A model generated the notes under the pieces. That model was given only the letters and a program-made list of their open reading frames with translations. It did no database searches and had not been told where the DNA came from. The position numbers and the translations under genes are program-made. Shown piece after piece: positions 1-51,102 of a stretch of 51,102 bases of DNA (position 1 is its first letter; each line of letters opens with the position of its first letter). This DNA comes from a bacterium (GTDB lineage Bacteria > Myxococcota_A > UBA9160 > UBA6930): contig JAAETT010000586.1 in the NCBI GenBank assembly GCA_024228115.1, forward strand, positions 1 to 51,102, written 5' to 3'.

Positions 1-321
1 AGCACACTCCGCATTCGCGCCACGGAATGGGCATCGACCACCCAAAACGAGATCCGTCAGCGTCAATCGCCGCGCGGCACGCTGAAACATTGGAAAGCCA
101 GCTTCTCAGCCAACTTTCGTGCATAGTTCAGGCTAGCAGGTTGCGGAAGAACTCCGGACCGAGCTGGGTGCGTGGATTTCCGGTCCAATCGAGGCGCGGA
201 AGCGCAGCTGGGGCGAGGCCCAGCAAGCTTTCGCAACGAAGAGTGGGCCGGAAAGACGCGTGCCAGGCGACGGGAGAGGTTTTTCCGCAGCCTGCTAGGC
301 CAAGGGCTATGGTGCTCGGCC
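1..321. other. gene-free left edge with an imperfect inverted repeat
   Basis: I see no convincing gene before the peptidase start at 322. Open frames here have no recognisable protein content. The stretch holds an imperfect inverted repeat: 131-152 pairs with 279-300 at 19 of 22 positions. Inside it are smaller possible stems, such as 156-161 with 181-186, and a GCTGGG/CCCAGC hairpin near 206-223. It could be a structured leader, a decayed interspersed repeat or a terminator of an upstream gene outside the window. Confidence 0.4.
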
Positions 322-2100
322 ATGTCACGTCGATGGCTCGCATCGCTCCTTCTTCTTCAGCTTGGCTGCGCCTCCCCCACCGGGCTCCCGACTTCCCTTG
401 ATTCTGAACGGCTCGCCACGGATGTAGCCTGGCTCACAGCACCGGAACGCGAGGGCCGCGGGCTGGGAACCGCCGGGCTGGCTTCCGCGGCGAACTGGTT
501 GGCAGAGAGGTTCGCAGAAGCCGGACTGGCTCCGGGTGCGGGTGGAGGGAGCTTCCTCCAATCCTTCGAAACGGTCGTTGCGATTCGGGCGACTGGCGCG
601 CATCTGCAGAAGGGCGAATGGAAGCTCGAAGCCGGAGGCTCTCTGGCACCGCTCATGATCAGCGAGTCAGGTGGTTTCGAAGGGCGTGTCGCCTTCGTCG
701 GCTACGGCATCGCCGCGGAAGACCAGGGACACGACGACTACGCCGATCTCGATGTCGAGGGCCGACTCGTCATGGTGCTGGAAGGGCAGCCTGACGAGGG
801 TGCCCTGGCCGGATCTCAGGGTGTGCCTTTTCTGCGGCGCCGCTCGAAGATCGTTGCCGCGCGCAGCCGCGGCGCAATCGGTGTGGTGTTCGTACCCGAA
901 ACGGAATCCACCGGATTCCCGGCCGCCACCCACGCTGGCGATCCGAGCGTCGGAACCGTTGGCCTGTTTGCCTTGCGCCTCGCTCGTCGCGAAGCGGAGC
1001 GGTTGCTTCGCCAAGCCGGACAGGAACTCGCGGCCTTGAGCGAGTCAGCCGGCGCCGGCGAATACGTATCCATTGCTCTCGAACTCGAACTGCGTGGCGA
1101 AGTCTCGATCGAACGCACTCGCGATGACGTCTCGAACGTCGTTGGTGTCCTGGCGGGGAACGATCTCGCGCTCGCAGACGAAGCCGTGATAATCGGTGCA
1201 CACTACGACCACCTTGGGCTTGGCGGCTTCGGCTCTCTTGCTCCGTCGAAACTCGGCCAACTTCACCCCGGCGCGGACGACAACGCTTCAGGAAGTGCTG
1301 CCCTTCTAGCCGTGGCGCGAAGCCTGGCGAATGGCCCCGTGCTCCGACGGACCGTCGTCTTCGTCGCGTTCACCGCCGAAGAGATCGGGCTTCTTGGCTC
1401 TGCCCACTTCGTCGGGAATCGCCCGTCGGCTCTGCCCGCGCCCGTCGCCATGCTCAACATGGACATGGTCGGAATGCTGCGCGACGACCGAATCATCGTG
1501 TTTGGCAGCGAGAGCGCCGCCGAGTGGAAACCACTGCTCGACAAGGAAGCCGACGCTCTGGCGCTGGAGGTCGCCTACGAAGGCCGCGGTACGGGGCCAT
1601 CGGACCAGACCAGCTTCTATGTGAAGAAGGTCCCGGTCCTGCACTTCTTCACTGGCGTCCACTCCACCTATCATACTCCCGATGACGTCGTTGAAGACAT
1701 CTACGTTCCGGGCCTGGCTCGTGTGAGCGAACTGGTCGCCAGCGTCGCGCGGAAAACAGCAAATGCCCCGCGCATGACGTTCCAAGGCCAACCGGTCACC
1801 GCACATGCCGCAGCTGGAGCAGGGCGGGGATACGGCCCCGAACTCGGTACGATTCCGGCTTTCGGCGGCGAGCCCGTCGTCGGGGTCCGTCTGGCCGGAG
1901 TTCGGCCTGGCAGCCCGGCGGAGCGCGCCGGGCTCCAAGCGGGTGACGTATTGGTCTCGTTCGCCGGTGTGGCCATCCGTGACCTGGCCGAGTTCGCGAC
2001 CCTCCTCCATGCCGAGCGCCCAGGCAACCGGATCGAACTCGTGGTCGAGCGCGGAGGTGAACGGATCAAGACCACTGCAACCCTCGGAGTGCGGAGATGA
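322..2100 (+). CDS. M28 family zinc metallopeptidase lipoprotein with PA and PDZ domains
   Basis: A predicted 592-residue exported aminopeptidase-like protein. The ATG at 322 gives a hydrophobic signal segment (LLLLQLGCAS) ending in a lipobox-like LGC. The upstream in-frame sequence is arginine-rich and has no signal. A protease-associated region lies at about residues 100-230. The M28 core follows, with the expected two-zinc ligands in GAHYDH, GADDNASG, TAEE, NMDMVG and YHTPDD. A C-terminal PDZ domain (about 510-590) contains the PGSPAERAGLQAGD turn. Family members remove N-terminal amino acids from peptides, and PDZ-bearing versions act in the envelope. The stop codon overlaps the next gene by 4 nt (ATGA), so the two are probably co-transcribed, although their functions are not obviously linked. 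Confidence 0.9.
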   Translation: MSRRWLASLLLLQLGCASPTGLPTSLDSERLATDVAWLTAPEREGRGLGTAGLASAANWLAERFAEAGLAPGAGGGSFLQSFETVVAIRATGAHLQKGEWKLEAGGSLAPLMISESGGFEGRVAFVGYGIAAEDQGHDDYADLDVEGRLVMVLEGQPDEGALAGSQGVPFLRRRSKIVAARSRGAIGVVFVPETESTGFPAATHAGDPSVGTVGLFALRLARREAERLLRQAGQELAALSESAGAGEYVSIALELELRGEVSIERTRDDVSNVVGVLAGNDLALADEAVIIGAHYDHLGLGGFGSLAPSKLGQLHPGADDNASGSAALLAVARSLANGPVLRRTVVFVAFTAEEIGLLGSAHFVGNRPSALPAPVAMLNMDMVGMLRDDRIIVFGSESAAEWKPLLDKEADALALEVAYEGRGTGPSDQTSFYVKKVPVLHFFTGVHSTYHTPDDVVEDIYVPGLARVSELVASVARKTANAPRMTFQGQPVTAHAAAGAGRGYGPELGTIPAFGGEPVVGVRLAGVRPGSPAERAGLQAGDVLVSFAGVAIRDLAEFATLLHAERPGNRIELVVERGGERIKTTATLGVRR

Positions 2101-3080
2101 GCCTTACGATCCTCGGTGCCGGCTCGGTCGGGCTCACCCTGGCTGCGCGCCTCGCCCGGGGGGGAGTGCGGGTCCTGGTGCTCACCCGCCGCGAAGCCGC
2201 TGCACGCGCGTTGGCAGCCGGCCTTGTCGCCGAGCATCCGGCGGACGGCACGCGTTTCGAAGTCGAAGTCGAAGCTCGCTGCGCCGATCACGCAGAAGCG
2301 TGGCCCGACCAGCCCGTGCTCCTGTGCACGCGGGGTGAAGGGGTCGATGCCGCCGCGAAGTTGGTCGCGGGGCGCGCACCAGCGGCACCGCTCGTCACCT
2401 TCCAGAACGACGTCATCCACGAGGCGGTTGCGGCCCGGCACCACTCGGCGGTTCTGGGGGGCGTATGGCGAGAGACCTGCACGCGCACGGGCGATGCCCG
2501 TGTTCGTTTCCTCTACGACCGGCCCTCCCGGGCCATCCTGGGCCTGCACCCGAGCGGACCCAGCCCGGACGCCCACGCGATCGCGGCGCTCCTCGAGCGC
2601 GGCAACATTCGCAGCGGCGTCTCCGAATGCGTGGCCTTGGACAAATGGTTGAAGCTCTGCGTCAACCTGATGAGCACACCGAACGCTCTCATCCGTCGCG
2701 AAGACCACGCCGGCAGGGACTTCGTCGAGATCAAGGTCGGCCTGCTCGAAGAAGCCCGCACCGTCCTGGCCGCGGCGGCAATCGAAACCGGCTCCTGCGA
2801 TGGCCTCGACCGGTCGCTCGACGAAGAGATCGCGTACCAGCGCGCTTCATTGGAACGAGGCACGAGCGCCCGGCCCATTCCGCTCTACAACCAGGTCTGG
2901 TCTGCGCTCACGCGGCGCCTTCCCACCGAAGCCGACGCCTACCATCGCCGAATATGCGACCTCGGTGTCCAACACGGCGTGGCCACCCCGCTGAACCGCC
3001 GCGTGCTCGAGGCCCTTCTGCACGCTGCGCATGCACATACGGGCCCCGAATCGCTTACGGCCGCCGGCCTCCTGGGGTGA
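2097..3080 (+). CDS. ketopantoate reductase family protein (ApbA/PanE-like)
   Basis: A predicted 327-residue NADPH-dependent 2-dehydropantoate 2-reductase-like enzyme. The N-terminus has the Rossmann motif ILGAGSVGLTLAARLARGG. A lysine in the segment DKWLKLCVNLMSTPNAL sits where the family has its catalytic Lys followed by an Asn helix. The C-terminal all-helical domain (about 175-327) matches the family in length. PanE makes pantoate for coenzyme A, but many paralogues act on other 2-oxo acids and no other pantothenate gene is near. The start codon lies inside the stop of the M28 peptidase gene (ATGA), which implies translational coupling. Confidence 0.8.
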   Translation: MSLTILGAGSVGLTLAARLARGGVRVLVLTRREAAARALAAGLVAEHPADGTRFEVEVEARCADHAEAWPDQPVLLCTRGEGVDAAAKLVAGRAPAAPLVTFQNDVIHEAVAARHHSAVLGGVWRETCTRTGDARVRFLYDRPSRAILGLHPSGPSPDAHAIAALLERGNIRSGVSECVALDKWLKLCVNLMSTPNALIRREDHAGRDFVEIKVGLLEEARTVLAAAAIETGSCDGLDRSLDEEIAYQRASLERGTSARPIPLYNQVWSALTRRLPTEADAYHRRICDLGVQHGVATPLNRRVLEALLHAAHAHTGPESLTAAGLLG

Positions 3081-3088
3081 CGGCTCCC

Positions 3089-4018
3089 CTACGGGTGCCA
3101 CACCTCGGTGTCGGGGAAGAAGGCCTTCCACGCCAGCCAGTACGCCTCGACCACCTGGACACCCTCCGGAACTTCGTAGGCGAAGGTTGCGCTGTCTGGG
3201 TCGTAGACGAAGCGGATCTGCTTTCCGCCGAACTCGTCTTCTACCTTTCCGCCGGCGGCCGTGGCTACCGAGCCTAGATAGGCGCGCTGCTTGCCGTCGA
3301 CGGTGACGCCGAGGACCATTTCCTTCAGGTGATAGCTGCGATCCTCCGCTGCGACCGGAAACAAGAGCTTGTTCAGATCCCAATAGCGCCGAAACGGGCT
3401 CCTGGAGTAGTCGTGCACCTTCAGCGCAGGGCGGGTCAGGACCTTCGCGCGAGGATGGCGAGCCAGGATCCCTCCCAGGGTTTCCTGTCGGATCGGGAGC
3501 GGGCGCAACGTCGTACCCGTGCGAGGGCCGCTCAAAGCCCGCCCGTTGAACTGCTGCCAGAGGCTCTCGCTCTTCCGGTCGAAGAGCAGGAAACCATGAT
3601 TGTGGATCAGGCCCGATACACCGAAACTGGCGTTCTCACCGGCCACGGTCGCATCGAAGGCGCGCGGCACTCCGGCCAATGGATCGTAGGTCACGACGAC
3701 CGGCAGCTCGCCGAATCGGTCGTTCACGATCTGGTGGTACTCCATGAGATGCACTGGATACACACGCGTCGTATCGCCGACGGTGACGGCCAGGACCGGG
3801 GTATCGGGCTTCACCCATGTTGCCTCGGGCACGGGCACGAAGGTCGGCTCGTCGACCGACATGATTCCATCTTTTCCCGGGCCTCCGCCGAAGATCTGGT
3901 CCTTGGGGACCTTTGCCGCAGAGAGATCGAAGCCGTTGGTACCGGGCTTGGGTTCGGCAGAGGACGCGACATTGGCCGACAACAGCAAAACCAACCCCAG
4001 GCCGGTGACGCCCCTCAC
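3089..4018 (-). CDS. DUF3179 domain-containing exported protein
   Basis: A predicted 309-residue protein with an N-terminal hydrophobic signal (GLGLVLLLSANVASSAEP) followed by the DUF3179 fold. Landmarks are AVTVGDTTRVYPVHLMEYH, FGVSGLIHNHGFLLFDRKS and SLWQQFNGRALSGP. The function of this family is unknown. The GTG start at 4018 overlaps the bioA stop (GTGA). Longer in-frame extensions lie entirely inside bioA and look like arginine-rich shadow sequence. One oddity is the segment TYDPLAGVPRAFD: as I recall the family, many members have a TYCPL-type segment with cysteine there. The gene is co-directional with bioA and probably co-transcribed, but no link to biotin is evident. Confidence 0.8.
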   Translation of the reverse strand: MRGVTGLGLVLLLSANVASSAEPKPGTNGFDLSAAKVPKDQIFGGGPGKDGIMSVDEPTFVPVPEATWVKPDTPVLAVTVGDTTRVYPVHLMEYHQIVNDRFGELPVVVTYDPLAGVPRAFDATVAGENASFGVSGLIHNHGFLLFDRKSESLWQQFNGRALSGPRTGTTLRPLPIRQETLGGILARHPRAKVLTRPALKVHDYSRSPFRRYWDLNKLLFPVAAEDRSYHLKEMVLGVTVDGKQRAYLGSVATAAGGKVEDEFGGKQIRFVYDPDSATFAYEVPEGVQVVEAYWLAWKAFFPDTEVWHP

Positions 4019-5310
4019 GAAACCGCCTCGATCGAATCGGCCACGATGCCGAGCAGCTCGTCCAGGACATCGTCCTCGATGTTCAAGGGGGGAGCCACGT
4101 ACACGACGTTGCCCATCGGCCGCAGATATGCACCTCGACGCCGAGCCTCGTCGTAGATGCGCCAGCCGGCCCTGGCGAGGTATCCATCGTCGCCGGCGAG
4201 GTCGAGTGCGCCGATCATGCCCCGGCTTCGGGTGCGTGCCACGGCCGGCAGCGCTTCGAGGGCTCGAAAGGCTTTGGCAATCCGCTCCGCCTTCGGCTTG
4301 GCCCGGTCGAGGATTTTTTCCTCCTCGTAGACCTTCAATACCTCGACGGCGACTGCGGAACCCAGCGGGTTGCCGCAAAAGGAATGCCCGTAGTAGAACG
4401 CGCGATCCGCCTCACCGAGAAATCCCTCGAAGAGCCGCGGCGTGACCAACGTGGCGGCCATCGGCAGCATCCCGCCGCTGAAGCCCTTGGCCGTGCACAG
4501 GATGTCGGGCAGGACCCCCGCGTGTTCCGCTGCCCACATCGGCCCCGTGCGTCCGTAGCCCGTGAAGACTTCGTCGAAGATCAGGAAGACGTCGTGGCGA
4601 TCGCAGAGAGCCCGGGCTTCGCGCAGGTAGGCGGGGTCGTACATCTGCATGCCGGACGCCCCCTGCACGACGGGCTCGACCACCACCGCCGCCAGCTCAT
4701 GGCCATGGGTGTCGAGCACCGATCGCAAGGCCGTGACCGCAGGTTCGAGCCCTCCTGCCTGGGTGGACGTCGGCACGAAGAAGTTCTCGAGCACCGCCCC
4801 CTTGAACGGCGCCCGGAAGACATCGACACCGCCGATGGCGGTCACGCCGAGGGTTTCGCCGTGGAACGCCTCCTGAAGCGCCACGAAATGCTTACGCTTG
4901 GATTGCCCTGCTTGCGCCCAATATTGGAGCGTGACCTTAAGGGCGACTTCGACGGCGGTCGAACCATCGTCGCTGTAGAAGACGTGTTCGAGACCGTCCG
5001 GGGCAACGGCACAAATACGCTCGGCCAGCTCGCTTGCCGGCCGGTGCGTCATGCCTGCCAGGGCCGTATGGCAGTTTCGATCGGCCTGATCCTTCAGCGC
5101 CTGGACCAGCCGCGGATGGTTGTGGCCGAGGGAAGCCACCCACCAGGAGGAGTTGGCATCGATCAGCCTGCTGCCGTCCACATCCCAGAGGTAGGGGCCC
5201 TCCGCCCGTGCCACGACGATCGGATCGACCTCGGCACGGTAACGATCCATCGGCGTGTAGGGGTGCCACACGCGTTGCTTGTCGAGTGCAACGATGCGAT
5301 CCCGATCCAT
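4015..5310 (-). CDS. bioA: adenosylmethionine-8-amino-7-oxononanoate aminotransferase
   Basis: A 431-residue class III PLP aminotransferase matching BioA, which converts 7-keto-8-aminopelargonate to 7,8-diaminopelargonate with S-adenosylmethionine as amino donor in biotin synthesis. Diagnostic segments are the N-terminal KQRVWHPYTPMDRY, SSWWVASLGHNHP, EAFHGETLGV, the Asp motif IFDEVFTGYGRTG, and the PLP lysine in CTAKGFSGGMLPMAATL. The length is normal for the family. No bioB, bioD or bioF is in the window. The stop overlaps the start of the DUF3179 gene by 4 nt. Confidence 0.95.
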   Translation of the reverse strand: MDRDRIVALDKQRVWHPYTPMDRYRAEVDPIVVARAEGPYLWDVDGSRLIDANSSWWVASLGHNHPRLVQALKDQADRNCHTALAGMTHRPASELAERICAVAPDGLEHVFYSDDGSTAVEVALKVTLQYWAQAGQSKRKHFVALQEAFHGETLGVTAIGGVDVFRAPFKGAVLENFFVPTSTQAGGLEPAVTALRSVLDTHGHELAAVVVEPVVQGASGMQMYDPAYLREARALCDRHDVFLIFDEVFTGYGRTGPMWAAEHAGVLPDILCTAKGFSGGMLPMAATLVTPRLFEGFLGEADRAFYYGHSFCGNPLGSAVAVEVLKVYEEEKILDRAKPKAERIAKAFRALEALPAVARTRSRGMIGALDLAGDDGYLARAGWRIYDEARRRGAYLRPMGNVVYVAPPLNIEDDVLDELLGIVADSIEAVS

Positions 5311-5346
5311 GGGTTCTCCGAAAGCTCTTCCGCCGGAACGGTCGGG

Positions 5347-6375
<1,029 letters not shown>

Positions 6376-6490
6376 TCTGCATTCCTTCGGGGGCGTGTGG
6401 GAGGCTCACCTTAGCACCCCGCTGGAGCGGGGCGGGTGGCCCACTAAAGCTTGGGCGGCGGCGCACCGAGGCTGCCTAGCGGGTGATGTC

Positions 6491-6979
6491 ATGCGAACGA
6501 TCGACGATTTCGAGCTGATTGAAAGCGTGTCTGCGGATGCGCTGGCGAGCCACCCCGTGTGGAGCCCCTGGGCTCCAGAACTCGACCGGGAGCGTGTGCT
6601 TGCCTGGGGTGTGTCAGAGGAAGAACTCGACCGTCAGATCGAGCTCTTCGAATCTTGCGGGCCCGTACCGTTGTACCCGGTCCTCGATCTTGCCGAGCTC
6701 GGTGATCGCAAGGACATGGTGGTTGCCGCCCGATTCGAGGCGGCCGATGGAGCGCGCCTCTGGGGATTCCTCCTCGAGCCTCACGCGTTCGGCATCTTCC
6801 ATCTCGGCGAGGAGTACTCGTTCAATCGCAACCTCCCGGCGTTCTCCGAGAGAGAAGCCGAACGTCTCGCAGCAGCCCTTGGGACCAGCGCCGACATGAT
6901 CTTTCCGCTCTTCTTCCGTGTCGACGACGAGGTGCCCGAGACGGCCGGCAACCAGGGCGAGATCACGCGCTTCTGGTAG
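6491..6979 (+). CDS. hypothetical protein
   Basis: A predicted 162-residue soluble, acidic protein that I do not recognise. The ATG at 6491 is preferred because the codons before it lie in the intergenic space divergent from the F420 oxidoreductase and read as low-complexity sequence. The protein opens MRTIDDFELIESVSADALAS and is rich in Glu, Asp, Phe and Leu. It contains a patterned segment (GFLLEPHAFGIFHLGEEYSF) likely to form beta strands, with no signal peptide or membrane segment. It is divergent from the F420 oxidoreductase gene and convergent with the lysE-like gene. Codon use looks like that of its neighbours. Confidence 0.65.
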   Translation: MRTIDDFELIESVSADALASHPVWSPWAPELDRERVLAWGVSEEELDRQIELFESCGPVPLYPVLDLAELGDRKDMVVAARFEAADGARLWGFLLEPHAFGIFHLGEEYSFNRNLPAFSEREAERLAAALGTSADMIFPLFFRVDDEVPETAGNQGEITRFW

Positions 6980-7059
6980 GAACCGGGCATCCCCCAGCCC
7001 TGCTGTCGATTCGAGAACACACGCTCAGGAAGACGCGTGTCAAACGCGTTCGAATCTCC

Positions 7060-7677
7060 TCAATCGGAACGGGAGGCGATCGCTAGCCGAAGCCCGGCGG
7101 CCACGAGAAAGCCGCCGCCAATGCGCTCGAGGCGATGCACCCAATCACCACTTGCGATCTCCCTGGCACGAGCGGCGGCAACCGCATACACGCCGAGCGC
7201 CAGTATCTCGATGGCCACAGAGCTCACGCCGAGAATGGCCACCTGGGCTCCCAGTGCGCGTTCCGGATCGAGAAACTGAGGCACCAGCGCCGTGAAGAAG
7301 ACAAGGCTCTTCGGATTTGCGCTCTGCACGATGAAGCCCCGGCTGAACGAACGGCCAAGGCGTGCAGTCTCTTCGTGTTGCGCCACGGATCGGTGCCGCG
7401 AGAAGATCGCGCGGGCGCCTAGATAGATCAGATAGGCCGCGCCAGCCCATTGGATGAGGTGAAAGAGCTGGTGCGATGCAACGATCACCGCGCCGATGCC
7501 AAGGGCCGAGAGTACGAAATAGAGCGTATTCGATGCCAGGATGCCCAGCCCAGCGCCGAACCCTCCGCCTGCGCCGCGGGCAAGCGAGACGGAAACGACC
7601 AACAACACGGCTGGCCCCGGGGTGAAGCAGAGCACCGCCTCGGTCACGCAGAATGCGAGCCAGGTCTCGAGAGGCAT
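7060..7677 (-). CDS. LysE/RhtB family amino acid exporter
   Basis: A 205-residue inner-membrane protein with about six hydrophobic segments and the LysE family N-terminal hallmark FTPGPAVLLVVSVSLARG, followed by GAGLGILASNTLYFVLSALG. Also typical are the IQWAGAAYLIYLGARAI helix and the central RGFIVQSANPKSLVFFTALVPQFL segment. Members export amino acids such as homoserine, threonine, lysine or leucine and are often annotated LysE family translocator. The substrate is not predictable. The gene is transcribed away from the carbonic anhydrase gene, leaving an intergenic gap of about 85 bp. Confidence 0.9.
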   Translation of the reverse strand: MPLETWLAFCVTEAVLCFTPGPAVLLVVSVSLARGAGGGFGAGLGILASNTLYFVLSALGIGAVIVASHQLFHLIQWAGAAYLIYLGARAIFSRHRSVAQHEETARLGRSFSRGFIVQSANPKSLVFFTALVPQFLDPERALGAQVAILGVSSVAIEILALGVYAVAAARAREIASGDWVHRLERIGGGFLVAAGLRLAIASRSD

Positions 7678-7720
7678 GACGGAAGCCTAGCGAAATCGGG
7701 CGGGAGCGAGCTTTGCGCCC

Positions 7721-7749
7721 TTCACCCGCCTGCGAGAGCCCGGTATATT
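7721..7749 (+). promoter_or_regulatory. candidate promoter for the carbonic anhydrase gene
   Basis: TTCACC at 7721-7726 and TATATT at 7744-7749 are separated by 17 bp and fit a sigma-70-like -35/-10 pair. The expected start of transcription would fall near 7756, only a few bases before the ATG at 7763. There is no clear Shine-Dalgarno sequence, so the message may be nearly leaderless. Confidence 0.4.
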
Positions 7750-7762
7750 GCGCAGCATCGAT

Positions 7763-8413
7763 ATGAGCGAACGAACCACAGAACTGTACGAGAAGATCTT
7801 CGCGAACAACCTCAAATGGGTCGCGGAAAAGACAGCCAACGACGCGAACTATTTCGAGCGGCTCTCCCAAACGCACGCCCCGGCGTTCCTCTTCATCGGC
7901 TGTGCCGACAGCCGTGTGCCGGCCAACGAGATCATGGGCCTGGATCCCGGCGAGGTCTTCGTTCACCGCAATGTGGCGAACATCGTCCCCAACACGGACA
8001 AGAACGTGCACTCGACCATCCAGTACGCGGTAGAGCACCTGGGAGTGCAGCACGTGATCGTATGCGGCCACTATGGATGTGGCGGCGTCGATGCCGCAAT
8101 GCAGTCTTCGGATCTAGGCCAGCTCAACGGGTGGCTGCATGAGATCCGGGACGTCTACCGTCTTCATCGCGACGAACTCGACGCCATCTCGGATCCACGC
8201 GCTCGAACCCGAAGACTCGTCGAACTCAATGTCCACGAGCAATGCATCAACGTGATCAAGACAGCATTCGTGCAGAAGAGCTACGAAAAGCTCGGCTATC
8301 CCATCGTTCATGGCTGGGTCTACGCGCTGGAAGACGGAATCCTGCACGATCTCGAGATCCCATTCGAAAAGACGCTCGAAATGGTCCGGGAGATCTACCG
8401 CCTGGACACCTAG
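7763..8413 (+). CDS. can: beta-class carbonic anhydrase
   Basis: A 216-residue zinc enzyme that interconverts carbon dioxide and bicarbonate in the cytoplasm. Zinc and active-site residues are all present: Cys47, Asp49 and Arg51 in IGCADSRVP, and His103 and Cys106 in CGHYGCGG. The segment FVHRNVANIVPNTDKN is also characteristic. The size and the C-terminal HGWVYALEDGILHDLE segment match the E. coli Can group. The ATG at 7763 was chosen over an upstream in-frame start at 7748 because it gives the usual N-terminus and leaves room for the -10 box. The gene stands alone and is followed by a long repeat-rich, gene-free block. Confidence 0.93.
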   Translation: MSERTTELYEKIFANNLKWVAEKTANDANYFERLSQTHAPAFLFIGCADSRVPANEIMGLDPGEVFVHRNVANIVPNTDKNVHSTIQYAVEHLGVQHVIVCGHYGCGGVDAAMQSSDLGQLNGWLHEIRDVYRLHRDELDAISDPRARTRRLVELNVHEQCINVIKTAFVQKSYEKLGYPIVHGWVYALEDGILHDLEIPFEKTLEMVREIYRLDT

Positions 8414-8475
8414 GCATGGGGGGGGACTGCAACCGCCCTCATTGATTCGGATGCCGCTTCGCTTCTCGTGGTGGA

Positions 8476-8646
8476 TCGCGGGGCGGGGGGCGGCCAGCGC
8501 GGAATGGCTCGGCCGGGGCTCTGGGGGCCGCGCAAGACGTGGACGTGGGTTCGCTTACGCGGCTCTCGCCGCTAGCGAACGAGTACACGGCCAACAGACG
8601 AGATGCCTGCGCTTTATTTCCTTGCTGGCCGCCCCCCGCCCCGCGA
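8476..8646. repeat. 23-bp perfect inverted repeat (pair A)
   Basis: Bases 8476-8498 and 8624-8646 are exact reverse complements over 23 bp. The arms are very G-rich on the left and C-rich on the right. Between them lies a second hairpin, 8549-8580, with GTTCGCT/AGCGAAC outer arms, a GCGGC/GCCGC inner stem and a TCTC loop. Confidence 0.9.
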
Positions 8647-8826
8647 CGAGCCGTGCAAGCAACCAGGTTCGCTTCGCCGGGGCTGGGTGCAGGTCGGGCG
8701 GAAATAAGGCGCAGGCATAGGTTCCCTTTGGCGTGCGCATTGGTTGCCCTGCGGCGAAAGCCGCGAAGGGCAACACCCTGTCCAACCCTCTACGCGGCCA
8801 CCCGACCCTCGGCCGAGCCATTCCGC
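8499..8826. repeat. 17-bp perfect inverted repeat (pair B)
   Basis: Bases 8499-8515 and 8810-8826 are exact reverse complements over 17 bp. The left arm directly abuts the left arm of pair A. The right arm lies far downstream and overlaps the right arm of pair D by six bases, so these stems compete. Confidence 0.9.
8603..8718. repeat. 19-bp inverted repeat (pair C)
   Basis: Bases 8603-8621 and 8700-8718 are reverse complements at 18 of 19 positions. The arms are the most AT-rich part of the block. They flank the right arm of pair A and the left arm of pair D. Confidence 0.85.
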
Positions 8827-8850
8827 CCGGCCTGTACCCAGCCCCGGCGA
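8674..8850. repeat. 30-bp inverted repeat (pair D) enclosing a GAAA-loop hairpin
   Basis: Bases 8674-8703 and 8821-8850 are reverse complements at 28 of 30 positions. Within the enclosed segment, 8743-8774 folds as an 8-bp stem (GTTGCCCT/AGGGCAAC) stacked on a 5-bp GCGGC/GCCGC stem closed by a GAAA tetraloop. The two mismatches in the long arms would be tolerated as GU pairs or small bulges in RNA. Confidence 0.85.
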
Positions 8851-8892
8851 CTCAGCTCAACGCATGAGAAGCAAAGCGACCTCTCGTCGCAG

Positions 8893-11448
8893 CTACCCGG
8901 TTGCGGGCGGTTCTTCTTCCGAGGCCTTTGCGACCAGGGGTAGGTGAATCCGGAAGAGGGTTCCGTCGGGGTCGGTTTCCACGTCCAACGTTCCCCCGTG
9001 TCGTTCCACGATGCCGTGGGAGATCGAGAGGCCGAGTCCGGTTCCCTGACCCACGGGCTTGGTGGTGAAGAACGGCTCGAAGATGCGCCCGAGCACATCG
9101 TCCGGAATTCCCGCGCCATCGTCGGAGAACTCGAGAATCACTCCGTCCGGTATCGAGCGCGTGACGATCCGTACCGTGCCCTCGCCATCGAGTGCGTCGC
9201 AGGCGTTCATCACGAGATTCATGAACACCTGGTTGAGCTGAGCCGGATAGCACCTCACTTTCGGAAGTTTGCCGAATTCCCGCTCGAGGGTAATGCCATC
9301 CGTGAAACGCGGTTCCATCAATGCAAGCGTGCGTTCAATCTCCTCGTTCAGATTCGCGTCTGCGATCTCGGCCTGATCCATACGGGAGAACGTTCGCAGA
9401 TCGAGCACGATCTTCTTGACTCGCTCGGTCCCTTCGCGGCTGCGGGAGAGCAGTTTTCGAATCGCCTCCCGGGGCTTCTGGAAATCTGCACCGGCCTCCT
9501 GCGCCAGCACCAGCTTCTTGACGAAATCGTCGAGTAGCTGGAGGTTGGCGTGCACGAAGCCGATCGGATTGTTCAGCTCGTGAGCCACGCCAGCGACCAA
9601 CTGGCCGAGACTTCGAAGCTTCTCACTCTGCATCAGCTGTGCCTGTGCTTCCTGGAGTTCATTCGTGCGTGCCTCGACCCGAGCTTCGAGGGTCTCGTTC
9701 AGCTTGGCGATCTCGTCGAACGCCTGGGCGTTCTCGATCGCAATCGCACTCTGATTGGCCAGCGTCCGCAGCAGTTGCCGATCGTCGGGTCCAAGGCGTT
9801 CCCCCGAGAGCTTCTCTCCTACGGCGATCAAGCCGAGCAGATCCACTCCGAACAGGATCGGCACCAGCAACTTGACGTGCAGCAGGTCGAAGACATCCCA
9901 GCATTCTTCGCGGGTTTCCGGATCGGCGAGGTCATCGAAATCCGTGCGGGCCAGCTCCTGCCTGCGCATCCAGAGATGCTTGCCGACCGGGTGATCGATC
10001 GGCAACTCGAGAACAGTCGCCTCCTCGTCGAAATCTCCTCGCCACGCCACGGGCACGAGGGATCGCTCATCATCGCCTAGCAGAAGTACCATGGCCCGCT
10101 CCACACCCATCGTATCCGTCACAGCAAGCAGCAGGCGATCGCTGACCTCCTCGAGTGACAACATCGAAACCATCGCCTCCGAGATTTCGCGTACGGCATT
10201 GCGATAGGCGGCCCGATCCCGATCGAAGAGCCGATCGACCAGGGTTTGCAGACGGTCGCGCAGGGGGTTGAAAGCGAGAATGGCAAAGAACAGGAACGTG
10301 ACAGAGAAGAGCGGCGAGTTGGCCGTGACGTTGAACTGCCGGAAGGCCGCGTCTGCACCGGTGATCAAGCCTGCGAACACACCTGTGATGGCAAGTGTGG
10401 CTGCACCGTAGGCCGCGGAGGATCGCGCCAGGCCCCGCATGTCGAAGAGGCCCCGCCGCACGATGCCGTACGCCATCGCGCCGGGGAAAACCACGAACCA
10501 GACCATCGCCAGGGACATCGGGAAGGGCAACGAGACCATCGTCTGTGCGAGCAACGCCAACATGACGGGAACGAAACTCACGAGAGCAGCCGTGAGCACG
10601 AGGTCCGCAGCTGCGGTCTGTCCGGAACCGCGCCTCTTGTATCGCTCGTGCACCAACACCAGGAAAGCGATGGCGCAGCCCCCGGCGCCCAGTCCGTATC
10701 CCAGGCCCGCGAGCAAACCCGGCGGAATCCCCAGCGGTCGCTCGAAGATCACCGCCACTGCAATCGCCAGGGCCAACAGGTAGGGAATGAGGCGAAGCCG
10801 ATGTCGCCGGGAGACCCATTGTGGCTCCAATGGATAGATCGTGAAGAGATGGAACATCGACGCGCCGATCAACGGCATGGTGATGACCATGCGCTCGTAA
10901 CCGAACGGCGCGTCATAGGTGTTCACGCCGCCGAATAGCGCTGTCGCCATCGCGCAAGAGAAGAGCAGGAAAGCCCATGATTCGGCGTGATCCGCTCGCG
11001 AGCTCCACACAAAGAGGCCGAGCAACAAATAGGCGGAGCCAGCGACGGCCAGGGCGGCAAAGATCGGGATCGTGAAACTCTGATAGGCAGAGCGACGAGC
11101 ACGCGGCTGGAGTGAAAGATCGAGGATTCCCGTCCCCGTTTCGATCCGGTAGGTCACTGGCTTTCCGGCAACGATCCGCTCCCAGCCGCGCTCGCGGTAC
11201 CACTCCTGGACGACCAGGCCATCCACCTCGAGCACCCGGTCGCCCTCGCGAACGCCGAGAGCGCGCGCCTCGTCGGAGACGTCGTTGACGATGGCCGTTC
11301 TTCCGATCGTGCTCGTATGCAGGGGCGGATCTACGATCCGGGGCGTCGCCAACTGGCCCCAGATCGCCAGCACGAACGCACTGACGGCCCATACGACGCC
11401 CAGGGCAGACGTCGTACGTCTGAAACGTCTGGTCGCGTCCGGGCTCAT
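8893..11448 (-). CDS. membrane sensor histidine kinase (PDZ-like, multi-TM, GAF, HisKA, HATPase), copy 1
   Basis: An 851-residue orphan sensor kinase. After a first membrane helix (about 13-32) comes a PDZ-like extracytoplasmic segment (LGVREGDRVLEVDGLVVQEW), then about seven to eight membrane helices to roughly residue 390. A GAF-like domain follows (about 420-570), then a coiled linker. The HisKA helix has the phospho-acceptor His623 in VAGVAHELNNP. The ATPase domain has N box NQVFMNLVMNACDAL, G1 box FSDDGAGIPDD and EPFFTTKPVGQGTGLGLSIS, all intact. No response regulator is adjacent. Its ATG overlaps the stop of the upstream paralogue by 4 nt, so the two are one transcription unit. The sensed signal is unknown. 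Confidence 0.9.
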   Translation of the reverse strand: MSPDATRRFRRTTSALGVVWAVSAFVLAIWGQLATPRIVDPPLHTSTIGRTAIVNDVSDEARALGVREGDRVLEVDGLVVQEWYRERGWERIVAGKPVTYRIETGTGILDLSLQPRARRSAYQSFTIPIFAALAVAGSAYLLLGLFVWSSRADHAESWAFLLFSCAMATALFGGVNTYDAPFGYERMVITMPLIGASMFHLFTIYPLEPQWVSRRHRLRLIPYLLALAIAVAVIFERPLGIPPGLLAGLGYGLGAGGCAIAFLVLVHERYKRRGSGQTAAADLVLTAALVSFVPVMLALLAQTMVSLPFPMSLAMVWFVVFPGAMAYGIVRRGLFDMRGLARSSAAYGAATLAITGVFAGLITGADAAFRQFNVTANSPLFSVTFLFFAILAFNPLRDRLQTLVDRLFDRDRAAYRNAVREISEAMVSMLSLEEVSDRLLLAVTDTMGVERAMVLLLGDDERSLVPVAWRGDFDEEATVLELPIDHPVGKHLWMRRQELARTDFDDLADPETREECWDVFDLLHVKLLVPILFGVDLLGLIAVGEKLSGERLGPDDRQLLRTLANQSAIAIENAQAFDEIAKLNETLEARVEARTNELQEAQAQLMQSEKLRSLGQLVAGVAHELNNPIGFVHANLQLLDDFVKKLVLAQEAGADFQKPREAIRKLLSRSREGTERVKKIVLDLRTFSRMDQAEIADANLNEEIERTLALMEPRFTDGITLEREFGKLPKVRCYPAQLNQVFMNLVMNACDALDGEGTVRIVTRSIPDGVILEFSDDGAGIPDDVLGRIFEPFFTTKPVGQGTGLGLSISHGIVERHGGTLDVETDPDGTLFRIHLPLVAKASEEEPPATG

Positions 11449-14012
11449 GCGGCGCCCTCGGCATTGGCACCCGCCTGTTCGAGCGCTTCTGCCGGCGGCT
11501 CGAAGGGCAGGTGCAGAACGAAGGTCGTTCCGACACCCGCCTCCGATTCGACCTCCATCGTGCCTCCATGCCTCTCGACGATCCCGTGCGAGAGCGAGAG
11601 CCCGAGGCCCGTTCCCTGGCCCACCGGCTTCGTCGTGAAGAATGGATCGAAGACCTGGCTCTTGACCTCCTCGGGCATCCCCGGGCCGTCATCCCCGAAC
11701 TCGAGACGGACTCCATCTCCTTCGGGCCGCGTACGAATGGTGATCTTTCCGCGACCCTCCATCGCATCGCATGCATTCATGAGCAGGTTCATGAACACCT
11801 GGTTCAGCTGCCCCGCGAACCCACGGACTTGCGGTAGTTCCTCATAGTCACGGTCCACCTCGACCCCGGCCTTCAGGCGCGGCTCCATCAATGTGAGCGT
11901 GCGATCGATTTCCTCGTTGAGGCAGACCTGTTGAAGGTCCGCATGATCCGTGCGCGAGAAGGTGCGGAGATCCTGGACGATCTGCTTGACGCGATCCGTG
12001 CCCTCACGGCTTCGGCCCAGGAGCTTCTCGATGGCCTGTCGTGATTTCTGGCGGCGTTCCGCATCGGAACTCGAGGAGACCAACCTCTCGACGTAGCCGT
12101 CGAGGAGCTGAAGGTTCGCATGAACGAAGCCGATCGGGTTGTTCAGCTCATGGGCCACGCCGGCCACCATCTGGCCCAGGCTGCGCATCTTTTCGCTCTG
12201 CACCAACTGGGCCTGAGTCTCACGCAGTTCTCGCGTACGTTCGTCGACCCGGACTTCGAGCGTTTCGTTCAGCTTGGCGATTTCGTCGAACGCCTGGGCG
12301 TTCTCGATCGCGATCGCGCTCTGGTTTGCCAAGGTCCGAAGCAGTTCCCGCTCATCCGGACCGAGCCTCTCAGCTGTGAGCTGACGTCCGACGGCGATCA
12401 CTCCGAGAAGATCGACGCCGAAGAGGATGGGCACCAACAGCTCCACCTCCAACGTGTCGAACACATCGCGGCACTGCTCGCGGAGGTCCGGATCCGCTTC
12501 CTCATCGAAATCCACCCGGGCCAGCTCGGTGCGCCGCATCCACAGGTTGCGACAGATGGGATGCTCGGCATCGATCGAGAAGGGCTCCAGATCCTCATCC
12601 CAATCGCCGCGCGCGGCCTCGGTACGAAACGTCTCGCCAGCCTCTCCGACCAGAAGAACCAGGGCGCGCTCTGCTCCCATCGTATCGGTCACGGCGATCA
12701 GGATACGCTCCACTATCTCGCGTACCGAGAGCATCGAAACCATCGCCTCGGAGATTTCGCGGACTGCATCCCGATAAGCGACGCGATCGCGATCGAAAAT
12801 CCGGTCGACCATGTTCTGGAGCCGGCCGCGCAGCGGATTGAAGACCAGGATCGCAAAGAACAGGAACACGACCGAGGCCAACGGCGATCGCGCGTCCATA
12901 TCGAAACGCCCCACCAATGCGTCCGCGAACGTGATGAAGAGCGCGAAGGCACCCGTGATGCCAAGTGTGACCGCGCCGTAGGCCGCCGAACTTCGAGCCA
13001 ACAAGCGCATGTCCAGGATCTCGGAGCGCAGTATTCCGTAGCCCAGGGCCAACGGAAACATGAAGAAGCCGAGCAGAGCGAGCGTCCAGGGGAGACGGGT
13101 CCCGACTGTCGCGTGAAGGATGATCGCGACGATGACCGGGATGAAACTGACGAGCGCGCCGACCACGGCGATCGTCGAGCGGTCGGCAACGAGCCCTCTG
13201 GGCAACCGGGCTCGTTCGGATACGACGATTCCGACGCCCAGCATGCCCATCGCCAACGCGAAGAACGTCATTGTTGGATTCACGAGAGGCATCAAGCCCG
13301 AGATGTAGGGCGAGACGACACCAAGCCCACCCAGGAGCAAAGCGGCCCCGTAGATGGCGGGCCGGATTTGTGGACGCCCTGCGATCCAGCGGGGCACCGT
13401 TGGATAGACCGAGAAGAGATGAAACGAAGAAGCACCCATCAAGGGCACCGTGATCGCCACCAGACTCCAATTCACGGGATCCAATGTGCCAGCGAGAAAG
13501 AGCATCGCCGCGGTCGAGCTGCAGAAGAGCATGAGTGCCCAGGCTTCCTCGCGAGCACTTCGCAGTTGGAAGACGATCGCTCCGATGACCAGATAGATCA
13601 GGCCCACCGCTGGAACCGCCACGCGAATGAGGCGCTCGCTCGGAAAGGGGGGCAGTCCTGCCGGGCGCGGAACGAGCATCACGTCATGGCGGCTGCCATC
13701 CACGCGTTGGATCCCGTACTGGTTCGCCGCACCCTCCCGCAGATGCGAACTGCCGCGGGCCAGCCATTCATCCACCCGCTGGCCATCGATCGAGATCCAC
13801 CGGTCCCGGTTGCGAAGACCCGCCGCCTCGGCCTCGGGTGAAACCGCATGGATGACGTGCCAGCCAGCTGCGCTCGAGAACGAGAACGGAGGCAGGGGCG
13901 CGTCTCGCAGTCGAAGCTGCGAGCGAACCCCCGCGAACAGCGCCAGCAGGGCCCAGCACAATACGAGGGCCGCGGTCAGGCGTCTAAATCGGGCCGTCGA
14001 GCCGGGGCTCAT
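11445..14012 (-). CDS. membrane sensor histidine kinase (PDZ-like, multi-TM, GAF, HisKA, HATPase), copy 2
   Basis: An 855-residue paralogue of the gene that follows it, with the same domain order: signal-anchor helix, PDZ-like segment (AAGLRNRDRWISIDGQRVDEW), a membrane block of about eight helices, GAF-like domain, HisKA with His621 in VAGVAHELNNP, and an intact ATPase domain (FGDDGPGMPEE, GQGTGLGLSLS). The segment around LANQSAIAIENAQAFDEI and the H box are nearly identical in the two proteins. The membrane and PDZ-like parts have diverged, which suggests tandem duplication with change of the sensory half. It is the first gene of the pair. No regulator or output gene is beside it. Confidence 0.9.
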   Translation of the reverse strand: MSPGSTARFRRLTAALVLCWALLALFAGVRSQLRLRDAPLPPFSFSSAAGWHVIHAVSPEAEAAGLRNRDRWISIDGQRVDEWLARGSSHLREGAANQYGIQRVDGSRHDVMLVPRPAGLPPFPSERLIRVAVPAVGLIYLVIGAIVFQLRSAREEAWALMLFCSSTAAMLFLAGTLDPVNWSLVAITVPLMGASSFHLFSVYPTVPRWIAGRPQIRPAIYGAALLLGGLGVVSPYISGLMPLVNPTMTFFALAMGMLGVGIVVSERARLPRGLVADRSTIAVVGALVSFIPVIVAIILHATVGTRLPWTLALLGFFMFPLALGYGILRSEILDMRLLARSSAAYGAVTLGITGAFALFITFADALVGRFDMDARSPLASVVFLFFAILVFNPLRGRLQNMVDRIFDRDRVAYRDAVREISEAMVSMLSVREIVERILIAVTDTMGAERALVLLVGEAGETFRTEAARGDWDEDLEPFSIDAEHPICRNLWMRRTELARVDFDEEADPDLREQCRDVFDTLEVELLVPILFGVDLLGVIAVGRQLTAERLGPDERELLRTLANQSAIAIENAQAFDEIAKLNETLEVRVDERTRELRETQAQLVQSEKMRSLGQMVAGVAHELNNPIGFVHANLQLLDGYVERLVSSSSDAERRQKSRQAIEKLLGRSREGTDRVKQIVQDLRTFSRTDHADLQQVCLNEEIDRTLTLMEPRLKAGVEVDRDYEELPQVRGFAGQLNQVFMNLLMNACDAMEGRGKITIRTRPEGDGVRLEFGDDGPGMPEEVKSQVFDPFFTTKPVGQGTGLGLSLSHGIVERHGGTMEVESEAGVGTTFVLHLPFEPPAEALEQAGANAEGAA

Positions 14013-14111
14013 GTCACCCTCTGGGCACTCCGAGGGGAGCCTAGCTCACGCGGGGCTGGCCAGCGCGACTTCCCGCTTCGAGCTCTCGACCCGAGCAGGA
14101 TCGAACTGGGG

Positions 14112-14519
14112 CTAGGGAGCCGCCTGGGCGCGCTTCACCTCGGCACGAATGCGTCGGATCTCCGCGAGGACATCGTCGTCGGTCCGGTAGTTGCTGCCTG
14201 CGCCATTGAAGACGACGACGTCTTCCCCGTCCGCTTCCGCCTGGGCCTCGAGAGCCGCCATGACATCGGCGATCTGAGCGGCGAGATCGGCGCCCTCCGG
14301 GGCGTCCACTTCGCAGGATTCGGCTTCACTCGAGAGACCGCCAAGTGCGCCGGGAGCGATCGGCTGACTCGCCTGGGGCCGGGCGGGCGCTCCCTCGGCC
14401 CCCGCCACCTGCACGCCGGGCGACCACAGGACGAGCATCGCTGCGAGACAGAAACCGCCGCCTGCATTCAGCCAGGAAAAGCGGGAACGAGCAGACGGAT
14501 TCAAGGGGCTCGAAGGCAT
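14112..14519 (-). CDS. hypothetical exported protein
   Basis: A predicted 135-residue protein of unknown function. The ATG at 14519 is preceded by AGGAG at a 7-nt distance, a strong ribosome site that favours it over the GTG-like start further up. A hydrophobic stretch (GGGFCLAAMLVLWSPGVQVAGAEG) looks like a signal peptide with an AGA-type cleavage site. The mature part is short and acidic, and ends in a charged helix (DDDVLAEIRRIRAEVKRAQ). No family is recognised. It lies about 100 bp upstream of the kinase pair on the same strand. Confidence 0.65.
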   Translation of the reverse strand: MPSSPLNPSARSRFSWLNAGGGFCLAAMLVLWSPGVQVAGAEGAPARPQASQPIAPGALGGLSSEAESCEVDAPEGADLAAQIADVMAALEAQAEADGEDVVVFNGAGSNYRTDDDVLAEIRRIRAEVKRAQAAP

Positions 14520-14701
14520 GGGGCAACTCCTCACCCTTCGATATCGGCGCCGGGGCTTGAAGGCTTTACCCGTGAGGCGAAAAAGAGGCGGAACCTGCGC
14601 CCAAGTTGCCGGCGCGTGGGTTCAGTCTTGCCGAGCCACGGGAGATGACGGCGCGCCCGGGCCCGATCCACCTCAAGCGAATTGCACCGATGGAAGCTGA
14701 G

Positions 14702-15481
14702 TCAGATTCCAGAGCCGTCCGACTCGTCCTCGACATGCAGCCCACACTCCTTGGTGTCCGGGCTTTCCCACCACCAACGACCGGCCCGCGGGTCTTCGCC
14801 CGGCTGAACCGCGCGGGTGCAGGGGCTACAACCGACGGTGGGGAAGCTCTCGCTGTGGAGGCGATTGACCGGCACCGAGTTGGCGCGCACGTACTTCCAT
14901 ACGTCGTCGGATGACCAATCGACGAGGGGGTTGATCTTGACCAACCGCCCATCCGCATCGAGTTCGACCTTCGCTGCGTCCTCTCGCGTGACGTTCTGCT
15001 CGCGGCGCAACCCGGTGACATGAGCATCGAGGTCGGCCAGGAAACGTCGGTTCGGCTCGACCTTCCGTAGCCGGCAACACAACTGCCGTTTCTCGAGGGA
15101 CTCGTAGAAGAGGTTCATGCCGTGCTCATTCACCATCGTCTGCACGGCCTGGGCCTCGGGAAAGACCACCTCGACATTCTTGTCGTAGCGATCGCGAACC
15201 CGGTCGATCAGGTCGTAGGTCGCCTGGTGAAGCCTGCCCGTGTCGAGCACGTACACGCGAGAACTCGGCTCGATGCGATGCATCATGTCGAGGAGGACGA
15301 GCCCTTCAGGATTTCCGAACGAGCAGGAAAGACTGAGCCGAGGATGAAAATTCTTGATAGCCCAAGTCAAGATTTCATGGGCGTTCAAGGACTCCAGGCG
15401 CCCACTTTGAATATCATTCAACATACTGGAATTCAAAGCAGTTTCGGATTGTCGGGATAGCACAGAGACCGTTGCGGACAT
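14702..15481 (-). CDS. cysH: assimilatory adenylyl-sulfate (APS) reductase
   Basis: A 259-residue enzyme that reduces adenylyl sulfate to sulfite for cysteine synthesis, using thioredoxin. It has the PP-loop-like SLSCSFGNPEGLVLLDMM, the iron-sulfur ligands in LCCRLRKVEP and CSPCTRAV, and the C-terminal catalytic cysteine in KECGLH. The CC plus CxxC set indicates a [4Fe-4S] APS reductase rather than a cluster-free PAPS reductase. The ATG at 15481 has a GAGGGG sequence about 10 nt upstream. A GTG at 15505 is a weaker alternative. It is divergent from the padR gene. The dependence on a Fe-S cluster connects it loosely to the SUF operon further on. Confidence 0.9.
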   Translation of the reverse strand: MSATVSVLSRQSETALNSSMLNDIQSGRLESLNAHEILTWAIKNFHPRLSLSCSFGNPEGLVLLDMMHRIEPSSRVYVLDTGRLHQATYDLIDRVRDRYDKNVEVVFPEAQAVQTMVNEHGMNLFYESLEKRQLCCRLRKVEPNRRFLADLDAHVTGLRREQNVTREDAAKVELDADGRLVKINPLVDWSSDDVWKYVRANSVPVNRLHSESFPTVGCSPCTRAVQPGEDPRAGRWWWESPDTKECGLHVEDESDGSGI

Positions 15482-15574
15482 CGACAGCCTGCCCCTCGGG
15501 CACACAATTCGGGAGCACCGAAGCTATTCCTTAGCATATCGATCTTCAATTCGCAGAATTCCGATTCGATATTC

Positions 15575-15603
15575 TTGATTTGCATATGATGGTTTATCAT
15601 ATT
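15575..15603 (+). promoter_or_regulatory. candidate promoter of the padR gene
   Basis: TTGATT at 15575-15580 and CATATT at 15598-15603 are spaced by 17 bp in a markedly AT-rich patch. The predicted start of transcription is near 15610, only about six bases before the ATG at 15616. The palindrome at 15583-15606 covers the spacer and the -10 box. Confidence 0.4.
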
Positions 15604-15606
15604 GCA
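15583..15606. promoter_or_regulatory. palindromic operator, probably for the PadR regulator
   Basis: ATATGAT (15584-15590) and ATCATAT (15596-15602) form a 7-bp inverted repeat with a 5-bp centre, extended by flanking GC bases. PadR-family dimers bind AT-rich dyads of this kind near their own promoters. The position over the -10 region suggests autorepression. Confidence 0.5.
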
Positions 15607-15615
15607 GATTCCTGT

Positions 15616-16170
15616 ATGTCACTTCGCCACGCCATCCTTGGACTCGTCGAATACAAGCCTACCCACGGCTACGAGCTGAAGCGCGTTCTGGACGAAGGCA
15701 TCTCGAGCTTCTGGCCCGTGAACCTCGCCGCGATCTACCCGAACCTCCACCGGCTCGAAGAGGAAGGGCTGCTGACCCACCGCATGGAAGCCAGTCCCGA
15801 GGGTCGCCCGGACCGGAAGGTCTACGAGATCACCAAGGCTGGCAGTGAAGAACTCGCAGCCTGGCGACGGCTGCCGCCGGAGAGCGATGGCAACACGCGT
15901 GTACCGCTCTTCTTGAAGCTGCTGTTCGCCAAGCCCGAGAACATGCGCGACGCCCTCGACTGGATCGACAAGGCGATCGAGCAGAACCGTGGGAACGCAG
16001 ATCGACTGCGTAGTGAGCTCCACGATCCCAAGGCGTTCGACAGTTTCTTCGTGCGTTTCATGCGCGAGAGCAGCCTGGCCCATACAGAGTTGCAGGTCGA
16101 ACTCCTGCAGGAGCTTCGTGCGGGCGTCGCCCATCAGATCGAGACGCACGAGAGGCGCCAGAAAGACTGA
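15616..16170 (+). CDS. PadR family transcriptional regulator
   Basis: A 184-residue regulator with the PadR winged-helix N-terminal domain (about 1-80: HAILGLVEYKPTHGYELKRV, LAAIYPNLHRLEEEGLL, GRPDRKVYEITKAG). A C-terminal helical dimerisation domain follows, giving the long 'Vir_reg' type of PadR. It starts with MSLRHAILG at the ATG at 15616. Methionines further upstream lie in the AT-rich operator region and are unlikely starts. PadR proteins commonly repress efflux or detoxification genes, but none lies downstream here. The divergent cysH may share the control region. A strong hairpin terminator follows. Confidence 0.9.
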   Translation: MSLRHAILGLVEYKPTHGYELKRVLDEGISSFWPVNLAAIYPNLHRLEEEGLLTHRMEASPEGRPDRKVYEITKAGSEELAAWRRLPPESDGNTRVPLFLKLLFAKPENMRDALDWIDKAIEQNRGNADRLRSELHDPKAFDSFFVRFMRESSLAHTELQVELLQELRAGVAHQIETHERRQKD

Positions 16171-16230
16171 ACCCGCCAGGAAACGGTTTCTCGGGGGTGA
16201 GACATCGACCCGCCACCCATCACCCCCACG

Positions 16231-16257
16231 CGGCCCCGGGCACAGTGCCCGGGGCCG
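16231..16257 (+). terminator. Rho-independent-type terminator after padR
   Basis: A perfect 12-bp GC-rich stem, CGGCCCCGGGCA with TGCCCGGGGCCG, has a CAG loop and is followed by TGTTGTTT. It lies about 60 bp past the padR stop and before the next gene. Confidence 0.75.
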
Positions 16258-16320
16258 TGTTGTTTCCAAGTCAGGGTTTCCCCCCTACGGCCTGAAACTT
16301 GTTTCGCCGATGCGCTCGCC

Positions 16321-17022
16321 ATGAGGAATGAAGACCGGAGTCTGCCGGCGGCGGAGATCGCACGTCTAGCGGTGATGCGGCGCCTCGCCATGGGCACGGC
16401 TCACGCGATGAACAATGCGCTCACCATCGCGGTAGGAGAAGCGGGGTTTCTCCACGAAGACTACAAGGAAGATCCGGCGATCGTGGAAGCTTGCCAGGCA
16501 ATCCTCACCTCGATCGATCGCTGCGCTCGCCTGACCCAGGCGCTGCTATACCGAAGCGATCCCGCCCAATCGAGTGGCGAAGCGGGCTCGGATCTCGTGC
16601 GCGTCGTTCGCGATCTCGAGCGTTGGCTCCGCGAAGCGATCGGCAGCCGGAACTCGCTGCAGATCGATGCCCCGGATGATCTGGTAGTCGTCGCCGCCCC
16701 CGAACATGAGCTCGAGCTCCTGGTCATGGGGCTGATTTCGTTTGCGGCCGATCAAACCCAAGGCGCATGCGAACTCCAGCTTCGGGTCGAACTCGATGCG
16801 GCGGGCAACTCGGCCGTCCTGCGACTCGAGGTTTCCTGCGATGACGTCCCCGATGAGTTCGTCGTCTCGCTCGAGGATGCGGGCAGAGCTGCACGACCTC
16901 GTGACCGGGTGCTGCTCGAAGCGTTGCACGAGCAGGTCATCCAACGAGGTGGCGCTTGGCATGTTGCGCGGATCGACCCCCAGAGCCTCTCGCTGATCGT
17001 CAGGCTACCGACCGCGATCTAG
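16321..17022 (+). CDS. short histidine-kinase-like protein with degenerate ATPase region
   Basis: A 233-residue cytoplasmic protein. Its first 70 residues resemble a HisKA dimerisation helix pair, with His28 in the H-box-like GTAHAMNNALTIAVGEAG. The rest resembles a GHKL ATPase in layout, but the usual N and G boxes are not recognisable (EHELELLVMGLISFAADQ in the N-box place, no DxGxG). It could be a phosphotransfer or dimer-partner protein rather than a working kinase. The 3' end overlaps the convergent sigma-like gene by 23 bp. No sensor domain or membrane segment is present. Confidence 0.6.
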   Translation: MRNEDRSLPAAEIARLAVMRRLAMGTAHAMNNALTIAVGEAGFLHEDYKEDPAIVEACQAILTSIDRCARLTQALLYRSDPAQSSGEAGSDLVRVVRDLERWLREAIGSRNSLQIDAPDDLVVVAAPEHELELLVMGLISFAADQTQGACELQLRVELDAAGNSAVLRLEVSCDDVPDEFVVSLEDAGRAARPRDRVLLEALHEQVIQRGGAWHVARIDPQSLSLIVRLPTAI

Positions 17023-17389
17023 CCAGGAACTCTCCCGCTCCTTCCCGAGCGGCGTTCAGGGCTTCGATGCACGCGTGGACGCCAGGCCGAAGACGAGGCC
17101 CTTCTCGGTCCAGATGGATCTCCGGGTTCCAGCCTCGCTCGTCGTCCGCGATCCGTTCGAGTTCGTCAGGCGGAAGGGGCTCCACCAGCTCGATGCTCTT
17201 GCGCCGGTATCGGTCGACGAAGCGACTTCGAATACTCGCGAATAAGTATCCGATTTCGCGCGGCCCGCGAGCTTTGAGCACGGAGACCCAGGCATCCTGA
17301 AGTAGATCCTCGGCCTGGTCGGGATCATGGGTCAACGAGAGGCCGTAGCGATAGCCGCGGATCAGCAGCATCTCGTGCTCATCGGACAA
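17000..17389 (-). CDS. sigma-70 region 2 protein lacking region 4
   Basis: A 129-residue protein whose first 70 residues are a good ECF-type sigma region 2: YRYGLSLTHDPDQAEDLLQD, AWVSVLKARG, then IGYLFASIRSRFVDRYRRKS, which binds core polymerase and the -10 element. The helix-turn-helix of region 4 is absent. The remaining 55 residues (PLPPDELERIADDERGWNPE and on) match nothing I know, and the other two frames do not restore it. It may be a truncated sigma factor, an adaptor or a decaying gene. It follows a secreted-protein gene by 14 nt on the same strand and overlaps the convergent kinase-like gene by 23 bp. Confidence 0.6.
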   Translation of the reverse strand: MSDEHEMLLIRGYRYGLSLTHDPDQAEDLLQDAWVSVLKARGPREIGYLFASIRSRFVDRYRRKSIELVEPLPPDELERIADDERGWNPEIHLDREGPRLRPGVHACIEALNAAREGAGEFLARSRSVA

Positions 17390-17403
17390 GGACGGCGAAA
17401 CCT

Positions 17404-17826
17404 CTAGAAGAGCCCGGGCCAGCGTTGCTCGACCTGGTATTTCCGTTTCTCACCATCTTCCGAATGAACGATCGCCTGATTGACGCGGAAACCGGTATCC
17501 GTGGGGACCACGAGAAAATCCAGATCGTAGGGTCGCTCTTTCTCATCCACGAAATCCGCGCAGCTCACGAAGAAGTGGCCCTTCTTGACGATCCCGTCGT
17601 GGAGTTCGACCAGCCGGAGCTTCGTCAGCTTTCCGACCACGGGGTCGTAGTGAAGCATCGACCCATCCTTCCCCTTCTGCGCATCGATGAATGCTCCCAT
17701 CGCCGCCTGGATGCCCTCGCGCTCCTTTCCCTGGATCGATGGATCATCCCCTCCCCAGGCAGGGCTCGTTCCAACGCACAGCCCAAGAACCACGAATCCG
17801 ATCAAACTCATACCCAGCCGTTGCAT
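17404..17826 (-). CDS. hypothetical exported protein
   Basis: A predicted 140-residue protein with a clean signal peptide (MQRLGMSLIGFVVLGLCVG, cleaving near PAWG). The ATG at 17826 has a strong GGAGGAG ribosome site seven bases upstream, so longer in-frame starts are rejected. The mature region carries FIDAQKGKDGSMLHYDPVVG and ends with KRKYQVEQRWPGLF. The pattern of a helix followed by beta strands resembles small NTF2-like or lumazine-binding exported proteins, but no motif proves it. It precedes the sigma-like gene by 14 nt, so the two may be functionally linked. Confidence 0.7.
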   Translation of the reverse strand: MQRLGMSLIGFVVLGLCVGTSPAWGGDDPSIQGKEREGIQAAMGAFIDAQKGKDGSMLHYDPVVGKLTKLRLVELHDGIVKKGHFFVSCADFVDEKERPYDLDFLVVPTDTGFRVNQAIVHSEDGEKRKYQVEQRWPGLF

Positions 17827-17942
17827 CCCAGACTCCTCCCAGGGGGTTTCAGTTGAGGGTACGCACGAGAACCCGAATTGATTGCATCGATCGAAGAAAA
17901 AGGGCGCGCTTCTGGGCGCACGTGCGCAACAGGATCTCGCAT

Positions 17943-18455
17943 TCAGGAGCATTCCTTTGGTTGTATCGATGCCCAGGGCCGGACGGCCTTCGGATCGCGC
18001 ACGCGCTCGGCCAGCTCGCCCAGGGTGGCGCCGCGGGTGGGATGAACGAGCTCCCCCGCCAGCTCGGCCAGGGGCTCGAGGACGAAAGCGCGAAGGTGCA
18101 GGCGGGGATGCGGCAGGATCAGCTGATCAGTCTCGAGCACGTGATCGTCGTAGAGAAGGAGATCGAGGTCGAGCACTCGCGGGCCGTCCTTCGGTCCCTC
18201 CCTCGAGCGGCCTGCGGCGGCTTCGATGGCCTGGAGGGCTTCGAGCAGGGCCAGGGGGGAGAGCGTGCTCCGGAGTTCCGCCACCCCGTTCAGGTAGGGA
18301 CCTTGGGGCGGCCCCCCTACGGGCGCGGTCTCGTAGAGCCGCGATGCTCGGGCCAGGCGGCACCCGTCGATCCGATCGAGCGCCTCCAGGGCCTCGGAAA
18401 GCCTGGCCTCCCGGTCCCCCAGATTCGATCCCATCCCGATGAAGACGCGTGCCAT
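17943..18455 (-). CDS. folK: 2-amino-4-hydroxy-6-hydroxymethyldihydropteridine diphosphokinase
   Basis: A 170-residue HPPK, which transfers pyrophosphate from ATP to the pterin alcohol in folate synthesis. The N-terminal IGMGSNLGDREARL, the middle YETAPVGGPPQGPYLNGV and the signature GPRVLDLDLLLYDD followed by LPHPRLHLRAFVLEPL are all present and diagnostic. The gene is divergent from the aminotransferase-LuxE-LuxC cluster with a 23-bp gap. No other folate gene is nearby. Confidence 0.95.
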   Translation of the reverse strand: MARVFIGMGSNLGDREARLSEALEALDRIDGCRLARASRLYETAPVGGPPQGPYLNGVAELRSTLSPLALLEALQAIEAAAGRSREGPKDGPRVLDLDLLLYDDHVLETDQLILPHPRLHLRAFVLEPLAELAGELVHPTRGATLGELAERVRDPKAVRPWASIQPKECS

Positions 18456-18478
18456 CAGGGCTCCTAGAGTATCCGGCC

Positions 18479-19753
18479 ATGCAGCCGGAAACCTCGCTTC
18501 CGGAGCTCCGCACGGAGATTCCCGGACCCAGCTCCCGGGCGCTCGCCCTGCGACTGGCGCGGGTCGAGAGCCGGAACGTCACCTGCCTCTCACCGACACC
18601 TCCGATCTTCTGGGAGAAGGCCGAGGGCGCCAACGTATGGGATGTGGATGGCAACCGCTTCGTCGATCTCGGCGGCGGCTTTGGCGTGGCGAATGCTGGC
18701 CATGCCCACCCTCTCGTCGCCGCTGCCGTTGCCGACCAGGCGGGTCGCCTGATGCACGCGATGGGCGATGTGCATCCTCCCGCCGTGAAGGTCGAGCTGC
18801 TCGAAGCGCTCGCCGCCCTCTTCCCCGGCGGTGGACCGGCACGCACGGTCCTCAGTTCGTCGGGCTCCGACGCAGTCGAAACCGCCCTCAAGACCGCACT
18901 CCTCGCGACCGGCCGCCCGGGAGTGATCGCCTTCGAAGGCGGCTACCACGGGCTGGCTCTGGGCGCTCTGGATTCCACCTGGCGCGACGATTTCCGCGCA
19001 CCCTTCGCGGGACGCATTCCCAACCGGACGTTCTTCGCGCGCTTCGGCGACCTGGATGATGTGGTCCGCAGCGCAGAGAAGGGCGGTGATGAGATCGGCG
19101 CAGTTCTCGTCGAGCCGGTTCAAGGCCGCGGTGGCGAGCGGATCCCGCCGGCCGGTTTTCTTGCAGGCCTGCGCCGGCTCTGCGATGAGCGAGGCTGGCT
19201 GCTGATCGCCGACGAGGTGTACACCGGCTTCGGACGAACAGGCCGCACCTTCGCCTGCGAGAACGAGAACGTCGTTCCCGACCTCTTGTGCGTCGCCAAG
19301 GGCCTGGCTTCCGGCATGCCCATCTCAGCATGCATAGGCCGCGCCGAGGTCATGGACGCCTGGCCGCTCTCCCATGGCGAAGCCCTCCACACGCAGACGT
19401 TTCTCGGGCACCCGCCCGGATGTGCCGCGGCATTGGCCTCGTTGGCCGTCCTCGAAAAAGAGGGCCTCGCCAAGCGCTCGTCCGAACTCGGCGCGTGGGC
19501 CCTCGAACGGATATCCCGATCGACCGCCGGCCTGGCCTCGGTTCGCGAATGCCGAGGTCTCGGGTTGATGATCGGTGTCGAATGCCTGGAGCCCGATCGT
19601 GCCGCACGGGTCACCCATGAAGCCCTGGCCGAGGGCTTCATCCTGTTGCCTTCGGGTGACCGCGGCGACGTGCTTTCGATCACGCCTCCGTTGACGATTG
19701 GACGCTCCGCTCTCGAGGCCGGTCTCGACACGCTTGCCCGGTTGCTGCAATGA
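18479..19753 (+). CDS. class III PLP-dependent aminotransferase
   Basis: A 424-residue fold-type I aminotransferase of the acetylornithine/GABA aminotransferase group. Features are VWDVDGNRFVDLGGGFGVAN, the PLP-phosphate-binding SSSGSDAVETALKTA, AFEGGYHGLALGAL, the Asp motif IADEVYTGFGRTG and the Schiff-base lysine in CVAKGLASGMPISA. The family moves amino groups to or from terminal aldehydes and keto acids. The ATG at 18479 was chosen because the extra codons before it lie in the folK promoter gap. The stop overlaps the next start (ATGA), tying it to the LuxE- and LuxC-like genes. A role in converting the aldehyde made by those enzymes into an amine is an inference. Confidence 0.9.
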   Translation: MQPETSLPELRTEIPGPSSRALALRLARVESRNVTCLSPTPPIFWEKAEGANVWDVDGNRFVDLGGGFGVANAGHAHPLVAAAVADQAGRLMHAMGDVHPPAVKVELLEALAALFPGGGPARTVLSSSGSDAVETALKTALLATGRPGVIAFEGGYHGLALGALDSTWRDDFRAPFAGRIPNRTFFARFGDLDDVVRSAEKGGDEIGAVLVEPVQGRGGERIPPAGFLAGLRRLCDERGWLLIADEVYTGFGRTGRTFACENENVVPDLLCVAKGLASGMPISACIGRAEVMDAWPLSHGEALHTQTFLGHPPGCAAALASLAVLEKEGLAKRSSELGAWALERISRSTAGLASVRECRGLGLMIGVECLEPDRAARVTHEALAEGFILLPSGDRGDVLSITPPLTIGRSALEAGLDTLARLLQ

Positions 19754-20841
19754 CGGCGCCGGAGGCCGAGGTGCTGCGGTGGATGCGTGAAACCCCGGAC
19801 GAGCGGGACGACGAACGTTTCCTGCGTCTGGCTCTCGCCGTGTTCGCCCATCAATTCGCTCACTGCGAGCCTTATCGCCGCTTCTGCGAGGGCCGCGGCC
19901 GGACACCCGACACGATTCGAAGCTGGACGGAAATTCCGGCGGTCCCGACCGGGGCGTTCAAGGAGCTTCGCCTCGCGAGCTTCCCCGAGGAGCGGACGCG
20001 CCACGTCTTCCGTACGAGTGGAACCGCGACCGACCGTCGCGGCGAGCTCCACCTCGAAAGCCTGGAAGCGTACGAGGCTTCTCTCGTGCCCAGCTTCGAA
20101 CGAGGCATGCTCCCGGACCTGCCCGACGAACTCCCGGTTCGGATGCTCAGCATGGTGCCCTCTCCGGCAGAAGCTCCAGACTCCTCTCTTTCCCACATGT
20201 TGGGCGTGATGCACGAGCGACGCGGCGACACCGAGAGCCGCTTCCTCGTCGAGGACGGTGAACTCCGGGAGCAGATGACGAAGGACGGGTTGGAGACATC
20301 CGCAAAGAGCGATTTGCCGATCTTGTTATGCGGTACAGCCTTCGCCTTCGTACACCTGCTCGACGCAATGGCGGCTTCCGGCCAACACCTCGTCCTACCG
20401 CCGAGCGCCCGCATCATGGAAACCGGGGGCTTCAAGGGCCGTGCGCGAAGCATGGATCGCGACGCCCTGTATGCCTGGATCACGGATCGTCTGGGCGTAC
20501 CGACTGAGCGCATCGTCAATCAGTACGGGATGACCGAGTTGGCAAGTCAGTTCTACGACACCGTCCTGTCCCGACCGGGAGAGCCAAGGCGAAAACGCAT
20601 CCCGCCTTGGGTACGCGTCCGCATGGTCGATCCGGAGAGAGGAAACGAAGTAGGAAGGGGCGAAGCCGGTGTGATCCGGATCCTCGATCTCGCGAACATC
20701 GGCAGCATCCTCGCGATCCAGACCGCCGACCTCGGCACGACCCAGGGAGACGGGTTCGAAGTCCTTGGGAGGGCCCGAGGAGCCGAAGCCCGCGGTTGCT
20801 CGATCGCGGCCGATGAGATGCTCAGTGCCGCGCGCCCCTGA
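19750..20841 (+). CDS. LuxE/PaaK-like acyl-protein synthetase
   Basis: A 363-residue member of the LuxE family of adenylate-forming enzymes, which activate a carboxylic acid with ATP and pass the acyl group to a protein thiol for reduction. Characteristic parts are the substrate-entry segment VPTGAFKELRLASFP, the phosphate-binding FRTSGTATDRRGELH and the C-terminal NQYGMTELASQFYD with the later domain around LDLANIGSILAIQTADLG. The length matches LuxE. It overlaps the aminotransferase stop by 4 nt and its own end overlaps the luxC-like start by about 29 nt. No luxA or luxB accompanies it, so light production is not implied. The natural acyl substrate is unknown. Confidence 0.85.
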   Translation: MTAPEAEVLRWMRETPDERDDERFLRLALAVFAHQFAHCEPYRRFCEGRGRTPDTIRSWTEIPAVPTGAFKELRLASFPEERTRHVFRTSGTATDRRGELHLESLEAYEASLVPSFERGMLPDLPDELPVRMLSMVPSPAEAPDSSLSHMLGVMHERRGDTESRFLVEDGELREQMTKDGLETSAKSDLPILLCGTAFAFVHLLDAMAASGQHLVLPPSARIMETGGFKGRARSMDRDALYAWITDRLGVPTERIVNQYGMTELASQFYDTVLSRPGEPRRKRIPPWVRVRMVDPERGNEVGRGEAGVIRILDLANIGSILAIQTADLGTTQGDGFEVLGRARGAEARGCSIAADEMLSAARP

Positions 20842-22066
20842 GATACAGAACACCTGGGCCAGGCTTCGCGAAGCGGGCCGCGCCCTGGGCGCACGGGACC
20901 AGGAGGCCAACCTGGGAGCATTGGCAATGCTCCTGGATGAGCTCGCGCTTCCGAGCTCGGAAATTCGTCGACACCTCGCGACCACATTGCCCGAAGCCAC
21001 GGGATTCCACCCAGCGAACTTGCGAGCTGGCCTCGAGCTGGCCCTCGCGAATTGGACGGGCGAAGCCTTGCGCAACCTCGTCCGTAGGGAACTGGGCGAG
21101 GATGCATCCCAACGCGCCCGCGGCTTCGACTCCACCGCAGTGCTTCTCGGAGGCGCGCTTCCGATGCCGAGCATTCTCTCGCTCGTCGCACCTCTGGTCG
21201 TCGGATCCCCCGTCTTTGCCCGCAGCGGCCGACACGATTCCGTGACCGCCGCGACCATCGCCGCTGCGTTGAACCGGTTGGATCCGGAACTCGGCGCATG
21301 CCTCTCCCTGACCACGATCTCTCGCGACGAGCGGGAAGCGCTGGATGCGTTCCTTCGAGCGGAATGCGTCGTCGCCACGGGCTCCGACGAAACGCTCGCC
21401 GAGATTGCCGGGCGAATCGATCCGGGAACGCGCTTCGTGGGTCATGGGCATCGTTTGTCGGTGGCGGTGATCGGCGCCGAAGCCGACCCGGCCCAGGTGG
21501 CGGACGCGCTCGCACTCGACGTGGCATTGTGGGATCAACTCGGCTGCCTCTCACCGATCGCGGCCTGGGTGCTTGCTCCAGATGGCGAGGTACCGGCCTC
21601 CCTCGAAGCCGAGTTGGTTCGGGCCTTCGGGCAAGTGGCTCAAAAGCTACCTCGTGGCACGATCTCGCCTGAAGCCGGAGCGACGCTCGCCCAGGAACGT
21701 GACGGTGCAGAGCTTCGTGCAGCGTCGAATGAGCGCGTGCGTCTGCACGTCGGCGAGGGCTGGACCCTCGTCATCGAAAGCTCTTCCTTGACGGGTCCGG
21801 CGCCGCTGCATCGCTTCCTCCGCCTGCATCCGGTGCCCGATCTTGCCTCCCTGCAAACCAGCCTGGCACCCCTCGCTCCCCGCTTGGCTGCCGTGGGGCT
21901 GGCCGCCGGGCCCGACGAGAAGGCCCGGATCCTCGAGGCCCTGGGGCCGCTGGCGCCTTCGCGCATCGCCCCGCTAGGGCGAATGCAGGCGCCTCCTCTT
22001 GGCTGGCATCATGATGGGCAAGGTGTGCTGTGGCCGCTGGTCCGTTTCACCGATATCGAGGTGTAG
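20813..22066 (+). CDS. LuxC-like acyl-CoA/acyl-protein reductase
   Basis: A predicted 417-residue NADPH-dependent reductase of the LuxC family (aldehyde dehydrogenase fold), which reduces an activated acyl group to an aldehyde. Supporting parts are GALPMPSILSLVAPLVVGSP (cofactor region), VATGSDETLAEIAGRIDP and FVGHGHRLSVAVIGAEAD. The cysteine in WDQLGCLSP is a candidate acyl-enzyme nucleophile. The ATG at 20813 gives a 29-nt overlap with luxE-like. A GTG at 20825 is possible. With the LuxE-like neighbour it would form a fatty acid reductase complex, and the aminotransferase gene at the head of the unit is unusual company. Confidence 0.85.
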   Translation: MRCSVPRAPEIQNTWARLREAGRALGARDQEANLGALAMLLDELALPSSEIRRHLATTLPEATGFHPANLRAGLELALANWTGEALRNLVRRELGEDASQRARGFDSTAVLLGGALPMPSILSLVAPLVVGSPVFARSGRHDSVTAATIAAALNRLDPELGACLSLTTISRDEREALDAFLRAECVVATGSDETLAEIAGRIDPGTRFVGHGHRLSVAVIGAEADPAQVADALALDVALWDQLGCLSPIAAWVLAPDGEVPASLEAELVRAFGQVAQKLPRGTISPEAGATLAQERDGAELRAASNERVRLHVGEGWTLVIESSSLTGPAPLHRFLRLHPVPDLASLQTSLAPLAPRLAAVGLAAGPDEKARILEALGPLAPSRIAPLGRMQAPPLGWHHDGQGVLWPLVRFTDIEV

Positions 22067-22079
22067 TGAGCGGGATGCA

Positions 22080-22556
22080 GTGAACACACGGGATCAGGAC
22101 AAAGGGCTCGCCCACGCAGGGATCGGTGCGGCTGGAGCCGGTGCATTTGGGATGACGCTGGCCGCGTTGATGGATGTGGCGCTCGTCCGGTTCCCTCCGA
22201 CCTCGGGAGAGGCAGTGGCCGCCACCACACTGATGGGGCTCTTCGGCGCAGCAACCGGCGGCACAATCGGCCTTCTCTGGCCGCGTATCCCCAGGCTCGG
22301 GCCGATGACCAGCGGGGGCCTGCTTGGGGCGGCAGCTGGATTGTTCGCGCTGTTCTTCTCGTTTGGCCTGCTCTTTTTCCTGGGCGGCGAGCTGCACCTC
22401 CGCTTCCTCGGCAGGGTCACCTGGCTGAGCCTGCTCGTTCCGTCCTTCGTATTCACGCTAGTCAGCGCTGCAACGCGCCAGTTGCTACCGAAGCGATGGG
22501 CAGAAGCGTCGCTGGCTCGGACGAACGTATTCTTGTGGGCGGGTGTCCTTGCCTGA
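22080..22556 (+). CDS. small multi-pass membrane protein of unknown function
   Basis: A predicted 158-residue protein with about four hydrophobic segments (AGIGAAGAGAFGMTLAALMD, AATTLMGLFGAATGGTIGLL, GGLLGAAAGLFALFFSFGLL, TWLSLLVPSFVFTLVSA), glycine- and alanine-rich. The GTG at 22080 lies 13 bp after the luxC-like stop and gives an N-terminus free of the upstream gene. The family is not recognised. Its position between the LuxC-like gene and the sulfatase-family gene, within one directional run, suggests co-transcription and perhaps a role in lipid or envelope handling, but that is inference only. Confidence 0.55.
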   Translation: MNTRDQDKGLAHAGIGAAGAGAFGMTLAALMDVALVRFPPTSGEAVAATTLMGLFGAATGGTIGLLWPRIPRLGPMTSGGLLGAAAGLFALFFSFGLLFFLGGELHLRFLGRVTWLSLLVPSFVFTLVSAATRQLLPKRWAEASLARTNVFLWAGVLA

Positions 22557-22571
22557 GTCCTTGCTGCCGAC

Positions 22572-24148
22572 TTGTTTCCGCTGTTAGGCGCTCATCCGGC
22601 CCCCGTACTTGCGGGATTTGCGGCTGGCATCGGCTGCCTCACCCTGCTCGTCCGACTACGCCCGGGCCACGTCCCATTGGATGGCTTGCTCGTCCTCGTG
22701 CTCGGTCTCCTCGTCACCTGGCCCTCCCCTTCTCCATCGAAACCGGACCACCCGAGGCCGGCGCCGCGCTCGGTGGTGGTTCTCCTGCTCGACACGACAC
22801 GAGCGGACGCACTCGGCGCCTACGACGCCGGCCCTGGCGTGACTCCTGTGCTCGATCGCCTGGCCGCAGGAGGCAGTGTGTTCGAACAGGTCGTGAGTAC
22901 CTCGCCGTGGATTGCGCCCTCCCACGCATCGATGTTCACCGGGCATTTCCCGCGCACCCACGGTGTGCGAAACGGCACGCCGCGCCGACTGGATGCCGCC
23001 TTCGAAACGACAGCGGAACGGCTCGCCACTGCGGGCTACCAGACCGCTGCCATTTCCTCGAACAGCTGGTTGCGGGTCGCGAACATCGTGCAGGGTTTTC
23101 AGCATTTCGAAGAAGTGAACCACCTCCACCGGGACAAACTCCTGCTGTCACGAGCGATGCGCTACTGCGGTCTCGGCTGGGAGCAGTGGATCGACCGGGG
23201 TGCCTCGGAAGCGGAGACCGCGATCGACACCTGGATGGCCAGCTCGATGCGGATCGTCCCTTCTTCTTGTTCCTGAATCCCTTCGAAGCCCACAATCCCT
23301 ACCTCCCACCGCTGCGTGATCGCGGCGTTCAGGGCCCGGGTAGCTGGCTCCGGGGCATCCGTGCCATGCGCGGATACCACCCGGTGCGTTGGCATTCGAA
23401 CCCGCCGAGGCAACCCTGGCGCGTTGCGGCCACACGGGCGCTCTATCGCAGCGGTGTTCGCTATCAGGATCGGCCCATCGGTCGGATCCTCGAGGTGATC
23501 CGCAGCCACGTGGAGCTCGACGACGTTCTTCTCATCGTCACATCCGATCACGGTGACAACCTTGGGGAAGCCGATCGTTGGGGCCATCAATTCGACTTGA
23601 ACGATGCGCTGATCCGGGTGCCGTTCATCGCACGGGCTCCGGATGTGTTTCCCGCCGGCGAGCGGATCCGGGAAGCCCACCAGACCCTCGACCTGCACGC
23701 GACCTTGATCGATTGGGCGGGCCTCGAGCAGGACGACAGCCCCGCCCAGAGCCTCCTCCCCGATGCGCGGCAACCCCGCGAAGCGACCTACGCCGAGGTC
23801 TACCCGGAAGCCTGGATGCTCAGCCGTATCGATCCGGCTGGAAGCCGCAGCGCGGACGAGCTCGATACGCCCGTCTGGGCGATCCGCCGCGATGGGCACA
23901 AGCTCGTCGTGCGGCGCGGCGGTGAGCGGTTGTACGACCTGGACGCCGACCCGGGAGAAGCTCGAGACGCCCTCGCCGAGGATCCGGAGCGAGCCGCCGC
24001 CCTCCGACGCGAGCTCGACGCCTGGCTGGAGCGCTTTCCCGGCCCCCGCCCAGACGCTGTCGCTCCCCAGCCGACCCTGACCCCCTCCGACTCGGAAGCG
24101 CTGGATCCCGAGACCCGCCGCCAGCTCGAGGCACTCGGCTATATGTGA
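22572..24148 (+). pseudogene. sulfatase/alkaline-phosphatase superfamily gene, frameshifted
   Basis: Two adjoining frames together make one sulfatase-family protein of about 525 residues. The first part (22572 to about 23245) has two membrane helices, then the metal-binding VVVLLLDTTRADALG and PSHASMFTGHFPRTHGV. The second part, in another frame from about 23246, continues with ADRPFFLFLNPFEAHNPYLP, VTSDHGDNLGEADRWGHQ and the family's C-terminal LYDLDADPGEARD. A one-base loss in the AGCTCGATGCGG region near 23245 explains the break. The residue in the nucleophile position (Cys, Ser or Thr in this superfamily) is Ile114, codon ATT at 22911. Both facts point to a non-functional gene, though a sequencing error at the shift remains possible. 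Confidence 0.75.
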
Positions 24149-24188
24149 GTCCCCTGGGGGATTCTGGGTGGCTCAACTAGAACCGGGA

Positions 24189-24224
24189 CGGTCCGATATT
24201 TACAGGACTGAATCGGTCCGATAT
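24189..24224. promoter_or_regulatory. direct-repeat operator at the SUF promoter
   Basis: The 11-mer CGGTCCGATAT occurs twice, at 24189-24199 and 24214-24224, with a 25-bp period. The first copy abuts the -35 box and the second overlaps the -10 box, an ideal place for repression by the Rrf2 regulator encoded just downstream. Confidence 0.6.
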
Positions 24225-24227
24225 ATT
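24199..24227 (+). promoter_or_regulatory. sigma-70-like promoter of the SUF operon
   Basis: TTTACA at 24199-24204 and TATATT at 24222-24227 are 17 bp apart, each matching five of six consensus bases. Transcription would begin near 24234, about 30 nt before the regulator start codon at 24263. It is the only AT-rich patch in this part of the window. Confidence 0.7.
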
Positions 24228-24262
24228 TCGCTCCTCCTCGAGCCCCCCAGGCCAGCCAACCC

Positions 24263-24703
24263 ATGCTCCGAATCACCAAGCTCACCGACTACGGGATCGT
24301 CCTGCTCGTCCGCTTCGCGCAGGAGGCCAGCGGCACGACGCTGACGGCACGTGAAATGTCGGAAGCCACCGAGCTGCCGCTACCGGTCGTGAGCAAGATG
24401 TTGAAATCCCTGGCAAGCGCGGACCTGCTGGTTTCTCAGCGCGGCTCTCGGGGCGGCTACCAGCTCGCGAGGAAGCCGGAAACCGTGAACGTGGCGGAGA
24501 TCGTCGAGGCCCTCGAAGGCCCGATCGCGTTGATGGAATGTGTCACCGCCGATGGCCTCTGCGATCAGGAATCGCATTGCGGCCTGCGCGCGCCCTGGCA
24601 ACGCATCAACAGCGCCATCCAGACCACGCTCACTCAGGTCAGCCTGGCCGAGCTCGCCGCCGACATGCCTCCCCGCCACCGAACCACTCTGGCCATCGCC
24701 TAG
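24263..24703 (+). CDS. Rrf2 family SUF operon regulator (IscR/SufR-like)
   Basis: A 146-residue winged-helix regulator that probably senses Fe-S cluster status. It has the Rrf2 start MLRITKLTDYGIVLLVRFA, the recognition region LPLPVVSKMLKSLASADLL, the wing SQRGSRGGYQLAR and three cysteines in ECVTADGLCDQESHCGL (spacing 6 and 5), which match the [2Fe-2S] ligand region of IscR-type proteins. It is the first gene of the suf operon, 18 nt before sufB. The direct-repeat operator over its promoter suggests negative autoregulation when clusters are plentiful. It fits the group called SUF system Fe-S cluster assembly regulator. Confidence 0.92.
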   Translation: MLRITKLTDYGIVLLVRFAQEASGTTLTAREMSEATELPLPVVSKMLKSLASADLLVSQRGSRGGYQLARKPETVNVAEIVEALEGPIALMECVTADGLCDQESHCGLRAPWQRINSAIQTTLTQVSLAELAADMPPRHRTTLAIA

Positions 24704-24721
24704 CACAGGATCCGGAACCCC

Positions 24722-26170
24722 ATGTCAGAGACCATCGAACAACTCGCGGAGCGCGAGTACGAATACGGCTTCGTCACGGACATCGAAGAGGAGCGTATTC
24801 CGAAGGGGCTCTCCGAGGAGATCGTCCGGATCATCTCTGCCAAGAAAGATGAACCCGAGTGGCTGCTCGAATGGCGCCTCAAGGCCTTCAAGCGCTTTCA
24901 ACAGATGCTCGCGGAGGGCCACCGCCCGGATTGGGCGAATATCTCCTACCCGGAGATCGACTTCCAGGACATGTACTACTACGCCGCTCCCAAGCAGAAG
25001 AAGCAGCTCGAGAGCCTGGACGAGGTCGATCCGGAGCTTCTCGCAACCTACGACAAGCTGGGAATCCCGCTTCAGGAACAGAAGCGCCTTTCGGGTGTCG
25101 CCGTCGATGCGGTCTTCGACAGTGTCTCGGTCGCAACGACCTACAAGGACGAACTCGAAAAGAAGGGCATCCTCTTCGGTTCCTTCTCTGAAGCGGTCAA
25201 GGATCATCCGGAGCTCGTTCGGAAATACCTCGGGTCGGTCGTCCCCTATTCGGACAACTTCTTCGCTGCCCTCAACTCCGCTGTCTTCAGCGACGGCTCG
25301 TTTGCTTACATCCCGAAGGGAGTGCGCTGCCCGATGGAGCTCTCGACCTACTTCCGGATCAATGCACAGGAAACGGGCCAGTTCGAGCGCACCCTGATCA
25401 TTGCCGAAGAGAGCTCCTACGTGAGCTACCTCGAGGGCTGCACGGCACCGATGCGCGACGAAAACCAGCTGCACGCGGCCGTCGTGGAACTGGTCGCACT
25501 GGACGATGCCGAGATCAAGTACTCGACCGTCCAGAACTGGTACCCGGGCGACAAGGATGGCAAGGGCGGCATCTACAACTTCGTGACGAAACGCGGCGCT
25601 TGTCGCGGCAAGCGCTCGAAGATCTCCTGGACCCAGGTCGAGACCGGTTCTGCCATCACCTGGAAGTATCCGGGCTGCATCCTCCAGGGCGACGATTCCG
25701 TGGGGGAGTTCTACTCGGTCGCCTTGACGAACAACCGGCAACAGGCCGACACCGGCACGAAGATGATCCACATCGGCAAGAACACGAAGAGCACGATCAT
25801 CTCGAAGGGTATCTCCGCGGGACACGGCCAGCAGAGCTATCGCGGCCTCGTACGCATCGGCCCGAAGGCACATGGTGCGCGGAACTACAGTCAGTGCGAT
25901 TCCCTTTTGCTCGGCGACAAATGCGGCGCGCACACCTTCCCCTACCTCGAGGTCAAGAACGCGTCTTCCACCCTCGAACACGAGGCCACCACGTCCAAGA
26001 TCGGGGAAGATCAGCTCTTCTTTTGCCGACAACGCGGAATTTCCGAGGAGGACGCGATCTCGATGATCGTGAACGGCTTCTGCAAGGAGGTGCTCCGCGA
26101 ACTCCCGATGGAGTTCGCCGTGGAGGCCCAGGCATTGCTAGGCGTATCGTTGGAAGGGAGTGTGGGTTAG
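24722..26170 (+). CDS. sufB: Fe-S cluster assembly scaffold subunit SufB
   Basis: A 482-residue beta-helix protein that forms the SufBC2D scaffold on which clusters are built. Full-length SufB features are present: the N-terminal helical region, [54 protein letters not shown], and the C-terminal [20 protein letters not shown] with [12 protein letters not shown]. It is the longest gene of the operon and comes directly after the regulator. The reading frame ends in TAG, which overlaps a possible GTG start of sufC. Confidence 0.97.
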
Positions 26171-26175
26171 TGACG

Positions 26176-26925
26176 ATGCTCGAAATCGAGAACCTCCATG
26201 CCACAGCGGGAGAAGCGGAGATCCTGAAAGGGATAAACCTCACGATTCGCCCGGGTGAGGTGCATGCCATCATGGGCCCGAATGGCTCCGGAAAGAGCAC
26301 CCTGGCCGGTGTCCTTTCGGGCCGACCGGCCTTCGAAGCGACGAAGGGTTCCGTTCTCTATCAGGGGAAGAACCTGCTCGAGTTGGAACCGGAGCAGCGC
26401 GCGAGAGACGGAATCTTCCTCGCCTTCCAGTATCCAGTCGAGATCCCCGGCGTGACGAACAACTACTTCCTCAAGGCTTCGCTGAACGCGATCCGCGCTC
26501 ATCGGGGCGAAGAGGAACTCGACGCCATGGATTTCCTCACCGTCGTCAAGGAGAAGATGAAGATCGTCGAGATGCCCAAGGATCTGATGGGCCGGCCGAT
26601 CAACGAAGGATTCTCCGGGGGAGAGAAGAAGCGCAACGAGGTGCTTCAGATGCTGCTCCTGGAGCCGAAGCTCATGGTTCTCGACGAAACCGATTCGGGC
26701 CTCGACATCGACGCCCTTCGCGTCGTGGCGACGGGCGTGAACCACTTGCGCAGCCCGGAGCGCTCGATGCTGCTGATCACGCACTACCAGCGCTTGCTCG
26801 ACTACATCGTTCCCGATTTCGTTCACGTGCTCTCCGAAGGACGCATCATTCGCAGTGGCGGCAAGGAACTGGCGCACGAACTCGAAGAGAAGGGGTACGG
26901 CTGGATCGAGGAGGCTCGCGCGTGA
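26176..26925 (+). CDS. sufC: Fe-S assembly ATPase SufC
   Basis: A 249-residue ABC-type ATPase that drives conformational change of the SufB-SufD scaffold. Walker A (GPNGSGKSTLAGVLSG), the Q loop in FLAFQYPVEIPGV, the signature FSGGEKKRNEVLQ and Walker B (MVLDETDSGLDID) are intact. The ATG at 26176 gives the usual MLEIENLHA start. A GTG at 26170, overlapping the sufB stop, has better spacing to the GGGAG sequence and would add two residues. The end overlaps the sufD start by 4 nt (GTGA). Confidence 0.96.
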   Translation: MLEIENLHATAGEAEILKGINLTIRPGEVHAIMGPNGSGKSTLAGVLSGRPAFEATKGSVLYQGKNLLELEPEQRARDGIFLAFQYPVEIPGVTNNYFLKASLNAIRAHRGEEELDAMDFLTVVKEKMKIVEMPKDLMGRPINEGFSGGEKKRNEVLQMLLLEPKLMVLDETDSGLDIDALRVVATGVNHLRSPERSMLLITHYQRLLDYIVPDFVHVLSEGRIIRSGGKELAHELEEKGYGWIEEARA

Positions 26926-28202
26926 GTGACGCGTTGAAGAGCGCCGCGGAGCGCTTCCTGGTTCAAGCCGGGGATCAAGCTCCGAGCCCCGTGTTCGGCG
27001 AACTGCGCCGGGCCGGCATTGCTGCGTTTTCCGACCAGGGTCTTCCTGATACGAAGCAGGAGGAGTGGCGCTACACGAACGTCACACCCCTGGCCGGCAT
27101 CGAATGGGCCGCTCTCCACGAAAGGCTCACCCCGTCTCGCGACGCGATCGAAGGTGTCGCCACGCCCATCTTCGCCTGTGGGCTGGAAGTCTTCGTCGAC
27201 GGACACCACCATCCCGAGCTCCACGGCTCGCCGGGCGCTTCGGAGGTGACCGCCCTCGCGGCGGCCACGGCTCCTCCCGCTTTGCTAGGCCAACTGGCAG
27301 ATGCGAAGGCCCATCCTTTCGTCGCCCTGAACGGCGCCCTGGCTAGCGATGGCGCCCGAGTCCACGTCCACGGCGACGATCCACGCGCCGTGCATCTCGT
27401 CTTCGCCCAGGGCTCCGAGGATGCGGCGAGCCACCCGCGCGTCTTGATCGACGCGGATCCGGGCAGCCGCGGAACGATCATTCTCGATCACGTATCCCTC
27501 GTCGCGGGACACCACTTCGCCAACTCGGTCGTCGAGATCGAGGTCGCCGAAAATGCCTCCCTCGATTTGATCATCCTCCAGCGCGCAGGTGATGCGGGCT
27601 TCCACATCGGCCATGTCGCGGGCCGTGTCGAGCGGAACGGACGCCTGAGTACCCACACCATCAGCCTGGGCGGTTGCTTCGTGCGCAACGACCTTTCGGT
27701 CGTCCTGGCCGGTGAAGGCGCTGAATGCACGATGAACGGGCTCTACCTCGGCCGCGGCGCCGGCCTGGTCGACAACCACACATGGGTGGACCACGCAGTG
27801 CCCCACTGCACCAGCGACGAACTCTACAAGGGCGTCCTGGCCGAGAATTCCCGCGGCGTCTTCCGCGGCAAGGTCATCGTGCGGCCCGACGCACAGAAGA
27901 GCGACGCCAGACAATCGAATCCGAATCTCCTGCTCTCCGACAAAGCCGAGATCAACACCAAGCCCCAACTCGAAATCCATGCAGACGACGTCAAGTGCAG
28001 TCACGGCGCTACGATCGGGCGCCTGGATGCAGAAGCCATCTTCTACCTGCGCAGCCGTGGCATCGATGAAGACCACGCCCGTGCCATGCTGACGCGGGGC
28101 TTTGCCGCGGAAGTCCTGTCGGCCCTCCCGGAGCCGTCGCTGGCAGAAGGGATGAGCGCTCTCTTCATCGAGCGGCTCGAAGCCGCGGTAGAGGCCGCAT
28201 GA
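26922..28202 (+). CDS. sufD: Fe-S cluster assembly protein SufD
   Basis: A 426-residue paralogue of SufB that completes the SufBCD scaffold and helps bring in iron. Markers are the N-terminal FSDQGLPDTKQEEWRYTNV, the beta-helix core, and the C-terminal DAQKSDARQSNPNLLLSDKA, HADDVKCSHGATIGRLD and FYLRSRGIDEDHARAML. The GTG start overlaps the sufC stop, and the ATG of sufS overlaps its stop, so the run sufC-sufD-sufS is translationally coupled. Confidence 0.96.
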   Translation: MSDALKSAAERFLVQAGDQAPSPVFGELRRAGIAAFSDQGLPDTKQEEWRYTNVTPLAGIEWAALHERLTPSRDAIEGVATPIFACGLEVFVDGHHHPELHGSPGASEVTALAAATAPPALLGQLADAKAHPFVALNGALASDGARVHVHGDDPRAVHLVFAQGSEDAASHPRVLIDADPGSRGTIILDHVSLVAGHHFANSVVEIEVAENASLDLIILQRAGDAGFHIGHVAGRVERNGRLSTHTISLGGCFVRNDLSVVLAGEGAECTMNGLYLGRGAGLVDNHTWVDHAVPHCTSDELYKGVLAENSRGVFRGKVIVRPDAQKSDARQSNPNLLLSDKAEINTKPQLEIHADDVKCSHGATIGRLDAEAIFYLRSRGIDEDHARAMLTRGFAAEVLSALPEPSLAEGMSALFIERLEAAVEAA

Positions 28203-29419
28203 GCTTCGACCCCCACTCCATTCGCAGTGATTTCCCGATTCTCGAACGAACGAGTCGAGGAAAGCCGCTCGTCTATCTCGACACGGCAGCCAGCGCCCAG
28301 AAGCCCCGCGCCGTGATCGACGCCATCAGCGATTTCTACGAAAATCACTACGCGAACATCCACCGGGGTGTTTATGAGCTCTCGGAACGAGCAACGCGGA
28401 TGCACGAAGATGCACGCGGAAAAGTGGCGGCCTTTCTAGGTGCCGCAGAGAGCCGCGAGATCGTCTTTACCCGAAATGCGACCGAATCGATCAATCTGAT
28501 CGCAGCGAGTTGGGGACGCCAGAACCTGAACACCGGCGATGAGATCTTGATCACCACGCTCGAACATCACGCCAACATCGTGCCCTGGCAGCTGCTCTGC
28601 GAGGAAAAGAATGCGCGCCTGCGGGTCGTACCGATCAACGATGCCGGCGAACTCGACATGGATGCCTTCGAAAGCCTGATTTCGGATCGCACCCGGCTCG
28701 TTGCCGTGAGTCACGTCTCCAACGCCCTCGGTACGATCAACCCGGTGCGCGAGATCATCAACATCGCCCATGAGCGCGGCATCCCGGTGTTGCTCGACGG
28801 CGCGCAGGCCGTTCCCCGCTTCGGCGTCGATGTCCAGGAGCTGGGCTGCGATTTCTACGTCTTTTCGGGCCACAAGCTCTATGGCCCGAGCGGCGTGGGC
28901 ATTCTCTATGGCCGCGCCGAACTGCTCGAGGCGATGCCCGCCTACCAGAGCGGCGGTGACATGATCGAAACCGTCTCCTTCGAGAAGAGCACCTTCAAGC
29001 CTGCTCCCTACAAATTCGAAGCCGGCACGCCGGATATCGCCGGTGCCATCGGCCTCGGGGCCGCCATCGACTACTTGAGCGGCCTGGGCATGGACGAGAT
29101 CGAACGACACGAACTGGAACTCACGACCTACGGAACGAAGCTCCTCGAAGCGATCCCCGAGGTTCGCCTGATCGGCACGGCCGCGGACAAGACCGGCGTT
29201 CTCTCATTCGTCGTGGATGGAATCCATCCCCACGATCTCGGCACCATCCTCGATATGGAGGGCATCGCAATCAGGGCGGGCCACCACTGTGCGCAACCCC
29301 TGATGGAACGCTTCGACGTTCCGGCGACAGCGCGCGCTTCGCTGGGCCTCTACAGCATCTCCGAAGACCTCGACCATCTGGCACAGGGTCTTCACAAGGC
29401 CATCGAGATGTTTCGCTGA
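28199..29419 (+). CDS. sufS: SufS-type cysteine desulfurase
   Basis: A 406-residue group II PLP cysteine desulfurase that removes sulfur from L-cysteine for cluster assembly. It has YLDTAASAQKP, TRNATESINLIAASWG, EHHANIVPWQ, the PLP lysine in VFSGHKLYGPSG and the catalytic cysteine in IRAGHHCAQPLM. The ATG overlaps the sufD stop (ATGA) and the TGA overlaps the sufU start. The adjacent SufU, rather than SufE, is the expected sulfur acceptor. Confidence 0.97.
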   Translation: MSFDPHSIRSDFPILERTSRGKPLVYLDTAASAQKPRAVIDAISDFYENHYANIHRGVYELSERATRMHEDARGKVAAFLGAAESREIVFTRNATESINLIAASWGRQNLNTGDEILITTLEHHANIVPWQLLCEEKNARLRVVPINDAGELDMDAFESLISDRTRLVAVSHVSNALGTINPVREIINIAHERGIPVLLDGAQAVPRFGVDVQELGCDFYVFSGHKLYGPSGVGILYGRAELLEAMPAYQSGGDMIETVSFEKSTFKPAPYKFEAGTPDIAGAIGLGAAIDYLSGLGMDEIERHELELTTYGTKLLEAIPEVRLIGTAADKTGVLSFVVDGIHPHDLGTILDMEGIAIRAGHHCAQPLMERFDVPATARASLGLYSISEDLDHLAQGLHKAIEMFR

Positions 29420-29871
29420 TGGACGATCTGCGCGAGCTCTACCAGACCACGATCCTCGACCACAACAAGAAGCCGAGGAACTTCCGTGTGCCCGACCCCG
29501 CAAACCATGACGCCGACGGGTTCAACCCGCTATGCGGGGACAAGGTAACGGTCTATCTACAGGTGGAGGACGGAACGATCGCCGACGCGGGCTTCCAGGG
29601 CTCCGGCTGTGCCATCTCGACGGCTTCGGCATCGATGATGACGGAGGCCATCAAGGGCAAGCCACTGGAGGAAGTCTTCGCACTCTTCGATTCCTTCCAC
29701 GACCTGGTGACGAGCCCCGCCCTGGACGAGCCGGCCACGGAGGGCGTGGGGAAGCTCGCCGTCTTTGCAGGCGTTCGCGAATTCCCGATGCGGGTGAAAT
29801 GCGCGACGCTTGCCTGGCATACGCTGAAATCCGCGCTCGAAGACAGCGGCGAGACCGCGAAGACCGAATGA
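29419..29871 (+). CDS. sufU: SufU-type sulfur-relay/scaffold protein
   Basis: A 150-residue zinc-binding IscU-like protein that accepts the persulfide from SufS. The metal ligand set is visible as NPLCGDKV (Cys and Asp), GSGCAISTASASMM and RVKCATLAW. An insertion between the second and third cysteine blocks is typical of SufU and absent from IscU. Its start shares one base with the sufS stop. It is consistent with the Gram-positive-like SufBCDSU layout, here combined with an Rrf2 regulator. Confidence 0.94.
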   Translation: MDDLRELYQTTILDHNKKPRNFRVPDPANHDADGFNPLCGDKVTVYLQVEDGTIADAGFQGSGCAISTASASMMTEAIKGKPLEEVFALFDSFHDLVTSPALDEPATEGVGKLAVFAGVREFPMRVKCATLAWHTLKSALEDSGETAKTE

Positions 29872-29883
29872 GGAGGGGCCCCG

Positions 29884-30198
29884 GTGGCCAGCGCTGAAGA
29901 AATCAAAGAACGCGTGGTCGAGATGATCCACACGGTCTACGACCCGGAGATCCCGGTCGATATCTACGAACTCGGACTCATCTACGAAGTGGAATCGGAT
30001 GATTCCGGCGAAGTCAGGATCGTCATGACGCTGACTTCGCCGATGTGCCCCGTAGCGGAGACCCTGCCGCCCGAGGTGGAAGCCAAGGCGCGTGCCGTCG
30101 AGGGCGTGACGGATGTGATGCTCGATCTGGTCTGGGAGCCGCCCTGGAGTCCGTCGATGATGTCCGAGGCGGCCAAGCTCGAACTCGGCATGGAATGA
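29884..30198 (+). CDS. sufT: SufT/MIP18 (DUF59) family protein
   Basis: A 104-residue MIP18-like protein of the SufT type, thought to help Fe-S cluster maturation or delivery. It has the family's YDPEIPVDIYELGLIYEV start and the LTSPMCPVAETLP segment with the conserved cysteine. The GTG start is preceded by AGGAGG at seven bases. It closes the SUF run 12 nt after sufU. Confidence 0.92.
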   Translation: MASAEEIKERVVEMIHTVYDPEIPVDIYELGLIYEVESDDSGEVRIVMTLTSPMCPVAETLPPEVEAKARAVEGVTDVMLDLVWEPPWSPSMMSEAAKLELGME

Positions 30199-30247
30199 GG
30201 CGCCGGCCCCGACGCCTCGCTCTTCTCCAGTCGCCGAATCCAAGATC

Positions 30248-31078
30248 ATGAGCGTGCGAGACGATGCGGTCCGCGAGGGCAGTCGGCGAGTCGAGCTGGC
30301 CCGGCTCCGCGACCACGCCTTCGAAGCTTCGTCCGACCGGGTCGCCCATGAGGAACCCCTGGAAATCCAGGTTGGAGGCACGCAGCTGGCCGTGCTCATG
30401 CGTACTCCCGGGCACGATCTCGAGCTCGCGTCAGGCTTCCTGATCAGCGAGGGAATCGTGTCCTCTCGCAAGGCCCTGGCATCCGTGCACCATCAGAGCG
30501 GGGGCGAGGACGATGCGAACGTGGTCCGCGTGAACCTCGCCGACGAATCCCAGGTGGATCTCGAGTCTTTGCGGCGAAGCTTCGTCGCCAGTTCGAGCTG
30601 CGGCGTGTGCGGCAAGGGAAGTCTCGAGAGCGCGCTTCGCGTGGCTCCGGCTCTCGATGACCCGACCTGCTTCGAGCCCCGTCACTTCCTCCCACTTCTG
30701 GAGCGGCTTCGCGCCGCGCAGGTCGTCTTCGAGGAAACCGGCGGCCTGCACGCGGCAGGCCTCTTCGATCGCAAAGGCCGGCTGCTGGTCGCCCGCGAGG
30801 ATGTCGGCCGCCACAACGCCGTCGACAAGACCATCGGCTGGGCGCTCCGGAACGACCGCCTCCCTCTCATGGGCCATACTCTGCTCGTCTCGGGGCGTAT
30901 CTCCTTCGAGATCGTTCAGAAGGCCCTGGCCGCTCGGATCCCCGTGGTCGCAGCCGTATCGGCTCCGACGTCCTTGGCCGTCGATCTGGCCCTGGAATCC
31001 GGGATGCTGCTCGTCGCCTTTCTTCGCGAAGATCGGCTGAATGGCTACGGCGCTCGGGACAGGCTTCTCGCGAGCTGA
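30248..31078 (+). CDS. fdhD: formate dehydrogenase accessory sulfurtransferase FdhD
   Basis: A 276-residue protein that passes sulfur from a cysteine desulfurase to the molybdenum or tungsten bis-MGD cofactor of formate dehydrogenase. The functional CxxC is in SSSCGVCGKGSLES. Other landmarks are RTPGHDLELASGFLISEGI, GGLHAAGLFDRKGRLLVARE, DVGRHNAVDKTIGWAL and GRISFEIVQKAL. It lies 49 bp after sufT on the same strand, where SufS could be its sulfur source. No formate dehydrogenase or moco synthesis gene is in the window, so its client enzyme lies elsewhere. Confidence 0.95.
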   Translation: MSVRDDAVREGSRRVELARLRDHAFEASSDRVAHEEPLEIQVGGTQLAVLMRTPGHDLELASGFLISEGIVSSRKALASVHHQSGGEDDANVVRVNLADESQVDLESLRRSFVASSSCGVCGKGSLESALRVAPALDDPTCFEPRHFLPLLERLRAAQVVFEETGGLHAAGLFDRKGRLLVAREDVGRHNAVDKTIGWALRNDRLPLMGHTLLVSGRISFEIVQKALAARIPVVAAVSAPTSLAVDLALESGMLLVAFLREDRLNGYGARDRLLAS

Positions 31079-31086
31079 CCCGAGCG

Positions 31087-31111
31087 ACGTGGACCCGTGA
31101 TCACGCCACGT
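31087..31111. terminator. possible bidirectional terminator hairpin between fdhD and the MscS gene
   Basis: ACGTGG at 31087-31092 pairs with CCACGT at 31106-31111 around an inner CGTGATCACG palindrome. It sits exactly between two convergent genes and overlaps the last codons of the MscS gene. There is no T-run, so termination is uncertain. Confidence 0.35.
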
Positions 31112-31910
31112 TGTGCAGGTGCACATCCGTCTGGGGGAAAGGGATCGAGATTCCCGCCGCATCGAAACGGGTCTTGATCTTCTCGTGCACGTCGAAATTC
31201 ACGGCCCAATAGTCTGCGGTCGCGACCCAGGGACGCACGACGAAGTTCACACTCGAGTCTGCAAGCTCGGAAACCGCGATGGTCCATTCGGGATCCGCGA
31301 GCACGCGATCGTCGTCCGCCAGAATACTGTCGATCACCTGCCGAGCGGCCGGAATATCACTCGCATATCCGATGCCGAAAACCATGTCGACCCGCCGCGT
31401 GTCGTAGGCGGCGTAGTTCGTGATGCTCGCACTGGTAACCGAAGCATTTCCAACGATCACTTTCCGGTTGTCGGGCGTCTTCAAGATGGTACTGAAGACC
31501 TGGATCTCTTCGACCGTCCCACTGACGTCTGCCACCTCCACGTAATCGCCCACTTCGAAGGGCCGAAACATGATCAGCAGAGCGCCCGAGGCAAAGTTGG
31601 AAAGCGAGCCCTGGAAGGCCAGGCCAATCGCCAGCCCCGCGGCGGCGATCACTGCCGCGAACGACGTAGTGTTGACGCCCAGGCGGCCGAGAGCCGAGAT
31701 CACCACCATTGCCATCAGCGCCATGTAGACGAGGCTTGCACTGAAGCGAATGAGGGTGGGCTCTACACCAGCGCGTCTCATGCCCCGCCGCAGCAGGGAT
31801 TGAGCGAGCTTCACGCCGAACCACCCGATCACCAGGATGGCGGCAGCCGCCACCAGATCGGGTGTCCAGGCGAGGGCGGCTTCGCGAATCGTCTCGAGCG
31901 TTTCGTTCAT
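31101..31910 (-). CDS. small-conductance mechanosensitive channel (MscS family)
   Basis: A 269-residue inner-membrane channel. It has three hydrophobic helices in the first 130 residues, and the pore helix and MscS core around AVIAAAGLAIGLAFQGSLSN and FRPFEVGDYVEV. The beta domain follows with GTVEEIQVFSTILKTPDNRK, then a C-terminal domain with KIKTRFDAAGISIPFPQTDV, the usual end. It opens under membrane tension to release solutes on osmotic downshock. It is convergent with fdhD and co-directional with the rhomboid gene 51 bp upstream. A second MscS gene lies at 35962. Confidence 0.93.
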   Translation of the reverse strand: MNETLETIREAALAWTPDLVAAAAILVIGWFGVKLAQSLLRRGMRRAGVEPTLIRFSASLVYMALMAMVVISALGRLGVNTTSFAAVIAAAGLAIGLAFQGSLSNFASGALLIMFRPFEVGDYVEVADVSGTVEEIQVFSTILKTPDNRKVIVGNASVTSASITNYAAYDTRRVDMVFGIGYASDIPAARQVIDSILADDDRVLADPEWTIAVSELADSSVNFVVRPWVATADYWAVNFDVHEKIKTRFDAAGISIPFPQTDVHLHNVA

Positions 31911-31961
31911 CTGGGCTTCTCCTTCATCCAGTGTTGATTGGCGAAGGACCGTCCATCTGTC

Positions 31962-32711
31962 CTAGCGCCACGATTGCCTTGCAACGAGAGCTCGGTGCGC
32001 GGCCAGCCGATGCTCGTTCTGGAAAGGGAAAATGAGTACAACTCCGGCCACGAAACCGCCGACGTGGGCCCAGAAGGCGACACCGCCCCCTTCACTGCTG
32101 AGGGCCGGAAGTCCACCCATGACCTGGAGTAGAAACCAGAAGCCGAGCATCAACCACGCCGGCACGACGACCCGGTCCACATAGAATCCGAGGACCAGGA
32201 GAATATGAACACCCACCTTCGGATACAGGATCGCGTAGGCGCCCATGACTCCACCGATTGCTCCGGAGGCGCCTACCATCGGAGTGGCGCTGTTGGGGTT
32301 GCTCGCCATCTGGGCCGCGACGGCTGCCAGGCCGCATAGCAAATAGAATACGACGAAGCGGACGCGGCCCATGGCGTCTTCGACGTTGTCCCCGAACAAC
32401 CACAAGAACCACATATTGCCGAGCAGGTGGAACCAACCGCCGTGCAGGAACATCGAGCTGATTGCGGTTGGCCAGTTCGGTTCCGCTTCGATTCGACAGG
32501 CGAGGCCGGGGCCGAGCAGAACTTCGGTTCCGGGCGCCAGGTTGCCGAGCAACTCGCCTGGGATCGCGCCGAGTTCGCAGATCGAGCGCACGAGTGCTGG
32601 CTCCGTTCCGAGGCCCTGGAGCAGGACCCAGGCCGCTGCGTTGGCGCCGATCAGCACCATCGTCGCAGCGGAGGCCCGAAGCGTGGGATTGTCGTCGCGA
32701 AGGGGGAACAC
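31962..32711 (-). CDS. rhomboid family intramembrane serine protease
   Basis: A 249-residue integral membrane protease with six or seven helices. The family motifs are present: HGGWFHLLGNMWFLWLFGDN between the first helices, the catalytic serine in VGASGAIGGVMGAY and the catalytic histidine in FWAHVGGFVAGV. The N-terminus FPLRDDNPTLR and the loop length are typical of bacterial rhomboids of this type. It would cleave transmembrane substrates in the inner membrane, with substrate unknown. The start is GTG at 32711. Confidence 0.93.
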   Translation of the reverse strand: MFPLRDDNPTLRASAATMVLIGANAAAWVLLQGLGTEPALVRSICELGAIPGELLGNLAPGTEVLLGPGLACRIEAEPNWPTAISSMFLHGGWFHLLGNMWFLWLFGDNVEDAMGRVRFVVFYLLCGLAAVAAQMASNPNSATPMVGASGAIGGVMGAYAILYPKVGVHILLVLGFYVDRVVVPAWLMLGFWFLLQVMGGLPALSSEGGGVAFWAHVGGFVAGVVLIFPFQNEHRLAAHRALVARQSWR

Positions 32712-32741
32712 GGCGCCAGGAACGTAGCGGCTAGCCGAAGA

Positions 32742-33650
32742 TCAAGGTGCTTCGCAGCTCGTGCGAAGCCAATCGACGAGAATCCCAGCCAGCGCCATCC
32801 GATCCGCCGAAAACGAATGATCCGAGCGTTCGAGCACCCTGGACTCGAAGCGCGGCGCATCGGCCGCACGCAACGCGGCGACCACTGGCTCATGGTGAAT
32901 GCCCGGCGGCGTGACTTCGTCTCTCGCTCCTGCGAGCAACAAGACCGGCATGCGGGCCAGGAGGGGCGCCCGGCCGATCGTATCGAAGCGCCCCGGCGTA
33001 TCGCCGAGCTCTGCGACCAGCTCTGCCCCCGACAACCCGCGGATCGGCCCCGCCCAGCCATCGAGTGATGCGGCGATGGCTGCCTGCTGCTCTGGATCGG
33101 CAGCAGCCTTCGAGAATGCACCTAGATTGGCACCGGCCAGGGATGCCACGCAGGCAACGGCCGAAAGATCCGCCGCCGACACCAATGCTGCGAAACCGCC
33201 CATGCTGTGGCCCACCAGGACAATCCGCGACGGATCGATGCGATGGGCGGCGGCAAACCCCTCGGACCGGACCGTATCCACGACGCTGGCCACGTCCTCT
33301 ATGACGTGGCCGAATGAAAATACGCCATCGCTTCCCCAGGCCCCCCGGTAGTGGAAGAACACCGCGTTCCAGCCCGCGCGCCGGAAAGCCTGAGCGAGGT
33401 CCAGGTTGCGCTCGTTTCCGGGAAAGCCATGCAACAGGATCACCGTCGGGTGCGGGCCCGCACCCTGGGCGACATAGATGATCGCGTTCATCGGGTCGCC
33501 ATGGCTCTCGAAGCGGGTCTCCACCAGTTCCGGCGGATGGGTCGGATCGAACACACGCAGATCCGTTCTCACTGGATCCGGCAACCCGGGCGGGAGAAGT
33601 GCACAGGCCGAGGCCAGGAACAGGGAGGCGAAGAGGGATAGGCGTGCCAT
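32742..33650 (-). CDS. alpha/beta hydrolase, exported or lipoprotein
   Basis: A predicted 302-residue hydrolase. The ATG at 33650 yields a signal sequence (MARLSLFASLFLASACALLP) with a cysteine that may be lipidated, although the lipobox is weak. Longer in-frame starts run through the divergent neighbour and are rejected. The core has HGFPGNERNLDLAQAFRRAG, the nucleophile elbow VLVGHSMGGFAAL (Ser), a probable Asp in AGARDEVTPP and the His in ERSDHSFSADR. It resembles dienelactone hydrolase or esterase-like proteins, with substrate unknown. It is divergent from the NAD(P)-binding gene. Confidence 0.85.
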   Translation of the reverse strand: MARLSLFASLFLASACALLPPGLPDPVRTDLRVFDPTHPPELVETRFESHGDPMNAIIYVAQGAGPHPTVILLHGFPGNERNLDLAQAFRRAGWNAVFFHYRGAWGSDGVFSFGHVIEDVASVVDTVRSEGFAAAHRIDPSRIVLVGHSMGGFAALVSAADLSAVACVASLAGANLGAFSKAAADPEQQAAIAASLDGWAGPIRGLSGAELVAELGDTPGRFDTIGRAPLLARMPVLLLAGARDEVTPPGIHHEPVVAALRAADAPRFESRVLERSDHSFSADRMALAGILVDWLRTSCEAP

Positions 33651-33685
33651 GCCGCCCAGCTTAGCTCTCGTGGTATGGTCCCAAC

Positions 33686-34612
33686 GTGTCCGCCGCCCCC
33701 CTGCTCGTAACTGGCGCCAACGGCCACCTCGGCCGAGATCTGATTCACGCCATAGGTGGCGGAAGGCCCATCCGGGCGGCGGTTCGATCGGAGCGCGCGG
33801 CCTCCGTCCTCGCGGAACTGCCGGAAGCGTTTCGTCCCGAGGTGCATATCCTCGACTACGCGGACGAGCCCGCTCTTCGGGCCGCTGGCGAGGGCTGCAG
33901 CGCCTGGGTCCACCTGGTGGGCATTCTGAAGGAGAACCGGACAGCGCGCTACGAAGACGCCCATGAGCGAACCTGCGAGGTGCTCGCCCGCGCGGCCGAG
34001 AAAGCAGGTGCCGAACGAATCGTCTACATGAGCATCCTTGGCGCAGATCCCAACTCGCGAAACGCCTGCCTTGCCTCGAAGGCACGTGCCGAAGAGATCC
34101 TGAGCTCGGGCGCGACACCGGCCACGACCCTGCGTGTTCCGATGGTGCTTGGTCCGAATGAGATCGCAGCCGGCGCCCTGCTTGCGCAAGCCAGCGCTCC
34201 GATCACTTTTCTGGCTCGCGGGGGAGCGACACGGGAACAGCCCATCGACGCCCGAGACATCGTTGCAGCCATTCTGCTCGCAGCGAACGAGCACGGCAGC
34301 AACCGCGGAGGCCTCGATCTCGCGGGCCCGGAATCGCTCACCCACCGGGAACTCGTCATGCGCGTCGCAGCCTTGCTCGGAAGGAACCCCAGAATCGTGC
34401 CTTTCCCCCTGGCATTTCTGCGCGGAATGGCCCTGCTCTTTGAACGCGTCTCCTCCACGCCACCCATCACCCGAGCCATGCTAGGCGTGCTCGAGCACGA
34501 CGACGATATCGATCCCGGCGCTGCCTGCAGTCGCCTCGGCCTGAAGCTCACGCCCCTGGCCGACACCCTCGAGCATACATTCGCCACCGCCGTCCAAGAG
34601 GAGCCTCGATGA
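33686..34612 (+). CDS. NAD(P)-binding Rossmann-fold protein (NDUFA9/NmrA-like)
   Basis: A 308-residue atypical short-chain dehydrogenase. The N-terminal nucleotide site LLVTGANGHLGRDL is intact, and the rest follows the extended SDR layout (VHILDYADEPALRAAGEG, YMSILGADPNSRNA, LRVPMVLGPNE). The usual YxxxK pair is not obvious, which suits the NDUFA9/NmrA-type group that binds cofactor without classic catalysis. The GTG start at 33686 follows a short divergent gap. The end overlaps the next gene by 4 nt (ATGA). Confidence 0.8.
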   Translation: MSAAPLLVTGANGHLGRDLIHAIGGGRPIRAAVRSERAASVLAELPEAFRPEVHILDYADEPALRAAGEGCSAWVHLVGILKENRTARYEDAHERTCEVLARAAEKAGAERIVYMSILGADPNSRNACLASKARAEEILSSGATPATTLRVPMVLGPNEIAAGALLAQASAPITFLARGGATREQPIDARDIVAAILLAANEHGSNRGGLDLAGPESLTHRELVMRVAALLGRNPRIVPFPLAFLRGMALLFERVSSTPPITRAMLGVLEHDDDIDPGAACSRLGLKLTPLADTLEHTFATAVQEEPR

Positions 34613-35589
34613 CCGACCCTTCGCTCGAAGCCCCCGAAGTTCAGGAAGTCGAGACGCGAAAGAACGGCTGGGCGCAGCGTCTCATTCCCTGGGCAATCAC
34701 GATTTCCTGCTTCGGCTACCTCTACTCGCGGATCGCCGGCGAGGCCGGACGCAAAGGCCTTTCCGCCGGCGCCTACCTGGCCGAGATCTTTGCCTCCGTC
34801 GATTGGGGCCTTTGGCTCGCCCTGATGGTGCCGTACTCGTTCTTCTACTTCCTGATCGACACGCTGATCCTATGGCGCGTCCTCGCCTGGTTCAACACGC
34901 GAGTTCCCTATCGCGATCTCTTCCCGGTACGCGCCAGCACCTACATCATCTCGATCCTGAACGAACAGGTCGGCAAGGGCGCCATCGCCCTCTACCTGAA
35001 CCGCCGCGATGGTGTCCCCGCATGGCAAGTGGGCGGATGCATGCTCTTCATCATGTTCTGCGAGTTCTACTACCTGCTCACCTGGGCGTTGGTGGGCAGT
35101 ACGGTCTCATGGGATCGGGTGCCCGAGGTCTTCCACGGAATTCCGATCGTTGCGGTCGTCGCCGGAATCGTCTTCGTTTCGGTCGTCTACCTGTTTCGCA
35201 GCGAGCGCATGTCGGGGTTTGCCCTTCGGCAACGCCAGATCTTCACCGCCTTCCAGCAGGCGGATTGGTGGCAGTACCTGATGGTGATCGTGCTTCGCTC
35301 CCCGGCCCTGCTGGCTGCCGTCTGGGTCTATTCCAAGGCCGCCGCGCTCTTCGGTGTGGAAATCGGACTGATCGAAATGCTAGGCGTCCTGCCCGTGATC
35401 TTCTTCGGAACCCTGATCCCGGGTCCCTTCCGGGCCGCGGCCGTCACCCTCTGGCCCACGCTTTTCCCTGGCAACGAAGGCCAGATGACCGCCTTCGGCT
35501 TCGTCCAGCACAACTTCTTCGTCCTGTTCAACGCCGGGATCGGCCTCCTCTTCCTGCGCCGCGCCAACCGGGAACTCTTTGGAAAATAG
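34609..35589 (+). CDS. multi-pass membrane protein, flippase-like (lysylphosphatidylglycerol synthase TM-region type)
   Basis: A 326-residue protein with about seven or eight hydrophobic segments. The segment RASTYIISILNEQVGKGAIA resembles the conserved loop of the LPG synthase transmembrane/UPF0104 group, whose members move lipids or lipid-linked molecules. The C-terminal half has PVIFFGTLIPGPFRAAAVTL. There is no catalytic aminoacyltransferase domain. The assignment rests on topology and a short motif. It is translationally coupled to the NAD(P)-binding gene. Confidence 0.6.
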   Translation: MTDPSLEAPEVQEVETRKNGWAQRLIPWAITISCFGYLYSRIAGEAGRKGLSAGAYLAEIFASVDWGLWLALMVPYSFFYFLIDTLILWRVLAWFNTRVPYRDLFPVRASTYIISILNEQVGKGAIALYLNRRDGVPAWQVGGCMLFIMFCEFYYLLTWALVGSTVSWDRVPEVFHGIPIVAVVAGIVFVSVVYLFRSERMSGFALRQRQIFTAFQQADWWQYLMVIVLRSPALLAAVWVYSKAAALFGVEIGLIEMLGVLPVIFFGTLIPGPFRAAAVTLWPTLFPGNEGQMTAFGFVQHNFFVLFNAGIGLLFLRRANRELFGK

Positions 35590-35677
35590 TCGGGCCGCGT
35601 CGCAACCCATCATGAATTCAGCCACCTGGACGACCCTGCAGATTTGCAAGGAACGTCCCCAAATTAGGAGTTCCTCC

Positions 35678-35932
35678 ATGGTCCATGTCCCCGCTTGGAT
35701 TCTCGCAGTCCTGGCTTTGGCTTGGCTCGGCTGTGCGTCTGCTTCCCAACCGGAGCGCCACTGGGAAAAGCCCGGCGCCGACGCGGCTCAACTCGAACTC
35801 GAACGCGATGCCTGCATCGCCGCTGCCATGGGCGAGGAGAGCGAACCCTCTCCCCGCTACGGCCACCAGGGATTGGGCAGTACATTCTTGCAGTGCATGA
35901 AGGAGAAGGGCTGGGTGGCGGTCGAAAACTAG
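35678..35932 (+). CDS. small lipoprotein of unknown function
   Basis: A predicted 84-residue exported protein. The ATG at 35678 has AGGAG seven bases upstream. A short hydrophobic start (WILAVLALAWLGCAS) ends in a lipobox-like LGC. The mature part contains two further cysteines, in ERDACIAAAMG and FLQCMKEKGW, and ends KEKGWVAVEN. Small lipoproteins of this pattern, with a Cys pair and a GW motif, are common in proteobacteria, but I know of no function. Just upstream, 35646-35660 carries a GGGGACGTTCCTTGC sequence on the minus strand, shared in core with the palindrome near 40.7 kb. Confidence 0.65.
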   Translation: MVHVPAWILAVLALAWLGCASASQPERHWEKPGADAAQLELERDACIAAAMGEESEPSPRYGHQGLGSTFLQCMKEKGWVAVEN

Positions 35933-35961
35933 CTTCGGCAATCGTTTCGCCCGCGAGACGC

Positions 35962-37029
35962 CTAGGAATCTTCCTTATCCGTTCCGCCACTGGTGGCTCG
36001 AAGTGCCTCGATCTCGTTGGTGCGGCGCTTCCGAAGGGCGATGCTGCGCTCCAGGCGGTAGCGATCGCCGCCCTCCAGACCCGGTAGCTGTTCCTCGAGC
36101 TGGCGAATCTCTGCCTCGATCTCTTCCAGTTCCTCGCGTAGGTCCTCCTGGCGTCCGGCCTCCTCCGCCTTGTCGAAGATCCGGTCTTCGGGTGCACGGG
36201 GATCGGCAGCGCGCGGCTTCGGCTTCTCGTTGGGGATGAAGCGCTGCTCCGTCGGAAGAACGCGTTGGTTCATGAACGTCGGCGAGACGATCTCGATATC
36301 GGCCCGGTGCAGGCTATCGAGCATCTGCTCGCGAAGGTCGGACCGGGTCGTGAGCAGCGTACGCGTATCCTCGAGGAAACCGGCGACCCGGTAGTGGACC
36401 GAGAAATCGCCGAGCTCGATGACGTGTACGAAGGGTTCATCGAGCCCAGCACTCTGCGCTGCCTGGCAGAGAAGGCTCTCGACGCGATCGTGGGAGATGT
36501 CAAAGCCCAGGGAAACGTCGGCAGAAACGATTGTCCCGGAACTGCTCACAACGGTGACGGGCTGGTTCACGAGATGCAAATTGGGAAGAGTCGCCAGATC
36601 CCGATCCCGGGTCTGAAGCTCGGTATGGAAGAGGCCCACCTCGGTTACCCGGCCGAATTGACCACCGACGCGGATGAAATCGCCTGGGCGGAAGCTTGCG
36701 ACGGCTCGCAGCATCAGGCCCGCCATGGCATTGGCGACGAAGGTGGTCGATGAAAGCGTGAAGATCGCCGTGAGCGTGAGGCCCAGCAGACTGAGGAGTT
36801 GGCCCCGGGTCTCCGCCTCGACGGGTGCGGACAGGACGGCCACGACCAACACGACGGCGATGCCAAGCAGGGTCCACACCTGGCCTGCGAACTCGAGCAC
36901 CGGACCGACGTGGCGCCGACGAAGCAGCAAGAAGCGCCCGCCCAACACCAGCAGAACTGCGAGGCTCACGCTCGCCAGGAGCGGAACCGCCGTAGCGAGT
37001 GTTTCGGTGATGGTTTCCAGGTTGAACAT
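35962..37029 (-). CDS. MscS family mechanosensitive channel with C-terminal coiled coil
   Basis: A 355-residue inner-membrane protein with about three helices in the first 150 residues and the MscS-like core STTFVANAMAGLMLRAVAS followed by FRPGDFIRVGGQFGRVTEVG. The beta domain LQTRDRDLATLPNLHLVNQP and a C-terminal region are present. The last 80 residues form a charged, predicted coiled coil (EEAGRQEDLREELEEIEAEI) that the other MscS gene in this window lacks. A likely role is tension-gated solute release. It lies about 35 bp from the TM2 gene on the same strand. Confidence 0.9.
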   Translation of the reverse strand: MFNLETITETLATAVPLLASVSLAVLLVLGGRFLLLRRRHVGPVLEFAGQVWTLLGIAVVLVVAVLSAPVEAETRGQLLSLLGLTLTAIFTLSSTTFVANAMAGLMLRAVASFRPGDFIRVGGQFGRVTEVGLFHTELQTRDRDLATLPNLHLVNQPVTVVSSSGTIVSADVSLGFDISHDRVESLLCQAAQSAGLDEPFVHVIELGDFSVHYRVAGFLEDTRTLLTTRSDLREQMLDSLHRADIEIVSPTFMNQRVLPTEQRFIPNEKPKPRAADPRAPEDRIFDKAEEAGRQEDLREELEEIEAEIRQLEEQLPGLEGGDRYRLERSIALRKRRTNEIEALRATSGGTDKEDS

Positions 37030-37064
37030 GGACGTCTATGAACCGGTGACCGGGACGAGCGATC

Positions 37065-37457
37065 TCATGCGTTGATCACCGTAATCTGGTCATTCAGCGT
37101 CCAGTAGTCGTAGAGCACGCCCAGACCACAGAATCCCAGTGTCACGAGGTAGAGCAATCCGGTGAGCCACTTTCCCATGTACATCCGGTGCACGCCGAAG
37201 ACCCCCAGGAACGTGAGCAGGATCCAGGACAGGTTGTAATCGATATCTCCGGCCGCGAAACGATAGTCGGCCTCCCGATCCATACCGGGAATCAAGAACA
37301 GATCCACGATCCAACCGATGCCCAGCAGGCCGAAAGTGAAGAGCCAGATCGTCCCCGTGACAGGCCGGCCGTAGTAGAACCGGTGGGCCCCGAGAAAGCC
37401 GAAGATCCAGAGCAGGTAGCCGATGGACTTGAGATGGGTATCACCGCGTTCGCTCAT
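37065..37457 (-). CDS. TM2 domain-containing protein (two copies)
   Basis: A 130-residue membrane protein with two TM2-type hairpins. The first has GYLLWIFGFLGAHRFYYGRP and the second LLTFLGVFGVHRMYMGKWLT, each with the family's G-xHR-xY-xG pattern and followed by a GLGVLYD- or GIGWIVDLFLIP-like end. TM2 proteins are inner-membrane proteins of unknown role in bacteria. The gene lies between an M3 peptidase gene and an MscS gene, all on the minus strand. Confidence 0.88.
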   Translation of the reverse strand: MSERGDTHLKSIGYLLWIFGFLGAHRFYYGRPVTGTIWLFTFGLLGIGWIVDLFLIPGMDREADYRFAAGDIDYNLSWILLTFLGVFGVHRMYMGKWLTGLLYLVTLGFCGLGVLYDYWTLNDQITVINA

Positions 37458-37466
37458 CCCGCGAGT

Positions 37467-39161
37467 CTACCCGTCTTGTAGGCCCAATCGCTGGGCCGCG
37501 TGGCCCACCACCTCTGCGAGGCATCCACGATCAAGGGGACTCGTGAGGCCAGTGCCCCGCGCCAGGGCCTGAAAAGGGGCACTTCCGCCACGACGGCACA
37601 ATCCCATATAGGCCTCCAGCGCCGCGGGGCGGTCGCGATCCGCCCAGGCCCAGAGCTGCAGAGCGCAGGTCAGCGCCAGGGTGTAGTCGATGTAGTAGAA
37701 CGGTGCGCCGTAGATATGCAGCTGGGCCTGCCAGCGCCCCCCACTCTCCAGCCGGGGGATGCCGCCGTTCGCACGCCACGGGAGGTAGGTGCGCTCCATC
37801 TCGGCCCACATCCCATGGCGATCGGCGGGGCTGGCCTCTGGATGCTCATAGACGAGATGCTGGAAATGGTCCACCGCCACCCCATAGGGTAGGAACGTGA
37901 GCCCGCCCTCGAGATGAATGCGGCGATAGCGCTCGGCTGCGTCGCCGAAGAAATGCTCCATCGAAGGCCACGCCAGATGCTCGAGGCTCATCGAGTGGAT
38001 CTCACAGGCCTCAAGGGTTGGCGAGCGATATTCCATCGGAAACAACTCTCGACTCGACCACATCTGGAAGGCATGACCCATCTCATGAGTGAGAACGTCG
38101 ATATCACTCAACGTGCCGTTGAAGTTCGAGAAGACGAACGGCACTTCGAACTCCTCGAAGAAGGTCGTATAGCCACCCGCGGCTTTCCCCTCGCGCGTGA
38201 CGAGATCGAGCAGCCCGCGCTGCCCCATCATCTCATAGAACCGACCCAGCTCTTCGTGGGTCTCGGAAAAGACGCGTGCCGCCTGATCCGTCGTCCAGGC
38301 CTCATCGCCCAACGGCTTCGGATTGCCTCGGGGATCGGCCAGCGCTTCATCCCAGAACATCATCCGGTCGAGCCCCAACGTCTCGCCCCGCCGTACCATC
38401 AAACGTTCGCAGAGCGGCACCACGAGCTGGAGCACCTCGGCGCGAAAGCGTTCTACGTCTTCCCGGCCGTAGTCGACCCGCTTCATGCGCTCGTAGCCGA
38501 GCTCGACGAAATCCCGATGGCCCAATGTCGTGGCCATCTCATGGCGCAGGCGGACCAGATCATCGTAGATCCTGTCGAAGGCCTCGCCGTGCTCTTCAAA
38601 CCAGGCCCAGCGCGAGATCGCCGCTTCCTTCCGAACGCTTCGATCTGGATCCTGCGCGAATTTCACGATGCTGGCATGGTTGAACGTCTCACCGCGGAAC
38701 GAAATTTTCGCCTGAGCGATCAGATCCGTGTACTCGGCAGCGAGCTTCGCCTCACGCACCCGAGCTTCTTCGATGGCTGGATCGTAAGCGCGTACTTTCA
38801 GGTCCCAGAGAGCCAGAGCGTGCCCACCGAGCCAGGCTTCGAGCTCCGAACGATGTGGACCCTCGAGCAACAGACGCAGAAAACCCACCTCGAGGCTCGT
38901 CGAACGAGGCTCGAGTTCGTCCGAGAGTTCGCGTTCGATACGCGCAGCTTCGTCACCCGTGTTCTGGGTGAAGCGAGCCTGCGCCAACTCGTACCAGGTG
39001 GAGAATCGGCTGCGGAGGACATCCCATCGCTCGATGATCGCGCGCCTACCCTCTTCGTCGGCTGCCGTTGCCCAGGCTTGCTCCAGATCCTCGTAGGCCA
39101 TCGCCAGGGTTTCAGCGTCGGGCCGAGCGGCTTGCATGGCGGAGAAATGCGGCGCGGACAT
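37467..39161 (-). CDS. M3 family oligoendopeptidase
   Basis: A 564-residue cytoplasmic zinc peptidase of the PepF/thimet group. The zinc motif HEMGHAFQMW is intact, with the third ligand in the later SPTLEACEIHSMSLEHL segment. Other family parts are FRGETFNHASIVKFAQD, GGYTTFFEEFEVPFVFSNFN and IDYTLALTCALQLWAWADRD. The ATG at 39161 has GGAGG eight bases upstream and is preferred over an extended start. It degrades peptides of about 6-20 residues in the cytosol. It is co-directional with the CDP-alcohol phosphotransferase gene just upstream. Confidence 0.93.
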   Translation of the reverse strand: MSAPHFSAMQAARPDAETLAMAYEDLEQAWATAADEEGRRAIIERWDVLRSRFSTWYELAQARFTQNTGDEAARIERELSDELEPRSTSLEVGFLRLLLEGPHRSELEAWLGGHALALWDLKVRAYDPAIEEARVREAKLAAEYTDLIAQAKISFRGETFNHASIVKFAQDPDRSVRKEAAISRWAWFEEHGEAFDRIYDDLVRLRHEMATTLGHRDFVELGYERMKRVDYGREDVERFRAEVLQLVVPLCERLMVRRGETLGLDRMMFWDEALADPRGNPKPLGDEAWTTDQAARVFSETHEELGRFYEMMGQRGLLDLVTREGKAAGGYTTFFEEFEVPFVFSNFNGTLSDIDVLTHEMGHAFQMWSSRELFPMEYRSPTLEACEIHSMSLEHLAWPSMEHFFGDAAERYRRIHLEGGLTFLPYGVAVDHFQHLVYEHPEASPADRHGMWAEMERTYLPWRANGGIPRLESGGRWQAQLHIYGAPFYYIDYTLALTCALQLWAWADRDRPAALEAYMGLCRRGGSAPFQALARGTGLTSPLDRGCLAEVVGHAAQRLGLQDG

Positions 39162-39180
39162 GGCAGAGGCCTCCGGGGAA

Positions 39181-39744
39181 CTAAGAAGAAAAGGGAGTGC
39201 GGCGGAGCGCGAGGATGCGATCACCCATCGAAACGAGGGTCGTTACGATGAGTGCCCATCCGATCGCTGCAACCCAGGAGGCCGGCGGCCAACCGAGACC
39301 GAGTCCATCGCGGACGACAGGGATGCCGAGCAGCACGAAGTAGGCGATCCCGTTCCAGCGCCCTAGCAAGCTCGCGCGTAGCAGGCGCCCAGCCAGCGCC
39401 CGCGAATCGAAGGCGTACTGGACGAAGGCTGACACGATGAGGACGGGTAGCCAGATCGGGATCTCTCCGCGCCAGGCAACTGCCAACAACCCAGCAGAGA
39501 CGAACGTCGCGTCCGTTGCGTGATCGAGAAGCCCACCGAATGGCGTGACCTCGCCGTAGCGGCGCGCCACCCGGCCATCGAGCAGATCCGTTCCCACGGC
39601 CAACCAGAAGAGCGCATGAGCCGGGCCTGTGTGGCCTTCCCAGATCGCCAGGGCAAGCAGTGGGGCCGCCACCAACCGCAATGCGGTAAGAGCGTTGGCC
39701 CGTGTGCACCAACGGGCCGCTGCAGGAGGTACCGGGCTCGCCAT
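39181..39744 (-). CDS. CDP-alcohol phosphatidyltransferase family protein
   Basis: A 187-residue membrane enzyme that joins a CDP-activated alcohol to an acceptor alcohol in phospholipid synthesis. The signature spacing DG-x2-AR-x8-G-x3-D-x3-D is met by DGRVARRYGEVTPFGGLLDH plus the next ATD. About five membrane helices are visible. It resembles PgsA-type proteins, but the motif alone does not tell phosphatidylglycerophosphate synthase from other members. It is divergent from the cytochrome gene with a 38-bp gap. Confidence 0.88.
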   Translation of the reverse strand: MASPVPPAAARWCTRANALTALRLVAAPLLALAIWEGHTGPAHALFWLAVGTDLLDGRVARRYGEVTPFGGLLDHATDATFVSAGLLAVAWRGEIPIWLPVLIVSAFVQYAFDSRALAGRLLRASLLGRWNGIAYFVLLGIPVVRDGLGLGWPPASWVAAIGWALIVTTLVSMGDRILALRRTPFSS

Positions 39745-39782
39745 CGCCGCCCAGCGTAGCGGAGGCTAGGATCCGGCTGCTG

Positions 39783-40142
39783 ATGGTCCGCCTGCAACCG
39801 CTTCGATCTTCCCTGCTCCGGGTCGCGCTGGTTTTCTCATTGCCTGGCCTGTCCGCATGCGGTGGTGAGGCCGACGATCCCGCGGCGGCGCTCGCCCGAA
39901 AAGGGCAGGCCGTCTTCGAATCCGTTTGCACGGCCTGCCACGCTCGAGATCCCCGCCAACCGGGCCCCGTCGGCCCGGAAGTGGCCGGTGCATCTCTCGA
40001 GTTGTTGCAGGCGAAGGTGCTGAGGAACGAGTATCCGCCCGGCTACGTACCCAAGCGCGACACCAGGGGGATGATTCCGCTTCCTCACCTGGAAGCGGAC
40101 CTGCCGGCGATCGAAGCCTATCTCGCGACGTTCAATCCCTAG
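39783..40142 (+). CDS. monohaem c-type cytochrome lipoprotein
   Basis: A 119-residue exported electron carrier. The ATG at 39783 starts a signal sequence (LRVALVFSLPGLSACGG) with a good lipobox (LSAC). The haem motif is CTACH, with the axial methionine probably in RGMIPLPHLEADL. A membrane-attached periplasmic site is expected. The gene ends with an 11-bp overlap of the convergent Cys-cluster gene. It lies within 1.7 kb of a PuuD-like membrane protein gene, which might use such a cytochrome, but that link is unproved. Confidence 0.88.
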   Translation: MVRLQPLRSSLLRVALVFSLPGLSACGGEADDPAAALARKGQAVFESVCTACHARDPRQPGPVGPEVAGASLELLQAKVLRNEYPPGYVPKRDTRGMIPLPHLEADLPAIEAYLATFNP

Positions 40143-40686
40143 GCAGCGAACCCCGCTGGCGAAAGCGGCGAATGGCGACGAGGAGTTTGCGAACTCCGCG
40201 TTCCATCCAAGGCAGGCGCAGGCGTTCTGTCTGGCCATCCGCACGAGTCACGCGGGTCCATTCGCCGTTCACGTCATGGGTGTCTCCGTTCGGCAGGAGC
40301 ATCCGGTAGGGCGCGTCCGGGTCTAGAACATCTCGTGTGCTCGAGACGCGGACGGGCATCGTCTGCCGGAACCGGCCTGCGATCTCCTGGAGACGAGGTG
40401 TCCTATCGAACGCACCGGGATAGGCTTCGCGAATCGCCAGCCGGGTCGTGCCACCTTCGGATAAGAGATCCGTAACGGCAGCGAGGCGATCCGGACGGTC
40501 GTCCTCTTCGAGGCCGCCCTGCAACCAGAGACAACGATAGGCGCGGCAGATCGGCGGCCGAGTCGGATGGATCCCGCAACCGCCCCCGGAGGTGCTGAGC
40601 TGCGGGCATGGAGTCCCACCGAGCTTGTGCAACTCGTCGACCCGAAGGACCGTGCAGCAAAGTGAGCAGCTGCCACAGGCGCGCCG
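40132..40686 (-). CDS. YkgJ-type cysteine-cluster protein
   Basis: A 184-residue protein with the N-terminal Cys pattern of the YkgJ/CxxCxxCC family: CGSCSLCC, then GTPCPQL, GGGCGIHPTRPPICRAYRC. These cysteines probably bind a metal or a Fe-S cluster. The function is unknown. The GTG at 40686 is preferred. A TTG further up (40728) would start translation inside a perfect 80-base hairpin. The gene is downstream of the PuuD-like gene on the minus strand, separated by the hairpin. Its 3' end overlaps the cytochrome gene by 11 bp. Confidence 0.8.
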   Translation of the reverse strand, partial: RRACGSCSLCCTVLRVDELHKLGGTPCPQLSTSGGGCGIHPTRPPICRAYRCLWLQGGLEEDDRPDRLAAVTDLLSEGGTTRLAIREAYPGAFDRTPRLQEIAGRFRQTMPVRVSSTRDVLDPDAPYRMLLPNGDTHDVNGEWTRVTRADGQTERLRLPWMERGVRKLLVAIRRFRQRGSLPRD

Positions 40687-40693
40687 CACGGAA

Positions 40694-40778
40694 GCGGGGA
40701 CGTTCTTTCCGATGTTTCCGCTATTCAAGGGGGCATGCCCCCCTTGAATAGCGGAAACATCGGAAAGAACGTCCCCGC
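40694..40778. repeat. perfect 40-bp inverted repeat with a 5-base centre
   Basis: Bases 40694-40733 are exactly complementary to 40739-40778, with CATGC between them. Arms begin GCGGGGACGTTCTTTCCGAT. The palindrome lies between the stop of the PuuD-like gene (40788) and the start of the Cys-cluster gene (40686). There is no T-tract, so it is not a classical terminator. The perfect identity of the arms points to a recent mobile palindrome of REP or MITE type. Confidence 0.95.
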
Positions 40779-40787
40779 AAGCGTCCC

Positions 40788-41498
40788 TTAGCTATTCAGT
40801 GCGACTCCAACGATGTAGAGCACCACCGTCGCCGCGACGCCGGCATGGATCGTGCCGGAAACGCTGCCGAGGTACTTCTGGCGTCCCTGGCCCGTACCGA
40901 TCAGGCAGTTCAGCTCGAGCAGGCCGATGATCACCAAAGCGGTGATCCAGTACACGGTGTCGTTCTCGCCGTTGTGGAACGTACTCAGATGCCGTGCCGA
41001 GCCCATGAAGAAGAGCATCGGGATCGAGAACATCGTGTTGGTTCGAGAGGCCAGGCCAGCGCGTGCTGCTCCCGCGGCGGCAGTGGGGATCGCTTCGCCA
41101 CCGGCAGCGATCTGCTCTGCGGATTTGATCACGACCTGCTGAGCCGGCCAGATCACGAACCAGACGTTGGCCCACATGATCGTGCCCATCACGCCGCCGG
41201 TCAGGATCTTCGTAATCAGCGGTGTCCCGAGGTCGTACGGACCCATACCCAGGTACATCAAGATCAGCAGCCATCCCGTGATGAACGTGAACATGGCGCC
41301 CCAGCGGAACCACCAGAGGGCGTTGGGAACGAGCCCTCGGGTCATCGCACTCTTGGCTTCGCCGCCGAGCTCGCTGCCGAAGAACGGCGTCTGGATGAAA
41401 TTGAAGTAGTAGAGGACGCCGATCCAGGTGATGCCGGCAAGGAAGTGGAACCAGCGGAACAGGAACTCCCATCCCTCGCTCGTCGTGATGATCTCCAT
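40788..41498 (-). CDS. PuuD-like membrane protein (urate hydroxylase membrane-domain family)
   Basis: A 236-residue protein with about six to seven membrane helices, resembling the N-terminal domain of urate hydroxylase PuuD. Supporting segments are FRWFHFLAGITWIGVLYYFN, NALWWFRWGAMFTFITGWLL and MWANVWFVIWPAQQVVI. The ATG at 41498 has GGAGG six bases upstream. True PuuD carries a fused C-terminal cytochrome c domain, which is missing here. No purine-degradation gene is in the window, so a urate role is doubtful. Many similar stand-alone proteins are uncharacterised. It is upstream of the Cys-cluster gene on the same strand. Confidence 0.65.
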   Translation of the reverse strand: MEIITTSEGWEFLFRWFHFLAGITWIGVLYYFNFIQTPFFGSELGGEAKSAMTRGLVPNALWWFRWGAMFTFITGWLLILMYLGMGPYDLGTPLITKILTGGVMGTIMWANVWFVIWPAQQVVIKSAEQIAAGGEAIPTAAAGAARAGLASRTNTMFSIPMLFFMGSARHLSTFHNGENDTVYWITALVIIGLLELNCLIGTGQGRQKYLGSVSGTIHAGVAATVVLYIVGVALNS

Positions 41499-41573
41499 GT
41501 CGGTCCTCCAGAAGAGTGGGGTCAAAAACGGCGCGTGCCATTCTATCCCCGATTTCTGGAGAAGCGAGGTTTT

Positions 41574-42464
41574 TCAGCGACTCCGAGGCGGCCTTGGAAC
41601 GCGCTCTGCAATGCGCCCCCAGCCGAGTTCGCTGCATAGGGCCTCGAAAGCCCCAGCGGGCGCACCTTCCCAGGCGAGGTCGCCAAGATCGGATCGGATC
41701 CCGGGCACGTTCCGGACGACCGTCGCCAGCTCGCGAACCTGCAAAGCCTGCTCGCGGTGGGCCGCGATCTCCCGGGCCAGGCGCGTGGCACCCCGGACCG
41801 TCACGCCGTCCCAACCGACAAGCTTGTCCGGTATTCCGTCGATGCTGCCAAAGGCTCCGAGCGCCACCGCCGCGCTCTTCTTCCCATAACCCGGCACGCC
41901 GGGAAGATCGTCCACCTTGTCGCCCAGCAGAGCCAGGTAGTCGGGGATCTGTGCGGGATCGACACCGAACTTCTCGCGCACCCCATCGGCATCCAGGGTC
42001 GTCTCGCGTTGCAGATCATGCAGGCGCACGCGGCCATCCTCGGTCACGAGTTGAGAGAGATCCTTGTCCGAGCTGACGACCTCGACACCGCAATCCTCGG
42101 ACAGCAGGCCATCCACCAACGTGGCAATGACGTCATCCGCTTCGTAGCCCGCAGCCTCGAAGACCGGCAGGCCGAGCGCCCGGGCGACCTGCTTGCACAT
42201 CTCGAACTGGGGCGCGAGATCCTCCGGAACTTCATCCTCTCTGGATGTCTTGTAACCGGGGAACACGTCGTTTCGGAATGACTTCATGCCGAAATCGAAG
42301 CAGCAGACCAGATGAGTCGGTCTCCGTTCGGAGAGGAACCGGAGCAGCGTGTTCGCAAAACCGTAGGCCGCCTGGGTGGGCGTCCCGTCAGGCGCCAACA
42401 TTTCCGGCATCGAGAAATAGGCCCGGAAGATGTAGACGTGGCCGTCGACCAGATGCACCTGCAT
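41574..42464 (-). CDS. 5'-3' exonuclease (FEN-type, PolI N-domain-like)
   Basis: A 296-residue metal-dependent nuclease resembling the N-terminal domain of DNA polymerase I. Metal-site acidic residues lie in HLVDGHVYIFRAY, CFDFGMKSFRND, AGYEADDVIATL and VEVVSSDKDLSQLV. The helix-hairpin-helix region follows (DYLALLGDKVDDLPGVPGYG). No polymerase domain is attached. It probably removes RNA primers or 5' flaps. It is last in the four-gene minus-strand unit with ProS, 15 nt after it. Confidence 0.92.
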   Translation of the reverse strand: MQVHLVDGHVYIFRAYFSMPEMLAPDGTPTQAAYGFANTLLRFLSERRPTHLVCCFDFGMKSFRNDVFPGYKTSREDEVPEDLAPQFEMCKQVARALGLPVFEAAGYEADDVIATLVDGLLSEDCGVEVVSSDKDLSQLVTEDGRVRLHDLQRETTLDADGVREKFGVDPAQIPDYLALLGDKVDDLPGVPGYGKKSAAVALGAFGSIDGIPDKLVGWDGVTVRGATRLAREIAAHREQALQVRELATVVRNVPGIRSDLGDLAWEGAPAGAFEALCSELGWGRIAERVPRPPRSR

Positions 42465-42479
42465 GATCGAGCGCCGACC

Positions 42480-44186
42480 TCAGCGCCTCTCTTCCATGAC
42501 TGCGTTGAGAACGATATCGGCCGCTTTGTGGACATCGACGTCGCGCTTTTCAGCGCCGCGCCGCCGAAAGAGCTCGACCTTGCCATCGGCCAGGCCCTTC
42601 GGGCCGACCGTCAGGCGGTAGGGAATGCCGACGAGCTCGGCATCCTTGAACTTCACGCCCGGCCGCTCTTTCCTGTCGTCGAGAAGGGCATCGACCCCGT
42701 CTCCAATAAGACTCTCGTAGATGCGCTGGCCGGCCTCGGAACTCTCGACATCCTTCGGATTGACGATCGTCACGACCACTTCGTAGGGGGCCACGTTCAT
42801 CGGCCAGATGATGCCGTTCTCGTCGTTCCAGCTCTCGACGATCCCCGCCATCGCCCGGCCAACACCGATCCCGTAGGAACCCATGATGATGGGGACGTTC
42901 TTTCCGTCCTCGCCCTGGACACCGGCTCCGAGTGCCTCGGTGTAGACCGTGCCCAGTTTGAAGATATGGCCGACCTCGGCCGTCTTGCGAACTGCGAGAG
43001 CCGCCTCGCACATCGGGCAGGCTTCGCCTTCCGTGACTTCGCGGAGGTCCATCCATTCACCCACCTGGATATCCCGTTCGACGGACACACCGCGCAGGTG
43101 GAAGCCATCCTCGTTGGCGCCCATCGTCATGTTCGTCCGGCCCTGCAGAGCCGGGTCGGCGATCACACGCAGGTCCGTGGCGCCAACCGCGCCCAGGCTC
43201 CCCGCCGAAGCGCCGAGTGCCTGACGAATCTCATTGGCCGTCGCGGGCCGCAAGGTCTCGGCGGTCGTTCCGTCGATCAGCTTCTGCTCGACGAGTGCAT
43301 GGTCGCCGCGCAAGAGCAACAGGGTCGGAGCGTCGTCGATCGTGTAGACGAGTGTCTTGATCTGGCGGTCGGCAGGGGCGCCGCCTTCGAACGCGGCCAA
43401 CTCCTCGATCGTTCGCACATCCGGCGTTGCAAATCTCTCGGGCGTTGCAGGCCCGGCTTCGTCGGCGGCTGGTTCGAGAAGTGAGGTGGCTTTCTCCACA
43501 TTCGCTGCATATCCACAGGCCGCACACGAGACGATCCAGTCTTCTCCGGCCGGCGTCTCGACCATGAACTCGATCGATTCGCTCCCGCCCATTCCACCCG
43601 ACGAAGCCTCGACGGCTACCACATCGAGGCCCAGCCGCTCGAAGATCCGCCGGTAGGCCTCGAAATGCTGTTGGAAGGCGTGGTCGAGTCCCTCGAGTGT
43701 CACGTCGAAGGAATACGAATCCTTCATCGTGAACTCGCGCACTCGCAACAGGCCCGATTTGGGCCGCTCCTCGTCGCGAAACTTCGTCTGGAACTGGAAC
43801 CAGATCTGGGGGAGTTGCTTGTAGGAACGAAGCTCCCGAGCGATCCAGGCGAAGATCTCCTCGTGGGTGAAGCCCAGGCAAGCTCCAGCACCATGGCGAT
43901 CTTCGAGCTTGAACATGACGTCCACGCCCCACCGTCCGGATTTCTCGAGGATCTCCTGGGGCAGCAGCGCGGGAAGCGAAAACTCTTGTCCACCGATCTT
44001 GATCATCTCCTCCCGGATGATGCGCTCGATCTTGTCGTGCACGCGCTTGCCGAGCGGCAGCATCGAATAGACGCCCGCCATCAGCTGGCGAGCGAAGCCC
44101 CCGCGCACGAGCAGGCGATGACTCGCCGCCTCGGCATCGGCAGGGTCGTCGCGAAGGGTCGGTATGAATGCCTGGCTCCAGCGCAA
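42480..44186 (-). CDS. proS: proline--tRNA ligase (bacterial type, with editing domain)
   Basis: A 568-residue class II aminoacyl-tRNA synthetase charging tRNA-Pro. Motif 1 is GVYSMLPLGKRVHDKIERII and motif 2 is around FQFQTKFRDEERPKSGLLRV. The YbaK-type editing insertion is present (about 240-390), and the C-terminal anticodon-binding domain contains VVVTIVNPKDVESSEAG. The length is normal for the bacterial ProS type. It follows the class IV aminotransferase by 32 nt. A 16-base stretch at 42891-42906 equals part of the palindrome arm near 40.7 kb. Confidence 0.96.
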   Translation of the reverse strand: MRWSQAFIPTLRDDPADAEAASHRLLVRGGFARQLMAGVYSMLPLGKRVHDKIERIIREEMIKIGGQEFSLPALLPQEILEKSGRWGVDVMFKLEDRHGAGACLGFTHEEIFAWIARELRSYKQLPQIWFQFQTKFRDEERPKSGLLRVREFTMKDSYSFDVTLEGLDHAFQQHFEAYRRIFERLGLDVVAVEASSGGMGGSESIEFMVETPAGEDWIVSCAACGYAANVEKATSLLEPAADEAGPATPERFATPDVRTIEELAAFEGGAPADRQIKTLVYTIDDAPTLLLLRGDHALVEQKLIDGTTAETLRPATANEIRQALGASAGSLGAVGATDLRVIADPALQGRTNMTMGANEDGFHLRGVSVERDIQVGEWMDLREVTEGEACPMCEAALAVRKTAEVGHIFKLGTVYTEALGAGVQGEDGKNVPIIMGSYGIGVGRAMAGIVESWNDENGIIWPMNVAPYEVVVTIVNPKDVESSEAGQRIYESLIGDGVDALLDDRKERPGVKFKDAELVGIPYRLTVGPKGLADGKVELFRRRGAEKRDVDVHKAADIVLNAVMEERR

Positions 44187-44218
44187 TGCGCTTCTCCTGG
44201 GTGAGAGAGAGCCGGAAG

Positions 44219-45088
44219 CTACCCGCCGAGTGGCGTCCCCGCCTCCTCCGTGAGCCGGCCGAAGGCCAGGGAGAGCTGGTCCATCACGGGCCGCGAACTG
44301 CCCCCGATCGGGCGGCCATCAAGGGAGCCGACCGGCACGATGCGAGCGCCGCTTCCTGTCAGGAATGCCTCGCTGGAGGCGAAGAGATCGAAGCGTCCGA
44401 GGCTTCGCTCCTCGGCCGGCAGTCCCTCCTGTGCGGCCAGCTCGAGGACGCTCCGACGGGTGATCCCCTCGAGTGCACCGTCGACGGCCGGCGGCGTGAG
44501 CAGCGTGCCGTCGCGCACCGCAAACAGGTTCGCGACGGAGGCTTCGGCGATCTGGCCTTGGGCGTTCAACAGGAGTGCCTCGTCGGCGCCATGCTGGCGG
44601 GCCTCCAGCTTGGCCATCGCATTGTTGAGATAGTTCAGGCTCTTGACGCGCGGGTCGAGGACATCTGCCGCGGGGCGCCTCCAACTGGAGGTGATGAGCG
44701 AAATCCCCGCGCGCATCTTCTCCTCCGAGTAGATGCGCACCTCGTCGGCAATGCAAACCAATCTCGAACGAGGACAGGTCGTGGGATCGACACCGAGCGA
44801 ACCTTCGCCGCGGGAAACGATCAGACGCAGATACGCCTCGTCCCGACCGAAAGCACGGGCTGTCTCGAGAGCGGCCTGGCGAGCGCCATCGACGCCGCCG
44901 GGAATCTCCAGTGCCAACGCACGCGCCGCCGTCTCGAGTCTGCTGAGGTGATCTTCTAGACGGAAGAGCTTCCGGTGATAGACCCGCATGCCCTCGAAGA
45001 TTCCATCGCCGTACAGGAAGCCGTGATCCGTCACGGGGACCCGCGCCTCTGCTTCTTCCACCAGGCCGCCGTCGAGCCAGATCTTCAT
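44219..45088 (-). CDS. class IV aminotransferase (branched-chain/D-amino-acid type)
   Basis: A 289-residue fold-type IV PLP enzyme. The PLP lysine is in RVKSLNYLNNAMAKLEA and the family arginine and glutamate regions are in HGFLYGDGIFEGMRVYH and QIAEASVANLFAVRDG. It is close to branched-chain aminotransferase IlvE and to D-amino-acid and aminodeoxychorismate lyase types. It is often called IlvE in similar operons, but the specificity is not certain. The ATG at 45088 overlaps the stop of the IclR gene (ATGA), so longer starts within that gene are rejected. Confidence 0.88.
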   Translation of the reverse strand: MKIWLDGGLVEEAEARVPVTDHGFLYGDGIFEGMRVYHRKLFRLEDHLSRLETAARALALEIPGGVDGARQAALETARAFGRDEAYLRLIVSRGEGSLGVDPTTCPRSRLVCIADEVRIYSEEKMRAGISLITSSWRRPAADVLDPRVKSLNYLNNAMAKLEARQHGADEALLLNAQGQIAEASVANLFAVRDGTLLTPPAVDGALEGITRRSVLELAAQEGLPAEERSLGRFDLFASSEAFLTGSGARIVPVGSLDGRPIGGSSRPVMDQLSLAFGRLTEEAGTPLGG

Positions 45089-45849
45089 GCTTGCGTCTCC
45101 CGGAGCATCCGCGTTCCTGCGAGCCGCTCTTCGATGCGCCCTGCCGCTGCGCGCAGACGGCGCACGAGCGACATCGCGCCAAGTCTCTCGATCTGCTCGG
45201 AAGCCGCCGCGACAGCCAAGGCGCCTTCCATCCGCTCGGCGCGCCACAACGGAACCGCAACGACGGACAGTCCCGCGATCCACTCACCACGGTTCTCTGC
45301 CCAACCGCGGAGGCGCGCACGCCGCACCTCATCTTCCAGCGCGGCATGGCTCGTCGCAGTGCGCTCGGTGAAGGCTTCCAGCTCGCTGCCCCCGAGGCCA
45401 ACGGTATCGGGCGCGTGGGCCAGCACGAGCTTGCCGATCGCCGTGGCGTGAACCGGAATCGCCTCACCGATCCGCGGCGCGGCGCGCAGGAAACCCGCTC
45501 CCTGGGCCTGGTCGAGGACGAGAATGCGTCCGGCTCTCGGACCGGCAAGGAAGACGGTCTCCCCCAACTCCGCGGCGGCCGCCTCCAGTTCTGGACGGGC
45601 CGCTGTCACGATGGGATCCCGCTCGAGTTGGGCGAGACCCAAGGCGACGAGGGCGGGCCCCGTCCGGTAGCGGCGGCGCTCGTCTTGCTCGACGAGCCCT
45701 CGACGGGCCAGGGACGCCAGTATCCGGTGGGTGCTCGACTTGCCGAGGCCCAGGGCACCTGAAAGCGCGGTGACGCCTTGGGGCTTCGAGGCGGCATTCA
45801 GCGCCAGGAGGAGATCGATGGCCTTGTCGACCGTGGACAGCGAATTCAA
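45085..45849 (-). CDS. IclR family transcriptional regulator
   Basis: A 254-residue regulator with the IclR N-terminal winged helix (STVDKAIDLLLALNAASKPQ, TALSGALGLGKSSTHRILAS). The C-terminal effector-binding domain has ATAIGKLVLAHAPD and RGWAENRGEWIAGLSVVAVP. The TTG at 45849 gives the usual family length and start. The longer in-frame region is rejected because it crosses the operators and the divergent RNase D gene. It probably controls its own operon through the IclR-like palindrome at 45886-45900. The effector is unknown, perhaps an amino- or keto-acid given the aminotransferase neighbour. Confidence 0.88.
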   Translation of the reverse strand: MNSLSTVDKAIDLLLALNAASKPQGVTALSGALGLGKSSTHRILASLARRGLVEQDERRRYRTGPALVALGLAQLERDPIVTAARPELEAAAAELGETVFLAGPRAGRILVLDQAQGAGFLRAAPRIGEAIPVHATAIGKLVLAHAPDTVGLGGSELEAFTERTATSHAALEDEVRRARLRGWAENRGEWIAGLSVVAVPLWRAERMEGALAVAAASEQIERLGAMSLVRRLRAAAGRIEERLAGTRMLRETQA

Positions 45850-45867
45850 TGGTTTGCTACCTAGTAT

Positions 45868-45900
45868 CCAATATATCCCAATATATGGAACTGTATTCCG
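45868..45900. promoter_or_regulatory. operator region of the IclR gene
   Basis: Two copies of CCAATATAT begin at 45868 and 45878, one helical turn apart. Beside them, 45886-45900 reads TGGAACTGTATTCCG, a near-palindrome of the TGGAA-N5-TTCC type reported for E. coli IclR sites. All lie between the proposed minus-strand transcription start and the TTG start codon. Confidence 0.5.
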
Positions 45901-45913
45901 TATAATGGCACAT

Positions 45914-45942
45914 ATCTTAAACCGACACGGTCTCCGGGTCAA
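45914..45942 (-). promoter_or_regulatory. promoter of the IclR-aminotransferase-proS-exonuclease unit
   Basis: On the minus strand TTGACC (45942-45937) and TAAGAT (45919-45914) are 17 bp apart. Transcription would start near 45907, giving a leader of about 58 nt that contains the operators. On the plus strand a TATAAT at 45901-45906 could serve the divergent RNase D gene, but I see no good -35 box for it. Confidence 0.5.
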
Positions 45943-46014
45943 TCCTTTCGCCCCAATGGCCCCTCGGCTAGGATCGTCGGACCGGCGCTGCGCTCCTCCC
46001 CCGGGCAGGCAACC

Positions 46015-47202
46015 GTGTCCCCCCGGACCCACCAACCATTCGAGGCGTACGTGGCGGACTTCGAGCGCATCGAGACCCAATCCGAACTCGAAGCGCTGTC
46101 TCGGGACTTGATGAAGCAGAAGGTCGTCGCTTTCGACACCGAGGCCGACAGCTTCTACCACTACTTCGACAAGACCTGCCTGGTGCAGGTCGCCACGAAG
46201 AAGCGGATCGCATTGATCGATCCGCTGGCACTCGGTGGCCCCGCGGAGCTACAGCCGCTTGCGCCGGTGATGGCTTCACCGGACATCCGCAAGATCTTCC
46301 ACGCCGCCGAGTACGATCTGTTCGTACTCAAACGCGACTGCGGCTTCGTGTTCGCAAACCTCTTCGACACGATGATCAGCGCTCAGCTGCTCGGCTACCC
46401 GGCCATCGGCCTGTCCGCGTTGATCGAGCGCCACTTCGGCATCAAGCTGCCGAAGGATGAACAGCGCTCGGATTGGTCGGCTCGCCCTCTACGGGACAGC
46501 CAGTTGACCTACGCCGCCGCCGACGTGACCCATTTGATCCAGGTCACGAAGCTGTTGGAGAAGGAACTGAAGAAGGCCGGGCGGCTCGACTGGGCCCATG
46601 AGGAATTCGAGACCCTGACCCAACGCAAGTGGCCCGAGCGTGAATTCGATCGCCTCGGTTACCTGCGGATCAAGGGTGCGCGGGCGCTCGATCCGAAATC
46701 GCTCTCGGTGCTGCGCGAGATGTTCCTGGTGCGCGACAAACGCGCCCGCGAAATCGACCGGCCGCCCTTCAAGGTGCTCGGCAATCGGGCGCTGCTGGAG
46801 ATCGCTGAGCGCAAGCCGAAGACCGATGCCGCGCTGAGCAAGGTGAAGGGCGTGACCGATCTCATCCTGCGCCGCTTCGGCCCGGAAATCCTCGCTGCGG
46901 TGGCGCGCGGGGCCGAGAAGAACCATGGCCCCGTACCGAAGAAGGCGGCAACCAACGGACCGGTCCGGCGCCGCATGGACCGTGCCACCGAAAAGCGTGT
47001 TGCTGCATTGAAGCGCTGGCGGACCGGCCGGGCGAAGGAGCTGGAGATGGACCCGGGAGTCCTGTGCCCGAACGCCACTCTCGAGAACATCGCCTGGGCA
47101 GAACCCAAGGAGGGCTCTGATCTGGAGGGGCTCACCGGCGTCAAAGGGTGGTTCGCGCGCAACTTCGGCAGCGAGATCGTCGCGGCCCTCGGAGACGAGT
47201 AG
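46015..47202 (+). CDS. rnd: ribonuclease D
   Basis: A 395-residue DEDD-type 3'-5' exoribonuclease acting on tRNA precursors and structured RNA. The exonuclease motifs are VVAFDTEADSFYHY (Exo I, D and E), FHAAEYDLFVLKRDCGFVF (Exo II) and LTYAAADVTHLIQVTKLL (Exo III with Tyr and Asp). An HRDC domain follows (SLSVLREMFLVRDKRAREID), then a second, weaker HRDC-like region at the end. The GTG start at 46015 is taken for lack of a better one. An internal start at VADFERIETQ is possible. It is divergent from the IclR operon. Confidence 0.92.
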   Translation: MSPRTHQPFEAYVADFERIETQSELEALSRDLMKQKVVAFDTEADSFYHYFDKTCLVQVATKKRIALIDPLALGGPAELQPLAPVMASPDIRKIFHAAEYDLFVLKRDCGFVFANLFDTMISAQLLGYPAIGLSALIERHFGIKLPKDEQRSDWSARPLRDSQLTYAAADVTHLIQVTKLLEKELKKAGRLDWAHEEFETLTQRKWPEREFDRLGYLRIKGARALDPKSLSVLREMFLVRDKRAREIDRPPFKVLGNRALLEIAERKPKTDAALSKVKGVTDLILRRFGPEILAAVARGAEKNHGPVPKKAATNGPVRRRMDRATEKRVAALKRWRTGRAKELEMDPGVLCPNATLENIAWAEPKEGSDLEGLTGVKGWFARNFGSEIVAALGDE

Positions 47203-47226
47203 GCCAGAGACGCCCCAACAAAGGAA

Positions 47227-47255
47227 AAGGCCCCCCGGAACATCCGGAGGGCCTT
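47227..47255. terminator. possible terminator hairpin after rnd
   Basis: AAGGCCCCCCGG (47227-47238) pairs with CCGGAGGGCCTT (47244-47255) with one mismatch and a 5-base loop, about 25 bp past the rnd stop. The T-run is on the minus-strand side, so its use for rnd is uncertain. Confidence 0.4.
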
Positions 47256-47449
47256 CGATCAACTTGGGGCTTTGGATTCACCGAGCCAGGCGGGGTGCAA
47301 TCTGGGGGAAAGCGCCTTGGTGACTCAGTAGCTCCTCAACTCGGGTTTCGAAGGTCTGCGCGCCCGATGAGACCGTTCGATTCCCATTCCAAGTTGGCTC
47401 CACGCTCAGGGGTTATTCACGTTGCGTGCCAACTCTGCCGGGGGCTGCG

Positions 47450-47488
47450 GAAAAATTCATAAGTAGCTGTAATTGCTTATGATTTTTC
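47450..47488. repeat. AT-rich imperfect inverted repeat upstream of pepP
   Basis: Bases 47450-47463 and 47476-47488 are reverse complements apart from one extra T (GAAAAATTCATAAG against CTTATGATTTTTC), with a 12-base loop. It lies in an otherwise GC-rich intergenic space and could be an operator, a terminator or a promoter-linked dyad. Confidence 0.6.
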
Positions 47489-47695
47489 ATTCCTCAGAAA
47501 TCCCGCACGATCTGGTTCCAGCGTGGGTCGTGCCACCTGAGGATGCACTCTGGAACTCACGGAGTGCTCGAATGGGGCGAAACGGGTGCGCAGGCGGGGG
47601 GTTGCACCGATATGGGGGCCTGCCGCCTGAATTGGCAGTGCAACCTGCAGACGCAGACCCCCTCACAGCGGCTTCAGGCGTTATCCTGCCGCCTC

Positions 47696-49000
47696 GTGTT
47701 TGCTGAGCGACGTCAGAAGTTTCTGGAAGCCATGGGCGACGGCGGCGTCGCGGTCATCCAGGGTGCGAGACGGATCCAGCGATCCAACGACACCGACTAC
47801 CCGTTCCGCCAGAACAGCGATTTCTGGTACCTCACGGGCTTCGATCACCCCCATGCGATCGCGGTCTTCCGCACCGATGGCGGCCCGGCTTTCTCTCTCT
47901 TCGTCGAGCCTCGGGATCGGGAAATGGAAACCTGGAACGGCTTTCGACCTGGTACCGAAGGCGCGCTGGCTGACTACGCCGCAGACGAAGCCCACTCCAA
48001 CCATTGCTTCCACGACAAACTCGCCGAGTTGGTCGGCGGCGCACGCCGGATCTTCCATGTCCCCGGCGTGGACACGACCCTCGACGAGAAGCTCTTCCAG
48101 ATCCTGCACGAAATGCGATTGCGTTCACGCCGCGGCATCAACCCGCCCGACGACATCGTAGACCCGCGAAGCGCGCTTCACGAGATGCGGCTCCACAAGG
48201 GTGCGGACGAGATCGAGATCATGCGGCGGGCCGCGGACATCAGCCGCGAAGCCCACCAGGAAGCGGCACGCCTGGCTCATGGGGGACGCAACGAATACGA
48301 GCTGGAGGCGGTACTCGATTTCACCTTCCGACGTCGCGGCAGCTCGGGCCCGGCCTACAGCAGCATCGTTGGTGGCGGCGCCAATGCGACCATCCTTCAC
48401 TACGTGGAGAACGACCAGTCGCTCGTCGATGGCCAGCTGCTTCTGATCGACGCAGGCTGCGAGCTCGAGAACTACGCCTCCGATGTGACGCGTACTTTCC
48501 CGATCGGGGGAACGTTTGGCGGACCCCATCGAGACGTCTACGAGATCGTACTCGAGGCGCAGCTCATCGGTCTCGAGGCGTCGAAGCCTGGGGCTTGCCT
48601 CGACGAGATCCACAAGGCGACCGTGCGAAGGCTTACCGCCGGGATGATCGAGCTCGGCCTGCTCGACGGCGACGTGGACGCACGCATCGAGGATGAGAGC
48701 TTCCGCCGCTACTACATGCACGGCACCAGTCATTGGCTGGGCCTCGACGTGCATGACGTGGGCAACTACACCGTGGATGGCCATTCGCGAACGCTCGTCC
48801 CGGGCATGGCGTTCACCGTGGAACCGGGCATCTACATTCCCCCTGACGACGACCAGGCGCCGGAGCCGCTGCGCGGCATCGGCGTACGCATCGAAGACAA
48901 CGTGGTCATCACCGCCGATGGCCACGAGAATCTCACTGCCGCGATTCCCAAGAGCCCCGAAGAGATGGAGGCCTGGGTCCGCGACGGCACCCCCAGCTGA
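47696..49000 (+). CDS. pepP: Xaa-Pro aminopeptidase (aminopeptidase P)
   Basis: A predicted 434-residue M24 metallopeptidase that removes the N-terminal residue before proline. The N-terminal domain has the DTDYPFRQNSDFWYLTGFDH segment. The catalytic domain has LIDAGCELENYASDVTRTFP (two Asp ligands), HGTSHWLGLDVHDVG (His) and FTVEPGIYIP followed by GVRIEDNVVI (Glu ligands). The GTG at 47696 gives the family's typical RRQ start. Longer frames upstream are low-complexity. It is separated from acs by only 12 nt. Confidence 0.93.
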   Translation: MFAERRQKFLEAMGDGGVAVIQGARRIQRSNDTDYPFRQNSDFWYLTGFDHPHAIAVFRTDGGPAFSLFVEPRDREMETWNGFRPGTEGALADYAADEAHSNHCFHDKLAELVGGARRIFHVPGVDTTLDEKLFQILHEMRLRSRRGINPPDDIVDPRSALHEMRLHKGADEIEIMRRAADISREAHQEAARLAHGGRNEYELEAVLDFTFRRRGSSGPAYSSIVGGGANATILHYVENDQSLVDGQLLLIDAGCELENYASDVTRTFPIGGTFGGPHRDVYEIVLEAQLIGLEASKPGACLDEIHKATVRRLTAGMIELGLLDGDVDARIEDESFRRYYMHGTSHWLGLDVHDVGNYTVDGHSRTLVPGMAFTVEPGIYIPPDDDQAPEPLRGIGVRIEDNVVITADGHENLTAAIPKSPEEMEAWVRDGTPS

Positions 49001-49012
49001 CCAGGAGACAGA

Positions 49013-50968
49013 ATGACCGATATCGAATCCCTGCTGAAGGAAAAGCGCGTCTTCAAACCGGCGAAGGAGTTTTCCCGCCAGGCCAACTGGAACAAGAAGA
49101 AGGCCGCGGAGCTCCGGAAGCTGGGCGAGAAGAACCCGGAACGCTTCTGGGAAAAGATGGCCAAGGAAAACGTCAGCTGGTTCACGCCCTGGAAGAAGAC
49201 GCTCCAGTGGAAGCCGCCGTTCGCCAAATGGTTCGTAGGCGGCAAGCTGAATGTCTCCTACAACTGCCTCGACCGGCACCTCGAGGGCGAGAACGCCTGG
49301 CGGCGCAACAAGGCGGCGATCATCTGGGAGGGTGAGCCCGGGGATTCGCGGACCCTCACCTACGGCCAGCTACATCGCGAAGTCTGCAAGTTCGCGAACG
49401 TCCTGAAGGGGCTTGGCGTGAAGAAGGGCGAGCGGGTCGCCCTCTACATGCCGATGGTTCCGGAGCTCGCGATCGCGATGCTGGCCTGCACGCGGATCGG
49501 TGCACCCCATTCGATCGTCTTCGGTGGATTCTCCGCGGAAGCCCTCCGAGATCGGATCAACGACGCCGGTGCCAAAGTGGTGATCACTTCGGATGGCGGT
49601 TTCCGACGCGGCGAACCTTTCGAATTGAAGCCTGCAGTGGACGAAGCCTGCAAGGGCGCGGCATGCGTCGAACACGTCGTGGTCGTGCAGCGAACGGGCG
49701 AGAAGACGGCCATGAAGAAGGGCCGGGACCAGTGGTGGCACGAGCTGATGGCCGACGCCTCGGCCGATTGCAAGCCGGCGAGGCTAGACGCCGAACACCC
49801 GCTCTTCATCCTGTATACGAGTGGCACCACGGGAAGCCCCAAGGGAATCCTGCATACGACCGGCGGCTACCTCACCCACGTGACGACGACCGCAAAGGCC
49901 ATCTTCGACCTGAAGGAGACCGACACCTACTGGTGTACTGCAGACATCGGCTGGATCACGGGCCATTCCTATGTGGTCTACGGCATCCTCGCCAACGGGG
50001 CGACGACCTTCATGTACGAAGGCGTACCGACCCATCCGGGCCCGGATCGTTTCTGGGAGATGATCGACCGCTGGAAGGTCACGATCTTCTACACCGCACC
50101 CACCGCCATCCGAACCTTCATTCGCCTGGGTGACGAGCACCCGAAACGCCACGATCTTTCATCCCTGCGATTGCTAGGCAGCGTCGGCGAACCCATCAAC
50201 CCTGAGGCCTGGATGTGGTATCACCGGGTGATCGGCAACAAGAAATGCCCGATCGTCGATACCTGGTGGCAAACCGAGACGGGCGGAATCATGATCACCC
50301 CGTTGCCTGGTGCCGTAGACACCAAGCCGGGTTCGGGCACCCTTCCCTTTCCTGGGATTCACGCGGCAATCCTCGATGACGACGGGAAGAAGGTGAAACC
50401 GCCCAACGGAGGTTTCCTCGCCATCACACACCCGTGGCCTGGAATGCTGCGAGGCATCTGGGGAGATCCGGCGCGCTACCGCGAGACCTACTGGAGCAAG
50501 TGGAAGGACGTCTACTTCCCCAGCGATGGCGCTCACAAGGACAAGGGCGCCTACTACTGGATCATGGGCCGCATCGACGACGTGATGAACATCTCCGGCC
50601 ACCGGATCGGCACCATGGAGGTGGAAAGCGCCATCGTCAGCCATGCGGACGTTGCTGAAGCAGCCGTCGTCGGACGCCCCGACGAAATCACCGGAACCGC
50701 GATCGTCGCATTCGTCACCCCCAAGGGAAACGTGACAGCAGGCTCGGCCCTGGCCGACAAGGTGCGCAAGCAGGTGACGCGCGAGATCGGCGCAATCGCC
50801 AAACCGAAGGACATCCGCTTCACGGACGCCCTGCCGAAGACCCGTTCGGGCAAGATCATGCGACGCCTGCTTCGCGACATCGCCGCCGGCAAAGAAGGAG
50901 TTGGCGACACCTCCACCCTCGAAGACTTCAGCGTCCTCGCCAAGATCCGCGAGTCCGACGAAGACTAG
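49013..50968 (+). CDS. acs: acetyl-CoA synthetase (AMP-forming)
   Basis: A 651-residue ANL enzyme making acetyl-CoA from acetate, ATP and CoA. Features are the P-loop-like [74 protein letters not shown] and the C-terminal [16 protein letters not shown], whose lysine is the acetylation site known to control Acs. The length is full. An AGGAGA ribosome site lies five bases before the ATG. It may be co-transcribed with pepP. Confidence 0.97.
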
Positions 50969-51070
50969 TCCCTTGTATCGACCAAAGGCGGAAGTGTTGT
51001 CATGCTAAGCACTGCGTCCCCCGCAGCCAATCGGTTCTCGCCGTGTCGCGGGCCGATTCATGGGGCCCGT

Positions 51071-51102
51071 ATGTCGAAGAAGCGGTATCGGATTGACTTG
51101 AC
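51071..51102 (+). CDS. possible start of a truncated gene at the window edge (transposase-like)
   Basis: An ATG at 51071 preceded by GGGG opens a frame with no stop before the window ends, reading MSKKRYRIDL. This resembles the first residues of some IS630-family transposases, but ten residues cannot prove it. An AATCGG/CCGATT inverted repeat lies just upstream, near 51030-51060. Confidence 0.25.
   Translation, partial: MSKKRYRIDL

Follow-up and report, generated by a model that had tools for sequence, protein, structure and literature searches.

The window, i.e., the whole 51,102-nucleotide stretch of DNA analysed here, carries on its forward strand three intact open reading frames encoding an aminotransferase (AT), a LuxE-family protein and a LuxC-family protein, in the order given by a preliminary description of this DNA (Table 1). 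The AT stop codon and the LuxE ATG overlap by 4 bases, and LuxE and LuxC overlap by 17-29 bases, depending on the LuxC start. The positions of the reading frames and their Pfam matches bear out the gene families and the overlapping ends reported in that description. It had also noted the absence of luxA and luxB, neither of which is seen adjoining the trio, and a broken sulfatase gene, which is indeed split over two frames in the window; the two halves share one frame in a same-genus relative (locus L036).

Table 1. Genes of the trio and their key residues in the window
Feature	Description	Position	Strand	Remarks
AT	Class III (GABA-aminotransferase-like) PLP aminotransferase	18479..19753	+	Start ATG 18479; GTG 18449 also open
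AT Arg217	Family-specific Arg	19127-19129	+	EPVQGRGG
AT Lys274	PLP lysine	19298-19300	+	Invariant in 28 sequences
LuxE	LuxE-family acyl-adenylating enzyme	19750..20841	+	PF04443, E 1e-20
LuxE Cys350	Acyl-accepting Cys	20797-20799	+	Invariant
LuxC	LuxC-family acyl-thioester reductase	20813..22066	+	Start ATG 20813 or GTG 20825
LuxC Cys245	Catalytic Cys	21545-21547	+	DQLGC; invariant in 29 sequences

The LuxE protein scored 74.4 bits against PF04443 (gathering score 24.9), and its Cys350 aligns with the C-terminal cysteine of luminous LuxE; by this score and this residue it is a LuxE acyl-protein synthetase. Similarly, LuxC matched PF05893 with 145.8 bits (E 2e-42; gathering score 21), and its Cys245 aligns with the cysteine of the luminous LuxC motif DQxxC, which together identify it as a LuxC acyl reductase. 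Its sole solved relative is the long-chain acyl-protein thioester reductase 7xc6. The match of AT to PF00202 (Aminotran_3; 321 bits, E 1e-95; gathering score 30.5) and its PLP lysine assign it to the class III aminotransferases. In the AlphaFold model (pLDDT 90), it adopts a GABA-AT fold with GABA-AT as the nearest structure. Against curated equivalogs, AT reached no cut-off, the best score being 312 bits versus 639. Moreover, AT has no gate pair of the GABA, acetylornithine or putrescine type: the Glu of EPxQGEGG is replaced by Arg217, and the usual carboxylate-binding Arg by a Ser (VLSITPP). The EPxQGRGG motif and the loss of the usual Arg mark one orthologous group across Myxococcota, Verrucomicrobiota and Gemmatimonadota.

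With the acyl-carrying cysteines present in LuxE and LuxC and the PLP lysine in AT, the natural reading of the trio is activation of an acid, its reduction to an aldehyde and transamination to a primary amine. Acid activation, reduction to a semialdehyde and conversion to an amine by a class III aminotransferase also occur in ArgB-C-D and LysZ-Y-J; unlike the trio, these systems employ acyl-phosphate activation, another reductase family and aliphatic substrates protected by a carrier or an acetyl group. For the conversion of an acid to an amine with other components, published precedents are TamA/TamH in tambjamine synthesis (PMC9594044) and PigE in prodigiosin synthesis (PMC8341465). Like the trio as we read it, they turn an activated acid into an aldehyde, from which a class III aminotransferase forms the primary amine. 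However, they act on acyl-ACP or thioester substrates with fatty chains and use acyl-ACP-reductase-type reductases in fused domains, whereas the trio comprises separate proteins of the LuxE and LuxC families. The acid-to-amine chemistry of the preliminary description is therefore supported by the kept catalytic residues, the gene order and these precedents; the lipid or envelope product that it had suggested from the adjoining membrane-protein and sulfatase genes fared differently, as detailed below.

The trio is a core operon of the window's GTDB order, probably UBA9160, and reappears across Myxococcota as well as in Verrucomicrobiota. The AT-LuxE-LuxC order is kept in nearly all relatives examined, frequently with ends overlapping by 4 bases, which far exceeds chance; recurrence of the same trio in the same order in other genomes, the check put forward earlier, is thus confirmed. 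An apparent LuxC without AT and LuxE (L054 in genome G014) was set aside, as a run of Ns interrupts the assembly at this place and LuxE lies elsewhere on the contig. Only part of the genus has the membrane-protein and sulfatase genes next to LuxC; another member (L037) and other families lack them at this place. They therefore lie outside the trio and represent a genus-level insertion. Neighbor clustering in other families revealed no recurring trio partner. A folate role suggested by a divergent folK neighbor was rejected, because folK adjoins the trio only within the order, and so was an O-antigen role, since the second LuxE/LuxC pair of the window's genome, which lies among sugar genes (L075, C47), belongs to a different clade.

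These data bear on a fatty-acid or lipid pathway, in which LuxE and LuxC would yield a fatty aldehyde and AT would turn it into a fatty amine, destined for a natural product or a lipid of the envelope, in the manner of TamA plus TamH. True LuxE and LuxC act on long-chain acids, and in tambjamine synthesis class III aminotransferases turn fatty aldehydes into amines (PMC9594044). The trio shares with luminous luxE/luxC the Pfam families, the acyl-accepting Cys of LuxE and the catalytic Cys of LuxC, but it comes without luxAB and luxD, and its LuxE clade is distant from luminous LuxE in the tree. Against the curated cut-offs for the luminous fatty acid reductase, LuxE scored 67 bits versus 550 and LuxC 34 versus 750, with no luxAB adjoining the trio. 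Furthermore, the loci examined show neither a lipid gene nor a carrier protein conserved beside the trio, and the membrane-protein and sulfatase genes are the insertion described above. Together with the distribution of the trio given below, these observations make a fatty or lipid product highly unlikely.

Profile searches of 379 Myxococcota genomes revealed LuxE in 291, strong full-length QueC in 55 and strong QueF in 47. LuxE and QueC co-occur in 3 genomes against 42 expected (Fisher p 3e-36), and LuxE and QueF in none against 36 expected (p 7e-36), both uncorrected for phylogeny and counted over phylogenetically non-independent genomes. QueC-positive and LuxE-positive genomes alternate over many families, and both LuxE and strong QueC are missing from about 35 genomes. 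The window's genome gave no QueC or QueF match in the profile search, and it encodes QueA and QueE (2.4e-89). More broadly, QueA is found in 354 of the 379 genomes and QueE in 79 of 80 tested, and Tgt adjoins QueA in members of the window's order. QueE of this order is divergent: its best NCBIfam match is QueE, yet with 67 bits against a cut-off of 206. Outside the order, all 21 LuxE-positive, QueF-negative Myxococcota tested (genome G173 excepted) matched the AT profile with 402-513 bits, including ten genomes of family f18 in which AT does not adjoin LuxE. By comparison, none of the 16 QueC-positive, LuxE-negative genomes exceeded 305 bits, and the AT orthologous group is absent from them. 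The trio thus occurs in genomes that keep QueE and QueA but lack QueC and QueF. Three exceptions were found: G192 has both LuxE and QueC, G120 has LuxE and AT besides a FolE2-QueE-QueC island, and G173 combines QueC with a separate-clade LuxE and no AT. Both Verrucomicrobiota genomes encode a QueC-like protein of 72-74 bits, far under the QueC cut-off of 150. At one Verrucomicrobiota locus (L150), a QueE over the curated cut-off lies directly upstream of AT-LuxE-LuxC; such adjacency to a que gene is absent in L151 and in the Myxococcota loci examined, where the trio travels alone. Weak QueF matches in genomes of families f22 and f24 were not counted as QueF, because by our reading the protein lacks the usual cysteine of CPxTGQPDF. 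Weak QueC matches (E 1e-3 to 1e-8) cover about 60 N-terminal residues within longer proteins and were assigned to other PP-loop enzymes.

For queuosine, a near-universal tRNA modification, the bacterial pathway is treated as complete. We propose, with a probability of roughly 0.78, that the trio is a non-orthologous replacement of QueC plus QueF in queuosine synthesis, its substrate and product being assigned by inference. In this putative route, QueE would make 7-carboxy-7-deazaguanine (CDG), and LuxE, the proposed CDG-activating enzyme, would adenylate its carboxylate with ATP and take the acyl group onto Cys350 in the flexible C-terminal tail. The acyl group would then move to Cys245 of LuxC, the proposed reductase of acyl-LuxE, which would reduce it with NAD(P)H to the aldehyde 7-formyl-7-deazaguanine. 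AT, the proposed 7-formyl-7-deazaguanine aminotransferase, would use PLP to convert this aldehyde to 7-aminomethyl-7-deazaguanine (preQ1). Finally, Tgt would insert preQ1 into tRNA, and QueA and QueG/H would mature it to queuosine. The route is supported by the chemistry, since turning the COOH of CDG into CH2NH2 gives exactly preQ1, and activation, reduction and transamination match the three families. Compared with the canonical pathway (FolE, QueD, QueE, QueC, QueF, Tgt, QueA, QueG/QueH), the proposed start and end of the QueE-QueC-QueF segment are the same, QueE and QueA are kept, and Tgt is seen in the loci examined. However, QueC proceeds via an amide and a nitrile (preQ0) that QueF reduces, whereas the trio would proceed via an acyl-thioester, an aldehyde and transamination, with no preQ0.

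Alternatively, the trio might make another small amine unrelated to queuosine, with preQ1 or queuine being salvaged and the anticorrelation with QueC and QueF reflecting shared ancestry. Genomes that lack preQ0 synthesis and rely on salvage are known, and the non-independence of the profile counts fits this view; but salvagers typically lose queD, queE and queC together (PMC5372724), and here QueE is kept. The alternation over many families and the tracking of the LuxE-positive, QueC-negative pattern by AT even when unlinked also argue against it, so that we consider it unlikely.

The relatives of LuxE inform on the type of acid. In the AlphaFold model of LuxE (pLDDT 89), the nearest structures are PaaK and the phenazine enzyme EhpF. 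EhpF adenylates a heteroaromatic acid for reduction. It belongs to a different pathway, phenazine/griseoluteate synthesis, and shares 12% identity with LuxE (PDB 3hgu/3l2k). In the tree, the trio LuxE falls in the same supported clade (96/98) as the LuxE of LuxE-LuxC-SDR operons from Azospirillum, Pantoea and Lactiplantibacillus, in which LuxC is likewise adjacent. These operons differ from the trio in their thiamin control, their transporters and their SDR (leading to an alcohol) in place of an aminotransferase (leading to an amine). The closest plasmid LuxE relatives (35-42% identity) are of this type, with NMT1-type ABC or NCS2 transporters; in five of six such operons, a TPP riboswitch exceeds the Rfam gathering score. 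Both the structural neighbors and these cousins fit an aromatic or heteroaromatic acid; with the QueC/QueF complementarity, the riboswitch-associated relatives point to a heteroaromatic rather than a fatty acid. A thiamin-pyrimidine role would have the trio convert 4-amino-2-methylpyrimidine-5-carboxylate via the aldehyde to aminomethylpyrimidine, convertible by TenA to HMP. Yet Rfam searches found no TPP riboswitch in the window or at trio loci L150, L151, L132, L136, L138, L144, L145 and L148; the riboswitches occur only beside the SDR-type cousins, which lack AT and form a separate LuxE subclade. As this role also leaves the QueC/QueF complementarity unexplained, it is highly unlikely and was rejected for the trio. 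A broader reading, for which we see about even odds, holds that LuxE/LuxC proteins of the TGGFKG-motif clade act as a general reductase of heteroaromatic carboxylates, used to make or rescue precursors of vitamins and modified bases. With AT, the clade would convert CDG to preQ1 de novo without preQ0; with SDR under TPP riboswitches, it would return a pyrimidine carboxylate to the thiamin precursor HMP.

Searches of the open-access literature found no paper joining queuosine and LuxE, and nothing on oarX or on a TPP riboswitch with an acyl-CoA reductase; a preQ0-free route to preQ1 thus appears undescribed in the literature searched. If the broader reading is true, one enzyme platform, annotated in databases under bioluminescence or fatty-acid enzymes, would explain two unknown metabolic steps. 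If the preQ1 route is right, genes so annotated would need relabelling, predictions of obligate queuosine-precursor salvagers would change, and a set of enzymes would become available for testing the conversion of an acid to an amine on a heteroaromatic ring. Most Myxococcota would then make preQ1 without QueC, QueF and preQ0, and Gemmatimonadota and some Verrucomicrobiota would probably do so too.

The window encodes a class III aminotransferase (AT), a LuxE-family protein and a LuxC-family protein in three intact, overlapping genes, as the preliminary description had claimed. None of the proteins exceeds the cut-off of any NCBIfam equivalog: the best for AT, a GABA aminotransferase, gives 312 bits against a cut-off of 639, and the luminous LuxE and LuxC equivalogs give 67 and 34 bits against 550 and 750, respectively. 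The same genome encodes 11 class III aminotransferases and a second, unrelated LuxE/LuxC pair. This pair belongs to a distant clade, neighbours CDP-glucose dehydratase-like, C-methyltransferase-like, RfbC-like and glycosyltransferase genes, and likely has a role in sugar biosynthesis.

Within the order, LuxC was found in 57 of 61 relatives, and the gene order proposed for comparison across genomes proved constant: in about 38 inspected loci, order and strand are identical wherever the contig holds all three genes. Most junctions are 4-base overlaps, and the trio is flanked by a divergent folK (cysH further out) and an rrf2-suf operon. In genome G020, one uninterrupted open frame spans LuxE and LuxC, a possible natural fusion, which would support direct hand-over. 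Outside the order, the trio occurs in sister family f12 and many other Myxococcota, 13-Mb genomes included. Searching named genomes placed the order's members with uncultured Deltaproteobacteria/Myxococcota, isolate UBA9160 among them, so that the order is probably GTDB UBA9160. Relatives of the trio LuxE are encoded at 322 loci; among the best 80, the trio is kept except at contig ends, in Gemmatimonadota (LuxE and LuxC without adjacent AT) and in Sumerlaeota (LuxE without adjacent AT). Two Verrucomicrobiota loci, L150 and L151, carry AT-LuxE-LuxC. The membrane-protein and sulfatase genes, formerly read as a pathway hint, lie beside LuxC in part of the genus only. The window's sulfatase-family gene is broken near 23.25 kb, and both halves share one frame at L036 of the same genus; we read the break as a recent lesion or an assembly error.

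LuxE relatives on plasmids form LuxE-LuxC-ABC transporter-SDR (Azospirillum, Priestia), LuxE-LuxC-SDR (Pantoea) and NCS2 permease-LuxE-LuxC-SDR (Lactiplantibacillus) clusters, and a TPP riboswitch precedes five of six such clusters. These features suggest reduction of a heteroaromatic acid, supposedly the thiamin pyrimidine carboxylate, to an alcohol, and the riboswitch-bearing operons are probably an undescribed salvage route for this thiamin precursor. At L150, QueE, scoring above its curated cut-off, is encoded directly upstream of the trio. Its product, 7-carboxy-7-deazaguanine (CDG), is a heteroaromatic carboxylic acid, on which trio chemistry would yield the queuosine precursor preQ1. 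The weakest point of this linkage argument is a QueC-like PP-loop protein in trio-bearing Verrucomicrobiota (72–74 bits versus the QueC cut-off of 150). Usually, QueC converts CDG to preQ0, which QueF reduces to preQ1 (PMC5372724).

LuxE, QueC and QueF were matched by hand, genome by genome, in one set of 379 Myxococcota genomes. LuxE is present in 291 (profile A3, E<=1e-30), full-length QueC in 55 (E<1e-50; partial or weak in 4 more) and QueF in 47 (E<1e-19). LuxE coincides with strong QueC in 3 genomes (G120, G173 and G192) versus 42 expected (Fisher p 3e-36) and with QueF in 0 versus 36 expected (p 7e-36), p values that overstate independence because the genomes are related. About 14 families have QueC and lack LuxE; about 40 have LuxE. 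Among the order's 80 genomes, LuxE occurs in 76, QueF in none, and QueC in 3 as fragments or weak matches only. QueA, whose substrate is preQ1 in tRNA, is present in 354 of the 379, and Tgt adjoins it in order members and G346. QueE, found in 79 of 80 genomes tested including that of the window, is near-canonical (253–294 bits) in most trio genomes outside the order and divergent within it, where its best curated matches are all QueE. In the salvage pattern, queD, queE and queC are lost together (PMC5372724); since QueE is kept without QueC, the trio genomes do not show it.

In f18 and other families AT is not beside LuxE, yet scores 414–466 bits elsewhere in each genome. Its profile gives at least 402 bits in all 21 LuxE-positive Myxococcota tested, G173 excepted, and at most 305 bits or no match in all 16 QueC-positive, LuxE-negative genomes. 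Four Gemmatimonadota genomes have AT at 511–539 bits, and a profile search found no QueC in them. This co-occurrence without linkage argues that AT acts in the same pathway. At Gemmatimonadota loci L323, L324, L326 and L327, AT directly follows an enoyl-ACP reductase (FabI)-like gene, away from LuxE-LuxC.

LuxC Cys245 and LuxE Cys350 are invariant across aligned family members, and in alignment with a luxCDABE reporter they fall on its active cysteines; AT keeps Lys274. The solved structures closest to the LuxE model (pLDDT 89) are those of the phenazine protein EhpF and of phenylacetate-CoA ligases (PaaK), and the disordered tail predicted in the model (residues 346–363) would fit Cys350 as a mobile acyl carrier. 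The AT model (pLDDT 90) is nearest to GABA aminotransferases, in which a Glu-Arg gate handles the carboxylate of the amino donor. Across Myxococcota, Verrucomicrobiota and Gemmatimonadota, every member of the AT family has Arg217 in place of the gate Glu and Ser or another non-Arg residue in place of the gate Arg, whereas E. coli GabT, PatA and ArgD and the best aminotransferases of QueC-positive genomes retain Glu and Arg.

G173 has QueC and lacks AT. Its LuxE groups with second copies from G260 and G304 in a supported clade of their own, and so probably has another job. G120 has intact LuxE and AT besides a FolE2-QueE-QueC island that looks like 7-deazaguanine side pathways. The QueC of G192 comes from a single contig in an assembly of 810. 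QueF-like proteins of f22/f24 apparently miss the catalytic cysteine. A third LuxE/LuxC clade (L221, L217, L334), with aconitase/isopropylmalate-dehydratase-like genes near L221 and L334, is probably another acid reductase pathway.

Coordinates of the trio and related features
Feature	Location	Strand	Remark
AT	window 18479-19753	+	Pfam Aminotran_3, 1e-95
LuxE	window 19750-20841	+	overlaps AT; Pfam LuxE, 1e-20
LuxC	window 20813 (or 20825)-22066	+	overlaps LuxE; Pfam LuxC, 2e-42
Sulfatase-family gene	window 22572-24148		two frames
Second LuxE/LuxC pair	G000:C47, L075 11069-13461	-	
LuxE-LuxC frame, G020	L045 1152-3518		
TPP riboswitch (Azospirillum, Pantoea and Lactiplantibacillus plasmids)	L197 7683-7815		directly upstream of LuxE-LuxC operon
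TPP riboswitch (same set)	L198 7755-7884		directly upstream of LuxE-LuxC operon
TPP riboswitch (same set)	L199 1390-1497		directly upstream of LuxE-LuxC operon
TPP riboswitch (same set)	L201 7724-7851		directly upstream of LuxE-LuxC operon
TPP riboswitch (same set)	L202 7685-7817		directly upstream of LuxE-LuxC operon
Divergent QueC-like PP-loop protein, Verrucomicrobiota	L321 7316-7975		beside UbiD-like gene
Divergent QueC-like PP-loop protein, Verrucomicrobiota	L322 7451-8107		beside UbiD-like gene
FolE2-QueE-QueC island, G120	L328 5716-8970	-	includes second QueC-like PP-loop gene
QueF-like protein, f22 or f24	L332 5150-5731	-	QPDF and SLK motifs kept
QueF-like protein, f22 or f24	L333 5151-5735	-	QPDF and SLK motifs kept

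From the observed genes, their order and residues, the QueC/QueF gap and the co-distribution, we infer with a probability of about 0.78 that the trio is a CDG-to-preQ1 route. Initially, LuxE would convert CDG and ATP to CDG-AMP, a step akin to the CDG adenylation established for QueC. Afterwards, the acyl group would pass to LuxE Cys350 and thence to LuxC Cys245, where an NAD(P)H hydride would yield 7-formyl-7-deazaguanine. Finally, AT would transaminate this aldehyde to preQ1. The acid-to-amine route of the preliminary description is thereby retained in outline, given the catalytic residues and the constant order, and the lipid or envelope product that it considered possible gives way to preQ1, favoured by the distribution and the QueE link. 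The proposed sequence resembles TamA/TamH (PMC9594044) and PigE (PMC8341465), for which conversion of an acid to an amine via activation, reduction and transamination is established. In the library of open-access papers searched, no paper combining queuosine with LuxE, or on 7-formyl-7-deazaguanine, was found, and a QueC-family review from 2026 does not take up an alternative. The proposal is a new route within a known pathway, assembled from known enzyme families.
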